A stretch of 64,000 nucleotides of DNA, taken from an uncultured Gallionellaceae bacterium. GTDB taxonomy: Bacteria > Pseudomonadota > Gammaproteobacteria > Burkholderiales > Gallionellaceae. The notes under the pieces were generated by a model. The model had not been told where the DNA came from. It made no database searches and saw nothing but the letters and a program-made list of their open reading frames with translations. The stretch is from positions 1-64,000 of the forward strand of contig CAINCU010000075.1 in the NCBI GenBank assembly GCA_903847155.1. Reading direction: 5' to 3'. Position numbers and translations under genes: made by a program. Positions 1-64,000 of this stretch are shown here, one piece after another (the first letter of the stretch is position 1; the number at the start of each line of letters is the position of its first letter).

Positions 1-564
1 ATCGTTCATCAACACGCGCGGGGCAAAACTGGCGAAGCCGATGGACTGGTCGATGTCCTTCACGATGCGCGCCGCCACCGTAAAGTGCTGAGACCCGATG
101 CCCACTTCATCGCCCACCTTCATATCCAGGCGGCGCAGCAAACGTTCATCTACCCACACTGTGCCGTGTGCGGGAATCGCCTGCGCCACATGCACATTGC
201 CATTGTCTATTTCGATTTTGCCGCGCAGCGGATAGCCCATCTCAACCGACTGTATCTCACTCAGCAATACCTGCTCGCCATGCGCCACCATGCTGGGAAA
301 AGTGCGACTCTGCACCACACGTAGACCGCGCTGCTGCGCCATCTCACGGTAGCCTGGAGGAAACGGTCTCGTCGAAGTAATACGCAGATCGGCACCGATC
401 AGACTCTGTGCCTGTTGTTGCAACGCCTGCCGCACACGGTCGGCAAACAAGCCAACGGTGGCCAGACTGCCCACCGCCAACACTAGCGCCAGCAGCAATA
501 CGCGCCACTCTCCGGCACGCCAGTCGCGGCGTAGAAGAATGAGGGATAGGTGGAATTGGTTCAA
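1..564 (-). CDS. ybbP: ABC transporter permease YbbP, N-terminal part (runs off the left edge)
   Basis: This is the first 188 codons of an FtsX-like permease, partner of the YbbA ATPase. The start is TTG at 564, chosen because a strong ribosome site GAGGAGA lies 4 nt upstream and the frame is open from there to base 1. The N-terminus is basic (LLRRDW) and then forms a hydrophobic segment at about residues 18-38, followed by a periplasmic MacB/FtsX-type region. In E. coli ybbP directly follows ybbA next to tesA. Here ybbA ends about 4.5 kb away, with toxin-antitoxin genes and ugd between them. The C-terminal part cannot be judged. Confidence 0.8.
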   Translation of the reverse strand, partial: MNQFHLSLILLRRDWRAGEWRVLLLALVLAVGSLATVGLFADRVRQALQQQAQSLIGADLRITSTRPFPPGYREMAQQRGLRVVQSRTFPSMVAHGEQVLLSEIQSVEMGYPLRGKIEIDNGNVHVAQAIPAHGTVWVDERLLRRLDMKVGDEVGIGSQHFTVAARIVKDIDQSIGFASFAPRVLMND

Positions 565-630
565 AAGATCTCCTCGTTATCACGCAGCTTCGCCGCGCAC
601 AATCCGCCAAGGCATAATTGCCTGGAGATG

Positions 631-685
631 CCCGTCAATAGGCGATCTACACGCAACTCATAGTGTAGACTGCCTATTGACGCGG
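631..685. repeat. REP-like palindrome, copy 1
   Basis: The arm CCCGTCAATAGGCGATCTAC (631-650) is followed after a short loop by an imperfect reverse complement (about 664-685), so the segment folds into one hairpin. The same core recurs at 8489, 14557, 15917, 33328, 34126, 44183 and 44787. It lies just upstream of ybbP. Confidence 0.85.
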
Positions 686-746
686 ACTTTCACGGGATGG
701 CATTGAAATTTACATCTGCCGGCAAGCTATTTTACATCGCCGGGAT

Positions 747-832
747 TCAATCCTTGCCGAACAAATCCCGGCTATACACTTTGTCTGCCACATCGCGGAT
801 CCTATCGGTAATACTGACATCGGCTTGCTGTT
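747..832 (-). pseudogene. Duplicated 3' end of UDP-glucose dehydrogenase gene (remnant)
   Basis: Bases 747-799 match the last 53 bases of the ugd gene at 3107-3159 with a single mismatch, in the same orientation and including the stop codon. Beyond that the similarity continues with a short internal deletion. On the minus strand it reads an in-frame tail ending RDLFGKD-stop, identical to the Ugd C-terminus. No start or body of the gene is present. It forms a direct repeat with ugd around the toxin-antitoxin genes. Confidence 0.8.
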
Positions 833-917
833 CGCGTATTCCAATGAGTTCCACAAACGATTCCAATCGCAAAATCTCCGCCCATTACGATCTCAATTCG
901 CCACCTAGGTAAGCGAA

Positions 918-1349
918 TCACGAAATCACCACGAGATGGGCGGGTAATGCGCCCTCAACTGCATCAAAGGGGATTCCACGATCTAGGGTAACGAAACGCC
1001 CACCTTGCCGCACGGCAAGAGCCAAAAGATAAGCATCTGTCACATGACGTGAACTCAGCACTTTGTCCCACACGATGCTACCCGGCTGCAGCAGACTAAT
1101 GGAGTCACCCCAGAATTGATGAGACGTATGTTGTGTTGCTTCTGTTAGACGAGCCGCCACCTGTGCTACGGGGAAGGAATTGGGGTAGCCTGGTTGGGAT
1201 AAAATTCGAATACATCCGTTTTGTGTGATTGGGCTTGATGCCCAGCCCTCTTGGATATTGTGTTCGAGCCAATCTGTGGCCAATCGGTGATGAATGTGAC
1301 TACTGTCAAGCAAAGCAATAAGGATATTTACATCCAATAGTGCGCGCAT
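918..1349 (-). CDS. vapC: PIN-domain ribonuclease toxin, VapC family
   Basis: A 143-residue PIN protein that probably cleaves RNA when freed from its antitoxin. The N-terminal strand carries the first acidic metal ligand (LLDVNILIALLD). A second acidic cluster appears in the middle to C-terminal part (HVTDAYLLALA) and a third near FVTLDRG, the usual PIN arrangement. The start at 1349 is chosen because it follows the vapB stop by one base, giving translational coupling. The window contains a second PIN toxin at 4358. Cellular target unknown. Confidence 0.85.
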   Translation of the reverse strand: MRALLDVNILIALLDSSHIHHRLATDWLEHNIQEGWASSPITQNGCIRILSQPGYPNSFPVAQVAARLTEATQHTSHQFWGDSISLLQPGSIVWDKVLSSRHVTDAYLLALAVRQGGRFVTLDRGIPFDAVEGALPAHLVVIS

Positions 1350-1350
1350 T

Positions 1351-1608
1351 TTAAATACCTTCAGCTTCGCGCAAACGATTAACAATTTCGTCAGTAACAA
1401 TAGCTTGCCCTTTCAAGAAAGGGCGAAATCCTGCGATTGTTTGTTGCCCCGCAGCCTGTTCTTGGCAAGCTGTGAAGCGCCCCGCTTGACCAGTGAGTAC
1501 TTTGCGCAGCAACTGCGACACTACCTGCCCTGTTGACACATGCTGCTGTCTGGCAAGTTCCTTAGCTGCCGACAAAACTGTGTCGTCAATATCTAGAGTA
1601 GTTCTCAT
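1351..1608 (-). CDS. vapB: VapB-type antitoxin
   Basis: An 85-residue antitoxin preceding vapC. The N-terminus (MRTTLDIDDTVLSAAKELA) has the ribbon-helix-helix pattern of VapB proteins that bind arginine-type short motifs and repress their own operon. The C-terminal half (FRPFLKG and onward) would bind and block the PIN toxin. The stop lies one base before the vapC start. A block of 8-bp tandem repeats sits directly upstream and is a plausible operator. Confidence 0.85.
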   Translation of the reverse strand: MRTTLDIDDTVLSAAKELARQQHVSTGQVVSQLLRKVLTGQAGRFTACQEQAAGQQTIAGFRPFLKGQAIVTDEIVNRLREAEGI

Positions 1609-1626
1609 TTCTTTCCCTTTATATTT

Positions 1627-1666
1627 AATGCGCTAATGCGTTGATGCGCTGATGCGCTGATGTATT
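1627..1666. repeat. Five 8-bp tandem repeats upstream of vapBC
   Basis: The units are AATGCGCT, AATGCGTT, GATGCGCT, GATGCGCT and a degenerate GATGTATT. They begin about 18 bases upstream of the vapB start codon (minus strand), where an autoregulatory operator is expected. Operator function is inferred from position only. Confidence 0.6.
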
Positions 1667-1682
1667 CATTCTACGATACATA

Positions 1683-1994
1683 ACCAAGCTGCACAAACGA
1701 AAAAGGACTGCCACAACACCAGCAACAGCACGCGCAAGTCGCGGCGCAAAAGATTAAGCAGGGCGTCATCACCAACTTCAGGTCAATTAAGAGGAATCGT
1801 CAAAAAGCAAGTAGAAGTATTGGCTACGCCATGTTTTCTGTTGGCAATAATCACGAGACCTTCCAGGTGCCGGAGCGGAAGATGGTGACCTTCGGGGTGG
1901 ATCTGGCGAAGCTGGAGGATTGTCTGTCCGGTCAAGAGAAAGTAATTGATTAACCAGAATAGCATGCGTATGATTATGCGCAGATCAATACACA
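1683..1994. other. Gene-poor stretch between divergent vapBC and ccdAB, with possible remnants
   Basis: No complete gene is seen. On the minus strand around 1690-1765 a short open stretch (LLNLLRRDLRVLLLVL) resembles the YbbP N-terminus with a few residues missing. On the plus strand 1831-1953 encodes a 40-residue open frame with no recognised family. Both may be debris of earlier rearrangements. The ccdAB promoter should lie at the right end. Confidence 0.4.
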
Positions 1995-2258
1995 ATGAGT
2001 TTGAATATGCACACTCACTACAGCCAAACTGCTAAAAAAGGTCGTTTATCTCTGTCAATTAATCAAGATTTATTAGATCGGTTCGAGCCATATAAACAAC
2101 AAGTTAATTTTTCAGCGCACGCAGAGCAGTTGCTTGCGCGAATGCTTGAGGAATTTGAGAATCGTTCTTGGGCTGAGCGTAATGCACAAGCCTTGGCTGC
2201 TCATGGTAGAGATATCGCCAGTACCGGATTAGCTGGCGCTGAGTTTGACAGGATATAA
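1995..2258 (+). CDS. ccdA: CcdA-family antitoxin
   Basis: An 87-residue protein with a ribbon-helix-helix-like N-terminal half (KKGRLSLSINQDLLDRF) and a C-terminal tail rich in Trp, Glu and Ala (NRSWAERNAQAL), the pattern of CcdA antitoxins. It ends 3 bases before the ccdB start, so the pair is coupled. The first start codon is used; an in-frame ATG four codons later is possible, and neither has a clear ribosome site. It is expected to repress its own promoter together with CcdB. Confidence 0.8.
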   Translation: MSLNMHTHYSQTAKKGRLSLSINQDLLDRFEPYKQQVNFSAHAEQLLARMLEEFENRSWAERNAQALAAHGRDIASTGLAGAEFDRI

Positions 2259-2261
2259 ACC

Positions 2262-2573
2262 TTGCCACAATTTGATATTTATCCAAATCCCGGTTCAAAG
2301 AAGGCCGAAATTCCGTATTTCGTTTCCGTGCAAAATGACCACATTACCAGCAAAACAGGGGCAACTGTGGTCATCCCTTTACGTGTCAATGCTCAGCCAG
2401 TCGATATCATGGCTCCTCTAGTAGAGGTTGTAGGACAGGGACAGTTTGTTTTATCAACTGATGAAATTTTTGCAATTGATACTGTCAGACTAAAAACTCC
2501 AGTTGCAACACTTGGCCAAGTTGATCGGGCAAAGATTAAGCCCGCACTAGATAAAGTGATTGGCGAATATTGA
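2262..2573 (+). CDS. ccdB: CcdB-family toxin
   Basis: A 103-residue protein starting at TTG. It has the CcdB layout: N-terminal PQFDIYPNP strand, central PYFVSVQND and VVIPL strands, and a C-terminal helix. F-plasmid CcdB poisons DNA gyrase through a C-terminal Trp-Gly-Ile. This protein ends in IGEY and lacks that tripeptide, so gyrase poisoning is uncertain and the protein may be attenuated or act differently. It is paired with ccdA directly upstream and followed by a short hairpin. Confidence 0.8.
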   Translation: MPQFDIYPNPGSKKAEIPYFVSVQNDHITSKTGATVVIPLRVNAQPVDIMAPLVEVVGQGQFVLSTDEIFAIDTVRLKTPVATLGQVDRAKIKPALDKVIGEY

Positions 2574-2582
2574 ACAAACAAG

Positions 2583-2602
2583 ATAGTGTGTTTCCACACT
2601 AT
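2583..2602 (+). terminator. Hairpin after ccdB
   Basis: ATAGTGTG and CACACTAT form a perfect 8-bp stem with a TTTC loop, 9 bases after the ccdB stop. There is no run of T after it, so it could stabilise the 3' end rather than terminate intrinsically. Confidence 0.45.
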
Positions 2603-2610
2603 TCTCCGAC

Positions 2611-2760
2611 CCTCGGGTGATCTACTACCACAGCGAAATGATGCCGCTTTATTTAGTAGCGTTGTTCGCTAAGAATGAACAAGCGAATTTAAGCAAGGCT
2701 GACCGCAACGGATTGGCGAAGTTGGTAGATGTATTGGTTGCAACTTGGATTGAGAGGTGA
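2611..2760 (+). pseudogene. 3' remnant of a RelE/HigB-type toxin gene
   Basis: The frame reads RVIYYHSEMMPLYLVALFAK and continues to a stop at 2758-2760. This is the C-terminal half of a RelE/HigB-type mRNA interferase of the group that pairs with NadS-like antitoxins. The N-terminal half is missing: a stop at 2584 closes the frame upstream and unrelated ccdB-flank sequence replaces it. An intact antitoxin gene follows directly. The toxin is therefore almost certainly inactive. Confidence 0.75.
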
Positions 2761-2763
2761 ATT

Positions 2764-3048
2764 ATGGGAAAAGCTTTTGACAGTATCGCGCGTGGATTGA
2801 ATGAGGCGATTTCGCACGCGAAAGGCGCGAAGGTCGCCGTGAAAACTTACACGCCGGAAGAGGTGGATGTTTCTGCATTGCGTCGCCGTATGGGAATGAC
2901 GCAAGAGCAATTCGCTGCACGGTTTGGATTCTCGGTTGCGACATTACGCCATTGGGAGCGTGGAGATCGTTCACCTCAAGGTGCATCGTTGGTGTTGCTG
3001 AATGTCATCAAGCGCGCACCAGATGCGGTGCAAGCGGCATTGAACTGA
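2764..3048 (+). CDS. HTH XRE-family antitoxin (HigA/NadS-like), orphaned
   Basis: A 94-residue protein. Residues about 35-75 form a Cro/C1-type helix-turn-helix (LRRRMGMTQEQFAARFGFSV, then TLRHWERG) that would bind the operon's operator. The N-terminal helix is the usual toxin-binding or dimer part of the NadS group. It begins 3 bases after the stop of the truncated toxin, so the pair was once an operon. It now lacks a functional partner here and may survive as a DNA-binding regulator or as an anti-addiction protein. Confidence 0.8.
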   Translation: MGKAFDSIARGLNEAISHAKGAKVAVKTYTPEEVDVSALRRRMGMTQEQFAARFGFSVATLRHWERGDRSPQGASLVLLNVIKRAPDAVQAALN

Positions 3049-3106
3049 TTCGAGAAGCGCACAAATGCTTGCGCAATTGTGATGGTGTGGTCACAGACTG
3101 ATAAAA

Positions 3107-4273
3107 TCAATCCTTGCCGAACAAATCTCGGCTATACACTTTGTCTGCCACATCGCGGATGTCATCGGTGATGCGGTTGGCGACGATGACATCGGACTGC
3201 TGCTTGAATTGCGCCAAATCATTCACCACTCTGGAGTGGAAGAATTCTGTCTCGTGGAGTGCGGGTTCGTACACGATGACTTCAATGCCTTTGGCCTTGA
3301 TCCGTTTCATGATGCCCTGAATGCTGCTTGATCTGAAATTGTCCGAGCCACTTTTCATCACTAGGCGATGGATACCAACGACCTTGGGGTTGCGTTTGAG
3401 GATGCTGGTGGCGATAAAATCTTTGCGCGTGGTGTTGGATTCGACGATGGCGTGAATGAGGTTCTGTGGCACGTCCTGATAGTTGGCGAGCAGTTGTTTG
3501 GTGTCCTTGGGCAGGCAATAGCCGCCATAGCCGAACGAAGGGTTGTTGTAGTGGTCGCCAATGCGCGGATCGAGGCTGACTCCCTGAATGATCTGTTTGG
3601 AATCCAGCCCGTGGGTGGCCGCATAGGTGTCCAGTTCGTTGAAGAAGGCCACGCGCATGGCGAGATAGGTGTTGGCAAATAGTTTGACTGCCTCGGCTTC
3701 GGTGGAATCAGTGAACAACACTTGAATGTCTTGCTTGAGCGCGCCCTGCTTGAGCAAGTTGGCGAAAGTCGCGGCACGTTCTGAACGCTCACCGATGACG
3801 ATACGCGAGGGATACAGGTTGTCGTACAGCGCGCGGCCTTCGCGCAGGAATTCGGGCGAGAAGATGAGGTTGTCGCATTTGAACTGCGCGCGCGCTTTGA
3901 CGGTGTAGCCCACGGGAATGGTGGATTTGATAATCATCACCGCTTTGGGATTGATGTTGAGTACATCCTGAATCACCGACTCGATGGACTTGGTGTTGAA
4001 ATAATTGGTCTCGGAATCGTAGTCGGTGGGCGTGGCGATAATGACGTATTCCGCGCCAACATAAGCTTCGCGCTTGTCCAGCGTGGCTTTGAAGTTGAGT
4101 TTCTTGTTTTTTAGATAATCTTCGATCTCGACATCGTCAATCGGCGATTGCTTACTGTTGAGCATCGCGACTTTTTCTGGAACTATATCAAGCGCCACCA
4201 CTTCATTGTGTTGGGCAAGCAATATGGCATTGGAGATGCCGACGTAACCGGTTCCGGCGATAGCGATTTTCAT
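3107..4273 (-). CDS. ugd: UDP-glucose/nucleotide-sugar 6-dehydrogenase
   Basis: A 388-residue NAD-dependent enzyme oxidising UDP-glucose (or a related nucleotide sugar) to the uronate used in surface polysaccharide. The start at 4273 gives [12 protein letters not shown], the Rossmann GxGxxG motif. ATPTDYD and IIKSTIPVG follow the family pattern, and the catalytic cysteine lies in [12 protein letters not shown]. Length fits short Ugd enzymes. It is alone, with no polysaccharide genes nearby, and sits among toxin-antitoxin genes, which suggests it was moved in. Its last 53 bases are duplicated at 747-799. Substrate choice is not proven by sequence. Confidence 0.9.
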
Positions 4274-4357
4274 GAGTTTTATTTCCAAAAAAGATTCAAG
4301 TAGTAGAATTATTTACAGCAAAAATAAAATGCAGGTTTTTCCGTATCCATGTTTCAT

Positions 4358-4750
4358 TCACCCGCGCACCAGCAATCCTGCCAATTCCTGATAATCAGGA
4401 AATCGTTCATCTGCGCTTAATAATTGAGCCTGATGTTCGATTGCTGTGGCGATGATGATGCGGTCAGCCGGATCTTTGTGATGTTCGTGCAAAGTGACAG
4501 AACGTTCGGCGATGGCTCTTGAGACTGGAATTATTTTTACTCCACTCTCCTCCACCTGATCCAGCCATTCAGAGGCAGTCAACTGAAGCACAATGCGGCC
4601 ATGCTTGACGAGCCACATCATTTCCCAACAGGTCATTGTGGAGACAGCTAATGATTCCGCTGTTTCGATGAGATCAATCTGTTGCTGCGCAAGTTTATCG
4701 GACGTGCGATTGACCCACCAATAGAGAATATGTGTATCGAGAATGAGCAT
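4358..4750 (-). CDS. PIN-domain toxin, second VapC-like protein
   Basis: A 130-residue PIN protein. The first acidic residue is in LILDTHILYWW, a Glu is in STMTCWEMMWL, and the C-terminal acidic cluster is HHKDPADRIIIATA. This is the subgroup with the PADRIIIATA signature that pairs with Phd-like or short uncharacterised antitoxins. The start at 4750 overlaps the stop of the upstream gene by one base, giving tight coupling. It is expected to be an RNase. Confidence 0.85.
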   Translation of the reverse strand: MLILDTHILYWWVNRTSDKLAQQQIDLIETAESLAVSTMTCWEMMWLVKHGRIVLQLTASEWLDQVEESGVKIIPVSRAIAERSVTLHEHHKDPADRIIIATAIEHQAQLLSADERFPDYQELAGLLVRG

Positions 4751-4971
4751 CAAGACAACGCTTCCCAATCACCCGATGGGGTGGAGTTGATGATGTCGCC
4801 CTTTTCTTCACCAACCCCAGCAAGAGATGGAGGCGGTGCGCGACGACCGTATGGTTTTGCCGATTCCCACATAATGATAACGCGGGCACTTTCTGCATTG
4901 GCAGGTAACGCATCGTCCTGAACAACCAGACGATGATTGGCAATAGGGACTGTCATTTCAAGTGCTAACAT
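4750..4971 (-). CDS. Probable antitoxin partner of the PIN toxin
   Basis: A 73-residue protein encoded immediately upstream of, and overlapping by one base with, the PIN toxin gene. The N-terminal half (VPIANHRLVVQDDALP, then ARVIIMWE) resembles the short beta-rich antitoxins often placed before PADRIIIATA-type PIN toxins. The C-terminal half is low in structure (APPPSLAGVG) and would be the toxin-wrapping tail. The function rests mainly on position and size. Confidence 0.65.
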   Translation of the reverse strand: MLALEMTVPIANHRLVVQDDALPANAESARVIIMWESAKPYGRRAPPPSLAGVGEEKGDIINSTPSGDWEALS

Positions 4972-5064
4972 AATTAAATCTCCTTATAAGCCTGATTCGC
5001 TTCACATGCCGATTCTACCTTATCACCTTGGCAATAAGCACATCCCCCATATCTCCACTTTTTG

Positions 5065-5730
5065 CTATACCACCCGCCCCGCCGCCAACCGCAACTGTTT
5101 GCCGCAACGCCCTGCCAGCGCTTCATCATGCGTGACCAGAATCAATGTCGTGCCTTGCGCGCGGTTAAGTTCCAGCATCAGTTCGATGACTTGCGCGCCG
5201 GTAGCAGCGTCCAGGTTGCCGGTAGGCTCGTCGGCAAACAGTATTTTTGGCTGAGTGACGAAGGCGCGCGCCAATGCCACGCGCTGTTGTTCGCCGCCGG
5301 AGAGATGTTTGGGCAAGTGATGGGCGCGTGCGCTCAGGCCGACTTGCTGCAACGACACCTCGGCACGCCGGCGCGCATCTTTTGCGCCAACCAGCTCCAG
5401 CGGCAGCATGACATTTTCCAATGCATTCAACGCAGGTAATAGCTGGAAAGACTGGAACACGAAACCCGCCAGTTCGCCACGCAATCTGGCGCGTCCGTCT
5501 TCATCCAGTGCGAACAGGTCTGCGCCATGCAGTTGCACGCTGCCGCTGCTCGGCACATCCAGCCCGGCCAGCAACCCAAGCAACGTGGATTTGCCGGAAC
5601 CGGATGCGCCGACAATGGCGAGGCTGTCGCCCGCTTCCACCTGAAATGTCACATCGTGCAGAATGGTGAGCGGTTGATCGCCGCTTAGCACTTGCTTGGT
5701 AAGCCCTGTTGCTTGCACAATCACTGCCAT
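5065..5730 (-). CDS. ybbA: ABC transporter ATP-binding protein YbbA
   Basis: A 221-residue ATPase of the LolD/MacB-type group. Walker A is GASGSGKSTLLGLLAGLD, the signature is LSGGEQQRVALARAF, Walker B is ILFADEPTGNLD and the switch His is in VTHDEAL. The start at 5730 is chosen for its ribosome site AAGAAAGG, which lies inside tesA on the other strand. The two start codons overlap as CATG. Its permease YbbP would normally follow directly; here it lies 4.5 kb downstream behind the toxin-antitoxin pocket, so co-transcription is doubtful. Confidence 0.9.
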   Translation of the reverse strand: MAVIVQATGLTKQVLSGDQPLTILHDVTFQVEAGDSLAIVGASGSGKSTLLGLLAGLDVPSSGSVQLHGADLFALDEDGRARLRGELAGFVFQSFQLLPALNALENVMLPLELVGAKDARRRAEVSLQQVGLSARAHHLPKHLSGGEQQRVALARAFVTQPKILFADEPTGNLDAATGAQVIELMLELNRAQGTTLILVTHDEALAGRCGKQLRLAAGRVV

Positions 5731-6337
5731 GAAGACCTTTCTTAAAATCGTTTTACTACTCGCCGCACTGGCGCTTTCCAATTCCGCGCAGGCTACAAAG
5801 ACCATTCTGGTGTTAGGCGACAGTTTATCAGCCGGATATGGAATTGAGCGCGGCGATTCGTGGGCAAATTTATTGCAGCAGGAGCTGAAAAAAACTCATC
5901 CGCAGTTTGAAATGGTAAACGCCAGCATCAGCGGCGAAACCACTGCGGGCGGGTTGCGCCGCATCGGCAAGGCATTGCAGGAGTATCATCCCGCAGTGGT
6001 CATTCTGGAACTGGGTGCGAACGATGGGCTGCGCGGAGGCAGTGTCGCCGAGACAGAAAAGAATCTGAACCTGATTATCGAGCAGGTGCAGAATGCAAAC
6101 GCCAAGGTGTTGCTGTTAGGCATCCAGTTGCCGCCGAACTACGGACTGAATTACACCAGACAGTTCCGCGAGATTTATCCCAAGCTGTCGAAAAAACACA
6201 AAGTCGCGCTGCTGCCTTTCATGCTTGAAGGCATTCCGCCTGAGCAATTCCAAGCCGACAACCTGCATCCCAATGCCGCAGCGCAGCCGCTTATCATGCA
6301 CAACGTACTGCGATCACTTATGCCTCTACTACACTGA
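5729..6337 (+). CDS. tesA: Multifunctional acyl-CoA thioesterase I / lysophospholipase L1 (SGNH hydrolase)
   Basis: A 202-residue periplasmic hydrolase. A signal peptide covers about residues 1-22 ([19 protein letters not shown]). The SGNH blocks are clear: catalytic Ser in GDSLSAGYG, Gly in the ISGETTAGG region, Asn in [11 protein letters not shown], and the Asp/His pair in DNLHPNA. It is divergent from ybbA with overlapping start codons, the classic tesA-ybbA arrangement. Its stop overlaps the next start by one base (TGATG), so the two plus-strand genes are coupled. Confidence 0.93.
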
Positions 6338-8370
6338 TGCCAAACCACCTCATACACGAAACCAGCCCCTACCTGTTGCAGCACGCCGACAATCCGGTGG
6401 ACTGGCACCCGTGGAATGCCGAAACTTTGCAACTTGCACGTGAGCAGGACAAACCCATCCTGCTTTCCATCGGCTATTCCGCCTGCCACTGGTGCCATGT
6501 GATGGCGCATGAATCGTTCGAGGATGAGGCTGTTGCTGCATTGATGAACGAGCATTTCATCAACATCAAGGTGGATAGAGAAGAACGCCCCGACCTCGAT
6601 CAGATCTACCAGAACGCGCATTACCTGCTCGCACAACGCGGCGGTGGCTGGCCGTTGACCATGTTCCTTGCACCGGACGGCGCACCGTTCTACAGCGGCA
6701 CCTATTTCCCCAAACAGGCGCGTTATGGCTTGCCCGGATTTCCCGGATTGCTGTTGAACATCGCCAAAGTCTATAAAGAAAAACGCAATGAACTCGCAGC
6801 CCAGAGCCAGCAACTCATCGCCGCCCTCTCCGCGTGGCAGCCAGCAAGCAGCACGGATGACATCGTCCTAGCTGCAGCTCCGATCACCCTCGCTGTACAG
6901 CAACTCAAACATGATTTCGACGACTTGCATGGTGGCTTCGGTGGTGAACCGAAGTTTTTGCATCCTGCCGAACTTGATCTGCTGTTGCGCCAAGCCTATG
7001 CCCAACATGATGAAGCAGCGCGTCATGCCTCGTTGTACACCATGCAAAAGATGGCCTTGGGCGGACTTTACGATCAACTCGGTGGCGGCTTCTGCCGCTA
7101 CAGTGTAGATGCGCAGTGGGATATTCCGCACTTTGAGAAGATGCTGTACGACAACGGCCTGTTGCTGGGTTTGTATTGCGACGCATGGCTGAGCAGCGGG
7201 GATCCTTTCTTCGCTCGCGTAGTACAACAAACCGCAGGCTGGGTGATGCGCGAAATGCAATCGCCACAGGGAGGCTACTACGCCTCGCTGGATGCCGACT
7301 CGGAACATGAGGAAGGCAAGTTCTATGTGTGGCAACGCGATGAGATCCGCAACCTGTTGAGTGCCGACGAATATGAACTCATCAAACCGTATTACGGTTT
7401 GGACGGCGCGCCAAACTTCGAAAATCACGCCTGGAACTTGCGCGTGTCGAAGCCCTTGAGCGAGCTTGAAAGAATACTTCACCTCACTGAAGAACAAGCA
7501 TCCATGCGGCTTGCATCTGCACAGGCTAAATTGTTTGCGGCGCGCGAAAAGCGCATCAGACCCGGTCGCGACGAAAAAATTCTCGGCAGCTGGAACGGCC
7601 TGATGATTGCAGGCATGGCAAAAGCGGCGCGGGTATTTGGACGCGACGACTGGTTGCACTCGGCGCAACAGGCGATGGATTTTGTGCGCGACACGCTGTG
7701 GCAAAACGGCAAGTTGCTCGCCACGCACAAGGACGGAAAGACGCATCTAAATGCCTACCTGGACGATCATGCATTCCTGCTCAATGCCGCGCTGGAACTA
7801 CTTCAAGCAAAATTTCGCAGCGCCGACATGGGCTTTGCCGTGCAACTCGCCGATGCGCTGCTGGCGCGCTTCGAAGACAGCATCAACGGCGGCTTCTACT
7901 TCACCAGTCACGATCACGAGGCGCTCATTCAGCGCAATAAATCCGGACAGGATAACGCTACACCGTCCGGCAATGGCATCGCCGCGCAAGCACTGTTGCG
8001 ATTGACCACATTGACCGGTGACATGCGCTATGCACAAGCTGCGGAGCGTTGTTTGAAGTTATTCTTCCCCGCTATGCAACAGGCTGCCAGCCAGTTCAGC
8101 AGCCTGTGCACCGCGCTGGAGGCAGCCTTGCAACCGCCGTCATTACTGGTGTTATGCGGAACAGAAAAAGAAACAGCCGCTTGGCAGGCGGCTGTTTCAG
8201 CAAAGTATTTGCCAGAATTGATGATCATTGTGCTAACTGGAAAGCAAACTAACCTGCCCTCGCCATTGGCCAAACCAAATTCTGCGCTCACCACGGCATG
8301 GCTGTGTCGCGGCACGCAGTGCCTGCCGCCGATCAGCGGGCTTGATGAGTTGCTCGCCGAACTTGCTTAA
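6337..8370 (+). CDS. YyaL/DUF255 family protein: thioredoxin-like domain plus alpha/alpha-toroid
   Basis: A 677-residue protein of the DUF255 (YyaL, SPATA20) family. Residues about 5-165 form a thioredoxin fold with the CxxC site in [14 protein letters not shown]. The rest is an (alpha/alpha)6 region related to N-acylglucosamine epimerase and cellobiose epimerase folds, with aromatic-rich stretches such as [13 protein letters not shown]. There is no signal peptide, so it is cytoplasmic. The biochemical role of the family is not settled. It is coupled to tesA by a one-base overlap. An 11-bp perfect inverted repeat lies inside its 3' part (8170-8198). Confidence 0.88.
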
Positions 8371-8759
8371 AGCATCGTGGGCACGCTTCTGTGCCTACGC
8401 GGGAAATATATTGCAACGGAGCGCAACCGCTTGGGCAAACGAAAAACATGTATGCCCACCAAAGCTGATTTTGAAATATCTGGTCATCGCCAAGCCAATA
8501 GGAACGGCCATCTTCATGCATAATACTTGTAGATTGCCTATTTATGCGGCTCTCCAAGCGGCAAGCGCGGTAGGATGGGTGGAGCGCAGCGATACCCATT
8601 GCCTTTGATTTTCACGATCTCTTTGTTGGATATCGCTACGTTCCACCCAACCTTCATAACCTTCTGCGCACCTTGTTCACGAACTCCCCGCTTCCTGTAA
8701 ATTTGCCGCAAGATCAAAAAAGAACTATATTCGGTCTCATTGAATTCACGGAGTCTGCC
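8371..8759. repeat. Gene-free stretch holding three stacked inverted repeats
   Basis: Three dispersed-repeat families lie in series. About 8377-8462 is a GTGGGCAC/GTGCCTACG-type imperfect hairpin related to the one at 44097. About 8489-8550 is a minus-strand copy of the REP-like palindrome (TGTAGATTGCCTATTTATGC, diverged). About 8569-8652 is a long inverted repeat, GATGGGTGGAGCGCAGCGAT facing ATCGCTACGTTCCACCCAAC. No gene is seen. The phd/parE promoter should lie at 8655-8755. Confidence 0.75.
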
Positions 8760-9035
8760 ATGCGCTACTCATCTCAGGTTAAACCTATCAGTTACCTCAA
8801 GGCGAATGCTGCAAAGGTGTTGTATCAATTGACCGAGGATCGTCAGCCGATGGTGATCACCCAGAACGGCGAAGCCAAAGCGGTGCTGCAGGATGTGGCT
8901 ACCTTTGAGGCGACGCAGGAGACGCTGGCTTTGCTGAAGGTGTTGGCGCTGGGCAATCAGGAGATCGAGAAAGGCAAGGCCAAACCTATTGCCGAAGTGG
9001 TGCAGCATTTACGTGCCAAAAGGACGCATAAATGA
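8760..9035 (+). CDS. Phd/YefM-family antitoxin
   Basis: A 91-residue antitoxin. The N-terminal half (SSQVKPISYLKANAAKVL, then MVITQNGEAKAVLQD) is the Phd/YefM DNA-binding fold. The C-terminal helices (TLALLKVLALGNQEIEKG) would cover the toxin. The start at 8760 gives the family length. Its stop overlaps the toxin start (ATGA), the usual coupling that keeps antitoxin in excess. It probably represses the operon. Confidence 0.88.
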   Translation: MRYSSQVKPISYLKANAAKVLYQLTEDRQPMVITQNGEAKAVLQDVATFEATQETLALLKVLALGNQEIEKGKAKPIAEVVQHLRAKRTHK

Positions 9036-9361
9036 GTTTCGAGGTTTTGCTCACGTCGGGCGCTGAGCGTGACCTCGAAGAGCTTTACGATTACATCGCC
9101 GAATATGATTCGACTGCCAGCGCGGCTCACGTGCTGGATCAATTGATGAAAGCCGCCGCCGGTTTGGCGAGTTTTCCCGAGCGAGGCGCTTATCCCAAAG
9201 AGCTGTCTGCCTTGGGTATACGCGAATACCGCCAGGTATTTTTCAAACCCTACCGAGTCATCTATCGCGTGTTGGGTGAACGCGTGTACATTTATCTGAT
9301 CGTTGATGGCAGGCGCGACATGCAGGCATTGTTGGCGCGCAGATTGTTGTCGGGCGAGTAG
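9032..9361 (+). CDS. ParE/RelE-superfamily toxin
   Basis: A 109-residue toxin. The N-terminus (SFEVLLTSGAERDLEELYDYI) and the C-terminal IREYRQVFFKPYRVIYRVLG followed by a conserved GRRDMQALL are typical of ParE-like proteins. The family acts on gyrase (ParE) or mRNA (RelE); the sequence fits the ParE side better, but the target is not proven. It overlaps its antitoxin gene by 4 bases. It is convergent with the S49 protease gene; a small ACCCC/GGGGT hairpin at 9390-9402 lies between them. Confidence 0.87.
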   Translation: MSFEVLLTSGAERDLEELYDYIAEYDSTASAAHVLDQLMKAAAGLASFPERGAYPKELSALGIREYRQVFFKPYRVIYRVLGERVYIYLIVDGRRDMQALLARRLLSGE

Positions 9362-9433
9362 GGTGAGCTTCAGCCCGACATGTCAAGTTACCCCGCAGGG
9401 GTACTTGCATCCCTGGGTGAAACCCGACCTACA

Positions 9434-10384
9434 TTAGCGCAACGTCACCCCGCCCACTTGCGCCCCGAATCCCGGAAACGCGCTCGCCACGCCCGCACCG
9501 AACCTCTTCGCCAGCCTATCGGCAAAGCCTTCATGCGTGGTGAAATCGACAACATTCTCCTCTTTGATCACATCGCGCGCCACGGAATCCACGCTGCCGA
9601 TGTCGTCCACCAACCCCATCTGGATGGCTTTGTCGCCTGTCCAGAACAAGCCGCTGAACATCTCCGGTGTTTCTTTCAGGCGCTTGCCGCGTCCTTGTTT
9701 CACCACATTGATGAATTGCTGATGGATGTCTTCCAGCATTCCTTTGACGAATTCTTCGTGCTTGGGATTGCGCGGCGAGAACGGATCCATAAAGCCTTTG
9801 TTCTCACCTGCCGTCATCAGACGGCGTTCCACGCCGAGCTTCTGCATGGTGCCGGTAAAGCCGAAACCGTCCATCAGCACGCCGATGGAGCCGACGATAC
9901 TGGCCTTGTTCACGTATATTTTATCCGCCGCTGCCGCGATGTAATAACCGCCGGAAGCGCACATATCATCCACCACCACATACAGCGGGATCTCGGGGTG
10001 CAAAACGCGCTGACGTCGAATCTCGTCGTTCACTTCTCCTGCCTGCACCGGACTGCCGCCAGGACTGTTGCAGCGCAAGATGATGCCTGCGGTGTTTTTA
10101 TCCTTGAATGCATTCTGCAAACTGCCGATGAGATTATCGGCATTCGCATTGCTTTCGGCGGAGATCACTCCACTCAGCTCGATCAGCGCAGTGTGTTTTC
10201 CGGACAGCGAACCATCGACTTTACCGCCAAACCAACCCATGATCAGTATCAAAATCAAGAACAGATAAGCGAAAGTCAGCACCTTGAAAAAGATGCCCCA
10301 GCGCCGCGAGCGGCGTTGCTCCTGAATGGCGGACAAAGCCAATTTTTCCAAAACGCCGCGTTCCCAGTTGTTATTTTCTGACAT
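9434..10384 (-). CDS. sppA: S49-family signal peptide peptidase (SppA-like), single-domain
   Basis: A 316-residue inner-membrane serine protease that degrades cleaved signal peptides. One membrane segment lies at about residues 30-50 (ILILIMGWFGG preceded by basic residues). The nucleophile Ser is in DDMCASGGYYIA and the general-base Lys is expected in GENKGFMDPFS; RCNSPGGSP is the oxyanion-side motif. At half the length of E. coli SppA it is the short form common in betaproteobacteria. It is followed upstream by gph on the same strand. Confidence 0.9.
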   Translation of the reverse strand: MSENNNWERGVLEKLALSAIQEQRRSRRWGIFFKVLTFAYLFLILILIMGWFGGKVDGSLSGKHTALIELSGVISAESNANADNLIGSLQNAFKDKNTAGIILRCNSPGGSPVQAGEVNDEIRRQRVLHPEIPLYVVVDDMCASGGYYIAAAADKIYVNKASIVGSIGVLMDGFGFTGTMQKLGVERRLMTAGENKGFMDPFSPRNPKHEEFVKGMLEDIHQQFINVVKQGRGKRLKETPEMFSGLFWTGDKAIQMGLVDDIGSVDSVARDVIKEENVVDFTTHEGFADRLAKRFGAGVASAFPGFGAQVGGVTLR

Positions 10385-10402
10385 AAAAACTCCTTAAATT
10401 CG

Positions 10403-11059
10403 TTATGCGTTGGCCTTGAACCAAGCGCGCAGTCCAGCAAAATCATCCAGCAGCGCCAGCGGCTTCAACCCGCGCAATTGGTCTTCAGGATGCGCGCCGT
10501 ATGTTAAACCCACTGCATCCACCCCGGCGTTGATCGCCATTTGCAGATCATGCGTGGTATCACCGATCATCAAGGTGCGTTCCGGCGGCACATCCAGCTC
10601 TTCCATGATCTCGAACAACATCGCCGGATGCGGCTTGGAAACGGTACGGTCGGCGGTACGCGTGGAATGAAAATACTCACCCAAGCCAGTCGATTGCAAA
10701 GCCCGATCCAGACCGGCTCTATTCTTGCCCGTCGCCACCGCCAGTTGATAGCCCGACTCATGCAACTCGGCAATGGTTTCGCGCACTTGATCGTACAGCG
10801 GGATCGTGTCGTGCTGCGACAGGAAATGGTGACGATAACGCTGCGTCAATGGTTCGTACATATCATCCGGCGCGTCGGGCACCGCATGTTGCAAGGCTTG
10901 CAACAACCCCAAGCCGATCACATGGCGCGCCGTGTTATCGTCCGGTACGGTTAAATCCAGATCGCGGCAAGCCGCCTGTATCGACGCGGCGATGATCGCC
11001 GTGGAGTCCATCAGCGTGCCATCCCAGTCGAACACGATCAAGTCATAACGCTTAGCCAT
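10403..11059 (-). CDS. gph: HAD-family phosphatase, phosphoglycolate phosphatase-like
   Basis: A 218-residue HAD hydrolase. Motif I is FDWDGTLMDS, motif II lies near VATGKNR, and motif IV is MIGDTTHDLQMA. A helical cap lies between motifs I and II. The start at 11059 puts the motif I strand at the N-terminus; a 15-codon upstream extension is possible but unlikely. In betaproteobacteria this protein commonly neighbours rluC or sppA. Substrate assignment follows family similarity only. Confidence 0.85.
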   Translation of the reverse strand: MAKRYDLIVFDWDGTLMDSTAIIAASIQAACRDLDLTVPDDNTARHVIGLGLLQALQHAVPDAPDDMYEPLTQRYRHHFLSQHDTIPLYDQVRETIAELHESGYQLAVATGKNRAGLDRALQSTGLGEYFHSTRTADRTVSKPHPAMLFEIMEELDVPPERTLMIGDTTHDLQMAINAGVDAVGLTYGAHPEDQLRGLKPLALLDDFAGLRAWFKANA

Positions 11060-11145
11060 AATCACCACCAAAAAATGAAGCGCGGATTCTACCACTGACG
11101 GCATCGCCTCCTCGTATAATGCGCGCCCATTCCCCTGGATCGAAC

Positions 11146-11757
11146 ATGAGTCTGATCTACCTGCTGGACCTGTGCGCCGTTGCCGTGTGCGCTATCACCG
11201 CTACGCTGGAAGCGCATCAGCGCGAACTCGATTTGTTCGGCGTGGCGGTGATTGCCGTCATCGCGGGCATCGGCGGCGGAACGGTGCGCGACATTCTGCT
11301 CGGTCGGCTGCCAGTGTATTGGGTGCATGATCCTATCTATGTGGTGGTCGGCATCACTGCGGCCATCTGCACTTTCTTCCTCGGGCGCAAACTGGCGCTG
11401 CCCAAGAACTTCTTTTTGCTGCCGGATGCCATCGGCCTGGCGTTGTTCACCGTGATCGGCACCAGCATCGCCATGACTTTTCAAGTGCACTGGTTCATTG
11501 CCGCGCTGATGGGCGTAATCACCGGCGTGTTCGGCGGGGTCATCCGCGACATCCTGTGCAACGAAGTGCCGCTGATCTTTCGCACCGACATCTATGCCAC
11601 CGCCTCGCTGATCGGTGCGCTATTGTTCATCGCGTTGGATAACTTGGGCATGCCGCACAATCCGGCCTTGATCTCCGCGATGATCGCCACTGTACTTATC
11701 CGTCTGGCGGCCATCCGCTGGCATATCCACTTACCGCGCTTGCGCGCTTACGAATAA
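11146..11757 (+). CDS. TRIC-family (UPF0126) cation channel-like membrane protein
   Basis: A 203-residue protein with about seven membrane segments. It has the internal duplication of the family, seen as GGGTVRDILLGRLP in the first half and GGVIRDILCNEVP in the second. Bacterial TRIC proteins are trimeric potassium/cation channels. The start at 11146 omits nine weakly supported upstream codons. Its stop overlaps the rlmM start by one base, so the two are co-translated although functionally unrelated. Confidence 0.87.
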   Translation: MSLIYLLDLCAVAVCAITATLEAHQRELDLFGVAVIAVIAGIGGGTVRDILLGRLPVYWVHDPIYVVVGITAAICTFFLGRKLALPKNFFLLPDAIGLALFTVIGTSIAMTFQVHWFIAALMGVITGVFGGVIRDILCNEVPLIFRTDIYATASLIGALLFIALDNLGMPHNPALISAMIATVLIRLAAIRWHIHLPRLRAYE

Positions 11758-12782
11758 TGGACAACTCACTACCTTCCTGGCTCATCTATTGCCGCCCCGG
11801 CTTTGAACACGATTGCGTGGAAGAAACTCAAGCTAAAGCCGTCGAAACCGCAAAGGATTCCGGCTATGTCGTGCTACAAGGCAAGCCGCGTCTGGCCTAT
11901 GCACAACTCGCCTTCGCACGCCAATTGCTGCGTCTGCATGGTGAAGTGAACGACTTGCAAGAACGCGACCGCCTCACGCCGCTGCTAGCGGCAATCCCCG
12001 CCACACCGGAGAAATTCAGCGCCTTGTATCTGGAAGTGCCTGACACCAATGAAGGCAAGACGCTGTCTGGCTTTACGCGGCGTTTTCAGCCGTTGCTGGA
12101 AGAAGCGTTGCGCGCATCTTTACGTCTGGTGGATGACCCAACCTTGCCGCGTCTGCATATTTTCTTTCCCGACCAATCACGCGCGCTGATCGCCATCAGC
12201 GATCCGCACAACAGCGCCACTGCGCTCAATGGCATCCAGCGCGTCAGCATGTCCAGCGATGCGCCCAGCCGTTCTTATCTCAAACTGGCGGAAGCTTTCG
12301 AGGTGTTTCTCGATGCCAAGGAACAAGCACAGTTTTTGAAACCGAACATGACGGCGATTGACTTGGGTGCCGCACCCGGCGGCTGGACATGGCAATTGGT
12401 GCAACGCGGTTTGAAAGTCATCGCGGTGGACAACGGCCCGCTCAAAGGTGCGGCTGCAAGTCATCCAAACATAAAGCATTTGCGTCAGGATGGCTTCCGC
12501 TTCCGTCCGCAACGTCCCGTGGATTGGCTGGTGTGCGACATGGTGGAACAACCGCAACGCGTCGCCGAATTGATGACGGAATGGTTCATCGGCGGATTGG
12601 CCATGCATGCCCTTTTTAATCTCAAACTGCCGATGAAGAAACGTGTCGGAGCGTTGAGCGATGCCCTCAACCGCATCCGCACCGCGCTAAACAACAAAGG
12701 CATCCGCTACCGCCTGCAAGCCAAGCAGCTTTACCATGACCGCGAAGAAGTGACGGTATTTTTGACGCGCGTTAAAAAGTAA
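11757..12782 (+). CDS. rlmM: 23S rRNA 2'-O-ribose C2498 methyltransferase
   Basis: A 341-residue protein. The N-terminal part is THUMP-like (LIYCRPGFEHDCVEETQAKA). The C-terminal part is a Rossmann methyltransferase with the SAM motif AIDLGAAPGGWTWQL and a DWLVCDMVEQP strand carrying a catalytic acidic residue. It is slightly shorter than the 366-residue E. coli enzyme. The one-base overlap with the TRIC gene indicates an operon. Confidence 0.92.
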   Translation: MDNSLPSWLIYCRPGFEHDCVEETQAKAVETAKDSGYVVLQGKPRLAYAQLAFARQLLRLHGEVNDLQERDRLTPLLAAIPATPEKFSALYLEVPDTNEGKTLSGFTRRFQPLLEEALRASLRLVDDPTLPRLHIFFPDQSRALIAISDPHNSATALNGIQRVSMSSDAPSRSYLKLAEAFEVFLDAKEQAQFLKPNMTAIDLGAAPGGWTWQLVQRGLKVIAVDNGPLKGAAASHPNIKHLRQDGFRFRPQRPVDWLVCDMVEQPQRVAELMTEWFIGGLAMHALFNLKLPMKKRVGALSDALNRIRTALNNKGIRYRLQAKQLYHDREEVTVFLTRVKK

Positions 12783-12849
12783 TCAAGCCCGCCACTAAAT
12801 ATTAAAAGCAACAAAATATGCGGCAAGGTTTGGATTTTACGGTGTAGCC

Positions 12850-13173
12850 TCAGGCCGTTTCGTCGATATGCTCGATCACATCCCCCTCACGCAAACTATG
12901 GTGGCGACGTTCCACTCCTGAACGCAACTCGATCAGTACTTTCTGCTGGTGAATACGACGACAGGCTATTCGCCGTTCTTCAGAAGGCGCTTGACGATGT
13001 TCTTCATGAGAGACCGCTGGTAAGGCTTGCTGAGCAGCCGGAGGATTACTGAATTCGGCAGCGACCGATTCGCGCGCATGCACCGGCTTGACCGCATGCG
13101 CTCCCTTCAATCCTTGCACAAGGCTGGTGTTTGGTGCCGTTATCGGCGGCGGAATACTGGAAACATAACGCAT
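12850..13173 (-). CDS. Hypothetical protein with Arg-rich C-terminal motif
   Basis: A 107-residue protein of unknown function. It has a strong ribosome site (GGAAGGAG, 5 nt before ATG). The N-terminal 60 residues are proline- and alanine-rich and probably disordered. The C-terminal 45 residues carry a regular pattern (EERRIACRRIHQQKVLIELR, then ERRHHSLREGD) that looks like a small folded or RNA/protein-binding module. It has no membrane segment or signal peptide. It lies between rlmM (convergent) and an MFS gene on the same strand. Confidence 0.65.
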   Translation of the reverse strand: MRYVSSIPPPITAPNTSLVQGLKGAHAVKPVHARESVAAEFSNPPAAQQALPAVSHEEHRQAPSEERRIACRRIHQQKVLIELRSGVERRHHSLREGDVIEHIDETA

Positions 13174-13235
13174 GACATCTCCTTCCGAAGACTCTATGTC
13201 CAGTTTATCGGCAATCTGCGCGCAAAGATTAGAAC

Positions 13236-14483
13236 TTACTTCGGCGCCACATCCGGCAGATTGTGATGGGCATCATGCATCACGATGCGCGACACGTACC
13301 ACATCGCCAGCAGATTGGCGGTGATGGCGATATAGCCCACATTCTGATAACCGATGACATGGCCACCGGCATCCTGTTTGATAATGAAACCGCTCAGGGT
13401 TGCGGCCAACCCCATCGCCAGCGATTGCACGGTGGCGTTGAGCGACATAAACGTGCCGCGCAACCTGGGTTGCGCCGCCGACGTGATGATAGCCATTGCT
13501 GGAATGAACCGCCCCGATACCAGCACAAAGAACAGTGTGGTAATCACCATCCACTGCCCTAGCGAAGCGCTCTGGATATGTGTCACCGCCAGCAGTGGCA
13601 GCATCGCCGCGAACGCGATCAGACGATACACCTTCACCTTGCCGTGCGCATCCGCCCAATGTCCGATTAGCCGTGCGGTGACCAGCGTCGCCGCACCTCC
13701 CGCCAGATAGACGTAAGCAATGTCATGCTGACTGATAAAAATATTGTTCACCGCATACAGCGTGATGTAGGGAATCACCGTGAAGCCGGAAAAAATGATC
13801 AACGCCGACATGGTCATGGCACGCCAATGATTGCGATCGCGCATCACCGCGAACATCGCAGAAAACGGATGAGCTAGTTTTTCATGGCTCAAATGGTGAC
13901 GCAGTTCAGGCAACACGCGCCAAGCCACCGTGACAAAAATCGCCACTAGCGCCACGATAAAAATGAACGGGGCGCGCCACTGGAAATAATTGGCCAACCA
14001 CAACGACAGCGGTACGCCTGCCACGGTGGAGAACGAGAACGCCGACGCCACGATGCTGCTTGCCTTGGCGCGTCGCGCAAACGGAATGGTGTCGCCGATG
14101 ATGGTCTGCACCAACGCCCCCAGCACCCCGCCAAATGCGCCCGCCAAACCGCGCGCAATCATCAGCGTGGCATAACCGGGAGCCAAGCCGCAAGCCAGCG
14201 TTGCCACACCGAACAGTACAAACATGATTAGCAGCAGCCGTTTACGCTCGAAGCGATCCACGAATGTCGCCGCCAACAAACCGGAAAACGCTGCGCTGAA
14301 ACTATATGACGCCACCAGCAAACCGAACTGGTGCGTGGAGATGCCCAGTTCGCGCATCAGCATCGGCCCCAGCGGCATCATGATCATGAAGTCCAGCACA
14401 TGACTGAACTGAATGCCGGCAAGCGTGAGCAGCAGTGCGCGTTCGGAATAAGCGGGTTGAGACGTGTGTGTTTTGTGGGACAT
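13236..14483 (-). CDS. Major facilitator superfamily transporter
   Basis: A 415-residue inner-membrane carrier with 12 predicted segments. The MFS motif after segment 2 is present (ATFVDRFERKRLLLIMF), and motif C-like glycines occur in RGLAGAFGGVLGALVQTIIGD. It resembles the AraJ/Bcr-type drug or sugar-efflux group; the substrate is unknown. The start at 14483 is used: upstream in-frame codons to 14585 run into the REP-like repeat and are not coding. Confidence 0.88.
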   Translation of the reverse strand: MSHKTHTSQPAYSERALLLTLAGIQFSHVLDFMIMMPLGPMLMRELGISTHQFGLLVASYSFSAAFSGLLAATFVDRFERKRLLLIMFVLFGVATLACGLAPGYATLMIARGLAGAFGGVLGALVQTIIGDTIPFARRAKASSIVASAFSFSTVAGVPLSLWLANYFQWRAPFIFIVALVAIFVTVAWRVLPELRHHLSHEKLAHPFSAMFAVMRDRNHWRAMTMSALIIFSGFTVIPYITLYAVNNIFISQHDIAYVYLAGGAATLVTARLIGHWADAHGKVKVYRLIAFAAMLPLLAVTHIQSASLGQWMVITTLFFVLVSGRFIPAMAIITSAAQPRLRGTFMSLNATVQSLAMGLAATLSGFIIKQDAGGHVIGYQNVGYIAITANLLAMWYVSRIVMHDAHHNLPDVAPK

Positions 14484-14556
14484 GAAATTAAATGAAATGA
14501 TTTGCCGGGGACAGGTTGCAAAGCGGGAATTTTGTACTGCCAACACTTTGAAGATG

Positions 14557-14620
14557 CCCGTCAATAGGCGATCTACACGATGCATCTAATGGGGATTGCC
14601 GTATTTCCTGACTAGCGAAC
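14557..14620 (+). repeat. REP-like palindrome, copy 3
   Basis: Begins with the perfect core CCCGTCAATAGGCGATCT and ends with the second half-type (GGGGATTGCCGTATTTCCTG), related to the GATGGCCGTGTTTAATGGC end of the 15917 copy. It sits upstream of the MFS gene. Confidence 0.8.
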
Positions 14621-14727
14621 GATGGCGATATTATATTCCAACTAACCCGGGAATAATTCAGCAAGAAACCGTTTGCCCCGAGTCTGCCGAATCGTGCACC
14701 GCACATCGGCAGACCCGGCCCAAAAAG

Positions 14728-15096
14728 CTAGCGATAGACCATGTTCCCGCCCGTCGCGTTCCACATGAGTTGCCTTTGCCGTTCCATGGCGTTGATTTGC
14801 GCCTGATTCAACCCTTGCCCCTTCGGGTCGATGACCTTCCCGCGCCGTTCGGCCTCTGCTTGCGTACTGGACTGGACGGGCGAAGTCCGGCGATACCTTT
14901 TGATCGGAGCAACCTGGACTCTTTGCATCGGTGCCACTTCAACCCGTTTCATGGGTGCGACTTCGACTCTTTTCATTGGCGCAACTTCGACCCGTTTCAT
15001 CGGCGCAATACCGACTCTCTCCATCGCCAACCCATTGGCGCTCGCGCAACACATCAGCGCCGCAGCCAATATTCCGACACCTGTTTTAATAGCCAT
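14728..15096 (-). CDS. Small exported protein with octapeptide repeats
   Basis: A 122-residue protein with an excellent ribosome site (GGAGGT) before the ATG at 15096. Residues 1-24 look like a signal peptide with two Cys (GILAAALMCCASANGLA). Residues 25-64 are five tandem octapeptides: MERVGIAP, three identical MKRVEVAP, then MQRVQVAP. The C-terminal part is charged (QAEAERRGKVIDPKG). No family is recognised. The repeats are basic-hydrophobic with regular Pro, suggesting an extended rod or a binding surface in the periplasm. It stands alone between a repeat and a gene-poor region. Confidence 0.75.
   Translation of the reverse strand: MAIKTGVGILAAALMCCASANGLAMERVGIAPMKRVEVAPMKRVEVAPMKRVEVAPMQRVQVAPIKRYRRTSPVQSSTQAEAERRGKVIDPKGQGLNQAQINAMERQRQLMWNATGGNMVYR
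14905..15024 (-). repeat. 24-bp tandem repeats encoding MKRVEVAP
   Basis: Five in-frame 24-bp units in the exported-protein gene. The three central units encode identical octapeptides but differ at third codon positions, so the peptide is under selection or the array is not very recent. Confidence 0.8.
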
Positions 15097-15475
15097 TCGC
15101 CACCTCCAGTAGAAATGAACATTGCAAAAAATGCATCAAGACAATCCCGCCGATGGGTGAACAACTTGCCAACCGCCCGGTTGAAATATTTTTCTGCTTA
15201 ATTCATCGTCAGAGCAATACATACCTTGAAGAACCAGCCCGCCATCGTCCGCGCAATCTAACAGCAACGGAACCGGATTTCTACGGGCGAAAGTATGAGC
15301 AAGACAGTTATGCTCCCGGAATTTGTTTTATCGGTAATACAGTCAACCGTTCCATTCGTACCAACGTTCATGGCCTGACTCAATTCGCCGATTTCAGAAT
15401 CAGGTATTTCGCGTTTGCACTCTCGGCGCATTGAGTTCTGTTTATTTTTCGAATCACCCATCAGGAGAATCCAGC
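15097..15475. other. Gene-poor stretch between two small exported-protein genes
   Basis: The two flanking genes point away from each other, so both promoters should lie here. Short open frames exist on both strands (15153-15434 and 15258-15461), but neither has a convincing ribosome site, recognisable product or codon pattern. The ribosome site AGGAGA of the next gene is at 15463-15468. Confidence 0.5.
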
Positions 15476-15769
15476 ATGAAGAATCATCTGAAAATCATTT
15501 CTGTATTGGTTGTTGCTTTCGCCGTCCACAGTGCCGCTTTTGCTGAATCCAATCGCAAAGAAGATGCGGCCAAAGTCAACACAGCGTGCGCCAAGGATGC
15601 GCAGACCGCCGGTTGTGCGGGCGAGGTGGTCGGCAAGGGACTGTTGAAGTGTTTGAAGAATTACAAGCGCACTGACAAATCTTTCAAGGTTTCGTCTGAC
15701 TGCAAGGCGGCCATCGGACAATTGCGCGAAGACAAACAAGGTCGCGGACAAAAAGGAGGGCAAAACTGA
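15476..15769 (+). CDS. Small exported cysteine-containing protein
   Basis: A 97-residue protein starting at 15476 behind AGGAGA. A signal peptide covers about residues 1-22 (IISVLVVAFAVHSAAFA). The mature part is charged and has four Cys (CAKDAQTAGC, LLKCLK, SDCKAA) in a spacing like the cysteine-rich repeat found in other small periplasmic proteins, so two disulfides are likely. The C-terminus is basic and glycine-rich. Function unknown. Confidence 0.75.
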   Translation: MKNHLKIISVLVVAFAVHSAAFAESNRKEDAAKVNTACAKDAQTAGCAGEVVGKGLLKCLKNYKRTDKSFKVSSDCKAAIGQLREDKQGRGQKGGQN

Positions 15770-15783
15770 TTTTGTCATTCGCC

Positions 15784-15904
15784 GTGAGCCCTTCGATACG
15801 CTCAAACGAGCCTTGTCGCAGGGCAAGCATGGCAGTTGCCCGATTATGCGTCGTCCTCCATTCACGGTTTGACAATCCAGTCCTGTGTGTATCGAAGGAC
15901 TCAC
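15784..15904. repeat. Long-loop inverted repeat
   Basis: GTGAGCCCTTCGATAC (15784-15799) faces GTATCGAAGGACTCAC (15889-15904), a 16-bp arm with one mismatch and an 89-base loop. It resembles widely dispersed intergenic repeats of proteobacteria. It is directly followed by a REP-like copy at 15917. Confidence 0.75.
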
Positions 15905-15916
15905 CACGGACGAACG

Positions 15917-15979
15917 CCCGTCAATAGGCGATCTCCGCTATACACTCGATGGAGATGGCCGTGTTTAATGGCTTGCGGG
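15917..15979 (+). repeat. REP-like palindrome, copy 4 (both half-types)
   Basis: Begins CCCGTCAATAGGCGATCT and ends GATGGCCGTGTTTAATGGC followed by TTGCGGG. The outer ends CCCG/CGGG and the inner GATCTCC/GGAGATGG are complementary, so the 63-base unit folds into an imperfect hairpin. It lies just beyond the rluC stop. Confidence 0.8.
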
Positions 15980-16016
15980 CAAGGTATATTTTTGAGCATC
16001 CGCGCTCTTGCGTGGT

Positions 16017-16961
16017 TCAGCCGCTCTGCGCGTCCCGATCCAGTCTGTCCAGAAACTTCTGCAACTCAGGTGCCAACGGAGCGGTGATATTCAGCGGTTC
16101 GCCGTTCAGCGGATGATTGAAGGTGATGGAGTAGGCGTGGAGGAACATGCGTTTCAAGCCCTGCTTCATCAGCTCCTTGTTACGCGCGAAGTCGCCGTAT
16201 TTGTCGTCGCCTGCGATGGGGAATCCGAGGTGGGAGAGGTGGACTCGGATTTGGTGGGTACGTCCGGTTTTGAGTTGTGCCTCGAGCAGAGTGAATTGCG
16301 CCCAGCTCTTTTGCAAGGTGAAGATGGTATGCGATGCCTGGCCGTCTTCGCGCACCATGACGCGCTTTTCGCCTTGCGGGGTGTCGAATTTGTGCAACGG
16401 TAGTTTCACGTGCTGTTTGGCGTTCCTCCATTGCCCCAGCACCAGCGCGAAGTAACGCTTGTCGCTGTTGCCCTCGCGCATGATCTCGTGCATCGCGGTG
16501 AGCGCGGAGCGTTTTTTTGCCAGCAGCAGCACGCCGGAGGTTTCGCGGTCGAGTCGATGCACCAGTTCCAGAAACTTGGCTTGCGGACGCGCGCTGCGCA
16601 TTTGTTCGATAACGCCGAAACTCACGCCGCTGCCGCCATGCACAGCGGTACCCGCCGGTTTATTGATGGCGATCAGCGCTTCGTCCTCGAACAGGATGGG
16701 AAATTCGGTGGCGGGTACGTACTCGGCCTCGGGTTTTTCCGCAACGCGGATGGGGGGAATGCGCAATAAATCACCCAGTTGCAGGCGATAAGTCTGGTCG
16801 ATACGCTTTTTGTTGACGCGCACTTCACCGCGCAGGATGCGATAGACGTGACTCTTGGGCACACCTTTCAGGTGTTTGAAAAGGAAGTTGTCGATGCGCT
16901 GGCCTTCACTGCCTTCATCTATTTCCAGCCAAGTTACGGATTCTTTGCTCAAACCACTCAT
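16017..16961 (-). CDS. rluC: 23S rRNA pseudouridine synthase C (955/2504/2580)
   Basis: A 314-residue RluA-family enzyme. An S4 domain covers about residues 20-75 (RIDNFLFKHLKGVPKSHVYR). The catalytic Asp is in the HRLDRETSGVLLLAK motif, and RTHQIRVHLSHLGFPIAGD is the conserved C-terminal core. It is divergent from rne, an arrangement conserved in many proteobacteria. Specificity for the three sites follows that context and overall similarity. Confidence 0.93.
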   Translation of the reverse strand: MSGLSKESVTWLEIDEGSEGQRIDNFLFKHLKGVPKSHVYRILRGEVRVNKKRIDQTYRLQLGDLLRIPPIRVAEKPEAEYVPATEFPILFEDEALIAINKPAGTAVHGGSGVSFGVIEQMRSARPQAKFLELVHRLDRETSGVLLLAKKRSALTAMHEIMREGNSDKRYFALVLGQWRNAKQHVKLPLHKFDTPQGEKRVMVREDGQASHTIFTLQKSWAQFTLLEAQLKTGRTHQIRVHLSHLGFPIAGDDKYGDFARNKELMKQGLKRMFLHAYSITFNHPLNGEPLNITAPLAPELQKFLDRLDRDAQSG

Positions 16962-17305
16962 TTTGAATATACTCCGCGCCTCGCGTGTGCGCCTTCGTCA
17001 AACGGGAACATAATTTTCCCGTCCAACCTAAGGCAGGCAATCAAGCCGCCTACGAAGCAGCCCCGCCCGGTTATCTCACTCACCGGAGACAAGCAGTGAT
17101 GGTAATTGATTTGCGCGCTCTAAGCACCAGCAGATAGATTTTGGCGTGTTGCCCCAACCATGCGGCAGCATGCAGTGACAGACAAACTAATAACGAGAAC
17201 AGACACTTGGACTATCGTCGGCATCACAATCCGAACATCCATCTTCTCGCGCGCTAAGCGGCGCGTAGTTTTGTCCTGCCCGTGTCAGAGCGCGGGAGAA
17301 AAAAT
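16962..17305. promoter_or_regulatory. rluC/rne divergent intergenic region and rne leader
   Basis: 344 bases without a gene. A CGCGC/GCGCG hairpin lies at 17248-17265, about 40 bases before the rne start. A long structured leader is expected because RNase E controls its own mRNA in other proteobacteria. A GGGAG ribosome site precedes ATG 17306. No promoter is convincingly recognisable by eye. Confidence 0.5.
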
Positions 17306-19864
17306 ATGAAACGCATGTTATTCAATGCGACGCAGCCGGAAGAACTCCGCGTCGCCATTGTTGATGGTCAAAAACTCGTTGACCTCGACATTGAAACCGC
17401 CGGTAAAGAGCAACGCAAGAGCAATATCTACAAAGCCATCATCACCCGCATTGAGCCTAGTCTCGAAGCCTGCTTCGTCGAATACGGCGGTACCCGCCAC
17501 GGATTCCTCCCCTTCAAAGAAGTCTCGCCGATGTATTACCAATCCGGCGCAGGCAACCGTCCCTCTGTCAAGGAAGCGCTAAGAGAAGGCCAGGAGCTGC
17601 TGGTGCAAGTGGAGAAAGACGAGCGCGGCAACAAGGGCGCGGCGCTGACCACTTTCATCAGTCTGGCCGGACGTTACATCGTGCTGATGCCGAACAACCC
17701 GAATGGCGGCGGTGTATCGCGCCGCATCGAAGGCGAAGACCGCAACGAGTTGCGCGACGTGCTGGCGCAATTGGAAGTGCCGCAAGGCATGAGCATCATC
17801 GCACGCACCGCCGGCATCGGCCGCAATGTGGAAGAATTGCAGTGGGACTTGAACTACCTCAAGCAACTGTGGGATGCCATCGAGGGTGCAGCCAAAACTG
17901 AAAAAGCGCCATCACTGATCTATCTGGAGAGTAGTCTGGTGGTTCGCGCCATCCGCGATTACTTCAACCCCGAAATCGGCGAGATACTGATCGACACCGA
18001 CGACATCTTCTATCAAGCGCAAGCCTTCATGAGTACGGTGATGCCGGATCATGTGGATCGCATCAAGCGTTATCACGACGATGTGCCGCTATTTTCGCGC
18101 TTCCAGATCGAACACCAGATCGAATCGGCACATGCGCGCCAGGTGAATTTGCCTTCCGGCGGCGCGATTGTCATCGACCACACCGAAGCGCTCACCGCCA
18201 TCGACATCAACTCCGCGCGTTCCACACGCGGCGGCGACATCGAAACCACGGCCTACAACACCAATCTGGAAGCGGCTGACGAGATCGCCCGCCAGTTGCG
18301 CTTGCGCGACTTGGGCGGACTCGTTGTCATCGACTTCATCGACATGGAGTCGGCCAAGAACCAGCGCGAAGTGGAAAACCGTTTGCGCGATGCGCTGCAC
18401 TTCGACCGCGCCCGCATCCAGACCGCGAAGATTTCACGCTTCGGCTTGCTGGAACTGTCGCGTCAGCGTCTGGCGCCCAGTCTGGAAGAAAGCAACCACA
18501 CCACTTGCCCGCGTTGTAACGGCATCGGCCATATCCGTGGCACTGAATCTTCGGCGCTGAACATCCTGCGCATCATTCAGGAAGAAGCCATGAAGGACAG
18601 CAGCGCCGCCATCCATGCGCAAGTACCGGTGGATGTCGCCACTTTCCTGCTCAACGAAAAGCGCGGCGACATCAACCGCATCGAAGCGCGCTTCAAAATC
18701 GGCGTAACGCTGATTCCAAATCCACACATGGAAACGCCGCATTACAGCGTCACCCGTCTGCGTCAGGACGATATCACCGCCGACCATCTGCAAGCCAGCT
18801 ACAAACTGGTGGAAAAGCCGGAAGAGACCAAGACCGTGACTGGCGCTGCTGCACAGGAAGCCAAAGCACAACGTCCGCAAGCTGCCGTGCGCAGCATTAC
18901 GCCGGCACAGCCTGCACCCAAGCACGAAGTGAAACTCGAGAAAAAGACTTCGTTGCTCGACAGCATATTCGGCTGGTTCAAGTCTTTGGGCGAAGCAAGC
19001 GAACCGGCGAAACCTGCTGCACCGGCCAAGAGCGGACGCAATCCGCGCCGTGACCGCAACGAACGGAGCGAACGCAGCGAAGGTGCAAGCAAGCAACGGC
19101 GTGAACGCGGCGAAGCAGGCACCAAACCGCGCCGCGAACGCGACGACGCAGCAGGCGCCGAGAATGCCGGCAAGGAGCAAGCAACGGAACGCGCCGAGCG
19201 TCCACAGCAACCGCGTCCGCCACGTCCGCCGCGTCCGCCTAAAAATGAGACTACGCCAGTGCTGGAAACACCAAAGCCCGTCGTCGCCGGAGAGCAGGAA
19301 GAGGGAGTCAACGGCAACCGCGAAGGTGGTCGCAAACGCGGTCGTCGCGGCGGTCGTCGTGAACGTGAACGTCGTGAACTACCGGCAACGCCAGTATTTG
19401 TTGAAAACCAGACTGCCGAGGAGATGGCTGCCAACGAGGTGACGACTCAAGCCGTGGAAGCTGCGCGTCCGGTAGCAGCACCCGCCGCCAAGATCGTGAA
19501 ACCAAGCGAATACATCGCTTATCCAGATTCGATGAAGCGTCTCACGCCAACTGAAGTGGTGTGCTATCCGGAACAAATGGCCCCGGCAGTTCAAGCCGCG
19601 CCAGTGGCGCCAGTGGTTGAAGTTGAGCCGGTTGCATTAGCAGCGCCTGTAGTTCAAGCGCCTGCCCCTGTCGCTGCTCCAGTCGATTTAAACAGCGCGG
19701 GCTTGACCATGATCGAGACCGATCCGAACAAGTCTGCCAGCATCGTCGTTGTCGCTCCGGTGAGTCGTGAACAGGCACCGCGTCGCCGCCAACGTCAGCA
19801 CGAAATCTACACCATCGAAAACAGCGAGCCGCTACAACAGGTGGAAACGCAATCGAAGAACTAA
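17306..19864 (+). CDS. rne: Ribonuclease E
   Basis: An 852-residue endoribonuclease, core of the RNA degradosome. The catalytic half holds the S1 domain (about 35-120), the RNase H-like and DNase I-like regions with ALTAIDINSARSTRGGD and VVIDFIDME (metal-binding Asp residues), and the zinc-link cysteines in TTCPRCNGIGH. After about residue 510 the protein is disordered, with a membrane-helix-like segment (LLDSIFGWFKSLGE), Arg-rich RNA-binding stretches and Pro/Ala/Val repeats. The start at 17306 gives the conserved MKRMLFNATQPEELRVA. A good terminator follows. Confidence 0.95.
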   Translation: MKRMLFNATQPEELRVAIVDGQKLVDLDIETAGKEQRKSNIYKAIITRIEPSLEACFVEYGGTRHGFLPFKEVSPMYYQSGAGNRPSVKEALREGQELLVQVEKDERGNKGAALTTFISLAGRYIVLMPNNPNGGGVSRRIEGEDRNELRDVLAQLEVPQGMSIIARTAGIGRNVEELQWDLNYLKQLWDAIEGAAKTEKAPSLIYLESSLVVRAIRDYFNPEIGEILIDTDDIFYQAQAFMSTVMPDHVDRIKRYHDDVPLFSRFQIEHQIESAHARQVNLPSGGAIVIDHTEALTAIDINSARSTRGGDIETTAYNTNLEAADEIARQLRLRDLGGLVVIDFIDMESAKNQREVENRLRDALHFDRARIQTAKISRFGLLELSRQRLAPSLEESNHTTCPRCNGIGHIRGTESSALNILRIIQEEAMKDSSAAIHAQVPVDVATFLLNEKRGDINRIEARFKIGVTLIPNPHMETPHYSVTRLRQDDITADHLQASYKLVEKPEETKTVTGAAAQEAKAQRPQAAVRSITPAQPAPKHEVKLEKKTSLLDSIFGWFKSLGEASEPAKPAAPAKSGRNPRRDRNERSERSEGASKQRRERGEAGTKPRRERDDAAGAENAGKEQATERAERPQQPRPPRPPRPPKNETTPVLETPKPVVAGEQEEGVNGNREGGRKRGRRGGRRERERRELPATPVFVENQTAEEMAANEVTTQAVEAARPVAAPAAKIVKPSEYIAYPDSMKRLTPTEVVCYPEQMAPAVQAAPVAPVVEVEPVALAAPVVQAPAPVAAPVDLNSAGLTMIETDPNKSASIVVVAPVSREQAPRRRQRQHEIYTIENSEPLQQVETQSKN

Positions 19865-19891
19865 TCGTTTTCGAGTTGAGGTGAACATGAT

Positions 19892-19923
19892 AAAAAGCGC
19901 ACGATGTTTCGTGCGCTTTTTTC
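19892..19923 (+). terminator. Rho-independent terminator of rne
   Basis: AAAAAGCGCACGA and TCGTGCGC form a near-perfect stem with a TGTT loop, followed by a run of six T. It lies 27 bases after the rne stop and just upstream of the next gene's ribosome site. Confidence 0.92.
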
Positions 19924-19937
19924 TTTGGAGAATCGTA

Positions 19938-22736
19938 ATGCTGCGCAAATTCGTCCTAATCCTGTCTGTCGTCTCGCTTCCGGCATTTGCACTCGGCCCT
20001 GATCCTCATCAGGATTGGCGCTCTGCCGATACCGAACACTTTCGTATCAACTATCTCGCCAGCCAGCGCGCCCAAGCCGAACGTACTGCGCAGCTTGCCG
20101 AAAACGCCTACGCGCGGCTGACCAAACAATTGCACTGGAAGCCGCAGGGCAAGACCGAGGTCATCCTGCTGGATGCTTTCGATATTTCCAACGGCTATTC
20201 CACCCCGCTGCCCTTCAACACCACCGCGCTATATCTTGTGCCGCCCGACGAAGGCGAATTGCTGGACAACAGCAACTGGATGGAAATGCTCAGCACGCAC
20301 GAACTGACGCATACCGTGCATCTGGACAAGGCATCCGGCATACCTGAATCGTTACGTCATATTATCGGGCGCGACCTTTTTTTATTTCCCAATCTGATTG
20401 AGCCGGGATGGGCGATTGAAGGTATCGCCACCTTCAATGAAAGCAATCCTGACAAAGGCCAAGGCCGTTTGCACGGGCCAACGTTTGAAGCATTAATGCG
20501 CATCGAAAGGAAACACGATTTCATATCGCTCGCGGAACTCAACGCCAACGGACGCGCGCTACCCACGTCCAAGCAATATCTTTACGGCGCCTATTTTTAC
20601 GACTTTCTGACGCGAAAATACGGCAGCGATGCGGCATACCAATACATCCGCAATTACAGCGACAACCTTGTGCCGCGCGTGCAATCTAACCCTGAAGCAC
20701 TCACCGGAAAATCGCTGGACGTGCTGTGGGATGACTATCTCGCCGACCTGAAACAGCAAGTGGATGAACGCGCCGCACCCATTCAGGCAACGCCGCGCGC
20801 AGACGGCACAACGCTGCTCGCGGCACAGTTCAACATCAGCTCGCTGGCACAAACGGATGACGGCGTGCTGGCGGTGGTGAACGACGGTTTGCTGCAAACC
20901 AAACTGCTGCATATTTCGCCGCAAGGAGCGACCAAACAACTCGCCGTACTGCAAGCTAATGCCCGCATCGACCGGCGCACCGACGGCACGCTGCTGATCG
21001 CCCAGCCCGACATCTGTGACAACTACAATTATTACTACGACCTTTATCTGTGGAACGAGCGTGATGGCAGCAAACGAGTTACCCATTGCCAGCGCTATCG
21101 GCGAGCAGTGTGGGCTGGACAGCAAATCGCCGCACTCAAATTCGAGGGCGGGCTCGCCAGTCTGAACATCCTGCAATTGCAAGGTAAAAGCGCACAGAAA
21201 GTTCGCACGCTATACAAAGCAGCGGACGGCATCGAAGCCGTTGATCTGGCCGCCAGTGCGGACGGCTCGCGCGTGGCGCTGATCCTCAAGCAAAGCGGTG
21301 CGTGGCAGGTGCAGGAATTCGACAGCGCGACAGGAAATTCGCACGTGCTGTTCGACTACAACGCACCGCTGTATGGTCTGCGTTATACGCGAGACGGGCA
21401 TAGTCTGGAATTCATCGCGGCGCACGACAATGTTTATAACCTGTGGCGCTATACCATCGGCTCCGGTGAACTCACGCGCCTGAGCAACAGCTACACCAGC
21501 GTCACCTTGCACAGCGGTGTGGCCAGCGACGGCTCGGTAGTGCTCGGCGTGATGGCGGCAGGCGGCACGGAATTGCGCCGCATGAGCAATGTCGCCGTGC
21601 AGCAAAAACTTCCACTGACGGCAAGCAACACGCCGCTACAGCCTACCCCCGCTGCCGCTACTACAAATGCGCCGCTCGGCTCGGCAGAAAGCTACAGCGC
21701 CTTGCGCTCGATCTACCCGCGCACCTGGTTTCCATTGTCGTATATCGATCGCGGCTTGCATGCTTATGGCATCTCCACTTATGGCAGCGATGCAATGGGC
21801 TGGCACAACTACGCGCTCAATGCGATGTGGGAAACCACCCAAGGCGAAATGATGGGCAACTTAAGCTACAACTACCTTAACCAGCATTTCTTCAGCATCA
21901 CGCGCAACCTGTGGGCACGACAATGGACAGGAAGTAGCGGCAACGAGACCGTCACCATCTACGACCGCACTACCGATGCGCAGTGGGTGTCGATGTTGCC
22001 TTGGCTGCAAAGCGAGCGACGCATTTATCTGGGCATAGGAGCTGCCCAGCGCAGCATCGACCGCGTGTACGTCGCCGGAGTCACCACCCGTCCACAGCTG
22101 GAGCGCGTTGCGGCGACCTTCGTGAAATACGATACGCGCGAGTCGAATTGGTATGCGACGGACTACAACCGTGGAGCAGTCAGCAGTTTGCTGTATGAAA
22201 CATACCAGCCGCTCAACAGCTATTACGAGGGACATATCGTGCGTTTCGATGCGCAGGGCTTGTGGCCATTCGGCAATAACGTGCTGAGTGCGCGCTGGAC
22301 CGAAGTACGCGCAGCGGGCAGCACCGCTCCGTTCCAGCTAGGTGGCGCATTCGAGCAAGGTCTGACGCAAGTTCCCTCCATCAACCAGCGCGAATTGCCG
22401 TTGCGCGGCTATACGGGCAGCGAATGGCAATTGTTGGGACAGAGCACGCGCACCCTGAGCGTCGAATTATCAACGCCCATCGCCGACATCGACCGCCACG
22501 CCATGGCTCCTCCCATCGGCATTGACCGCCTCTCCGCCAACGTATTCATGGATGCAGGCAGCGTGTGGAATGCGGGCACATCGCCCTCCCCTTTGTATCG
22601 CGGAATCGGTGCCGAATTACACGCAGAAATCAAACTCGCATACCAGCTTACGTTGCCGATTCGGTTAGGCATCGCACGCGGACTGGATTTGAACAGCGGA
22701 GACAAGATTTATCTGCAAATGGGAATGCCGTTCTAA
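19938..22736 (+). CDS. Large exported metallopeptidase with beta-propeller and outer-membrane barrel-like C-terminus
   Basis: A 932-residue protein. A signal peptide covers about 1-18. Residues 25-260 form an MA-like gluzincin domain: zinc ligands in STHELTHTVH (HExxH) and the second Glu in GWAIEGIATFNE. The middle (about 300-620) has repeating TolB/WD-like propeller blades (AVLQANARIDRRTDGTLLIA, DLAASADGSRVALIL). The last 280 residues are rich in alternating beta strands and end in GMPF, a terminal Phe typical of outer-membrane barrels. It follows rne after a terminator. Export to the outer membrane is inferred; the substrate is unknown. Confidence 0.75.
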   Translation: MLRKFVLILSVVSLPAFALGPDPHQDWRSADTEHFRINYLASQRAQAERTAQLAENAYARLTKQLHWKPQGKTEVILLDAFDISNGYSTPLPFNTTALYLVPPDEGELLDNSNWMEMLSTHELTHTVHLDKASGIPESLRHIIGRDLFLFPNLIEPGWAIEGIATFNESNPDKGQGRLHGPTFEALMRIERKHDFISLAELNANGRALPTSKQYLYGAYFYDFLTRKYGSDAAYQYIRNYSDNLVPRVQSNPEALTGKSLDVLWDDYLADLKQQVDERAAPIQATPRADGTTLLAAQFNISSLAQTDDGVLAVVNDGLLQTKLLHISPQGATKQLAVLQANARIDRRTDGTLLIAQPDICDNYNYYYDLYLWNERDGSKRVTHCQRYRRAVWAGQQIAALKFEGGLASLNILQLQGKSAQKVRTLYKAADGIEAVDLAASADGSRVALILKQSGAWQVQEFDSATGNSHVLFDYNAPLYGLRYTRDGHSLEFIAAHDNVYNLWRYTIGSGELTRLSNSYTSVTLHSGVASDGSVVLGVMAAGGTELRRMSNVAVQQKLPLTASNTPLQPTPAAATTNAPLGSAESYSALRSIYPRTWFPLSYIDRGLHAYGISTYGSDAMGWHNYALNAMWETTQGEMMGNLSYNYLNQHFFSITRNLWARQWTGSSGNETVTIYDRTTDAQWVSMLPWLQSERRIYLGIGAAQRSIDRVYVAGVTTRPQLERVAATFVKYDTRESNWYATDYNRGAVSSLLYETYQPLNSYYEGHIVRFDAQGLWPFGNNVLSARWTEVRAAGSTAPFQLGGAFEQGLTQVPSINQRELPLRGYTGSEWQLLGQSTRTLSVELSTPIADIDRHAMAPPIGIDRLSANVFMDAGSVWNAGTSPSPLYRGIGAELHAEIKLAYQLTLPIRLGIARGLDLNSGDKIYLQMGMPF

Positions 22737-22770
22737 CGTTTCGAACCAAACGATCAAGGACATCGCTGTC

Positions 22771-24144
22771 ATGACCAACCCGCAATATTCAGAAGCCGAA
22801 GCGCTATTTTTCCTGGGCACGCGCTGCATGGAACAAGGCGATGCGGGAGCCGCCGAAACCTGTTTCAGACAGGCCGTGCAGCTTGCGCCGGATTTCGCGG
22901 AAGCTTATGCCAATCTGGGTTTGCTGCTGGACAGAAAGCGCGATGCACAAGCGGCGGAAATTTACTACCGGCGCTCCATACAACTCAACCCTGGATACGC
23001 GCAAACGCATTTGAATCTGGGCGTTCTACTGGCGAACCAGAAGCGCTTTGATGAAGCAGAAGCCACCTATCAACAGGCGCTTGCGCTAAGTCCAGAATCT
23101 CCCGCCGGCTGGTCGAATCTGGGCGTGCTGTATGCCTGCATGAAACGCGAAGCGGAAGCAGCGCAATGCTATCGCACCGCGATGGAGCTCGATCCGCAGT
23201 ATGGCAAAGCACGTTTCAATCTAAGTTATCTGCTGCTGCGTCAGGGACGCTTCGAGGAAGGCTGGTCTTGTCTGGAAGCGCGCGACTGGTATGCCGCGCT
23301 GGGTTCGCGTCTTGAGTTTCCGCGCTGGCAGGGCGAAGCGCTTACTGGAAAATCCATGCTCCTATGCTATGAAGCCGGTCACGGCGACGTGATTCAGTTC
23401 TGTCGCTATGCGGCGGTGTTGAAGGCGCAGGGTGCAGCGTCGATCACCCTGATCTGCCATCCCGCTTTGCAAACCTTGCTCGCGCAACTGGAGAGTGTGG
23501 ACAAGGTGATCGCCTACGATCAGCCGATTCCCACCACGGGCTGGGATTTCTGGTCGCCGCTGCTCAGTATTCCCTACCACTGCCAAACGCGACTCGACAC
23601 CATCCCGGCGCAGCTGCCCTATCTGCATGCACCTGCAGAGCGTATCGAGAAATGGGCCGAGCTGCTGTCGTCTGCTGGACTGCGCGTTGGTCTGGTGTGG
23701 AAGGGCAGCACGCAATTCGAGAATGATGCAGACCGCTCCCTGCCGTCGCTGGATGTGCTGGCACCATTGGGCACAGTGGCGGGTGTGCATTTCATCAGCC
23801 TGCAAAAAGGCGCGGGCGAAGACGAAGCGCTGCATCCGCCGGTTGGCTTGCTACTTACTCACCTCGGTGCGCAGTTAACCGACTTCGCCGACACGGCTGC
23901 CGTCATCAGCAACCTTGATCTGGTGATTTGCGTGGATACGGCGGTGGCGCATCTGGCCGGGGCGTTGGGTAAACCCTGCTGGGTGATGTTGCCGGAATAC
24001 AAGCCCGACTGGCGCTGGCTGACCGAGCGCACAGACTCACCATGGTATCCGGGCGTTATGCGGCTTTTCCGGCAAACTGTGATGGGCGACTGGAGTCCGG
24101 TGGTGACTGAACTGGTTGCCGCGCTGGAAAAGTGGCAACGCTAG
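22771..24144 (+). CDS. TPR-repeat protein with glycosyltransferase 9-like C-terminal domain
   Basis: A 457-residue protein. Residues about 8-170 hold four to five tetratricopeptide repeats (AEAYANLGLLLDRKRDAQAA, QTHLNLGVLLANQKRFDEAE). The rest resembles the heptosyltransferase (GT9) nucleotide-sugar fold, including VGLVWKGSTQFENDADRSLP and VICVDTAVAHLAGALGKP. Such proteins modify proteins or surface glycans, for example flagellin or pilin; acceptor unknown. No signal peptide. It starts 34 bases after the metallopeptidase and is convergent with the ABC exporter. Confidence 0.82.
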   Translation: MTNPQYSEAEALFFLGTRCMEQGDAGAAETCFRQAVQLAPDFAEAYANLGLLLDRKRDAQAAEIYYRRSIQLNPGYAQTHLNLGVLLANQKRFDEAEATYQQALALSPESPAGWSNLGVLYACMKREAEAAQCYRTAMELDPQYGKARFNLSYLLLRQGRFEEGWSCLEARDWYAALGSRLEFPRWQGEALTGKSMLLCYEAGHGDVIQFCRYAAVLKAQGAASITLICHPALQTLLAQLESVDKVIAYDQPIPTTGWDFWSPLLSIPYHCQTRLDTIPAQLPYLHAPAERIEKWAELLSSAGLRVGLVWKGSTQFENDADRSLPSLDVLAPLGTVAGVHFISLQKGAGEDEALHPPVGLLLTHLGAQLTDFADTAAVISNLDLVICVDTAVAHLAGALGKPCWVMLPEYKPDWRWLTERTDSPWYPGVMRLFRQTVMGDWSPVVTELVAALEKWQR

Positions 24145-24151
24145 AAAGCGA

Positions 24152-24922
24152 TCATTCCGCCAACGTCGGATACAACCTGACCGCAACGAATAGCAGTAGG
24201 CCAAACACGGCGAACATGACCGCAAAATCCACGTAGTAACCGTGCACGCTTTGCCCTCCGTTAATCATCAGTCCGCGCAGCGCATCGATCAGGTAAGTAA
24301 GCGGGTTCACCTGCGCGACAATGCGCAACCAGCCCGGCATGATTTCCAGCGGATAGATCGCGTTGCTGGCAAAAAACATGGGCATGGTCAGCAGTTGGCC
24401 AATGCCCATGAAGCGTTCGCGCGTTTTGACTATGCACGCGATGACCAGCGAGAAGGTGGCGAAGATGCCTGAACCCAGCATCACGCTGAATAACACCGCA
24501 ACGATAGACAACGCATCCTGTTTCAGCGAAACGTTCATCACGAAAGCGATCAGGTAGATGACCGCTGCCTGCAAGAGGCCGCGAAATCCGGCAGCAAGTG
24601 CTTTACCGAACACCAGCGAAATGCGCCGTGCGGGACTCGCCAGCAATTTGTGCACCACGCCCAGGTCGCGTTCCCAGATGATGCCGATACCGTAAAAGAT
24701 CGCGCTGAACAGCACGCTCTGCGCGAGGATGCCCGGCGTGATGAATTCTAGGTAGCTCAACTGCCCGGTTTGAATGCCGCGCACCTGCGCCAGCACCTGA
24801 CCGAATACCACCAGCCATAACACCGGCTGCACCGCACGCGAAATTATTTCGGTCGGATCGCGCATGAGCTTGATCAGTTCCACTTCTACAATCGCTGCAC
24901 TTTCCCGCAAGAATCGTTTCAT
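24152..24922 (-). CDS. ABC-2 type permease (DrrB/NodJ-like)
   Basis: A 256-residue integral membrane protein with six predicted segments and the ABC-2 family pattern (YLEFITPGILAQSVLFSAIF, FFASNAIYPLEIMPGWLRIV, NPLTYLIDALRGLM). It starts 11 bases after its ATPase, with which it forms an exporter. The substrate is unknown; the family includes drug, polysaccharide and lipid exporters. Confidence 0.88.
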   Translation of the reverse strand: MKRFLRESAAIVEVELIKLMRDPTEIISRAVQPVLWLVVFGQVLAQVRGIQTGQLSYLEFITPGILAQSVLFSAIFYGIGIIWERDLGVVHKLLASPARRISLVFGKALAAGFRGLLQAAVIYLIAFVMNVSLKQDALSIVAVLFSVMLGSGIFATFSLVIACIVKTRERFMGIGQLLTMPMFFASNAIYPLEIMPGWLRIVAQVNPLTYLIDALRGLMINGGQSVHGYYVDFAVMFAVFGLLLFVAVRLYPTLAE

Positions 24923-24933
24923 GTATCCCTCGT

Positions 24934-25791
24934 TCAGCCCAGACGGTGAGCGGTTCGGCGCGTCCGCGCGACCTCACGGAATGTCCCGCTCTCCTGTATC
25001 GAACCGCCCGCATAATGTGCGAACACATCGTCCATGCTCGCATCGTCTCCCAACCCGGCGCGCAATTCGGCAGGTTTTCCAACAACGCTAACCCTGCCCC
25101 TGTGCAGAATCGCCAACCTGTCACACAACTCTTCAGCTTCTTCCATGTCGTGTGTGGTGATGAGTACCGTCATGCCGTAGTCGCGCCGCAGATCCAGCAA
25201 ACGATCCCACACCAAATGGCGCGCCACCGGATCCAGCCCGATAGTCGGCTCGTCCAGAAACAGGATGGCGGGACGGTGCAACATGGCCTGTGCCAGTTCC
25301 AGTCTACGTATCATGCCGCCGGAATAAGTGCGTACCAAATTGTGCGACGAATCCTCCAACCCCATGAATGCCAGCGCATTGGCTATACGCTGTTCCCGCT
25401 CAGCCTTGTCCAAACCATAAAGCTTGGCCGACAAGCGTAGATTTTCGTAGCCCGTCAGCGCACCGTCGGCAGACAACAGTTGTGACACATAGCCGATGCT
25501 ACGCCTGACTGCGCCTTGAAATTTGATGACGTCGAAGCCGCCGACTTCGGCGGTGCCGGAGGTTGGCGGCAGCAGAGTGGTAAGCATCTTGATGACGGTG
25601 CTTTTCCCCGCACCGTTGGCGCCGAGCAAGCCGAAGATTTCCCCGTATGCGACCTGCAATTTGACGTGATCAACTGCGATTAAATTACCGAATTGGCGTG
25701 TCAGCTCAGAGGTGTTGATGGCAAAACTGTCATGCTTGGTAGTGTTCATATTCGCGATGCGCTGCAAGTGCGGAGTGGCAGTATTTGACAT
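24934..25791 (-). CDS. ABC transporter ATPase (DrrA/NodI-like), start adjoining a tnpB element end
   Basis: A 285-residue ATPase. Walker A is LLGANGAGKSTVIKML, signature TYSGGMIRRLELAQAML, Walker B AILFLDEPTIGLDP, switch TTHDMEE. The first ATG (25791) lies inside the right-end motif of the neighbouring tnpB element (TTGACAT on the plus strand), with GAGGTGAGGG upstream from the element acting as ribosome site. A second start at 25749 (MNTTKHDSF) may be the original one; it lacks a clear ribosome site. The conserved ATPase core starts at about residue 25, so either start leaves the enzyme intact. Confidence 0.87.
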   Translation of the reverse strand: MSNTATPHLQRIANMNTTKHDSFAINTSELTRQFGNLIAVDHVKLQVAYGEIFGLLGANGAGKSTVIKMLTTLLPPTSGTAEVGGFDVIKFQGAVRRSIGYVSQLLSADGALTGYENLRLSAKLYGLDKAEREQRIANALAFMGLEDSSHNLVRTYSGGMIRRLELAQAMLHRPAILFLDEPTIGLDPVARHLVWDRLLDLRRDYGMTVLITTHDMEEAEELCDRLAILHRGRVSVVGKPAELRAGLGDDASMDDVFAHYAGGSIQESGTFREVARTRRTAHRLG

Positions 25792-25802
25792 CCACCCTCA
25801 CC

Positions 25803-26918
25803 TCAGCCTGCGGCTGCCGCTTGCGCGCAAAGGTAAGGGATTCCTCCGGCGAGACGCTCATGTCCGAGCGCGAGAATGTTCCTTGCGGCATTGACGTCGC
25901 GATCATGAACGGCACCGCATTCATGACAAGTCCATTCTCTTATTCCAAGACCTACTCTACCTTTCGGACTGCTATCGCTGATTGAGCGACAGCACGAACA
26001 AGTCTGGGTGGTGTTTCTTTCGTTTACGACTTCAAACACAACTGATCGCGCTATCGCTTTGTACTCCAGTTGTGTCTTGAGCATGCCCCAGCCGGTATCC
26101 AATACCGACTTGGCCATACGTGTTTTTACCAGCTTCCTGCTACTCACATCGCCCACGAAGATGGCGCCGTAGTTCTCAGCCATCGTGGTCGTGAACTTGT
26201 GCAGCGCATCCTGGCGAGAATTCTTGATCCGGGCGTGAATGGTTTTGATGAGGTGGGTCTTGTTCGCGCGCTGGGCCTTGGCCATCCGCTCAGCAAATTC
26301 ATCGGTTATGCGACGACGATCCAGCTTCTCTCCGTCCGAACAAGTGGCAACCGTTTTGAGGCCGAGATCGATGCCGACGGCAGCCAGGCCTTCGCCGGGC
26401 TTTGTTTCGACCTTCACTGTGGTGTTGAAGTACCACCGGCCCCGGGCATCCTGCGAGAATGATCCGGTGCCCAGTTCATACTTCGAGAGGTCGTAGCTGT
26501 CCCAGATACCGAAGACTTCACCACAGAAGCGGATCTGGCCATTCACCAGTTTCACGCCGGCCGCTTTGAAGGGAATCCAGCCCAACGCCCGCTTTGAGCC
26601 GCTGGAACAGCGCCATTGCAGTTTGTTTTTCTTGAACTGGCGGCGGGACTTGGCGTGCTGGGCAATGACGGACTGTACCGTGGCAGCGCCGATAGTCAGA
26701 CCGCGTTCTGCCCGAATGCCTCTGAGCTCTTTGTTCAGATCAAACTCGGAGGTGTTGCAGTTCATGTAACCGACGCCAGGAATTGGCACCCAGGCGTAGT
26801 TGGCGGTCAATTCATTCGCTGCGTTAAACACTTGATTCACTTCGAAAGCCCACTGCGACAGTTGCTTCGCATGCTTGTCTTTGACGCGAGTTCGGAGGGT
26901 TTTGGTGTGAAGTGCCAT
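25803..26918 (-). CDS. tnpB: TnpB, RNA-guided RuvC-like nuclease of an IS200/IS605 element
   Basis: A 371-residue protein starting at 26918. RuvC Asp184 is in GIDLGLKT and the last Asp is in HDRDVNAARN (339-341). The zinc finger has Cys307/310 (TCSCC) and Cys331/334 (CHEC). The second catalytic position reads FVGDVSS (about 254-260) and lacks the usual Glu; a Glu occurs instead at VNE (300). TnpB lineages with a relocated glutamate are known, so activity is plausible. The reading frame is intact. TnpB uses a guide RNA from its own 3' end to cut DNA and favour element retention. Confidence 0.9.
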   Translation of the reverse strand: MALHTKTLRTRVKDKHAKQLSQWAFEVNQVFNAANELTANYAWVPIPGVGYMNCNTSEFDLNKELRGIRAERGLTIGAATVQSVIAQHAKSRRQFKKNKLQWRCSSGSKRALGWIPFKAAGVKLVNGQIRFCGEVFGIWDSYDLSKYELGTGSFSQDARGRWYFNTTVKVETKPGEGLAAVGIDLGLKTVATCSDGEKLDRRRITDEFAERMAKAQRANKTHLIKTIHARIKNSRQDALHKFTTTMAENYGAIFVGDVSSRKLVKTRMAKSVLDTGWGMLKTQLEYKAIARSVVFEVVNERNTTQTCSCCRSISDSSPKGRVGLGIREWTCHECGAVHDRDVNAARNILALGHERLAGGIPYLCAQAAAAG

Positions 26919-26930
26919 TGCGTTATTATA

Positions 26931-26948
26931 ACAGAACGATCGTTCTGT
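26931..26948. promoter_or_regulatory. Perfect 18-bp palindrome upstream of tnpB
   Basis: ACAGAACGATCGTTCTGT is self-complementary over its full length and begins 13 bases upstream of the tnpB start codon. It could be a repressor operator or a structure covering the ribosome site. Nothing in the window identifies the binder. Confidence 0.55.
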
Positions 26949-27174
26949 AATAAAGTTAGGCCATTCGTTAAATAACAAAGACGGGACGCCTGCGGCATCC
27001 GCGCTATCCTTCTCAGCCCTGAAGGGCAGAGTTTTTCGCGCAAATCTGATAAAATTATTTCCAGCTAGGAGTAAATGCGTGTAAAGATTCAATTGAGCCA
27101 CGTTTATCATCCCAATTTTAAAATTGCACCCTGAAATAACTGACCGATGAGACACTTCATCGATATGCATTCAG

Positions 27175-27918
27175 TCATCCTGTCTGTGCCACACTATCTA
27201 TGAAGTAATTCAAAATTAGACGATCATTCTGTTTAATGTCATTAAACTCAATACCGATTTTGAAGCCTTCTCCATCTTCCTTATGATGAACATTTCTGAT
27301 GGTTGCCGGAACATTCATTTTTTCAGAATTTCCATCAAGTTCAACAAATAATTCAGTTTGTACATGATCCCCTATTGTCCCTATCTGCTCTGAAGAATCC
27401 ACCATAGCTCCGAAAACACTTACATCATGCAACATGGCTGATATAACGGTATTGTTTGATCGTGAAACATTTACTGGCAAAGCCACATCAACGCGCAATG
27501 CTTTACGAACAATCCGGCTCTCCATATTGTGTGGCCAAGAAAACATGATAAAGGAGAATGGGGTAGTGTATCCACAGATTACTTCGGTAGTAAATGCATA
27601 GGCGAATTTGCCATTGAATCCGCGAATAACGAATTTCTCCCCTTTAAGTATCCACATTCCCTCTCCATATTTGAATGGCAAGGTTGTCAATAAGCAATTG
27701 CCTTTGATAAACCCTATAAACTTCACCCAGTGATGCACTAGCGAAGTATCAGCAACGACTTGGATTTGCATAGTATCGCCGGGATAGAGCTTGAGAGATT
27801 CGAAATTAGTCCCTGCAGTCTGGTTATCTATACCTGTATTTATACCTGTATTTATATCTGTATTTATATCTGTATTTATATCTGTATTTATATCTGTATT
27901 TATATCTGTATTTGTCAT
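27175..27918 (-). CDS. PilZ-domain protein, YcgR-like, with variable N-terminal repeat
   Basis: A 247-residue protein (ATG 27918). An alternative TTG at 27954 would overlap the hynL stop and add 12 residues. Residues 1-30 are tetrapeptide repeats of the DINT type. Residues 40-130 resemble the YcgR N-terminal domain. The PilZ domain follows, with the c-di-GMP ligands in RKALR (RxxxR) and DVSVFG (DxSxxG). YcgR proteins slow flagellar motors when c-di-GMP rises. It directly follows hynL in the same direction, so hydrogenase and motility or attachment may be co-regulated. Confidence 0.8.
   Translation of the reverse strand: MTNTDINTDINTDINTDINTDINTGINTGIDNQTAGTNFESLKLYPGDTMQIQVVADTSLVHHWVKFIGFIKGNCLLTTLPFKYGEGMWILKGEKFVIRGFNGKFAYAFTTEVICGYTTPFSFIMFSWPHNMESRIVRKALRVDVALPVNVSRSNNTVISAMLHDVSVFGAMVDSSEQIGTIGDHVQTELFVELDGNSEKMNVPATIRNVHHKEDGEGFKIGIEFNDIKQNDRLILNYFIDSVAQTG
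27830..27913. repeat. Seven 12-bp tandem repeats in the PilZ gene
   Basis: Five units of ATATCTGTATTT and two of ATACCTGTATTT in direct tandem, starting within the first codons of the gene. Each unit adds four residues, so copy-number change by slippage would alter linker length without shifting the frame. Confidence 0.9.
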
Positions 27919-27950
27919 GGTATCCCAACCGAACGTTGATACGTGCTTGC

Positions 27951-29720
27951 TCAAACCACTTTCACCTGCATCAATTCCTTACCATCCGGATCAGTCAGAT
28001 GCACCGCACAGGCAATGCAAGGATCGAAGCTGTGGATGGTGCGCAGAATTTCGATCGGCTGTTTCACATCGTAAAGTTGGTGACCTTTCAGCGCTGCTTC
28101 ATATGGCCCCTGATTGCCCGCCGCATCGCGCGGTCCGGCGTTCCAGGTGCTGGGCACGATGGCCTGGTAGTTGGAAATTTTCTGATCGTCGATAACGATC
28201 CAGTGTGACAACCCTCCGCGCGGTGCTTCCATCACGCCCACGCCTTGCGCATGGCTTGGCCAGGTCGATGGTTCCCATTTCGTTTCATTGAATGTCTTCA
28301 CATCGCCTGCCTTGATGTTGGCGACCAGCTGGTCGTACCAGCCCTGCATCGAGTCGGCGACGATCTTGGTTTCCAGCGTGCGCGCGGCGGTGCGTCCCAG
28401 TGTCGAATACAGTGCCTGTACCGGCAAGTCAAGTTTATTCAGCGTCATACCGACCAGTTCCTTGGTCTGTTCATGCCCGCTGGCATACAGCATCAGCACG
28501 CGCGCCAGCGACCCGACTTCGACCGGCCTGCCCTTCCAGCGCGGCGACTTCATCCAGGAATAATCCTTGTCCACATCCAGATGGTCGTAGGGCGGTTTCG
28601 GCCCGGTGTAGTCGAGCTTGGTTTCGCCCTTGTACGGATGCAGCCCCTGCGCCTTGCCCACGGAATAGTCGTACCACGCGTGACTGACGAATTCCTGGAT
28701 TTCGCTTTCCGCATTGAGGTCGATCGGATGAATTTTGCTCAGGTCACGATCCAGAATCACGCCGGAGGGAATCATGTAGGAAGACGGATCGGACATACCC
28801 TTGGCCGGAAATTCGCCGAAGGTGAGGAAATTGCCCACGCCCTCGCCCTGCTTCGCCCAGTCCTTGTAGAACCCGGCAATCGCCAGCGTGTCCGGCACAT
28901 ACACTTGATCGACGAATTCGCGCATCTGGTTGATGGCGTTCTGCACGATCTGCAGTCCAACCACGTTAAGCGCTGTTGCGGAATCGCCGCCACGAAAATG
29001 CGGGCCGTTGCCCTGCCCCGGATGGTTAGGGTCGATACTGATCGCACACGGCACACCGCCCACCAGGAACATCGGGTGCGGATTCTTGCCGCCGAACACG
29101 GCATGCAATTTCACCACGTCGCGCTGCCACGCCAGCGCCTCCAGATAATGCGCCACCGCCATCAGGTTGGCTTCCGGCGGCAGCTTGTAGGCCGGGTGCC
29201 CCCAATAGCCGTTGGCGAAGATGCCCAACTGGCCTGCCTCGACAAAGCCTTTGAGTTTTTTCTGCACGTCGCTGAAATAGCCCGGTGACGATTTGGCATA
29301 ACCGGAAATGCTTTGCGCCAATGCCGAAGTCGCCTTGGGATCGGCCTTCAGCGCCGACACCACATCCACCCAGTCCAACGCGTGCAAATGATAGAAGTGC
29401 ATCACGTGATCGTGGATGTATTGCGCACCTATCATCAGGTTGCGAATCAATTCCGCGTTGTGCGGCACTTCGATCTTCAGTGCGTTCTCCACCGAGCGCA
29501 CCGAGGCGATACCGTGCACCAGCGTGCACACGCCGCAAATGCGCTGCGCAAAGGCCCAAGCATCGCGCGGGTCGCGTCCGCGCAGGATGAGCTCGATGCC
29601 GCGCACCATGGTTCCGGCGGATGAAGCGCGCGTGATGAAGCCTTCGGCATCGGTCTCCGCTTCGATGCGCAAGTGGCCTTCGATGCGAGTGACCGGGTCA
29701 ACTACGATGGTTTGCGTCAT
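27951..29720 (-). CDS. hynL: [NiFe] hydrogenase large subunit (Isp-type, HynL)
   Basis: A 589-residue subunit binding the Ni-Fe(CN)2CO site. The four cysteine ligands are in RICGVC near the N-terminus and DPCIACAVH near the C-terminus. Fifteen residues follow that His and would be removed by the maturation protease HynD after nickel insertion. Gene order hynS-isp1-isp2-x-hynL identifies the Isp group of membrane-bound hydrogenases known from Thiocapsa and Allochromatium, able to pass H2 electrons to the membrane and Hdr-like subunits. It starts 10 bases after the unknown 145-residue gene. Confidence 0.95.
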   Translation of the reverse strand: MTQTIVVDPVTRIEGHLRIEAETDAEGFITRASSAGTMVRGIELILRGRDPRDAWAFAQRICGVCTLVHGIASVRSVENALKIEVPHNAELIRNLMIGAQYIHDHVMHFYHLHALDWVDVVSALKADPKATSALAQSISGYAKSSPGYFSDVQKKLKGFVEAGQLGIFANGYWGHPAYKLPPEANLMAVAHYLEALAWQRDVVKLHAVFGGKNPHPMFLVGGVPCAISIDPNHPGQGNGPHFRGGDSATALNVVGLQIVQNAINQMREFVDQVYVPDTLAIAGFYKDWAKQGEGVGNFLTFGEFPAKGMSDPSSYMIPSGVILDRDLSKIHPIDLNAESEIQEFVSHAWYDYSVGKAQGLHPYKGETKLDYTGPKPPYDHLDVDKDYSWMKSPRWKGRPVEVGSLARVLMLYASGHEQTKELVGMTLNKLDLPVQALYSTLGRTAARTLETKIVADSMQGWYDQLVANIKAGDVKTFNETKWEPSTWPSHAQGVGVMEAPRGGLSHWIVIDDQKISNYQAIVPSTWNAGPRDAAGNQGPYEAALKGHQLYDVKQPIEILRTIHSFDPCIACAVHLTDPDGKELMQVKVV

Positions 29721-29730
29721 GTCATATTCC

Positions 29731-30168
29731 TCAAACGTTCAGATATTCCGCCAGAATGCGGTATTGCGCAGCGGCCTCGGCATTGTCGGTGCCGCGACCG
29801 GCGGCGATGCTCTCGCAGGTGCGCGCCATGCGCGCGTGCATCGCGGCCTCCCACGCCGGACTGTCGCCCGCCTTGAGACAGGACAGCGCCGCTTGCGCCA
29901 CGAAGTGGCCGGCCTGGCTGTTCCAGTCGCACTCGTGTCCGCACTGGGTAAAGCTGTCCACGCTGGCTTTATTGACCGACTGGAATGCGGCAAGGAGTTC
30001 GTCTTCGGTGATGTCGTTGCGCTTGCCCACATTGATTGCACTCTTCACTCTGCCATCCTGGCTCAGCGCCAGCACGTTCTCTGCAAAACGCGCCGCGACC
30101 ACACGCTGTCCGGCTCTGGATAACTCGCCCAAGGCCACCTTGAAATCGTTGTCGTTTTTGATGGTCAT
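29731..30168 (-). CDS. Unknown 145-residue protein inside the hydrogenase operon
   Basis: An alpha-helical soluble protein of 145 residues with no recognised family. It is coupled to isp2 by an ATGA overlap and has a good internal ribosome site (AGGAGG). It contains a Cys pair in TQCGHEC (76 and 80) plus Cys97 and Cys118, with His78, a set that could bind a metal or cluster. The first part repeats short helical segments (ARFAENVLALSQDG, AAFQSVNKASVDSF). It is absent from the standard Isp gene order, so it may be an accessory or assembly subunit specific to this lineage. Confidence 0.8.
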   Translation of the reverse strand: MTIKNDNDFKVALGELSRAGQRVVAARFAENVLALSQDGRVKSAINVGKRNDITEDELLAAFQSVNKASVDSFTQCGHECDWNSQAGHFVAQAALSCLKAGDSPAWEAAMHARMARTCESIAAGRGTDNAEAAAQYRILAEYLNV

Positions 30169-31436
30169 CTTGCCTCCTTTTCTTGCGTCAGATGCGCGGC
30201 AATCATCTCGGTCAGCCCCACCACCGGGATATTCATGTGGTAGTGCTCCAACCCTTCCTCCAGCACGATGCGGCAATTGGCGCAGGCGGTGACCAATGTC
30301 TTCGCGCCGGTCTCTTCCAATTGTGTTTTCTTGATCTTGAACGCCTGCAAGCGCAACGGCTCCGCTTCTTCGATGGCGCTCACTCCGCCACCGCCTCCGC
30401 AGCACCAGTTCATCTTGCCGTGGTCGGCGCTTTCCACATAATTCTTCGCCACCAGCTTCAGCAGATTGCGCGGTTGTTCGAGCACGCCGCCGCGCCGCAC
30501 CAACTGGCACGGATCATGGAAAGTCAAACGTGCCTCCTCGAAACCCGTCGTCTTCAGCAGTCCCGCGCTGCGGAACCCGTCCAGCACTTCCAGGATGTGC
30601 AGCACCTCGAAGGTATAGGGACGACCAATCAGGTTGGGGCCTTCCCATCGCAATGCGGTGAAGGCGTGGCCGCACTCCGGGCTGATCACCGTTTTGACCT
30701 TAAGTTTTTCCGCGCCATCGACGATGCGCTGCACCAGCACTCGCGCAATGTCGGAAGCGCCGATCTGGATGCCGCTGTTGGTGGCCTCAAACGCTTCCGA
30801 ACACAGCGTCCAGCTCTTGCCAGCCTGCTTCATGATCTTGGCGACTGCGCCCAGATATTCCGGGAAGTTGATGATCTCCATCGAAGACATCAGCACCATG
30901 TATTCCGCACCCATCACGTCCAGCGGAATCTCGATGCCGGTATCTGCCTGCACATGCTTCATCTGCGCTTTCACCGCAGGCAGACGCACACCCATCGGAC
31001 TGCCGATCTCCACCGAACGCGTGCTCGCACCGACCAGCCCCGCCGGTGCATGACCGGAAGCGGCCATGCCTTCGCGCATCTTGCGGATCATGTAGGTCAT
31101 GTCGTTACCTACCGGACACACCATGGCACAACGTGCGCACATCGTGCAACTGTCGTAAACCAGCGGCTCCCATTCGGCCAGCTCGGCATCTGTCACCGGC
31201 TTGCTCAAACCGAGCATCTTTCCCAGCTTGCCCAGCAGCGTGTATTCCTGCTGCCACACGCGGCGCAACGGTTCCAGTTTGTGGATCGGCGTGTACTTGG
31301 GATCGCCGGTTGTGGTGTAGAACAGACACGCTTCAGCGCACAGTCCGCAATGCACACAGCTGGAGAAGAAACTGGCGATGGGCGCGTCAATGACTTCCTT
31401 GAAGGAGTTGATACCTTTGCTCAGAGATGCAGTCAC
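30165..31436 (-). CDS. isp2: Isp2: Fe-S/CCG-domain electron-transfer subunit (HdrD/GlpC-like)
   Basis: A 423-residue protein starting at GTG 31436, which overlaps the isp1 stop (GTGA). Two [4Fe-4S] ferredoxin motifs lie in the first 120 residues (CVHCGLCAEACLF and CTMCARCAMVCPVG). Two CCG domains follow (HDPCQLVRRGG, NWCCGGGGG, TACANCRIVLEEG), as in HdrD, which binds a special cluster. Isp2 relays electrons between the hydrogenase and Isp1 or the quinone pool. Confidence 0.92.
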   Translation of the reverse strand: MTASLSKGINSFKEVIDAPIASFFSSCVHCGLCAEACLFYTTTGDPKYTPIHKLEPLRRVWQQEYTLLGKLGKMLGLSKPVTDAELAEWEPLVYDSCTMCARCAMVCPVGNDMTYMIRKMREGMAASGHAPAGLVGASTRSVEIGSPMGVRLPAVKAQMKHVQADTGIEIPLDVMGAEYMVLMSSMEIINFPEYLGAVAKIMKQAGKSWTLCSEAFEATNSGIQIGASDIARVLVQRIVDGAEKLKVKTVISPECGHAFTALRWEGPNLIGRPYTFEVLHILEVLDGFRSAGLLKTTGFEEARLTFHDPCQLVRRGGVLEQPRNLLKLVAKNYVESADHGKMNWCCGGGGGVSAIEEAEPLRLQAFKIKKTQLEETGAKTLVTACANCRIVLEEGLEHYHMNIPVVGLTEMIAAHLTQEKEAR

Positions 31437-32092
31437 GAGGCCACCCCCTTTCTTCCAAAGATGTCACCGTTATACCAACGCGAAATAAACAACGAGAAAG
31501 TGTGGAAAAGTTTGGTGAACGGCAGCACCACCAGCAACAACTCCACCGAGAACAGATGCAGCGCCAACATCAGCGTGTATTCAAACAACAGGTGGTGGTA
31601 TGCCATGTAGCCGGTGAGCAACGGCAGCAGCGTCACCGCCCACGCCAGATAATCGCCGAAGCCGGACAACAAACGTTTCACCGGACTATTCAGGCGGTGC
31701 GCCAGCAACACACCCAAGGCCACCATCGCCGCGACCACCGAGGCATCCACCAGCGGCGTGGGCAAATTAGGCCAGCTCAAACCGGTCATGCTGCGGAAGA
31801 ATGCAATGTGCGCCGCAAGAAAGAAGATGGCCAGAAACAGCCCGGCGTGGAACACATAGCCGCTGATGTACGACACCGCATGGTGCTTCATCATGCCTTG
31901 CGCAGGCAGCGAGCGCGTGAACATCGTGCGCCAGCCGCTGCCAGGAGAATTGCTGCGCGGCTTGGCAAAATCAGGCTTGCGCCCGAGGCTGAAAATTTCA
32001 AACAAGCGCAACACGACTCCGGCGACGAACACCATCAGCGCCCAGTTCAATGCGCTGCCGCGCGCAAAGGTTAGAAGGTCGAGATGGGTCAT
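31433..32092 (-). CDS. isp1: Isp1: membrane cytochrome b subunit (NarI-like)
   Basis: A 219-residue protein with about five membrane segments and paired His residues in or near them (HHAVSYISGYVFHAGLF, LLAHRLNSP, YMAYHHLLF) suited to ligate two b hemes, as in NarI and DsrM. It anchors the hydrogenase and exchanges electrons with quinone. It overlaps hynS by 4 bases (ATGA) and isp2 by 4 bases. Confidence 0.92.
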   Translation of the reverse strand: MTHLDLLTFARGSALNWALMVFVAGVVLRLFEIFSLGRKPDFAKPRSNSPGSGWRTMFTRSLPAQGMMKHHAVSYISGYVFHAGLFLAIFFLAAHIAFFRSMTGLSWPNLPTPLVDASVVAAMVALGVLLAHRLNSPVKRLLSGFGDYLAWAVTLLPLLTGYMAYHHLLFEYTLMLALHLFSVELLLVVLPFTKLFHTFSLFISRWYNGDIFGRKGVAS

Positions 32093-33204
32093 TTCTCCTC
32101 CCGCGTCAGTTCCTGCACCGTCACTTTTTCATGCGCCGCTTTCGCCGCTGCCTTGGTGGAGCGGTTGTGCCAAGTGATCGCCACGCCCGCTGCCGCGCCG
32201 ACTGCCGCCGCCGCGCCCAACATGGAGGGAGTCATCGACACCGGCATCGACAGCGCTTTGTAGAACGATCCCGCATCCCAGAAATTCGGCTCGGAACAGC
32301 CGATGCAGCCGTGGCCGGATTGGATGGGGAAGCTGGTGCCGTCGTTCCACTTCGTGGTGGCGCAGGCGTTGTAGGTCACCGGGCCTTTGCAGCCGAGCTT
32401 GAACAGACACCAGCCATTGCGCGCCGCTTCATCGTCGAAGCTCTGCGCGAACTTGCCCTGGTCGTAGAACGGGCGGCGGTAGCAGCGGTCGTGGATGGTG
32501 TCGCCGTAAAAAGATTTCGGCCGACCCAGACTATCCAGTTCCGGGATGCTGCCGAAGGTCAGGAAATACGCCAGCACGCCGGTCATCACGACCGGGATCG
32601 GCGGGCAACCGGGCACGTTGATGATGGGCTTGTCCTTGACGATGTCGCTCACCGCCACCGCGCCGGTCGGGTTCGGATCGGCCTTGGGGATGCCGCCGAA
32701 AGCCGCGCAAGTCCCCACCGCCACAATCGCCGCCGCTCCCTTCGCGGTTTCCACCAGCATGTCGTGATTGCTGATGCCGGCGATGCAGGAGAAGCCGGGA
32801 TTGCCCAGCGGGATAGAGCCATCCACGATCAATAAATATTTGCCGTCGTTGTCCTTCATCGCCTGCATGCGCGCCTGTTCGGCGGCCTCGCCCGAAGCGG
32901 CTTGCAGCGTGTGGTGGTAATCGAGCGAGATCAGATCGAAGATCAGATTTTCCAGCGTCGGCGAATGCGAACGCGTGATGGATTCAGTGCAGCCGGTGCA
33001 TTCCTGGAACGACAACCAGATCACCGATTGCCGTCGCGCCTTGCTGATCGCCGCCGCCATCACCTCCGCCATCGCGGGCGGCAACGCCAGCATCGCCGTC
33101 ATCGCAGTACAGAACTTGAGAAATTCGCGGCGGGTGACCCCGCGCTGTAGCAGACCTTCACCTACTGTTCCGGGTATGACTTCCGGGTGCGGCGTTTTCT
33201 TCAT
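32089..33204 (-). CDS. hynS: [NiFe] hydrogenase small subunit with Tat signal (HynS)
   Basis: A 371-residue protein starting at 33204 behind AGGGAG. A Tat signal with TRREFLKF (24-31) and a hydrophobic stretch exports the folded heterodimer. Cys ligands of three Fe-S clusters are visible: ECTGCTES and VGTCAAFGG with NVPGCPP (proximal), DRCYRR with WCLFKLGCKGP (distal), and CATTKWND with HGCIGCSEPNF (medial). The C-terminus has a membrane-anchor-like segment (AAAAVGAAAGVAI). First gene of the operon; a candidate FNR site lies about 90 bases upstream. Confidence 0.95.
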   Translation of the reverse strand: MKKTPHPEVIPGTVGEGLLQRGVTRREFLKFCTAMTAMLALPPAMAEVMAAAISKARRQSVIWLSFQECTGCTESITRSHSPTLENLIFDLISLDYHHTLQAASGEAAEQARMQAMKDNDGKYLLIVDGSIPLGNPGFSCIAGISNHDMLVETAKGAAAIVAVGTCAAFGGIPKADPNPTGAVAVSDIVKDKPIINVPGCPPIPVVMTGVLAYFLTFGSIPELDSLGRPKSFYGDTIHDRCYRRPFYDQGKFAQSFDDEAARNGWCLFKLGCKGPVTYNACATTKWNDGTSFPIQSGHGCIGCSEPNFWDAGSFYKALSMPVSMTPSMLGAAAAVGAAAGVAITWHNRSTKAAAKAAHEKVTVQELTREEK

Positions 33205-33293
33205 GATGACTCCCTGTGTTGGGTGAACCATGGAATGCGGGTGCATTCTGCGCGGACGAACTTGCTTGGTCAAATTATCTACTGAATCCTTTG

Positions 33294-33307
33294 TTGATAA
33301 ATTTCAA
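33294..33307. promoter_or_regulatory. Candidate FNR/Anr box upstream of hynS
   Basis: TTGATAAATTTCAA matches the FNR consensus TTGAT-N4-ATCAA at nine of ten positions. It lies about 90 bases before the hynS start, consistent with activation at low oxygen. Confidence 0.5.
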
Positions 33308-33327
33308 AACAACACCTCGTGTAGATG

Positions 33328-33391
33328 GCCGTCAATAGGCGATCTGCATCAGTCGATGCATGGAGAATGGTGTGGTTATTGGCTTGCGAGC
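33328..33391 (+). repeat. REP-like palindrome, copy 5, overlapping a gene end
   Basis: Core CCGTCAATAGGCGATCT, a GCATC/GATGC inner stem and a second half ending TTATTGGCTTGCG. The second half overlaps the last codons of the secreted-protein gene on the minus strand and supplies its stop. Confidence 0.8.
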
Positions 33392-34074
33392 GAGAGGGTG
33401 ATGGGCGACTGCTGCTCGACGGAGGTGAGGGTGCTGGTGCCGTTGGGGGCGAGGGTGGAGGAGATTTTCCAGTACATCCCCTTCGGGGCGCAATATTCCT
33501 GTATCCAGTTATCGCCGACAGGGCCGCTCACCGCATGGAAGTAATATTTCACCGTGACTTTGACGCTGCCGAAATCCACCAGGATGGTGGCGCTGTCCTT
33601 GCCGACGTAGCCTGCTTCGGGGAGGTAGACATATAGTTGATTGGCCGCAACAAAATCACCTTCGCCAAATCTGTTTCCATCCGCTTCGGTAATTAAGCGC
33701 AATACACCATGCTTGGGCTGTTGCAGGATGGTGGTGGCCGGGCTGGTGACGGTCCGGTTTTCGTGCATCTCAAAGTAAGACTGTGATGAGTAAATTGGAG
33801 CAAGCCCATTTTCACCTGAGTAGTTTTGATTTGGCGCTGTGGCACAGATACCGATGGTGCGTACTGTCGTCGCATTTCCTGCTTGCGCCTGATTCGCCTG
33901 GGCGATCATCACCGGCACATTCTGCGGCGGGACGTTGGGCATAGCGGGAACAGCCATAGCCTTGGTTGATTGACCTCCCGCCAAACCCGCCTTGCTGTAA
34001 TCCACCGCCGCCGCTTGCGCCACGCTTCCCATCACACTCAACAGCAATGCCACCCAGCCGATATACGCTCTCAT
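33376..34074 (-). CDS. Hypothetical exported protein
   Basis: A 232-residue protein starting at 34074 behind AGGGGGTGG. A signal peptide covers about 1-22 (YIGWVALLLSVMGSVAQAAA). A Pro/Ala/Gln-rich stretch follows, then a beta-rich domain (ATTILQQPKHGVLRLITEAD, LYVYLPEAGYVGKDSATILV) resembling Ig-like or cadherin-like modules used in adhesins and surface proteins. The last residues (ASQ, stop) are encoded by a REP-like repeat, so the original end may have been different. It is separate from the hydrogenase operon. Confidence 0.7.
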   Translation of the reverse strand: MRAYIGWVALLLSVMGSVAQAAAVDYSKAGLAGGQSTKAMAVPAMPNVPPQNVPVMIAQANQAQAGNATTVRTIGICATAPNQNYSGENGLAPIYSSQSYFEMHENRTVTSPATTILQQPKHGVLRLITEADGNRFGEGDFVAANQLYVYLPEAGYVGKDSATILVDFGSVKVTVKYYFHAVSGPVGDNWIQEYCAPKGMYWKISSTLAPNGTSTLTSVEQQSPITLSLASQ

Positions 34075-34125
34075 ACCACCCCCTGAAAAATTGAATTGAA
34101 CATCACCCCAACCAGCCACACCGCT

Positions 34126-34146
34126 GCCGTCAATAGGAGATGCGGC
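34126..34146 (+). repeat. REP-like palindrome, half copy 6
   Basis: GCCGTCAATAGGAGATGCGG is a diverged single half-unit in the short gap between the exported-protein gene and the HTH-ATPase gene. Confidence 0.6.
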
Positions 34147-34169
34147 CTAACGCTGGTACCCAGTTCCAA

Positions 34170-35186
34170 TCATCTAACAGCCAAAGCGCGTACGATCATC
34201 TGCTGGACTTCCATTGTGGCGTGTAGCGGGATTAGTTCAACCTCCGGGTGCGAAGAAGCGAATACCCGAAAAATTTCGTCCGCAAATGCCTGTCCGATTT
34301 CTTCCACTCCAGCGAAGTCCAGAACGACCGTTTTGAATTTCTCGAAACGGGATACCAGGCGCTTCGCCTGTGAGCGCGAAACAAGCTTTTCGCCCTCATG
34401 GCGCGCCAATCGAACCGGTACGATTGTTTTACTGAATGTAAATTCGTCCGGCTCGGTGAATTGCATATAGACAGAATTCAAGGTGCGCTGGCTATCGTTG
34501 GCCTGCTTCAATATGACGCGCGTTCCCGGTATATCTTCTTCGCCATCAATCAACCAGTCTTGCTGTTCAGCGTTATGCGAAAAATGCAAGTTGCGCGACA
34601 TTATTCTGAACGAATCAAAAACTCGTGAAGTAAAAAAAATGCCCTCGCCTGAATGGTTTGCCGGGTCTGTTGTAAATTTGCCTTTGGCCAGTTCAAGGAT
34701 GGCTTCTCTTGGGTAGTACAATTTCCCCAGCCGCTGGATGTGATGAAAAATTCCTTCACCGTCATCGTTTATCCAAATCTCAACATCCAGCGCCGTGCGA
34801 GAAAAATGGACATCCAGCACCGCCCCGCCGGAGTGATCAATTGCGTTGTTTATCATCTCCGTTACTCCGTAATGCCACATGTCGCGCAGATTTACCGACA
34901 AGTCGGACACAAGCGGCGCAATACTTTCCCGCCAGACAACGTCCTCGCTTAATCCCGCCAAATTGAAACGCCATGATTGTTCAATTATCGGAGCAAGCCA
35001 TGTGATTTTTGCATTCCCTGCGCCGGAAGACATAACCATTCCATCGATTTCCAGAGCGTGAAGGTGTCGGCTTGCTGCTTGCTTGGAAATGTCGAAATGC
35101 CGTGCCGTTTCTGCCGCAACGTGGCGAGCTTTATTGCGACATAAGCGCAGCATGAAATTTCTGATTTCGGATGTTTTTGCTCTCAT
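34170..35186 (-). CDS. Single-chain regulator: winged HTH, GHKL ATPase and STAS-like (DUF4325-type) domain
   Basis: A 338-residue soluble protein. Residues about 1-65 form a winged helix-turn-helix (HFDISKQAASRHLHALEIDG). Residues 85-235 are a GHKL ATPase: N-box EMINNAIDHS (110-119), G1 box DDGEGI, G2 box HSGEGIFFTS. There is no His-phosphorylation domain. Residues 265-335 fit the STAS-like DUF4325 type (FKTVVLDFAGVEEIGQAFAD). The set resembles an anti-sigma kinase and its antagonist fused to a DNA-binding domain. A perfect inverted repeat 51 bases upstream may be its operator. Role unknown; flanked by hydrogenase genes. Confidence 0.8.
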   Translation of the reverse strand: MRAKTSEIRNFMLRLCRNKARHVAAETARHFDISKQAASRHLHALEIDGMVMSSGAGNAKITWLAPIIEQSWRFNLAGLSEDVVWRESIAPLVSDLSVNLRDMWHYGVTEMINNAIDHSGGAVLDVHFSRTALDVEIWINDDGEGIFHHIQRLGKLYYPREAILELAKGKFTTDPANHSGEGIFFTSRVFDSFRIMSRNLHFSHNAEQQDWLIDGEEDIPGTRVILKQANDSQRTLNSVYMQFTEPDEFTFSKTIVPVRLARHEGEKLVSRSQAKRLVSRFEKFKTVVLDFAGVEEIGQAFADEIFRVFASSHPEVELIPLHATMEVQQMIVRALAVR

Positions 35187-35236
35187 AGCTCATCAATCAA
35201 AATGAATTGCATCGACAACAATTTTACATCTAATCG

Positions 35237-35255
35237 ACAATATTTAAAATATTGT
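35237..35255. promoter_or_regulatory. Inverted repeat upstream of the HTH-ATPase gene
   Basis: ACAATATTT and AAATATTGT flank a central A, a perfect 9+1+9 repeat. The heptamer TCGACAA also occurs at three places in 35212-35262. Position fits an operator in the promoter of the regulator gene. Confidence 0.6.
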
Positions 35256-35330
35256 TCGACAACATACCTTCGAGAAACAAACCCTGAAACTCAAAAAATA
35301 CAAGATCACCAAAGAATTGCCGGGTTCGAA

Positions 35331-35816
35331 TCAAACCCCTAAATCTGTGCATCTCGAAAACCGCCCGATGATCTCAGATGAGTTACGGCAAACCTCCGGC
35401 AGCGCCGCCGCCACTTCTGCTGTCAATGTTTCGCCCCAACCCACCAGCGATGGCTGCACGCCGATCAACGCGCGCTGCGCTGGCCAGTGATCGGTCAACT
35501 GCGAGATGGACATGAGATCAAGCAGCCCGACTTCGTGCACGCTGCTCTTGCGGTTGGCGCCGAGGAATTGATCCATCGCTGCGCCTTCGAAGCTGCGCAC
35601 CGTGCCCGGCACTGCACCCAGTTCGGCGGCGTCGATCACCAGCAGCGCGTCGCATTCGCTGATCGGCACGGCCAGCGTGAACGACAACGTGCCGCCATCG
35701 AGGAATTCCATGTCGTCGCGTGCGCCGAATTGCGCTTGCAGTTGCTGCATGGCGACGATGCCCACACCTTCGTCGGTGAGCAGTGTGTTGCCGATGCCGA
35801 GCACGAGGATTTTCAT
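35331..35816 (-). CDS. hynD: Hydrogenase maturation protease (HyaD/HupD/HynD family)
   Basis: A 161-residue endopeptidase that trims the C-terminus of the large subunit after nickel insertion. Family motifs: GIGNTLLTDEGVG with the metal-binding Glu, FLDGGTLSF and VIDAAELG with the conserved Asp, and HEVGLLDLM with the His ligand. Its ATG overlaps the hypC stop (ATGA). It probably processes HynL, encoded 6 kb downstream on the same strand. Confidence 0.92.
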   Translation of the reverse strand: MKILVLGIGNTLLTDEGVGIVAMQQLQAQFGARDDMEFLDGGTLSFTLAVPISECDALLVIDAAELGAVPGTVRSFEGAAMDQFLGANRKSSVHEVGLLDLMSISQLTDHWPAQRALIGVQPSLVGWGETLTAEVAAALPEVCRNSSEIIGRFSRCTDLGV

Positions 35817-36082
35817 CGTGTGGACACCACATCGGGAAAGTACGCATCAAGATTGGTCTCACCCTGCATCGCCGCCGCCAGGCCATCCAGCGCCAGGTTG
35901 ATCTCGTGCGCACGCTGCGCCGAAATGATTTCGCGCGCCTGCCCCAGTACGGCATACACCCAATCGCCGACAGCGACCTGCTCCAGCAACAACGTGTTCA
36001 GCCGCTCGCGCCGGGCGCGCCCTTCGCACCACGCGAACGCGCCATCGACTTCAACCACCTGCATGGGGATACCGAGACACAT
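35813..36082 (-). CDS. hypC: HypC/HupF-family hydrogenase assembly chaperone
   Basis: An 89-residue chaperone. The N-terminus MCLGIPMQV carries the essential Cys2, and VGDWVYAVLGQAREII is the conserved OB-fold strand. HypC carries the Fe(CN)2CO group with HypD and binds the large-subunit precursor. Coupled to hynD. No other hyp genes are in the window, so the rest of the maturation set must lie elsewhere. Confidence 0.92.
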   Translation of the reverse strand: MCLGIPMQVVEVDGAFAWCEGRARRERLNTLLLEQVAVGDWVYAVLGQAREIISAQRAHEINLALDGLAAAMQGETNLDAYFPDVVSTR

Positions 36083-36128
36083 GACAAATCTCCGGCGAAA
36101 TTATCGGGTAGAGCAATCAAGCATGCTG

Positions 36129-36389
36129 CTACTTCAACAGCGGATGGTCCTTGGGCAATTGTTTTGAATACCAGATCGCCAGTTTGTGGCGCATGGTTTT
36201 TTCGGCGACTTGGTCTTCCGGCAGGGGCTGGATCACCTTGTCGTGCACCAGCAGGCGGTAGAGGTATAACAGTTTCTCGCTTGCCGAATCGGTCGCTTCA
36301 AATTCGACCACGCCGCGCCCTTCCGCATACTTCACCGCGGCGAGCAGCGCTTCCTTGAACAAGGCTGTTTCATTCTTCAGTTTTTTCAT
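36129..36389 (-). CDS. Conserved small protein, DUF5062-like
   Basis: An 86-residue soluble protein of unknown function. Start 36389 overlaps the TrmH-family gene stop (ATGA). The pattern KYAEGRGVVEFEATDS, LYRLLVHDKVIQPLPED and the ending KQLPKDHPLLK fits the DUF5062 family as I recall it. It lies between a TrmH-family methyltransferase and hypC on one strand, so the maturation genes may be transcribed with it. Confidence 0.65.
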   Translation of the reverse strand: MKKLKNETALFKEALLAAVKYAEGRGVVEFEATDSASEKLLYLYRLLVHDKVIQPLPEDQVAEKTMRHKLAIWYSKQLPKDHPLLK

Positions 36390-37168
36390 CGTCGTTGCCT
36401 CACTGCTTCGAACAAACATACCGCTGTCGCTGCGGCAGCGTTCAGCGATTCTATTTTACCCGGCATGGGAATGATGAAGTGCTGCTGCGCCGCATCCTGC
36501 AAGGCTGGCGACAGTCCCGCGCCTTCGTTGCCGATGGCGAACGCCAGCTTGCCACGCAGGTTGCAATCGTACAGCGACTTTTCTGCTTGCAGCGATGCCG
36601 CCAATAATTTGCCGGTGAATGCGGCGGCGACCTGCAGCAGGTCAGCCGACTCGCTGATGCTCAACGCAAAGTGTCCGCCCATCCCGGCGCGCAACACTTT
36701 GGGTGACCACGCATCGGCGCAGCCTTGCGACAGGAACACCGCATCGCAGCCCGCTGCCGCTGCGGAGCGCAAAATAGAACCAAGGTTGCCAGGGTCCTGG
36801 ATGTCTTCCAGCAGCAAGGCGAAAAAACTATTTGCGGCTTCAATTTTGATTGGCGGAATTTCGACCAGCGCCAATAAACCATTTGGCGTTTTGAGTTCGG
36901 AGAGTTGCGCGAACAGCGCGTCGTCGAGTTGCGTTTGCGGCACGTCGGCACTGGCTTCGAGCAGGGAAACAATTTCCTCATCCTGCAATGCCTGTTCATT
37001 CAGCAGCAGATGCAGCGGGCGTTGTTTGCTTTCGAGCAAAGCGCGCAGCAGATGCGCACCGTCGAGTAACGTCTGCCCTGCTGCGCTACGCTCGCGTGCG
37101 GATGATGAGAGTTTGTGCAGCGACTTGTAGAACGGATTGTCGCGCGAGGTGATGTGTTTGAGGGTCAT
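36386..37168 (-). CDS. TrmH/SpoU-family RNA 2'-O-methyltransferase
   Basis: A 260-residue SPOUT enzyme. An N-terminal substrate-binding domain (about 1-90) is followed by the trefoil-knot domain with the three SpoU motifs: EDIQDPGNLGSILRSAAAAG, AIGNEGAGLS and IPMPGKIESLNAAAATAV. The start at 37168 follows a TTG codon that could also serve. The RNA target is not predictable; 23S or tRNA is likely. Confidence 0.88.
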   Translation of the reverse strand: MTLKHITSRDNPFYKSLHKLSSSARERSAAGQTLLDGAHLLRALLESKQRPLHLLLNEQALQDEEIVSLLEASADVPQTQLDDALFAQLSELKTPNGLLALVEIPPIKIEAANSFFALLLEDIQDPGNLGSILRSAAAAGCDAVFLSQGCADAWSPKVLRAGMGGHFALSISESADLLQVAAAFTGKLLAASLQAEKSLYDCNLRGKLAFAIGNEGAGLSPALQDAAQQHFIIPMPGKIESLNAAAATAVCLFEAVRQRR

Positions 37169-37191
37169 CAATAAACCTATAACAATTCGTC

Positions 37192-37299
37192 ACACCGGCG
37201 AAGGCCGGTGTCCAGTTAATTTAAAGCACCCTTGCGCAGCAAGGACAAAAGTCAAAGGCATGTTGAATTAAATCGCTGGATTCCGGCCTTCGCCGGAAT
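37192..37299. repeat. Two facing inverted repeats (CCGGCGAAGGCCGG type)
   Basis: ACACCGGC-GAAG-GCCGGTGT (37192-37211) and ATTCCGGC-CTTC-GCCGGAAT (37280-37299) are two hairpins of the same family in opposite orientation. They fill the gap between scpB and the TrmH-family gene. They may act as a transcriptional pause or terminator, or as an insertion platform. Confidence 0.8.
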
Positions 37300-37315
37300 G
37301 ACGAAATCTGAAGCA

Positions 37316-38023
37316 TCAGACTTCGTCTTGTCCGCTTTGGTCCAGCAAGCTGCCCATCTCTTCCAGCGCTGGCAGTTCATTCAGCGAACGCAGGTTGAGG
37401 TCATCCAGCAGTTGCGGGGTGGTGGCGTACAGCGCGGGTTTGCCCGGTGTGTCGCGCGTGCCGATGGCTTCGATCCAGGCGCGCGATTCCAGCGTCTTCA
37501 ATATTTGCGAGGAGACAGTCACACCGCGAATGTCTTCGATGTCGCCGCGCGTCACCGGCTGGCGATAGGCGATGATAGCCAGTGTCTCCATCACGGCACG
37601 CGAGTAGCGCGGCGTTTTTTGCGGATTGAGTTTGTCCAGATGTTCCTGCATTTCGGGACGTGCACGGAAGCGCCAGCCGCTGGCTACACGGTTCAACTCA
37701 ACGCCGCTATCTGTATACTTTTCCACCAACTGTTGCAGCAATTCTTCGACGAATTTTGTTTCCAGCGGCACTTCACTGAGGCGCTTTAATTCGGCAATGG
37801 AAAGCGGTTCCTGTGTAGTGAGCAATGCCGCTTCGAAGATGCGCTTGAGTTGCACGGCATCCACTGCGTGTTCGGCTTCGACCAACTCTGTGCTTGTCGA
37901 GTCGGTTGAAACTGCAAGCACGTCTGTCCCTTGGTCAAGCATGTCCTGAGCGCTGGCAAAGGACTCGGGGCGAACGGCCAAAATGTTTTCACTCGGCAGT
38001 GATGGCGCGACAGGTTCGGACAT
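37316..38023 (-). CDS. scpB: Segregation and condensation protein B
   Basis: A 235-residue kleisin-associated winged-helix protein of the SMC-ScpAB complex that compacts the chromosome. The winged-helix core is seen in LKRIFEAALLTTQEPLSIAE and YSRAVMETLAIIAYRQPVTR. It starts inside scpA with a 35-base overlap. N-terminal 50 residues and the C-terminal tail are low-complexity. Confidence 0.92.
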   Translation of the reverse strand: MSEPVAPSLPSENILAVRPESFASAQDMLDQGTDVLAVSTDSTSTELVEAEHAVDAVQLKRIFEAALLTTQEPLSIAELKRLSEVPLETKFVEELLQQLVEKYTDSGVELNRVASGWRFRARPEMQEHLDKLNPQKTPRYSRAVMETLAIIAYRQPVTRGDIEDIRGVTVSSQILKTLESRAWIEAIGTRDTPGKPALYATTPQLLDDLNLRSLNELPALEEMGSLLDQSGQDEV

Positions 38024-38807
38024 AGATATTCCCCAAGGATTCGGTTTGCGTGATCTCTACTAAATTCTCTTTGGCAAGTTCGAGGATGGCGATAAAGGTG
38101 ACGACCAGCAGCGGAATACCGGCATCCATTTCGAACAAGCTGTCGAACAAGATATAGTCGGTATTGCGCAATTGCCGCAGCACTTTGGTCATCTGTTCGC
38201 GCACCGACAATTCTTCGCGGCGTACTTTATGATGCGCGTTCTGCTTGGCGCGGGTGAGCAGTGCCAGCCACGCATGGCGCAGGTCTTCCACCGACACGCT
38301 GGGCAGACGTTCCAGCACCGTGCGTTCGATCAGCACCTGCACCAGTTCAAAATCGCGTCCAGCCTGCGGTAGCTCATTCAGCTTCAACGCGGCTGATTTC
38401 ATCTGCTCGTATTCAAGCAGGCGGCGCATCAACTCGGCGCGCGGGTCTTCATCACTTTCATGTTCATTGGTCTTGGGCGGACGCGGCAACAGCATGCGCG
38501 ATTTAATCTCGATCAGCACCGCCGCCATCAGCAGATACTCAGCAGCCAGCTCCAGCCGGTGGCGTTGCATCACTTCGATGTAAACCATGTATTGCTTGGT
38601 GAGCGCCGCCATCGGAATGTCGAGCACATCGAGGTTATGACGGCGGATCAGGTACAACAACAGATCGAGCGGCCCCTGAAACGATTCCAGCACCACTTCC
38701 AGTGCATCCGGCGGGATGTACAGATCGAGCGGCATCTCCAGCAGCGGTTCGCCGTGGATATGCGCCACGGGATTGGAAGCCTGCAGTTGTGCTTCAGCCT
38801 CGCTCAT
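37989..38807 (-). CDS. scpA: Segregation and condensation protein A
   Basis: A 272-residue kleisin bridging SMC heads. The conserved N-terminal motif is SFQGPLDLLLYLIRRHNLDV, followed by YLLMAAVLIEIKSRMLLP. The C-terminal winged helix ends near the stop. It overlaps scpB by 35 bases and starts 2 bases after trpS ends, indicating an operon. Confidence 0.93.
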   Translation of the reverse strand: MSEAEAQLQASNPVAHIHGEPLLEMPLDLYIPPDALEVVLESFQGPLDLLLYLIRRHNLDVLDIPMAALTKQYMVYIEVMQRHRLELAAEYLLMAAVLIEIKSRMLLPRPPKTNEHESDEDPRAELMRRLLEYEQMKSAALKLNELPQAGRDFELVQVLIERTVLERLPSVSVEDLRHAWLALLTRAKQNAHHKVRREELSVREQMTKVLRQLRNTDYILFDSLFEMDAGIPLLVVTFIAILELAKENLVEITQTESLGNIYVRTCRAITAE

Positions 38808-38809
38808 TT

Positions 38810-40012
38810 TCAGCTATATCCCAGCCCCATCGCTTCGCGCACATCGCGCATGGTTTCACCGGCGAGTTTGCGCGCTTTTTCGCAGCCGTCGGCGATGATG
38901 TTGCGCACCAGCGACGGATCGTCCAGATAAAGCTGGGCGCGTTCGCGCATCGGTTTCTGTTCTTCCAGCACCGCAGCGATGACCGGCTGCTTGCATTCGA
39001 TGCAGCCGATGCCCGCGCTACGGCAGCCTTTCTGCACCCATTGTTTGGTGTCTTCGCTGGAATACACCAGATGCAATTGCCACACCGGACATTTGTCGGG
39101 ATTTCCTGTGTCGGTGCGGCGGATACGCGCAGGATCGGTAGGCATGGTCTTGATCTTTTTGCCGACCTCGACCTCGTCTTCGCGCAGGCTGATGGTGTTG
39201 CCGTAGGACTTGGACATCTTCTGTCCGTCCAGTCCAGGCATCTTAGATGCCGCAGTCAGCATGGCTTGCGGTTCGGATAAGATCATTTTGCCGCCGCCTT
39301 CAAGGTAACCGAACAAACGCTCGCGGTCGCCCAACGAGAGGCTCTGTTGTTCGTCCAGCAAGGACTTAGCCGACTCCAGCGCTTCGCCGTCGCCCTGTTG
39401 CTGAAAGCGTGTGCGCAACTCGATGTAGAGCTTGGCCTTTTTGCCGCCCAGTTTCTTTACCGCCGCTTCGGCTTTTTCTTCAAAGCCCGGCTCGCGCCCG
39501 TACATATGGTTGAAGCGCCGCGCCAGTTCGCGTGTGAATTCCAGATGCGGAACCTGGTCCTCACCTACCGGCACTTTGGTGGAACGATAGATCAGGATGT
39601 CCGCGCTCATCAGCAGCGGATAGCCGAGAAAGCCGTAGGTGGTGAGGTCCTTGGAAGTCAGCTTCTCTTGCTGATCCTTGTAGGTTGGCACGCGTTCCAG
39701 CCAGCCCAAGGGAGTGATCATCGACAGCAGCAGATTCAATTCCGCATGTTCCGGCACGCGCGACTGGATGAACAACGTGGCTTGCGACGGATCGACCCCG
39801 GCCGCCAGCCAGTCAATGACCATGTCCCACACGTTTTGTTCGATGATTTGCGGCGAGTCGTAATGCGTGGTCAGCGCGTGCCAGTCGGCCACGAAGAACA
39901 GGCACTCGTACTGATGCTGCATCTCCACCCAGTTCTTCAACACACCGTGGTAATGCCCCAGGTGCAAATTGCCCGTGGGGCGCATTCCAGATAACACGCG
40001 ATCAGCAAACAT
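38810..40012 (-). CDS. trpS: Tryptophanyl-tRNA synthetase
   Basis: A 400-residue class I synthetase. The HIGH-like motif is GNLHLGHYHG and the KMSKS motif is GQKMSKSYGN. It is longer than the E. coli enzyme (334) because of an inserted stretch around residues 185-235 (KAEAAVKKLGGKKAKLYIEL), typical of the betaproteobacterial form. It is followed by scpA with a 2-base gap. Confidence 0.95.
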   Translation of the reverse strand: MFADRVLSGMRPTGNLHLGHYHGVLKNWVEMQHQYECLFFVADWHALTTHYDSPQIIEQNVWDMVIDWLAAGVDPSQATLFIQSRVPEHAELNLLLSMITPLGWLERVPTYKDQQEKLTSKDLTTYGFLGYPLLMSADILIYRSTKVPVGEDQVPHLEFTRELARRFNHMYGREPGFEEKAEAAVKKLGGKKAKLYIELRTRFQQQGDGEALESAKSLLDEQQSLSLGDRERLFGYLEGGGKMILSEPQAMLTAASKMPGLDGQKMSKSYGNTISLREDEVEVGKKIKTMPTDPARIRRTDTGNPDKCPVWQLHLVYSSEDTKQWVQKGCRSAGIGCIECKQPVIAAVLEEQKPMRERAQLYLDDPSLVRNIIADGCEKARKLAGETMRDVREAMGLGYS

Positions 40013-40026
40013 AGTTCAACTTCACA

Positions 40027-40683
40027 TTAAAAAATTGCTTCAATCAATCGGATCACCAAATTCATCAGTGGCGACAATATCCAACTCAAAATCGGCTGCC
40101 CGCCAATCGGCACTACCGCCATCAGAATTAGAATAATCATGCCGTAGGGTTCCACTTTCGCCAACTGGAAAGCCTGCCGATGCGGCAGCAGACTGATGGC
40201 GATGCGCCCGCCATCCAGCGGCGGCAACGGCAGCAGGTTCAGCACCAGCAAAACGGCGTTGATTGTAACCCCGATCTGCGCCATGCCAATTAGCGGCTCG
40301 GCGAAATAGCTGCCGGGGAACATTAACGCCAGCTTAATCATCCCGCCCCAGAACAGCGCCATCAGCAGATTGGACGCAGGACCAGCCAGTGCCACCCAAA
40401 ACATATCCTGTTTGGGGCGGCGCAAGGCGGAGAAATTGACCGGCACCGGTTTAGCCCAACCAAACAAAATACCACCCACAAACAAGGTCAGCAGCGGCAG
40501 CAGAATCGTGCCGACGGGGTCGATGTGGCGCAACGGATTGAGCGAGATGCGCCCTTGCGCATATGCCGTCATATCGCCGAAATGGCGCGCCGCATAACCG
40601 TGTGCCGCCTCATGGATGGTGATGGCGAACAGCACCGGAATGGCGGCTAACGCGATGGTTTGTATCAGAGCATCAAAATTCAT
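40027..40683 (-). CDS. Site-2 protease family M50 membrane metalloprotease
   Basis: A 218-residue membrane protein of the short S2P/YwhC group. Zinc ligands are the two His in AITIHEAAHGYAA (HExxH) and the Asp in LPLPPLDGGRIAI. About five to six membrane segments; no PDZ domain, unlike RseP. Its start directly abuts the yciO stop. The substrate is unknown. Confidence 0.9.
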   Translation of the reverse strand: MNFDALIQTIALAAIPVLFAITIHEAAHGYAARHFGDMTAYAQGRISLNPLRHIDPVGTILLPLLTLFVGGILFGWAKPVPVNFSALRRPKQDMFWVALAGPASNLLMALFWGGMIKLALMFPGSYFAEPLIGMAQIGVTINAVLLVLNLLPLPPLDGGRIAISLLPHRQAFQLAKVEPYGMIILILMAVVPIGGQPILSWILSPLMNLVIRLIEAIF

Positions 40684-41313
40684 TTATTCCTCTATTCCCA
40701 AATGTGAAACTTTTCCCTTACCGCGCCGCACCAATACCGGTACAACGTCTGTCAGATCAATCACTGTAGTTGATTCAATTCCCACTGCGCCTCCTTCGAT
40801 GACCAACTCAACCAAGCGTTCCAGATGTTCGCGTATCTCTTCCACATCAATCAGAGGGTGATCGGCCTCCGGCAAAATCAACGTGGAACTCAGCAGCGGC
40901 TCGCCCAATTCTTCCAGCAAGGCCAATGCAATCGGATGATCCGGGATGCGCAAACCCACTGTGCTGCGCTTGGGGTGTTGCAAGCGGCGCGGCACCTCTT
41001 TGGTCGCTTGCAGAATAAAAGTGTAACTGCCCGGCGTATTGTTCTTGAGCAAGCGGAACTGGGTGTTATCGACCTTGGCATATTTCGCCAATTCCGAAAG
41101 GTCGCGGCACATCAGTGTCATCAGATGTTTCTCGTCCAGACCACGTATCTGGCGTATGCGCGTCACCGCATCCTTGTCATCCAGATGGCAGCCGAGGGCA
41201 TAGCCGGAATCGGTGGGATACACGATCACCGCGCCGTCGCGCAGCATCTCCGCTGCTTGCTTGATCAAGCGCGGTTGCGGATTGTCGGGGTGAATGGTGA
41301 AAAATTGCGCCAT
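40684..41313 (-). CDS. yciO: YciO/Sua5/YrdC-family protein (threonylcarbamoyl-AMP synthase-like)
   Basis: A 209-residue protein with the YrdC fold. The N-terminus (AAEMLRDGAVIVYPTDSGYALG) and TVGLRIPDHPIALALLEELG match YciO, the Sua5-related group that makes threonylcarbamoyl-AMP weakly. It follows the PHP gene with a 3-base gap, as in the yciV-yciO pair of E. coli. Confidence 0.9.
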   Translation of the reverse strand: MAQFFTIHPDNPQPRLIKQAAEMLRDGAVIVYPTDSGYALGCHLDDKDAVTRIRQIRGLDEKHLMTLMCRDLSELAKYAKVDNTQFRLLKNNTPGSYTFILQATKEVPRRLQHPKRSTVGLRIPDHPIALALLEELGEPLLSSTLILPEADHPLIDVEEIREHLERLVELVIEGGAVGIESTTVIDLTDVVPVLVRRGKGKVSHLGIEE

Positions 41314-41316
41314 GGT

Positions 41317-42177
41317 TCAGCCTGCCGCCACTTCCCATGCCGTCCACACCGGACGACAGTCCAGCGGAAAATCCGGCAAGCGCCCGAGGTCGCGGTAACT
41401 TTCTTCCGGCCCGTGGAAATCCGAACCGCACGAACAATACAAATCCAACTCCTTGGCGTAGCGCGCAAACTCGGCGTATTGCGGCGGCGTGTGGCTGCCG
41501 CTCACCACTTCGATGGCCTGCCCGCCAGCCGCGACGAATTCGCACAGCAATTCGTGCAAGGTGGTTTTGCCCATCGCTTTGCGCCCGGCGGTATAACGTC
41601 CCGGATGCGCCACTACGGCGATGCCGCCGCTGCCGCGTATCCACGAAATCGCATCCTGTAAATTCCCCCATTCGTGCGCCACATAGCCCGGCTTGCCTTT
41701 GACTAGATAACGATTGAACACGCTGCGCACGTCTTTACAGTGTCCGGCTTCAACCATGTACCGCGCGAAATGCGTGCGCCCGATCATGTCGGGGTTGGAG
41801 GCATAGCGTAACGCGCCCGCCAGCACGCCGCCGATCCCGGCGCGCGCCAGCGAGTCGGCCATCAGTTCGGCGCGCTGGCGCCGACCGCTGCGAATGCTGC
41901 GCAGACCTTCAACCAATTCGGGATGCTGGGGATTGATGTTCAGCCCGACGATATGCACCGTGTGCTTGCGCCAGGAGACGGAGATTTCCACGCCGTTGAT
42001 GAATTCGATGCCGTTCGCGGCAGCAGCCTGCGCCGCCTCAGCCAAGCCCGCCACGTCATCGTGATCGGTAAGCGCGAGCATCTTCACTTCGCGCCCGGCA
42101 GCGCGCGTCACTAATTCAGTGGGAGTAAGCGTTCCATCGGAATATCTGGAATGGCAATGCAGATCGTTGTTGAGCAT
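41317..42177 (-). CDS. rnm: PHP-domain phosphoesterase, RNase AM (YciV/TrpH)
   Basis: A 286-residue metal-dependent nuclease/phosphatase. PHP motifs: DLHCHSRYSDG with the first metal His pair, LALTDHDDVAG, GVEISV, VAHPGRY and GSDFHGPEE. The E. coli relative matures rRNA 5' ends and degrades short nucleotides. Its start overlaps the rnfH stop by one base (TGATG). Confidence 0.92.
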   Translation of the reverse strand: MLNNDLHCHSRYSDGTLTPTELVTRAAGREVKMLALTDHDDVAGLAEAAQAAAANGIEFINGVEISVSWRKHTVHIVGLNINPQHPELVEGLRSIRSGRRQRAELMADSLARAGIGGVLAGALRYASNPDMIGRTHFARYMVEAGHCKDVRSVFNRYLVKGKPGYVAHEWGNLQDAISWIRGSGGIAVVAHPGRYTAGRKAMGKTTLHELLCEFVAAGGQAIEVVSGSHTPPQYAEFARYAKELDLYCSCGSDFHGPEESYRDLGRLPDFPLDCRPVWTAWEVAAG

Positions 42178-42491
42178 CAGAGTTCGCCGCCGCCCTTCTT
42201 CATCACTTTGCCCTCTTCGGCGCGTCTACGACGCACCTCCTTCGGGTCGGCGAGCAGCGGGCGGTAGATTTCGATGCGATCTTTTTCGCGCAGCACGGTA
42301 TCGGTCTTGCTCAGTTTGCCGAAGATGCCGAACCGGCCTTTATCGAGGTCGATCTCGGGATGCTTGTCCAGAATGCCGGACAGCCTGATGGCATCGGCAA
42401 TCGTGCTGGCCTTGGGCACTTCCAGTTTCAGCAGCGTCTGCACGGCAGGCAAGGCATAAACCAGTTCGATCTTAATTTTTTCGTCACTCAT
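42177..42491 (-). CDS. rnfH: RnfH-family ubiquitin-like protein
   Basis: A 104-residue beta-grasp protein (UPF0125). The N-terminus (IKIELVYALPAVQTLLKLEV) and KDRIEIYRPLLADPKEVRRR are conserved. It overlaps ratA by 4 bases (ATGA), the usual ratA-rnfH pairing. The function of the family is unclear; it is not linked to rnf genes here. Confidence 0.92.
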   Translation of the reverse strand: MSDEKIKIELVYALPAVQTLLKLEVPKASTIADAIRLSGILDKHPEIDLDKGRFGIFGKLSKTDTVLREKDRIEIYRPLLADPKEVRRRRAEEGKVMKKGGGEL

Positions 42492-42925
42492 TTTTTCGTA
42501 TAAACCTTGTCTGCGCGCTGGATGAAAGCATCCACCATACTGCTGGCTATATGGTGAAACACCGGCCCCACCAGCTTTTCCAGCAACCTGCTGGAAAATT
42601 CGTAATGCAGGCGGAATTCTATTTTACAGGCTTCGTCGCTCAAGGGGATGAATCGCCAACTGCCGTCCAGTTGTTTGAACGGCCCGTCCAGCAAAGCGAT
42701 GTCAATCTGATGCGGCGGAGTGCGCTGGTTGCGCGTGCTGAACTGCTGTTTGACGCCGTGAAAATCAACTTGCACCGTGGCCAGCATAGTCGTGCCCTGC
42801 ATCTCATTGATGCGCCCGCCTCCGCACCAGGGCAGAAACTGCGCGTAATCCTCCACACCATCCACCAGCTTGAACATCTGCTCCGCCGTGTGCGGAACCA
42901 AGACCGTCTTTTCTACAAGAGCCAT
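42488..42925 (-). CDS. ratA: RatA/Coq10-family START-domain protein
   Basis: A 145-residue single START-like domain. The start at 42925 gives MALVEKTVLVPHTAEQMF. YAQFLPWCGGGRI is the family signature. E. coli RatA is reported to block 70S assembly, while homologues bind ubiquinone; which applies here is open. Followed by rnfH; divergent from smpB, the conserved arrangement. Confidence 0.9.
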   Translation of the reverse strand: MALVEKTVLVPHTAEQMFKLVDGVEDYAQFLPWCGGGRINEMQGTTMLATVQVDFHGVKQQFSTRNQRTPPHQIDIALLDGPFKQLDGSWRFIPLSDEACKIEFRLHYEFSSRLLEKLVGPVFHHIASSMVDAFIQRADKVYTKK

Positions 42926-43114
42926 TGCTTTACGAAGCCACAAAATCAAAGGCTGGTAGAATATCGCAACACACCTCAAAACTCACCTTATTCCAGTCTA
43001 ATTTCGAAGGTCAAACAAGGCGATGACGAACGACCGACGCGGGCAGTGCTAATGCACGACTAGGAGTGAGTGAGGAAATCAACGCAGTTTCACCGATGAA
43101 ATTGGATTGGAATC

Positions 43115-43564
43115 ATGAGCATCATCCAGAATAAAAAGGCCTTTCACGAATACTTCATCGAAGAAAAACATGAAGCCGGAATCATGCTGCAAGGCTGGGA
43201 AGTCAAAGCCATCCGCGCTGGACGCGCCCAGCTCAAGGAAGCCTACGTCACCATAAAAGACGGTGCTCTGTACCTGTTCGGCTCGCACATCAGTCCGCTG
43301 CTCAACGCCTCCACCCACATCCATCCCGACCCCGTGCGCACGCGCAAACTGCTGTTGCACAAACACGAGATCGACAAACTCATTGGCAAAGTGCAGCGCG
43401 CCGGCTACACCATCATGCCGCTGAACATGCACTACAAGGGCAGCCACATCAAACTGGAGATTGGTTTGGCGAAGGGAAAGAAGGAGCATGACAAACGCGC
43501 GACGGAGAAAGAACGCGAGTCGAAGCGCGAGGCGGCGCAGGCGATGAAGAAGGAGCGGCGGTAA
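43115..43564 (+). CDS. smpB: SsrA-binding protein SmpB
   Basis: A 149-residue tmRNA partner in trans-translation. The conserved starting region [20 protein letters not shown], then [20 protein letters not shown] and the basic C-terminal tail ([16 protein letters not shown]) are complete. Divergent from ratA. The tmRNA gene itself is not in the window. Confidence 0.95.
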
Positions 43565-43643
43565 GAAAATGCGACATTCAACGCCCGATTATCAGACACA
43601 ATTGGTGCTCGAATTTTGTTGGGCGTTATGAAAGGAGTCTCAC

Positions 43644-44030
43644 ATGGCAACCGCAATCATCACATTTCAGAAGTTGATCCAAGACTCACAAGATTATGGG
43701 AGTAATGACGAACACATGATCTCTCGCGTTTTTTTCGATATGACAATCGAGGGAAAGACGTACACATCACTACATGCGGACATCAAGCAGCCCGTGGGGA
43801 GTTCATTTGAATCGTCCGCTCTGGAAATATCCAGCCCCGCAAACTACAAAGGCCCCTTCAACCACGAGGCATTTCGCGCAATTGTTGAGCGTTATTACCG
43901 CAGCCTTATCGGCGCTACTGGGTCTGGCATTCATATTTCAGGCGGCTCAAACATCCGAATGCGAAACAACACATTCGTCCAGCCCATCACGGCCGGGTTT
44001 GAGGTCAAAGTCTCGGGTGGTCCGTGGTAA
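43644..44030 (+). CDS. Hypothetical protein, atypical composition
   Basis: A 128-residue protein of unknown function with a strong ribosome site (AAAGGAG). It has no signal peptide or membrane segment. The C-terminal part is Gly/Ser/Asn-rich (GATGSGIHISGGSNIRMRNN). Codon use is more AT-rich than in smpB and msrA on either side, suggesting later acquisition. A short inverted repeat AACGCCC/GGGCGTT (43580-43627) lies just upstream. It is followed by a stack of repeats. Confidence 0.65.
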   Translation: MATAIITFQKLIQDSQDYGSNDEHMISRVFFDMTIEGKTYTSLHADIKQPVGSSFESSALEISSPANYKGPFNHEAFRAIVERYYRSLIGATGSGIHISGGSNIRMRNNTFVQPITAGFEVKVSGGPW

Positions 44031-44096
44031 GACGCTCACCACTTCGTTTTGGGGGCGCTTCACGATATAACTGCGTAGCGTCCCTGAACTAGCCCG

Positions 44097-44174
44097 GTAG
44101 GGTGGGCACGACTTTGTGCCCACGCGGATATCATCATGCAAACGCGTGGGCACATAAAACGTACCCACCCTACA
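44097..44174. repeat. Large imperfect hairpin repeat (GTAGGGTGGGCACG family)
   Basis: GTAGGGTGGGCACG and TGTGCCCACGCG on the left face CGCGTGGGCACA and ACGTACCCACCCTAC on the right; the arms pair over about 30 bases around a loop of some 16 bases. A diverged relative lies at about 8377-8462. It directly precedes a REP-like half copy. Confidence 0.85.
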
Positions 44175-44182
44175 CGAAGATG

Positions 44183-44204
44183 CCCGTCAATAGGCGATCT
44201 ACAC
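44183..44204 (+). repeat. REP-like palindrome, half copy 7
   Basis: Core CCCGTCAATAGGCGATCT with ACAC following, no second half. It lies upstream of msrA, between the large hairpin and the gene. Confidence 0.8.
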
Positions 44205-44252
44205 CATGTGTCTGCTGAACGCAAAAGTCACACTTAACCGAAAGGACTCCCC

Positions 44253-44762
44253 ATGACCAACACCAACCAAACCGCTTACCTCTCCGGCGGCTGTTTCTGG
44301 GGCATGGAAGATTTGGTGCGGCAGATTCCTGGTGTAGTGGAAACTGAAGTCGGCTACAGCGGTGGTGATGTGCCGCATGCCAATTACGACATGGTGAAGA
44401 CCGGGCGCAGCGGTCATGCCGAGTCGCTGAAGATCGTGTTCGATCCCAAGCGTCTCAGCTATCGCCATCTGCTGTTCGAGTTCTTCCGCATGCACAACCC
44501 GACCACGCGCAACCAGCAAGGCAACGATGTCGGCACACAATATCGTTCGGCGATCTTTTATCTGGACGAGGAGCAGCGGCGCACTGCCGAGGAAGTCATC
44601 CAGACGGTGGATGCGTCAGACGATTGGCAAGCCAAGGTGGTTACGGAAGTGGTGGCGTTCAAGGAGTTCTGGCGCGCCGAGGAATATCACCAGAAATATC
44701 TGTTCAAGAATCCGGCGGGCTATACCTGCCATTACGTGCGGCGGATGCAGTTGGGCGAATGA
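44253..44762 (+). CDS. msrA: Peptide methionine (S)-S-oxide reductase
   Basis: A 169-residue enzyme repairing oxidised methionine. The catalytic Cys is in SGGCFWGMEDL, and YRSAIFYLDEEQ and EEYHQKYLFKNP are conserved. The C-terminal half has a single further Cys (YTCHYV) as possible resolving residue. It is a cytoplasmic form, with no signal peptide. REP-like repeats lie on both sides. Confidence 0.94.
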   Translation: MTNTNQTAYLSGGCFWGMEDLVRQIPGVVETEVGYSGGDVPHANYDMVKTGRSGHAESLKIVFDPKRLSYRHLLFEFFRMHNPTTRNQQGNDVGTQYRSAIFYLDEEQRRTAEEVIQTVDASDDWQAKVVTEVVAFKEFWRAEEYHQKYLFKNPAGYTCHYVRRMQLGE

Positions 44763-44786
44763 TGCTTTGCCAACCCGCTGAAGATA

Positions 44787-44840
44787 CCCGTCAATAGGCG
44801 ATCTACATGATGCATATGATGCAGATCGCCTATTGACGGG
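44787..44840. repeat. REP-like palindrome, perfect 18-bp hairpin (copy 8)
   Basis: CCCGTCAATAGGCGATCT (44787-44804) and AGATCGCCTATTGACGGG (44823-44840) are exact reverse complements around an 18-base loop. This is the best-preserved member of the family and lies between the convergent msrA and a small membrane-protein gene. Confidence 0.95.
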
Positions 44841-44861
44841 CGTGAACTAGGTATGCCCCTG

Positions 44862-45107
44862 CTATTTTTTGAACCTGAAGGTAGCCAGCACGCCCACCAC
44901 CGCACCCGCAGCGCCGCACAGCAATATCTTGTTGCGCATGTCTTCGAGACCGGAGATGGAGCGTAAAGCGTTTTGCAATGCGTTGCCACCGAACGAGAAC
45001 AGATTATTCAGGCTCACATATTCTCCACCCCATTTGCCGAAGATAGCGTAGCCGACGATCAAACCGAGCAATGCGAAAGACGCGACGCTAATCATGTTCT
45101 TGCTCAT
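44862..45107 (-). CDS. Small two-segment membrane protein
   Basis: An 81-residue protein with two hydrophobic segments (VASFALLGLIVGYAIFG near the N-terminus, ILLCGAAGAVVGVLATF at the C-terminus) and a short polar middle, ending RFKK. No family is recognised. It follows the CopD-like gene on the same strand with 37 bases between. Confidence 0.65.
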   Translation of the reverse strand: MSKNMISVASFALLGLIVGYAIFGKWGGEYVSLNNLFSFGGNALQNALRSISGLEDMRNKILLCGAAGAVVGVLATFRFKK

Positions 45108-45144
45108 CTGCTACTCTCTTTCAAAAATTGCGAACAAGTATTGC

Positions 45145-45600
45145 TCAACTCCATGTCAATCCGATGACAGCAACGCTGACTGTAATGAGTCCCAGTATGA
45201 GGTTCACTGCGACCAGCTTGCGTATCCTGCCCAGCATCGCGCCTGCGTCTTGCCAGCGCTCTTTGGCCACATTCAGGCTGAGCGGCACGTAGCAGGCAAA
45301 GAACACATAGACGTAGATGACCGTCATAACCAGTCCCAGCAACAGCATGACGTGAACGAAGGGGGGGACATGCGCCATGCCGCCGTATTGGTAGATCATG
45401 TAAAAACCGGTGACCAGGATTGCGCCAACTGCGCTCCATACCCAGTTGAAGAAGCGCTGGAACACGTTATTCCACAGGCGCAGCCGTTCCGGCGGTTGCA
45501 AGGTATCAACAGCAGCGGGACGCAGCACCATGTAGGCGAAGAACATGCCGCCGACCCAGATAACAACGCCGAGCAAATGAATGAGTTTGAAGAAGGTCAT
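45145..45600 (-). CDS. CopD-like four-segment membrane protein
   Basis: A 151-residue membrane protein with four segments. The N-terminal IHLLGVVIWVGGMFFAYMVL pattern (conserved His before WVGG) is shared with CopD and related heme- or copper-associated membrane proteins. Function unknown. It lies between rnhB (same strand, upstream) and the small membrane protein. Confidence 0.75.
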   Translation of the reverse strand: MTFFKLIHLLGVVIWVGGMFFAYMVLRPAAVDTLQPPERLRLWNNVFQRFFNWVWSAVGAILVTGFYMIYQYGGMAHVPPFVHVMLLLGLVMTVIYVYVFFACYVPLSLNVAKERWQDAGAMLGRIRKLVAVNLILGLITVSVAVIGLTWS

Positions 45601-45666
45601 GGTGTGGTGGGTTGGGTTGGTTGTCTGTAGGCGAGAGGATAACCGAAAAGTCCCCGTCGAAATCCT

Positions 45667-46248
45667 CTACGTAAGCGTGGGCAAAAGCTCGCGCACCGGC
45701 CTGAAACTGCGTCTATGCACTGCGGATACGCCGTGTTCGCGCAACGCGGCGAGGTGGGCGGCGGTGGGATAGCCTTTGTGTCCGTCGAAGCCGTATTGCG
45801 GATATTGCTGGTGCAATCCCTGCATGAGTTCGTCGCGTGCGGTCTTGGCCAAAATGGAGGCAGCGGAAATAGCGGCGATCTTGCTGTCGCCCTTGACGAT
45901 GGCCTGGCTGGGAATGCCGGTCTGCGGGCAATACAGGCCATCCACCAGCACTTGCTCGGGCCGGATGTGCAGCGCCAGCACCGCGCGGCGCATGGCTAAC
46001 AGCGTGGCTTGCAGGATGTTGATCTGGTCGATCTCATCGACCTCGGCGTAGGCCACCGCCCACGCCAGCGCGCGTTCGCGGATGATGGGTGCGAGTCGGT
46101 CGCGTTGCTTTTCGGAAAGTTTTTTTGAGTCGGCCAGACCTGAGATGGGATTGGCCGGATCGAGGATAACGGCGGCTGCGCTCACCGGTCCGGCTAGCGG
46201 GCCGCGTCCTGCTTCATCTACGCCGCAGATCAGCATGACTTGGCTCAT
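45667..46248 (-). CDS. rnhB: Ribonuclease HII
   Basis: A 193-residue enzyme that removes ribonucleotides from DNA. Active-site acidic residues: [14 protein letters not shown] (DE pair), VLVDGLY and further Asp in the C-terminal half. The start at 46248 overlaps the lpxB stop (ATGA). Last gene of the long envelope operon. Confidence 0.93.
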
Positions 46249-47396
46249 GCCAGATAAGGCAGGATGGCCGCAGCCGCTTTCTGCGCGGTGTTTTGGCGTA
46301 AGGTGTGGTGTATGGTGCTGAAGACTTGCTCCAGTTGCTCAACCGCTTTTTTGTTATTGACCAGATTGAGCAATGCCTGTGCGAGGTTCTCCGGCGTGGC
46401 ATCGTCTTGCAGGATTTCCGGCACGACAAATTTTTCAGCAAGAATGTTGGGCAGGCCGACATACGGTTGATATTGCTTGCGCTTGGTCAGCCACCACGAG
46501 AGCGCGGGCATCTTGTAGGTGATGACCATGGGGCGCTTGAGCAGCGCGGCTTCCAGCGTGGCCGTGCCGGAGGCGACCAGCACCACATCCGCTGCAATCA
46601 TGGCATCGTGCGCATGACCGAACAACAAGGTGATCGGCAGTTGCTGCGCTTCCAGTTGCCACAGCACTTCTTCAAAAATATTGCGCGTCTCGCGGCTGAC
46701 CAGCGGCACCAGAAACTGCGCTTCCGGCATTTTTTGCAGGATCAGTTTGGCGGTCTCGATGTAGGCCTTGGCCAAGTAGCGCACTTCGCTCTGGCGACTG
46801 CCCGGCAGAAAGGCAAATACTTTGGCGCTTCTGGGCAGAATGCGCATCTGTTCGCGCATTTCGGCACGTTTGGGTTGATCCGGTAAAAAATCCGCCAGTG
46901 GATGGCCGACATAAGTGACCGGCACGCCCGCCTGTTGATACAGCGGCGCTTCAAACGGGAACAGCGCGAGAATGTGCGACACGGCTTGCTTGATCTTGTG
47001 GATGCGCTCGCCGCGCCATGCCCAGATGGAAGGGCTGACGTAATGTACGGTGGGGATGCCGCGTTGCTTGAGCGCAAGCTCCAGATCGAGATTGAAATCC
47101 GGCGCATCCACGCCAAGGAACAGATCGGGCGGCTCGTTAATGAAACGCTCGCGCAGTTTGCGGCGAATGCCGACAATCTCGCGGTAATGGCGCAGCACTT
47201 CAACATAGCCGCGCACCGCGAGTTTTTCCATGGGGAACAACACGTCCATGCCGACGGCTTGCATCTTGGGTCCGCCGATGCCGATGAAGCGCACGTTGGG
47301 TGCAACTTGTTTGATGGCGGACATCAACAGGCTGCCGAGCAGGTCGCCCGAAGCTTCGCCCGCGACGATAGCGATGGTTTTAACGTTCTGGTTCAT
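46245..47396 (-). CDS. lpxB: Lipid A disaccharide synthase
   Basis: A 383-residue GT19 enzyme joining UDP-diacylglucosamine and lipid X. The N-terminus [15 protein letters not shown] and the later LPGSRQSEV and [16 protein letters not shown] are family signatures. It is coupled to rnhB by an ATGA overlap and lies 11 bases after lpxA. Confidence 0.95.
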
Positions 47397-47407
47397 GATG
47401 GAAGTTC

Positions 47408-48199
47408 TTAGCGCACGATGCCACGGGTGGCGTGATTCAGGAATGTCAGCATGTTATCGATGTCGGTATCGGCGTCAGGTACTTGCCCGCGCAAGCCTTC
47501 GATTTCCTTTTTGGCCGCATCGAAGCTGCTGCCGGTGCGATACAACGTGCGATACATCTGCTTGATCATGTCGAGGCGTTGCGCGGAATAGCCCGCACGA
47601 CGCGGTCCTTCCTGGTGCGGACCCTTGGCTTCAGCCGGATTACCCACTACGGTCACGAAAGGCGGCAAGTCCTGCGACAAACGGGTCTGGAAGCCGATCA
47701 TGGCGAAGTCGCCGATGCGCACGAACTGATGTATCCCGCTCATGCCGCCGATCAGTGTGCGTTCGCCGACCGTCACGTGCCCCCCGAACTGGACCGAATT
47801 GGCAATGACGTTGTGATTGCCGATGTGGCAGTCATGCGCCACATGCACGTAGGCCATGATCCAGTTATCGCTACCTATCGAAGTGATGCCGCCGTCCTGC
47901 ACCGTGCCAAGATTGAAGGTGCAGCTCTCGCGTATGGTGTTGTTGTCGCCGATGATCAACTGCGTCGGCTCACCCTTGTATTTCTTGTCCTGCGGAATTT
48001 CGCCCAGTGAACTGAATTGGAAGATGCGATTGTTGTTGCCGATGCGCGTGTGACCGTTGATGACCACGTGCGGCCCGACAGTCGTACCCGCGCCGATCTC
48101 GACGTGTTCGCCGATGATGGAATACGCGCCAACCTGAACGTCGTCAGCGAGCTTGGCGTTGGGGTGAATGATCGCGGTTGAATGACGCAGGCTGTCCAT
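47408..48199 (-). CDS. lpxA: UDP-N-acetylglucosamine acyltransferase
   Basis: A 263-residue left-handed beta-helix enzyme, first step of lipid A synthesis. Hexapeptide repeats run through the first 190 residues; the catalytic His is in AYVHVAHDCHIGN. The start at 48199 overlaps the fabZ stop by one base; an upstream in-frame start is not needed. Confidence 0.95.
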   Translation of the reverse strand: MDSLRHSTAIIHPNAKLADDVQVGAYSIIGEHVEIGAGTTVGPHVVINGHTRIGNNNRIFQFSSLGEIPQDKKYKGEPTQLIIGDNNTIRESCTFNLGTVQDGGITSIGSDNWIMAYVHVAHDCHIGNHNVIANSVQFGGHVTVGERTLIGGMSGIHQFVRIGDFAMIGFQTRLSQDLPPFVTVVGNPAEAKGPHQEGPRRAGYSAQRLDMIKQMYRTLYRTGSSFDAAKKEIEGLRGQVPDADTDIDNMLTFLNHATRGIVR

Positions 48200-48645
48200 T
48201 ATTTGTCCCGTAACGTGCAAATCAATTCCGCTTCGGCAGCGATCTGTCCATCCACTTCCGCCGTGCCTTTGAACTTCGATATACCGCGACGATTCATGGT
48301 GATCGCCACTTTGAGGATCAACTGGTCGCCGGGACTGACAGGGCGTTTGAATCGCGCATTGTCGATACCGACGAAGTAATAGACTGAATTCGTATCGGGC
48401 TTGGTACCCATGCTTTTGAACGACAACAAGGCAGCGGCCTGCGCCATCGCCTCAATGATCAACACACCCGGCATCACCGGATGATGCGGATAGTGGCCGG
48501 GAAAGAATGGCTCGTTCATAGTGACGTTCTTCAGCGCCACGATGCTTTCGTTCGGCACCACATCCAGCACGCGGTCTATCAGCAAGAACGGATAGCGGTG
48601 CGGCAAGTGTTCCAATACTTCATGAATGTCCATCGTGATACTCAT
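48199..48645 (-). CDS. fabZ: 3-hydroxyacyl-ACP dehydratase FabZ
   Basis: A 148-residue hot-dog fold enzyme of fatty acid synthesis. Catalytic His in [14 protein letters not shown] and Glu in [12 protein letters not shown]. Its start overlaps the lpxD stop by one base and its stop overlaps lpxA by one base. Confidence 0.96.
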
Positions 48646-49685
48646 CAGTCTCTCCCCTTCAATAATTCGATTTGCTTTTCCAATTTTTTGATGCGATCCG
48701 CCATCTCATCCAGGTGGCGCAACTGTGCGGCATTCTTGCGCCATTCGCGGTTTTCGCCAAACGGAAAAGTGCCGGTATAAGTGCCCGCCTCGCGTATGGA
48801 TTTGGTGACCACCGTTCCCGAAGAAACCTCGACATTCTCGGCGACTTGCAAATGCCCCAGAATGATCGCACCACCACCGATGCGGCAATAGCGCCCGATG
48901 CTGGCACTGCCTGCGATACCGACGCAGCCTGCGATGGCAGTGTGCGCACCGATATGGACGTTGTGCGCGACTTGTATCTGATTATCTAGCTTCACGCCTT
49001 CTTCAATAATAGTGTCGTTCAGCGCCCCACGATCTATGGTGGTGTTGGCACCAATCTCGACATGATCGCCGATCACTACTCGACCGATCTGAGGAATTTT
49101 TAACCAACGCCCTTCGTCCATGGCGATGCCGAAACCGTCTGAGCCAATCACCGCACCTGAGTGCGCAATGACATGGTTGCCCACCACACAATCGTGATAC
49201 ACCACCACGCGCGGATACAAGCGGGTGTGCTCACCCAGCGCTGCATTTTCTCCGATGCTGCAACCCGCCATCACCACCGTACCTGTACCGATACTGGCAC
49301 CCTCGCCTATCCAGACATGCGCACCGATATGGGCTTGCGACGAAATCTGCGCGCCCTTACCGATAACGGCTGAAGGATGAATACCGGGCGCATATTCGCG
49401 CAAGGGGTTGAGGAACGCGGAAAGTTTAGCGAAATACGAATAGGGATTGGCTGCCACGATGCGCGGTAACTGCGTAGCATCGGCATCAGCCTCGGACAAG
49501 ATCACTGCCGATGCTTGGCTAGCTTCCAATTGCTTGCGGTATTTGGCATTGGACAGAAAGGCAATTTGACCTGTGGTAGCAGTCTCCAGCGTGGCGATTT
49601 GCAATACCCGGATTTCGGCATCGCCCACTATGCGCCCGCCAAAACGGGCCACAATCTCTGCCAGTCGATAACCTGTTTGATTCAT
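48645..49685 (-). CDS. lpxD: UDP-3-O-acyl-glucosamine N-acyltransferase
   Basis: A 346-residue enzyme, third step of lipid A synthesis. An N-terminal uridine-binding domain (about 1-100) precedes hexapeptide repeats; the catalytic His is expected in [20 protein letters not shown]. The C-terminal helix ([17 protein letters not shown]) is typical. One-base overlap with fabZ. Confidence 0.95.
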
Positions 49686-49705
49686 CGAAATACGCCGTTA
49701 TTGAG

Positions 49706-50224
49706 TTACTTGCCGGAGCCTTCAGTCGGCTCATCGTCGAGGTACTTCAATACCTTATCGGTAATATCGACCTTGGGATTGCGGTAAACTGCCTCCTGCA
49801 ATATAACGTCATACCCTTCACTCTCGGCAATTGCCTTGATTGCCTTGTCGGCTCTGGCTAACACCTGTGCCAATTCTTCGTTTTTGCGCAGGGTCAGATC
49901 TTCACGAAACTCGCGTTGTTCGGTCTGTAATTGCAAGTTCAGATTTGCAATTTCCCGCTCCTTGAGTCGTTTGCTTGAATCGGAAAGTTTGCTGCTGTCT
50001 TTATCCAGAGAATCTTGCGCGTCTTTGGCTTGTTTTATGAGTTTCTTGATCTCCTGATCGCGCACCGAAAATTCTTTTTCGATTTTCTTTTCCGCCCTGA
50101 CCGCTTGGTTGGATTCGCGCAGGATGCGTTCGGTATCCACGATGCCGATACGAAAATCGGCTGCTTCGGCCAGTGCCAGGCAACTCACCAACAAAACAAC
50201 GGTACCGATAACTCTTTTCATCAT
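49706..50224 (-). CDS. skp: Periplasmic chaperone Skp/OmpH
   Basis: A 172-residue chaperone for unfolded outer-membrane proteins. A signal peptide covers about 1-21 (VIGTVVLLVSCLALAEA). The mature part is a long alpha-helical hairpin rich in Lys, Glu and Gln (IEKEFSVRDQEIKKLIKQAK). Two ATG codons in a row open the gene. It lies between bamA and lpxD, the conserved order. Confidence 0.93.
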   Translation of the reverse strand: MMKRVIGTVVLLVSCLALAEAADFRIGIVDTERILRESNQAVRAEKKIEKEFSVRDQEIKKLIKQAKDAQDSLDKDSSKLSDSSKRLKEREIANLNLQLQTEQREFREDLTLRKNEELAQVLARADKAIKAIAESEGYDVILQEAVYRNPKVDITDKVLKYLDDEPTEGSGK

Positions 50225-50262
50225 AGCTCCTTACGAGACGCTTTCCATAAACATTGCTTCGT

Positions 50263-52542
50263 TTAGAACATGTTACCCATCGTAAACTGGAAACTTTGAA
50301 ATTTATCTTGCGGCTGGCTATTCAGCGGCTTGGCCCAACTGAGCTGAATAGGGCCAGCTGGAGACAACCAGACCAGACCTACGCCGGCAGAATAACGCAT
50401 TCCCAAGGAACTCGGAACCTGAGCGCCATCGCCGTATATCGCTCCACCGTCCACAAAAGCACTCAAGCGCACTGACTTTTCCTTTTGCATGCCGGGAAAG
50501 GGAAACAATATTTCAGCATTTCCAACCATACGCTTGTTGCCGCCAAGCGAATTATTACTCAAATCTCTGGGACCGAGAGAACTGTAGTCATATCCTCGCA
50601 CAGAACCCGGACCACCCGCATATAGGTTTTTGGTAAATGGAAGCAGCGAACCACCATAGCCGCTTGCCACACCAAGCTCTCCATTTAATCGCAGCGTCGA
50701 ACTGTGAGCCAATGGGTGATACCACTGCTGCGAGTAATTAAGCTTGTAATACTTCTGACCGGAAAATGGCAATGAAGCCTCGATATACGCGCGCTGTGTC
50801 GCCCCGTCAGTCGTATAGATGGCACTGTCCCGCGTATCGCGAGTCCAGCCAACGGTGGCAAGCATATTGCTAGTAGTTGAGCCAAAATAATTGACATAAT
50901 CGACATATCGCTGCGGGCTGAGAGAAGTCAAAGTAATTGTTGTCTGTTCCCCCGCCAGGCCATATTGAAATGACTCCTCGTCGTTAGTCGGAATACCGAA
51001 CCTTACCCCGGCTCCCATCGTATCTGAAAGGTATTGACTGGTATAAGTAGTGGTCGTGTTGGTATTTCGTTTATAGATATCATATCCACGGCTGATACCG
51101 TCATCCGTGTAGTACGGATTGGTATAGGACACGGAATAGATCTGATTCACTTTGCTGGTGTTGATCTGCGTCGAAAGATAATTACCTGTTCCGAATATGT
51201 TCGCCATGGTAACGCCGCCGCTGAACGAAAATCCCTCGCTACCGTAACCTGCACCGATTTGAAAATTACCGGTGGATTTTTCCTTTACCGAAAGGTTTAC
51301 ATCCAATTGATCGTTAGTGCCCTGCACCGGAGCGGTGTCGAGATTCACTTCCTCAAAAAAATCTAATCTTTCAACACGCTGTTTTGATTTTTTGATCTTG
51401 GAAGTTGCAAACCAGCCGCTTTCCATTTGACGAAACTCGCGGCGAATCACTTCGTCCTTGGTCTTATCGTTACCGGAAATATTGATGCGTCTGATGTAAG
51501 CGCGTTGCAGTGGATCGATTACAAAAGTGAAAGCAACCTGATGTTTTACCTTATCCACTTCAGGCACCGCATTCACATTGGCGAAGGCATAGCCGTACTC
51601 ACCCAGTCGTTCGCTGATCTTGCGTGTGGATTCGGTCAATGCATCGCGCGACAACTCATCGCCAGAGTGGATAGCGATCAGCTTGCGCGCCTCTTCGTGC
51701 GAGAGCACTGCCTGTGGACCGGACAATTTGATTTGTGAGACTGTATATTTTTCACCTTCGGAGAGATTCAGGGTGATGAAGATGTCTTTTTTATCCGGCG
51801 AAATGGATACTTGCGTCGAATCAATAGTGAAGTCCATATAGCCGGAGTTCATATAGAAAGTTCTCAGACTTTCCAAATCGGCTGACAGCTTTTGCTTGGA
51901 ATACTGGTCGTTCTTTGAATACCAGGTGAACATGCCAGGTGTAGTCAGTTGCATGACACCCAGTAAATCTTTTTCTGAATAAACATGATTGCCGACGATG
52001 TTAATACGGCTGATTTTGGATGCCGATCCTTCCTCTACATCAAAACTCACCGCAACGCGATTGCGCTCCAATTCCTTCACCGTGGACTTCACTTCCACGG
52101 CATATTTTCCACGAGCCACATACTGCCGCTTCAGTTCCTGTACAGCCTTATCCAATATGGATTTATCCAGGATACGTCCCTGCGCCAATCCCACGATTTT
52201 TAGATTATCGACCAATTGATCCTTGGGAAAATCTTTCACGCCGTTAATCTCCACACTGGCAATAGTTGGACGTTCCTGGACCACAATGACCAACACACCC
52301 TGCTCCGCCTTCAGTTCCACATCCTTGAAAAATCCGGTTGCAAACAACGCATGTAAAGATGCGGTAGCGTGTTCATCATCCAATGTATCGCCAACCTTTA
52401 CCGGCAAATAGCTGAAAACTGTACCTGCTTCGGTACGCTGAATTCCCTCGACGCGAATATCCTTGATGACAAAGGGTTCGGCTGCCCATACGGATGCGGC
52501 AAACAGGAGCGGAAGCACTCCCGCCAATCTTTTTAAATCCAT
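50263..52542 (-). CDS. bamA: Outer membrane assembly factor BamA
   Basis: A 759-residue Omp85 protein. A signal peptide (about 1-20) is followed by five POTRA domains (about 22-420) and a 16-strand barrel with the lid-lock motif in the VRGYD stretch (GPGSVRGYDYSSLGP). The C-terminus FQFTMGNMF ends with Phe. Central subunit of the BAM machine; Skp is encoded next to it. Confidence 0.96.
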   Translation of the reverse strand: MDLKRLAGVLPLLFAASVWAAEPFVIKDIRVEGIQRTEAGTVFSYLPVKVGDTLDDEHATASLHALFATGFFKDVELKAEQGVLVIVVQERPTIASVEINGVKDFPKDQLVDNLKIVGLAQGRILDKSILDKAVQELKRQYVARGKYAVEVKSTVKELERNRVAVSFDVEEGSASKISRINIVGNHVYSEKDLLGVMQLTTPGMFTWYSKNDQYSKQKLSADLESLRTFYMNSGYMDFTIDSTQVSISPDKKDIFITLNLSEGEKYTVSQIKLSGPQAVLSHEEARKLIAIHSGDELSRDALTESTRKISERLGEYGYAFANVNAVPEVDKVKHQVAFTFVIDPLQRAYIRRINISGNDKTKDEVIRREFRQMESGWFATSKIKKSKQRVERLDFFEEVNLDTAPVQGTNDQLDVNLSVKEKSTGNFQIGAGYGSEGFSFSGGVTMANIFGTGNYLSTQINTSKVNQIYSVSYTNPYYTDDGISRGYDIYKRNTNTTTTYTSQYLSDTMGAGVRFGIPTNDEESFQYGLAGEQTTITLTSLSPQRYVDYVNYFGSTTSNMLATVGWTRDTRDSAIYTTDGATQRAYIEASLPFSGQKYYKLNYSQQWYHPLAHSSTLRLNGELGVASGYGGSLLPFTKNLYAGGPGSVRGYDYSSLGPRDLSNNSLGGNKRMVGNAEILFPFPGMQKEKSVRLSAFVDGGAIYGDGAQVPSSLGMRYSAGVGLVWLSPAGPIQLSWAKPLNSQPQDKFQSFQFTMGNMF

Positions 52543-52549
52543 TGTTGTG

Positions 52550-53905
52550 TCAACCCAATATCAGGCGGCTTATGTCGTTATACAACGCAAAAGCCATCAT
52601 GGTAACCAAGAGTGCGATGCCGACTTTCTGTCCCGCTTCCCACAGACCGTCCGGCATCGGACTACCTTTCAAAAATTCGACCGCATAATACAGCAAATGC
52701 CCGCCATCCAATAACGGGATGGGCAGCAGATTCAGTATTCCCAAGCTGATGCTGATCAGCGCCAGAAAGCCGATGTAAGCTCCCATTCCAATTTTCGCCG
52801 ATTGCCCGGCATAGTCAGCAATGGTGATCGGCCCGGAAAGATTCTTCAATGACACTTCGCCCATCACCATTCTGCCCATCATCTTCAAACTTACGACGGC
52901 AGTTTCCCAAGTCTTACGCAACGCTTCCCGCAAGGCGGCGACAGGCGGATAGCTGACCTCGGTCATCATCGCTTCAAATGCTTCCTTGTCGATATATGCC
53001 ATAGCACCAACTCGACCGGTAGTCTTGCCCGCCTCGTCAATGACATCGGGAATCATACTTAGTTTCACCAATGTCCCAGCGCGCTCGACTTCTATATCCA
53101 GCACCTTGCCAGGATGGCTACGCACGATGTTCACCCAATCTTCCCACAGTGCCAGTTCCTGACCGTTGGCACGCAGTACACGATCATTGACCTGCATCCC
53201 TGCGTGTTGCGCCACTCCACCCTCAACCAGTTTGCCGATGATGGGATACACCGGCGGGTGATAAGGCTGCAAGCCGAGTTTCTGCATGAAATCACTATCC
53301 AGATCACCCGCAGTCAGACTGTTCATCGCCAACTGACGATACAATTTTTCACCTTGTGCATCTTTCAATTCAAGGTTCGCCGCCTTTTGCTGCAATACCA
53401 GATCGAGCAACAACCAGCGCACTTCTTGCCAGCTTGGCACAGGCTGTCCATTGATGCTGACGATGATTTCCTGCATGTGCAGTCCGGCACTAGCGGCCGG
53501 CGTATTCGCCACGACTTCACCCAGTTCCGGCCTAATACCAGGCACACCATGAAGGAATAGCGCGAAATAAAAAACAACCGCCAAAATAAGATTCGCCAGC
53601 GGTCCAGCTATCACAATCGCCATACGCTGCAACACGGGTTTACGATTGAAAGCGCGGCGCAATTCGTTAGGCAACACTTCGCCTTCGTTCTCGTCCAGCA
53701 TCTTGACGTAGCCACCCAAGGGAATAGCGGAGATCGCCCATTCAGTCTCGCCGTTGCCGAACCGCTTGCTGTAGAGCACTTTGCCGAAACCGACCGAGAA
53801 GCGCAGCACCTTAACGTCACACAGACGCGCGACGACGTAGTGACCCAGTTCGTGAATCACCACCAGCACGGCGATGGCGACGATGAAGGCGAGCAATGTG
53901 GTCAT
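52550..53905 (-). CDS. rseP: Intramembrane metalloprotease RseP
   Basis: A 451-residue site-2 protease that cleaves RseA to release sigma E. The zinc site is [12 protein letters not shown] (HExxH) plus [12 protein letters not shown]. Two PDZ domains lie in the middle. The start at 53905 overlaps the dxr stop (ATGA) and omits four upstream codons. Confidence 0.94.
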
Positions 53906-55074
53906 TGCGCGATCCACTCCTGTGCGGCAGCACGTGCCGCAGCATCCGCATCCAACACATCTTGCAACACGTGTACTTCAGTCCGCGCCACTTTGCCAAG
54001 CACTGCTTCAATCAAACGTGGGATGTCGAGAAAAGCGATCTGTCGATCAAGGAAGGCTGCCACGGCCACTTCGTTCGCGGCATTCATCAGCGCCGGTGTC
54101 GTACCGCCCGCGCGCAAAGCCTGATAAGCCAAAGTTAAACAGGGGAAACGCTCAAAATCTGGCGCGACAAAATCGAGTTTGGCGATCTGAAAAAGATCGA
54201 GCGGTGCAACACCGGATTCAATACGCTCCGGGTATGCCAAGGCATATGCAATAGGCGTACGCATATCGGGATTGCCCAACTGCGCCAGCACCGAACCATC
54301 GACATATTGCACCATGGAATGAATCACGCTCTGTGGATGCACCACCACTTGAATGGAGTCTGCTGGCGCATTGAACAGCCAATGCGCTTCGATCACTTCC
54401 AGCCCCTTGTTCATCATACTGGCGGAATCGACCGAGATTTTGCGACCCATGCTCCAGTTAGGATGCGCGCAGGCTTGTTCCGGCGTGACTTGCTGCAACT
54501 GTTCCAACGGTGTGTTGCGGAACGGTCCGCCGGAAGCGGTCAGCAGGATTTTGCTCACCCCACTGGCTTGCATGTTACCCGCATAGCCGCGCGGCAGTGC
54601 CTGGAAGATGGCGTTGTGTTCGCTGTCGATGGGCAACAATACCGAACCGCTGCGCTGCACCGCATCCATGAACAAATGCCCGGCCAGCACCAGCGTTTCT
54701 TTGTTGGCCAACAAGATTTTCTTGCCTGCCTGCGCTGCCGCCAATGTTGGAGGCATACCCGCTGCGCCCACAATGGCGGCCATCACCGCATCCACCTCAG
54801 GCAAAGTCGAAACTCGTTCCAGCGCGGCACTACCGCACAGCACTTCGGTCTCAAGTCCCGCGGCAACGATGCGTTTGCTTAAGCGTTCACTGGCAGCTTC
54901 ATCCAACAGCACCGCATAACGCGGCTGAAACCGCTGACATTGCTCGAACAACAATTCATCTTGTTGTTGCGCGGTAAGAGCGATGATTTGATATTTATCA
55001 AGATGACGTGCAACCACGTCCAGCGTGCTTTTGCCTATGCTGCCGGTCGAGCCCAGAACGGTTAAACGTTGCAC
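53902..55074 (-). CDS. dxr: 1-deoxy-D-xylulose 5-phosphate reductoisomerase
   Basis: A 390-residue enzyme of the MEP isoprenoid pathway. It starts at GTG 55074, which overlaps the cdsA stop by one base. NADPH motif [14 protein letters not shown]; metal-binding acidic residues in [10 protein letters not shown] and [16 protein letters not shown]. Complete. Confidence 0.95.
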
Positions 55075-55898
55075 TAGCCGATCCTCTGGAACAGCATCAC
55101 CAGCGCGGCCAGCGGCAAGGTAGACGTCAGCGCGTCGATGCGATCCAGCAAGCCGCCATGCCCTGGCAACAAGGCGCCGCTATCTTTGACACCCGCCTGA
55201 CGCTTGATCGCCGATTCGAACAAATCTCCGATCACCGCCAACGCAACCCACCACCACGCGGTGAGCACCAGCGCTGGCAAGACCTGCAAACGGGACATCG
55301 CAGGGCTAAAAAACCACACCAGTGCCACATAGATCGTTACGCCGAAAATCGCGCCGGCCACACCTTCCCAAGTCTTGCCGGGGCTGATACTGGGTGCCAA
55401 TTTATTCTTGCCGAATTTGCGTCCGGAGAAGTAGGCGGCGCTATCCGCCACCCATACCAGACCCATTACAAACAACAACGCCCAAGGACTCGCTTCGCGC
55501 AGATCAATCATCGCCAGTCCAGTTGGAATCAGCACCGCCCAACCCACCAGCGCCATCAGATAATGATTGCTGACTTTCCAGCCGATCATCAACCATGCCG
55601 GAACCACTAGCAACCAGAGTACGGCAGAAACCAGATAAACCGCCAAGTGCGTATATATCTGCTGCGGACTGCTGACACTGGCATCCAGCCACATCAAGCC
55701 GAACATGATCAACAACGTCATAGCCCAGAACAGGTTCGCTTTGAGTCCGCTCAATACCGATAGACGCGACCATTCAGTCGCACCCTGCATCACCATCACC
55801 ACGACTAATAGTGACCAGACAAATGACGGCAACAGAAACAGCGCCGCCATCAGCAGCACCAGCAACACAATAGCAGTAATGACACGCGACTTAAGCAT
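55074..55898 (-). CDS. cdsA: Phosphatidate cytidylyltransferase
   Basis: A 274-residue membrane enzyme making CDP-diacylglycerol. About eight membrane segments and the CDS signature near the C-terminus ([17 protein letters not shown], then [17 protein letters not shown] and [12 protein letters not shown]). Overlaps uppS by 8 bases and dxr by one. Confidence 0.95.
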
Positions 55899-56655
55899 CG
55901 CCCGTACCTTTCAATTGTTCGCTAGTCCGCCCGAAACGGCGCTCGCGATGTTGATAGGATTGGATAGCAGCTTCCAGCGCCGCGCGACCAAACGCGGGCC
56001 ACAGGATATCGGTGAAATAAAGTTCGGTGTAGGCCAGTTGCCACAACAGGAAATTGCTGATGCGCTGTTCGCCGCCGGTGCGAATGAACAGATCCGGCTC
56101 GGGTGCGTAGTGCATGGAAAGATAGGGGGTAAGCTCCTCTTCACCGAACGCGGTAGCACGTTCAGGATGCGCCAAACTCAGCGCGTGCATTGCCTGCATG
56201 ATATCCCAACGCCCGCCGTAATTGGCGGCAACAGTCAGCTTCAGTCCCGAATTATTAGCCGTCAGTTGTTCCGCGTCTGCGATATGTCGATTCAGATTGT
56301 CATCGAAACGACTTTTGTCGCCGATGATGCGCAAACGGATATTGTTTTGATGCATTCTGGAAACTTCTTTTTCCAGCACCATCAAAAACAACTTCATTAA
56401 AAATGAAACTTCGTCGGCAGGACGCCGCCAGTTCTCACTGCTGAAAGCGAACAGCGTCAGATACTCCACACCCATGTCAGTGCAGGCTTTGATCACCTCG
56501 CGCACCGACTCGACACCGCGCTGATGCCCCATGACACGCGGCATGAAACGTTGCTTCGCCCAGCGCCCATTGCCATCCATAATGATGGCGATGTGACGCG
56601 GGACAGCGCTGGTATCGGGAATGTTACTGGTGGAACTAAAGAAAGGCAGTGCCAT
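55891..56655 (-). CDS. uppS: Undecaprenyl diphosphate synthase
   Basis: A 254-residue cis-prenyltransferase making the lipid carrier for peptidoglycan. Motif [14 protein letters not shown] with the catalytic Asp; FSSENWRRP and [20 protein letters not shown] are the other conserved regions. Overlaps cdsA by 8 bases. Confidence 0.95.
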
Positions 56656-56669
56656 GGTCGATGGCTCGC

Positions 56670-57227
56670 CTAGACTGCCATCAAGTCAACTTCTTTGGCT
56701 TGCAGCGCCTTGTCGATTTCTGCGACAAAACGGTCGGTGAGTTTCTGCACGTCATCCTGTGCGCGGCGTTCTTCATCTTCGCCGACTTCTTTGTCTTTGA
56801 GCAATTTTTTCAGTTGTTCGTTGGCATCGCGGCGGATATTGCGCACGGCGATCTTGGCATCCTCGCCTTCGCCCTTGACTATTTTTATCATATCGCGACG
56901 ACGCTCTTCAGTCAGCATCGGCATCGGCACGCGAATCAAATCGCCATTTGTGGACGGATTCAAGCCCAGATCGGAATCGCGTATCGCTTTTTCAATCGGG
57001 CCAATCATTTTCTTTTCAAAGGGTTGTACACCGATGGTGCGCGCATCAGTCAGCGTGATGTTCGCCACCTGATTCACCGCTGTCGGACAGCCGTAATAAT
57101 CGACCATCACATGATCCAGAATGCCGGTATGCGCACGTCCGGTACGGATTTTTCCCAAGTCCGCTTTCAGTGCTTCCAGCGATTTGAGCATCTTTTGTTC
57201 AACGTTCTTTTTGATGTCAGCAATCAT
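56670..57227 (-). CDS. frr: Ribosome recycling factor
   Basis: A 185-residue protein of standard length. The three-helix bundle pattern with [20 protein letters not shown] and the C-terminal [18 protein letters not shown] is complete. Between pyrH and uppS in the conserved order. Confidence 0.96.
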
Positions 57228-57242
57228 CTTCGTTCTCCGAAA

Positions 57243-57962
57243 TCAATCACAGTGTACGAGAGTTCCCTCATCCTGCCCCATCACCACACGCTTCAGCGCA
57301 CCTTCGTTAAAGATGCTGAACACGATGATAGGCAACTTCTGGTCGCGGCACAGCGTCAATGCTGTAGCATCCATCACTTTCAAATCCTTGCCGATGGCTT
57401 CATCAAAGCTCACCTTTTGATAACGCGTGGCCTTCGGATCTTTCTTCGGGTCGGCGGAATAAACGCCATCCACTTTAGTCGCTTTAATCACCACATCGGC
57501 GGACATTTCCACGCCGCGCAACGCGGCTGCAGTGTCGGTGGTAAAGAACGGACTACCGATACCTGCCGCGAAAATTACCACCTTGCCGTCTTCCAAATAT
57601 CGCAAGGCTTTGCCTCGTATGAACGGCTCGGCCACTTGTTCCAGATTCAGTGCGGACTGCACCCGGCATTCCAGTCCGGCACGCGTCATTGCATCCTGCA
57701 AAGCCATCGAATTCATCACTGTGGCCAGCATGCCCATGTAATCGGCGGTGGCTCTATCCATCCCCGCAGCAGCCGGAGCCACCCCGCGAAAAATGTTGCC
57801 GCCACCGATCACGATCGCCACTTCGACACCCAACTCGGTCACTTCCTTGATCTCCGCCACGATACGTTCGATGACCGCCCGGTTGATACCGTAGCTGTCA
57901 TCGCCCATCAGGGCTTCGCCAGATAGTTTGAGCAAAATGCGTTTGTAGGCGGGAGCGGTCAT
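57243..57962 (-). CDS. pyrH: Uridylate kinase
   Basis: A 239-residue hexameric UMP kinase of the amino-acid-kinase fold. N-terminal [14 protein letters not shown], nucleotide region [12 protein letters not shown] and [13 protein letters not shown]. It lies 3 bases after tsf. Confidence 0.96.
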
Positions 57963-57965
57963 CGG

Positions 57966-58868
57966 TTAGCCTTTCTTGGCTGCAGCAGACGCAGCAGCAA
58001 CTTCAGCCGCATAGTCTTCCACTTTCTTCTCGATGCCTTCGCCAACAATGAACATCTGGAAGGCAGTCACGGAAGCACTCTTACTCTTCAGCAATTGCTC
58101 GATGGTTTGCTTGCCGTCTTCAGCCTTGACGAACACCTGGCCCATCAAAGTAACTTCCTTGAGGAATTTCTGCACCGTACCTTCGGCGATCTTTTCCAGC
58201 ATGTCTTCTTTTTTGCCAGCTTCGCGCGCCTTCTCGATGGCGATACGACGCTCGGTGGCGATGTCTTCCTGATTCACGCCGGAAGCATCGATAGACTTGG
58301 GCTTGCTCGCTGCGATGTGCATCGCGATGTCCTTGCCCATTGTCTCGTCGCCGCCCGTGTAATTGACCATCACGCCGATCTTGTTGCCGTGCAGATAGGT
58401 TGCCAGCTTGCCGGTGGATGTCTCATAGCGTGCAAAACGGCGCACGGTCAGGTTCTCGCCCAGCTTCATCACCAAGGCTTTGCGTGTCTCTTCGACGGTG
58501 CCGGAACCGTTGACGATAGGCAATGCCAACAATGCTTCGATGTCTGCCGGATTTTTTTGCACTACGGTTTGCGCCACGTTCTTGGCGAAGGCCATGAAGT
58601 CGTCGTTCTTGGCCACGAAGTCGGTTTCGCAGTTCACTTCCGCTACCGCGCCAAGCTTGCCGTCAGCCGCGAGAAACGAACCGATCACTCCTTCTGCCGT
58701 CACGCGGGTGGCAGCCTTGCTGGCCTTCGCGCCGCTCTTGATACGCATCAGTTCTTCCGCCGCCTTTAAGTCGCCATGGGTTTCAACCAGCGCCTTTTTG
58801 CATTCCATCATGCCGAGGCCAGTCGCCTCGCGCAGTTCCTTCACCATACTTGCGGTGATTTCTGCCAT
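57966..58868 (-). CDS. tsf: Elongation factor Ts
   Basis: A 300-residue nucleotide exchange factor for EF-Tu. The N-terminal UBA-like region ([19 protein letters not shown]) and the [10 protein letters not shown] motif that contacts EF-Tu are present. A strong hairpin separates it from rpsB, so its expression probably depends on read-through or its own promoter. Confidence 0.96.
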
Positions 58869-58906
58869 GTCACACTCCTAATAATTTCAACTTGAATTCA
58901 GGTTAC

Positions 58907-58929
58907 AAAAAAGGGGGCTTGCGCCCCCT
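58907..58929 (-). terminator. Terminator or attenuator between rpsB and tsf
   Basis: On the minus strand AGGGGGC and GCCCCCT pair around a four-base loop and are followed by a run of six T. It is 18 bases after the rpsB stop and would lower tsf and downstream transcription. Confidence 0.85.
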
Positions 58930-58946
58930 CGTTGCGGGAAGGCAGC

Positions 58947-59669
58947 TTATGCAGCTTTTTCCGCGACTTGTTCAGTCAACTCGTTCAGTGCTTGCTCGCG
59001 ACCTTCCAGAATCGCATCGGCCACGCCGCGTGCATACAGGCGAATCGCCTGGCTGGAGTCATCGTTACCCGGAATGATGTAATCCACACCCAGCGGGCTA
59101 TGGTTGGTATCCACCACGCCGATGACCGGGATGCCCAGCTTCTGCGCTTCGGTGACAGTACCCTTCTGGTAGCCAACATCAATCACGAAAATGGCGGAAG
59201 GCAGACCTTGCATATCCTTGATACCGCCCAGGCTACGATCCAGCTTTTCCAGTTCGCGACGGAACATCAGGCCTTCTTTCTTGGAAACCTTATCGATGCT
59301 GCCGTCTTCAATCATTCCTTCCAGCTCGCGCAGGCGCTTGATGGACAGTTGCACAGTCTTGAAGTTGGTCAGCATGCCGCCCAACCAACGATGATCAACG
59401 AAGGGAGAACCGGCGCGTTGCGCTTCTTCGCGGATGATTTCGCGTGCTTGACGCTTGGTTGCCACGAACAGAACGCTGCCCTTCTTGGCAGAAAGCTTGC
59501 TCACGAACTTGAGTGCGTCGTTGAACATCACGACGGTCTTTTCCAGGTTGACGATATGAATTTTGTTGCGATGACCGAAAATATAAGGGGCCATCTTGGG
59601 ATTCCAGAAACGGGTCTGGTGACCGAAATGGACACCCGCCTCCAGCATTTGACGCATAGTTACAGCCAT
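58947..59669 (-). CDS. rpsB: 30S ribosomal protein S2
   Basis: A 240-residue protein starting at 59669 with GGAG 7 bases upstream. [20 protein letters not shown] and the two PA-type ribosomal S2 signatures are complete. First gene of the translation/envelope superoperon. The region 59706-59874 upstream holds a CCGGC/GCCGG hairpin (59778-59791) that could belong to an S2-controlled leader. Confidence 0.95.
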
Positions 59670-59874
59670 TTGATTACTCCAATCGTTAAGGGTTAAGTCT
59701 TCCACTCGTCAGCCTGATCCCCCAGCATGATCCTAAAGGACACCCCAACATGAACGAGTGTGTAGATTACTGTTTTTCCGGCTAATGCCGGATTAACAGG
59801 GCGCGCATTGTAACCGAAGAGGCGCCTTGATTCAACGTGATGGATGAAAATTATTGAATAAAGAGAGGGGAAGA

Positions 59875-59922
59875 TGGGGTGGCTGAACGGGCTCGAACCG
59901 TCGACAACTGGAATCACAATCC
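59875..59922 (-). tRNA. tRNA-His 3' fragment (truncated; likely attachment-site remnant)
   Basis: On the minus strand the segment reads from GGATTGTGATTCC (anticodon loop, GTG) through the variable region, a complete T arm (GACGG-TTCGAGC-CCGTT) and the acceptor 3' strand CAGCCAC with C discriminator and encoded CCA. The 5' half, including the D arm, is absent. Such a 3' copy is what a tRNA-targeting integrase leaves at the far end of an island. The orientation predicts that the island lies to the right and the intact tRNA-His gene is beyond the window. Confidence 0.8.
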
Positions 59923-60087
59923 TACCATTTAAAAAGCCTACCGCATAGCATCAAGGGTTATACAAAACTCAATCGTGAAAAGACGCTTCAAGACAGGTTG
60001 TTTTCATCTAAAAACGGCACAATTTCGGCCACAGTACGTTTGAGCGCGTATTCCAATCAATTCCGCCACTCATACCAACCTGGCTTT
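59923..60087. other. Island border region, no gene
   Basis: AT-richer than the left flank. On the minus strand a short open stretch (LEYALKRTVAEIVPFLDENN) ends in a stop at about 59993 and may be the tail of a lost gene. No integrase gene is visible here. Confidence 0.4.
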
Positions 60088-61104
60088 TCATTTTGCTGTC
60101 CAATTAGCTACGCCCTGCTTAGGAAGCCCATTGATCTCCGCCTCCAACGTCCGCAACGTACCCATGATCTCGCCGAAGTTAGGATAGCGACCAAAGATCA
60201 TGTTGCGCATCTGCACATAATCCTTTTCGACTGTCGCCAAGACATGCCCCGCAGGCACCAGCCTGAATGTTCCCGGCGTGGCCTCCTCGTAATGCGCCCA
60301 AGGCCGCCGATAGAATCGCTGCTTGAACGCAACCACATCCTCCAGCAATGCGAGGTCTGCCAGTGCTGCATCCTTCACCGGCGCAGCCGCCATCATGGCC
60401 AAGTCGTAGTAGTGGCGCGAATAACGCAACGGCTGCGGGCTGCTTTCCGGGCGGTTGGCTTCGTGGTGAAGAATCGTCGCCTTCTCCCAAAACGTGCGCT
60501 CTGCGCGTATGGCCTGCACAGCACAATCCGCTTGTTTGAAAAGCTGCGGGAACGCTTCGGCGGCATAAGGTTTGATTACATAACGATCAAACGGCATCCA
60601 AGCGGCGAGCGGCCCAATTTCAAGCCGTACTTCCGGTCGCAGGTACGCATCAGAGAAAGCAGCCGGATATTGGACATTCAACGCATGAAGATCATCGGCG
60701 GCCACCTCACAGCGGCATATCGGATCAACCGCCAATGCAATCATCGCCTGCAACTCGCCCCCGATGTAATCCACCGCCTTGGCATCAATGGTTTTGTTCA
60801 GCGCTTCCTGCTTGGTGGCGGAACGCTCTGCCAGCGGATTATCTTCGTCAATCACCACGCGCCAATCCAGGATCAGGTCAATGTCCTCGGAGAAGCGTTC
60901 GATCAGGTTGAACACCTTGGACAAACTCGTGCCACCCTTAAACATCAGCAAGCGCGACAGATCGGGATGAGCGAACAACCTGGCCAGCGTCCAGCTTACC
61001 CAAAAATCTTTCTCCACGATGGCAGGTGTCATGCCCTTGCGCGCTGCCGTTTCGGCAAACAGTTCGCGGCGTTCTGCGGATGACAGGCGGGCGACCGACT
61101 CCAT
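60088..61104 (-). CDS. abiEii: AbiEii/AbiGii-family nucleotidyltransferase toxin
   Basis: A 338-residue protein of the type IV AbiE toxin family. The nucleotidyltransferase motif MFKGGTSLSKVFNLIERFSE followed by DIDLIL (metal-binding Asp pair) lies at about residues 53-80. AbiEii toxins transfer nucleotides and stop growth; AbiE systems abort phage infection. The start at 61104 overlaps the abiEi stop by one base. It is in the putative tRNA-His island. Confidence 0.87.
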   Translation of the reverse strand: MESVARLSSAERRELFAETAARKGMTPAIVEKDFWVSWTLARLFAHPDLSRLLMFKGGTSLSKVFNLIERFSEDIDLILDWRVVIDEDNPLAERSATKQEALNKTIDAKAVDYIGGELQAMIALAVDPICRCEVAADDLHALNVQYPAAFSDAYLRPEVRLEIGPLAAWMPFDRYVIKPYAAEAFPQLFKQADCAVQAIRAERTFWEKATILHHEANRPESSPQPLRYSRHYYDLAMMAAAPVKDAALADLALLEDVVAFKQRFYRRPWAHYEEATPGTFRLVPAGHVLATVEKDYVQMRNMIFGRYPNFGEIMGTLRTLEAEINGLPKQGVANWTAK

Positions 61105-61763
61105 TAGCCACGCTCCCCGCAAACCCGCTTGATCGTCTCATATACCCAGCCGGTCGCTGTTACGGTATCTTTCAGCACCCGCTTGCACGCCGTTTCATCC
61201 AGTTGTTTGCGCAGCGTGGCGATCACCGTATCATCCACCCTCTCCTGCCCAAGCGCCTTCAGCGCCTGCACGATCAGTCCGCTCTCGCGGTATTTGAAGC
61301 CGACATCCTTCAACGCCGACTTCTTGAACTCCAGCGTAAAATTGCCGATGTCATACTGACGGTTCGGCCCATCGGAGAGATACACCAGCCGACCGGGCAC
61401 CTGCGTCGAAAGTCCCAGCAGATTCAGCGCCGCATCACCCGACGGCTGAATGCGCCAATTGAATTTGCGCGCGAACGCTTGCGCCACTTGGTCGAAATCA
61501 GGACTTAAATCCTGCTGCAACAATTCACTGAATTTCGGGTAGTCATAAACTCCACGGCAGACACGGCGTATCTTGCCCTCGCGGCACAATACCGCCAGTA
61601 CGTTCTCAATCTGATCGCGGCTAAAATCCTCGACGAAATCATTCGGCGAGAACGCCCAACCCCTACCACGCCCATATATTCTTGAAATTGCTTTTTTATT
61701 AAGTGATTGCATAAATACTGTGCAAGCAGTTTTGATGGGAAAACATACTACTTTTCCCATCAT
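61104..61763 (-). CDS. abiEi: AbiEi-family antitoxin (DUF6088-like)
   Basis: A 219-residue protein upstream of and overlapping the AbiEii toxin gene. The N-terminal winged helix (SRIYGRGRGWAFSPNDFV, VLAVLCREGKIRRVCRGVY) binds DNA and represses the operon in this family; the C-terminal domain neutralises the toxin. The first ATG codons (MMGKVV) may not be the true start; an internal ATG at residue 18 (QSLNKKAISR) is plausible. Confidence 0.85.
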   Translation of the reverse strand: MMGKVVCFPIKTACTVFMQSLNKKAISRIYGRGRGWAFSPNDFVEDFSRDQIENVLAVLCREGKIRRVCRGVYDYPKFSELLQQDLSPDFDQVAQAFARKFNWRIQPSGDAALNLLGLSTQVPGRLVYLSDGPNRQYDIGNFTLEFKKSALKDVGFKYRESGLIVQALKALGQERVDDTVIATLRKQLDETACKRVLKDTVTATGWVYETIKRVCGERG

Positions 61764-62114
61764 AAAAAGGAAAGCACTAAATGAAGTGACTGGTCGTCGA
61801 AGTTAGGGTTCTGAAATACATGTGTTGCGGCAGGGTTAACCGTAACAGAATGGTGGTGAGTAACGCACTCAACCCAAGTGTTGGCCGCTCATGCGGGGAT
61901 GATAGATTCCCCCAGCAGCCAAGCGAGCATTGAGCAAACAGCATTCCTGATAATTCTTATTATCAGGAATGCTACTTTTTACGATTAAAGTGACGGTAAT
62001 TTCCAACAAGAACCCAAACAACGAAATATTCACGCAAATTCAATCAACTATTGGCATGCGCCATTCTGGCGTTCTGAAATACAATCGCAGTTCATCAACC
62101 ACAAGCCAACCAAC
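61764..62114. other. Gene-free stretch with a terminator-like hairpin and a 13-bp direct repeat
   Basis: AGCATTCCTGATAA (61940-61953) and TTATCAGGAATGCT (61960-61973) form a perfect 14-bp stem, followed by CTTTTT: a strong plus-strand terminator. No coding gene precedes it on that strand, so a short RNA starting after 61764 is possible. GTTCTGAAATACA occurs twice, at 61808-61820 and 62071-62083. Confidence 0.6.
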
Positions 62115-62345
62115 ATGGAAGACCAGGAAGTAATCGAGGGGCTGTTACGCACCGAGCGAATGGCAAACGTCCTTGGACAAGAGCCCAGATACGTCAGAGA
62201 AGAGATTGCAAGTCTCGTAAGCGGGGAGCAAGTCCCCGGCACATTTGGGGATCTGATTAAGCGCTCGATTGAGGTCACTGAGCGGCACAAGGAATTCGAG
62301 GGATCGAATGTTGTATCCATGATTGGCCGACGCACCACATCTTAA
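62115..62345 (+). CDS. Hypothetical small acidic protein
   Basis: A 76-residue protein, no recognised family. Rich in Glu and Arg with a helical pattern (VIEGLLRTERMANVLGQEPR, then YVREEIASLV). No signal peptide or membrane segment. The ribosome site is weak. It could be a small regulator or an anti-restriction-type protein of the island, but nothing shows this. Confidence 0.5.
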   Translation: MEDQEVIEGLLRTERMANVLGQEPRYVREEIASLVSGEQVPGTFGDLIKRSIEVTERHKEFEGSNVVSMIGRRTTS

Positions 62346-62590
62346 ACGCTGGCAAGCTGAGCAGTGAACACTGCCTGGAAGGAGTGGACGGATGCTAATT
62401 TAGGCTACCGACGAACGAGATAACATCCCCCTTCCCTCTTCAACGCAGAAAGCTGCACTCCCTCACCTCTGACACAACAACCTCAAGTGTGTTTGGCGCG
62501 CATGCACAGCATTGCGCTCCGCCTCCAGCGCCTTGTATGCAAGGAGATGTCTGACTGATTCCATGCACACCACTTCAGTCAACGGAAGAC

Positions 62591-62845
62591 TCAAGAAATT
62601 TTCAACTGCACCTTTGCTCTCCTGCCCGGCGCTGCTGGGGGAGTAAAGCCAGCCAATCTGCACCTCATCCCTTCGATTTTCTTGCCTTTCTCGAAGCGGG
62701 TCGATTGATATGACATTACATCGCCACTGGCTGTCAGTTCCAATATTTTCTTTTTTGCATCGGCTAATGAAATGCCAATGGCTTGAGCGATCTCGGAATC
62801 AAGACACTCACCACGGTTTTTCAGATACTGGAGAATTTCATTCAT
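62591..62845 (-). CDS. Small winged-helix-like DNA-binding protein
   Basis: An 84-residue protein. The N-terminal half (EILQYLKNRGECLDSEIAQA, then IGISLADAKKKILELTASGD) has the pattern of a winged helix-turn-helix. The C-terminal 25 residues are basic. It lies 47 bases downstream of the HU gene on the same strand. It is probably a regulator of island or adjacent genes; the target is unknown. The 62346-62590 gap beyond it shows nothing recognisable. Confidence 0.6.
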   Translation of the reverse strand: MNEILQYLKNRGECLDSEIAQAIGISLADAKKKILELTASGDVMSYQSTRFEKGKKIEGMRCRLAGFTPPAAPGRRAKVQLKIS

Positions 62846-62892
62846 CGGATATACAACAAGGCCGGTTTTTATATTACCGACCTATGCTGAAA

Positions 62893-63177
62893 TTACTTCT
62901 TCGTGCCGTTCACTGCCGCCTTGAGCGTAGCACCAGCCTTGAATGCGGGTGCCTTGGATGCTTTGATCTTGAGCTCAGCACCTGTAGCCGGATTGCGGCC
63001 AGTGCGCGCTGCACGTTTACGCACTTCAAATGTGCCGAAGCCGACTAGCGCGACGTTATCGCCCTTCTTGAGAGTGGCAGTAACGATTTCAATCACTGCG
63101 GCGATATTGCGACCAGCATCAGCTTTACTGCTGCCAGTTTTGTCTGCCAATGCGTCGATCAATTCATTGCGATTCAT
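62893..63177 (-). CDS. hupB: HU family DNA-binding protein
   Basis: A 94-residue histone-like protein of standard length. N-terminal helices [20 protein letters not shown], then [20 protein letters not shown] with the DNA-intercalating region RNPATG. The start at 63177 excludes an upstream Thr/Ile-rich stretch that is a TG-repeat artefact. HU genes are normally core; this copy lies within the presumed island and may be an island-borne extra. Confidence 0.92.
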
Positions 63178-63506
63178 GTGTGTTGTTCCTGTTGTTGTGG
63201 TTGTGATGCTGATGCACATTGTTGTGGATATTGTAATGAATGGCAAGTGACTGGCTACAGCACTGACTGCTCATAGCATGATCGGTCAGCCCGACATGCT
63301 GCACCGATAGCCTTTTCGAGAAGTCGCTAGGATCCGTTAAGGCCGAACAGCGTGAACCCGCAGTACAAACATCAATTGAGACGCCTTAATTGGCGAAGAC
63401 GGTTGATCAAATTCACAAGTGAGCGGATGCCATGACTTGCAATCATGCATTCACCGTCATAAAGTCATCAACTTGGTTGAACCAGAAATGTTGAAGGAGA
63501 AGCAAA
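63178..63506. other. Gene-free stretch between HU and an HTH gene
   Basis: Divergent flanking genes, so two promoters are expected. A TG-rich run at about 63180-63230 precedes the HU gene. AAGGAG at 63494-63499 is the ribosome site of the next gene. Nothing else is recognised. Confidence 0.5.
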
Positions 63507-63944
63507 ATGGCAAACTTCGCATCCGTACTGAAGGAAGAAATAATACGTCTGGCACGCAAAGAGATTCGCAGTGAAACAGAAGGACTCAAGAAGGCATCGG
63601 TACAATACAGATCAGAAATTGCTGCATTAAAGCGACGTGTAGTCACACTCGAACAGCAACTGTCACGTCTTGGAAAGGCGACTACCCAGAGTGCTAAGGT
63701 AACTGCTGAGCCAGATACTGAAACAAAAGTACGGTTCGTCTCTAAGGGATTTAAATCATTGAGGCAGCGACTCGGTCTGTCTGCCGAGGTTATTGGCAAC
63801 CTTCTTGATGTATCAGCGCAAACGATCTATAGCTGGGAATCTGGGAATTCCAGTCCGCGTAAGCAACAATTACCCAAGATCGCAATGTTGCGAGGAATGA
63901 ACAAGAGGGACGTCAGTGCCATACTGAAAAAACTCGCCGGTTAA
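63507..63944 (+). CDS. Coiled-coil plus XRE-type helix-turn-helix protein
   Basis: A 145-residue protein. Residues about 10-60 form a charged helix with heptad spacing (SEIAALKRRVVTLEQQLSRL), a likely dimerising coiled coil. Residues 82-130 are a Cro/C1-type helix-turn-helix (LRQRLGLSAEVIGNLLDVSA, then QTIYSWESGNSSPRKQQ). Start supported by AAGGAG. The order (coiled coil before HTH) is unusual for a plain repressor. Target unknown. Confidence 0.75.
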   Translation: MANFASVLKEEIIRLARKEIRSETEGLKKASVQYRSEIAALKRRVVTLEQQLSRLGKATTQSAKVTAEPDTETKVRFVSKGFKSLRQRLGLSAEVIGNLLDVSAQTIYSWESGNSSPRKQQLPKIAMLRGMNKRDVSAILKKLAG

Positions 63945-64000
63945 TCTACCGCAAAATTACATCTGTGTTATTGAAAACGAGAAATGACTGACGACGAACA

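Follow-up and report, generated by a model that had tools for sequence, protein, structure and literature searches.

The nearest characterised systems that we found to the gene described here are CapK/CapS and VapKSC, both described in one paper (EMBO J 2026, PMC13373217). There CapK is given the domain order HTH-STAS-GHKL and CapS the order STAS-wHTH, and the pair is presented as an autoregulated repressor with palindromic operators and a conserved phospho-Ser54, activated by single-stranded DNA and situated downstream of a restriction-modification (R-M) system in 88 of 443 cases. VapKSC, as outlined there, has the order VapK-VapS-VapC, a PIN toxin and a phosphorylatable VapS devoid of an HTH.

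The window analysed here, a 64,000-nucleotide stretch of DNA from an uncultured Gallionellaceae bacterium, encodes a protein that, judged from its sequence, resembles a kinase/STAS switch condensed into one chain with a pseudo-substrate, close to these two systems. The evidence points to an uncharacterised self-controlling switch rather than to a regulator of the hydrogenase genes among which it lies. The features of the locus are as follows.

32089-33273, minus strand: hynS, on one flank of the gene.
33349-35357, no strand: segment of about 2 kb that cannot be aligned at the hyaD-hynS junction of locus L048; it holds the gene, the array and ORF 33376-34119.
33376-34119, minus strand: secreted-looking ORF (our reading) with a sub-threshold Big_9 match, flanked by 16-nt direct repeats.
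34170-35186, minus strand: the gene, encoding a wHTH-GHKL-STAS-like (DUF4325) protein of 338 aa, from the ORF, Pfam, alignment and structure prediction; wHTH at residues about 1-64, GHKL at 66-232, STAS-like part at about 245-336.
34170-35263, minus strand: gene plus array, alignable at 75% DNA identity with L036, an unrelated place in another genome.
35212-35220, minus strand: repeat 3 of the putative operator array, TGTTGTCGA, just past the promoter-like -10 (direct repeat, motif model, promoter consensus).
35221-35226 (-10) and 35243-35248 (-35), minus strand: promoter-like site, 9 of 12 matches, from consensus only.
35234-35242, minus strand: repeat 2 of the putative array, TATTGTCGA, within the promoter-like spacer (direct repeat, motif model, promoter consensus).
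35237-35255, no strand: perfect 9+1+9 palindrome, not conserved, which overlaps repeat 2 and the stretch between repeats 2 and 1.
35256-35264, minus strand: repeat 1 of the putative array, TGTTGTCGA on the minus strand, the most upstream copy (direct repeat, motif model).
35331-36082, minus strand: hyaD/hypC, on the other flank of the gene.

A preliminary description of this DNA had proposed that a winged HTH, a GHKL ATPase with clear N, G1 and G2 boxes and a STAS-like domain are fused in one chain, and this fusion is upheld by Pfam, by an AlphaFold2 model and by fold matches to SpoIIAB and STAS proteins. DUF4325 ('STAS-like', PF14213) matches residues 273-323 with E 1.8e-15 and 56.8 bits against a curated cut-off of 23, whereas HATPase_c_2 (E 1.3e-4) and HTH_20 (E 2.6e-4) both stay under their gathering scores, so that by profile alone the STAS-like part is the secure one and the other two assignments fall short. 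The full-length AlphaFold2 model, which rests on a 65-sequence alignment, has pLDDT 90 and pTM 0.84. Structure comparison of residues 66-232 gives SpoIIAB (1til) as the best match (Z 15.7, rmsd 2.3, 133 aligned); further anti-sigma kinases, RsbW included, appear in the rows that follow. The C-terminal 103 residues, modelled alone (pLDDT 85, pTM 0.72), resemble RsbS (Z 7.9), RsfB (7.2) and SpoIIAA (6.8); these values are middling, yet STAS domains make up the majority of the listed rows. A profile search with the STAS-like part alone returned no STAS match by sequence, and the STAS assignment thus rests on Pfam and fold; Foldseek with the same part gave no match under 0.001, the best being RsbS at 0.017. 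Residues N113/N114, D141/G143/G145 and G180/G182, which we take to be the N, G1 and G2 boxes, are invariant across the 65 aligned members, and the boxes are thus intact. A phmmer search of the protein against PDB sequences yielded nothing significant, and a PADLOC scan of the 338-aa chain found weak matches over the HTH region only (E 0.015 or worse). The three-domain protein is real, and structure prediction gives it a middle part of the SpoIIAB/RsbW type and a STAS domain at its end. The preliminary description had treated such a single chain as a departure from the norm, but it has a precedent in the HTH-STAS-GHKL order given for CapK in PMC13373217.

The C-terminal domain differs from its relatives at one telling position. 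STAS anti-anti-sigma factors such as SpoIIAA and VapS bear a Ser or Thr phospho-acceptor at the start of helix 2; at this classical site (residues 298-300) all 65 aligned members have GQA or GQG and none has Ser or Thr, so the autophosphorylation of the STAS-like domain that had been put forward as a check is not expected there. DUF4325 was present in 26 of 299 genomes of the phylum that we surveyed, and the 27 loci outside the window comprise 22 with single-domain or other long proteins and five whose proteins have HTH, GHKL and STAS matches. Ser or Thr stands at the position aligned with 299 or 300 in all of the former (22/22) and in none of the five wHTH-GHKL-STAS-like chains, which carry QA, QA, QA, PG and HG. 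With GQA or GQG in 65 of 65 members against Ser or Thr in 22 of 22 others, the fused domain reads as a substrate turned pseudo-substrate of its kinase-like partner domain, a view to which we lean slightly. We do not lean further because in two other chains (L206 and L208) GHKL and DUF4325 are joined and the Ser is kept, meaning that fusion by itself does not accompany acceptor loss. A second role for the fused domain is possible by analogy with CapK, whose STAS domain lies beside the modelled groove for single-stranded DNA.

Many other DUF4325 proteins are short, in frames of about 100-125 aa, several of them adjoining a kinase-like gene, whereas here the family forms the C-terminus of a regulator. 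A single-domain DUF4325 gene lies between a kinase-like gene and a PIN gene in L201 and L204 (the kinase-like gene of L204 has no Pfam match and is so named on our reading), an order that agrees with the published one of VapKSC and suggests that VapS-type partners carry the DUF4325 STAS-like family. Elsewhere (L198, L200, L212 and L215), pairs of a kinase-like and a single-domain DUF4325 gene adjoin a gene for a possibly membrane-anchored protein of roughly 150 aa, with no PIN gene, and on our reading possibly represent a further VapKS-type module.

How far, then, does the locus resemble the described systems? With CapK/CapS it shares a GHKL domain of the SpoIIAB kinase type, a STAS domain, HTH parts and, on our reading, the character of an autoregulated repressor, but CapK and CapS are two proteins where here there is one chain with the order wHTH-GHKL-STAS-like, their phospho-Ser54 is conserved where here no Ser or Thr occupies the site, and their sites are palindromic where here we find tandem direct repeats, with a palindrome of 9-bp arms in one of 96 upstream regions. 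The pairing of capK followed by capS is absent as well, the next gene in the window being ORF 33376, which has a weak Big_9 match only. VapKSC consists of three genes with a toxin and a phosphorylatable VapS lacking an HTH, whereas here there is one gene and no toxin; no PIN match occurred among the nine window proteins scanned with Pfam. As gene pairing, domain order, phospho-acceptor and palindromic operators all fail, we do not file the protein as a member of either system, although by analogy with what is reported of them it may work like one or the other. The SpoIIAB/SpoIIAA and RsbW/RsbV switches have the same folds of both domains but consist of separate proteins with a sigma-factor target and a phospho-Ser; here the two parts are fused, a DNA-binding domain is added and the acceptor is lost. 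R-M controller (C) proteins act as dimers of a small HTH protein and have palindromic sites; in some loci the present gene is likewise a putative autoregulator placed just before a restriction gene, but it has three domains and direct repeats.

Upstream of the gene, the conserved element consists of three head-to-tail copies of a word of about 11 bp at a spacing of 21-22 bp, which is about two turns of DNA and would put the words on one face. In the window the array reads TCGACAAYA three times (at 35212, 35234 and 35256), and the motif learned from 96 upstream regions, a set that includes the window and omits a locus containing N, has the consensus [CG]TT[GT]ACAATTA. Of these regions, 87 have a three-site score that surpasses the 99th percentile of 480 block shuffles, and 78 surpass the largest of the 480, nine staying below the threshold; the commonest spacings are 22/22 (41 regions) and 21/22 (32), and the spacers between the words carry little information or conservation. 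The motif was learned on the tested set, a bias lessened by holding out clusters at 62% identity: 85 of 96 regions then exceed the 99th percentile, and 57 the 99.9th, of 888 control regions that precede other ORFs in the same loci, these controls being scored with the motif of the first fold only. With the motif learned on all regions, 213 of 220 strong-site pairs in homologues stand at 21, 22, 42, 43 or 44 bp, against two strong pairs at any spacing in all 888 controls. A motif-free period test, for which 500 controls were drawn from 926 and two of 98 loci were dropped as having fewer than 120 bases, gave 21 or 22 as the best period in 61/96 homologues against 49/500 controls, and a score of 21 or more in 43/96 against 6/500. 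Because the set is made up of related sequences, ten pairs of them at least 95% identical, these counts are not independent.

The word changes between clades and tracks the recognition helix better than it does the rest of the protein. By eye, GTTGTCGA pairs with helices such as SKQAASRH, CTTTACRWTT with SRQxxSA[WR]L, and GTTGACAATA with [ST]RQAVNKH. In a partial Mantel test that controls for the remainder of the protein, the word correlates with the recognition helix at r 0.34 (none of 999 permutations as high, n=87), compared with 0.17 for the word and that remainder when the helix is controlled for; part of this covariation could come from shared ancestry.

The preliminary description had placed a candidate self-operator just upstream of the gene, in the form of a perfect 9+1+9 inverted repeat. 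The inverted repeat is there, exact at 35237-35255, and so is a candidate operator, but the conserved element is the tandem direct repeats around it, which that description did not include. Palindromes with 9-bp arms and spacers of 0-3 arose in 14 of 5000 mononucleotide shuffles of 35187-35330, and among the homologous upstream regions one of this kind occurs in the window alone (1/96; none in the 95 others), on which ground we reject it as the operator; an exact search of 194 loci found four carriers, all copies of the window's own place.

The array appears to be private to the gene. In the 3.08-Mb genome of the bacterium, a search for TTGTCGA pairs spaced by 22 bp found exact pairs solely at the gene's own promoter, one pair elsewhere at a single mismatch, and 21 matches (own included) at up to two mismatches, against 26 for a reversed control pattern. 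In homologous loci totalling 1.48 Mb, own promoters account for 152 pairs; eight more are, by strand, not at an own promoter, but seven of the eight are own arrays met on the other strand. With exact 22-bp pairs in this genome confined to the own promoter, autoregulation is the best reading, and that the protein regulates itself through the array is very probable; repression is probably the sign of this control, rather than activation. Crude ORF calling in 95 loci speaks for a solitary gene: the ORF that comes next downstream shares its strand in 41 and has the opposite one in 54. For the proposed explanation as a whole, in which the gene is a solitary, self-contained autoregulator, we put the chances a little above even.

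The gene was described earlier as sitting between hydrogenase structural and maturation genes, and it does, with hynS on one side and hyaD/hypC on the other. Among 29 hynS loci from relatives, 26 have hyaD at a distance of 23-475 bp (within 109 bp in 22 of those); in the remaining three hyaD was not found, two of these ending close to hynS. Neither the gene nor ORF 33376 occurs in any of the 29. In the window the hyaD-hynS gap is 2.06 kb, and the alignment with L048 stops at 35358 and 33348. With hyaD so regularly next to hynS, and a 2-kb insertion here, the hydrogenase neighbourhood is incidental. A 16-nt direct repeat stands on either side of ORF 33376-34119 (33328-33343 and 34126-34141; 94% identical, 798 bp apart), and relatives of this ORF are found in 12 of 158 genomes of the family, that of the window counted; for the gene the number is 26 of 158, itself counted. 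The gene has a GC content of 49.1%, hynS 61.9% and hyaD 61.3%. Among the matches listed, relatives at 67-82% identity come from MAGs labelled Chlorobium, Coxiellaceae and Gallionellales, some of which labels may be wrong. This pattern suggests a mobile single gene; tblastn of the protein against phages and plasmids gave no match at 1e-5, and a profile scan of viral_contigs gave 18 loci.

Some copies of the gene keep company with defence genes. Type I R-M genes are neighbours in six distinct loci (L035, L038 = L099, L040 = L103, L041, L106 and L117), in the arrangement hsdS-X-hsdR or X-hsdR, X being the gene, and DUF499 genes in seven (L097, L113, L118, L124, L130, L134 and L140), four of which have a methyltransferase gene upstream; the DUF1156/DUF499 identities were obtained by joining family tallies, and some Hsd names are our reading. 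In 13 loci altogether the gene is thus followed, on its own strand, by hsdR or a DUF499 gene, with a short ORF in between in L124; L113 and L130 encode proteins of 88% identity. In L039 and L041 the gene lies near hemW- and trmB-like genes (again our reading), inside a type I R-M operon in L041 and with no R-M genes in L039. The scanned stretch of the window shows no R-M linkage, and most loci likewise have no R-M or DUF499 link. In PADLOC tallies 181 models were matched by 107 of the 190 immediate neighbours (those below 80 aa and some more being left out) and 24 by 103 of the 109 genes six places away; as these tallies lack per-protein counts, and as the genes six places away also include defence genes (mad3, AbiEii and others), an excess of defence genes is not established.

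Two readings would tie the gene to what surrounds it. One makes it an ATP-gated repressor or activator of the surrounding hyn operon, as its place between hyaD/hypC and hynS might invite: it lies on the same strand as both, so that its promoter reads toward hynS. Against this stand the synteny just described, with the gene in none of 29 hynS loci, on which we reject a hydrogenase regulator; the 20 loci of 3-20 kb that carry the gene within the family, which encode none of 14 other window proteins, pilZ to trpS, hyn included; the nine other genomes in which both gene and hynS are present but separated by 24 kb or more or placed on different contigs (in draft genomes in which a contig break could hide a link, and with the G093 copy at a contig end); and the contrast of its GC content with the 61-63% of hynS, hyaD and hypC. 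We regard this reading as very unlikely. The other reading takes the gene to serve specifically in the control of defence operons based on DNA methylation (type I R-M and BREX-related DUF1156/DUF499), with solitary copies as leftovers. The recurrent arrangements in the six R-M and seven DUF499 loci speak for it, as does the resemblance of the L039 site to that of L041, minus the R-M genes; but HsdR is present in five of 98 loci (in one of them 8 kb away) and DUF499 in seven of 98, and defence genes are met six places off as well, which leaves this an outsider, unlikely if less so than the link to hydrogenase.

Two further readings concern what the array and the protein do. The repeats might be promoter elements alone, -35-like TTGACA and TTTACA words of overlapping promoters rather than protein operators, since such words dominate several clades and promoter-like matches overlap the window array; because they resemble -35 boxes, part of the conservation in those clades may indeed be promoter sequence. 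But the spacing is retained where the word is GTTGTCGA, the 888 other ORFs of the same loci have two word pairs before them, and the word tracks the recognition helix, all of which makes this account very unlikely. The protein might instead signal in trans, its GHKL domain phosphorylating a separate STAS partner and its fused STAS-like domain serving as a sensor like that of CapK. CapK does phosphorylate CapS, and its site for single-stranded DNA is modelled, with mutant backing, between its own STAS and GHKL domains (PMC13373217); the GHKL boxes are intact here too. On the other side, the 25 Pfam families most often matched by the 107 immediate neighbours (of 138 matched in all) include no STAS family, a DUF4325 search of the window genome found no second match, and deletion of the HTH of CapK is reported in that paper to be without effect, whereas here the operator word tracks the HTH. 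We hold signalling in trans to be a minority view, though a better one than the other three.

In the self-contained switch that we prefer, protomers would bind the three sites through their wHTH and cover the promoter, repressing the gene together with anything transcribed by read-through beyond it. ATP would be bound by the SpoIIAB-like GHKL domain, and the C-terminal domain would be a STAS domain of the substrate type that has lost its phospho-acceptor and, for that reason, could dock on a GHKL domain as a built-in pseudo-substrate with no phosphorylation. Depending on the nucleotide state, the protein would then either bind DNA cooperatively or be released from it; such gating seems somewhat more likely than not. 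An effector may perhaps act as a switch too, by analogy with single-stranded DNA for CapK, but an input from DNA damage is a tentative notion that we consider rather unlikely. In the 13 loci where it precedes an hsdR or DUF499 ATPase gene, the protein might act like a timing regulator of a harmful effector, while in the window its promoter would happen to read toward the hydrogenase structural genes. More speculative, and improbable to about the same degree as signalling in trans, is the idea that the kinase-substrate interface of the anti-sigma switch now links protomers into a polymer: each GHKL domain would hold the acceptor-less STAS domain of the neighbouring protomer, giving a head-to-tail chain with wHTH heads about 22 bp apart. 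Were it true, it would explain a tandem direct repeat with fixed two-turn spacing in place of a palindrome, and ATP turnover would break up the chain and thereby set off the promoter.

Relatives at E 1e-3 or better occur in at least 544 genome stretches in a scan, yet the literature that we searched names DUF4325 rarely and PF14213 not at all; in PMC7924643 DUF4325 is a table row with no function given, and the text of PMC12839542, on DUF499 with DUF1156, mentions no STAS, GHKL or HATPase. A tandem-repeat autorepressor of this kind was likewise not found in that literature. What the locus would offer is the kinase/STAS switch reduced to one gene and one promoter, with an operator code readable from comparative data, so that specificity, cooperativity and nucleotide control become testable with one protein and one 60-bp DNA. 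If the loss of the acceptor does denote a pseudo-substrate, the protein illustrates how a phosphorylation switch can turn non-covalent.

The hydrogenase region itself has some features of its own. On the minus strand, 27951-33273 encodes hynL, a small ORF, isp2 (DsrK/HmcF-like), isp1 (matching the TmcC/HmcE models below their cut-offs) and hynS in this order, which is the one of Thiocapsa-type hyn-isp operons. Nearby on the same strand, an ORF at 25803-27170 reads like what is presumably an OrfB/TnpB-type transposase, and 27175-27954 encodes a PilZ/YcgR-like protein whose N-terminus has a run of NTDI/NTGI repeats.
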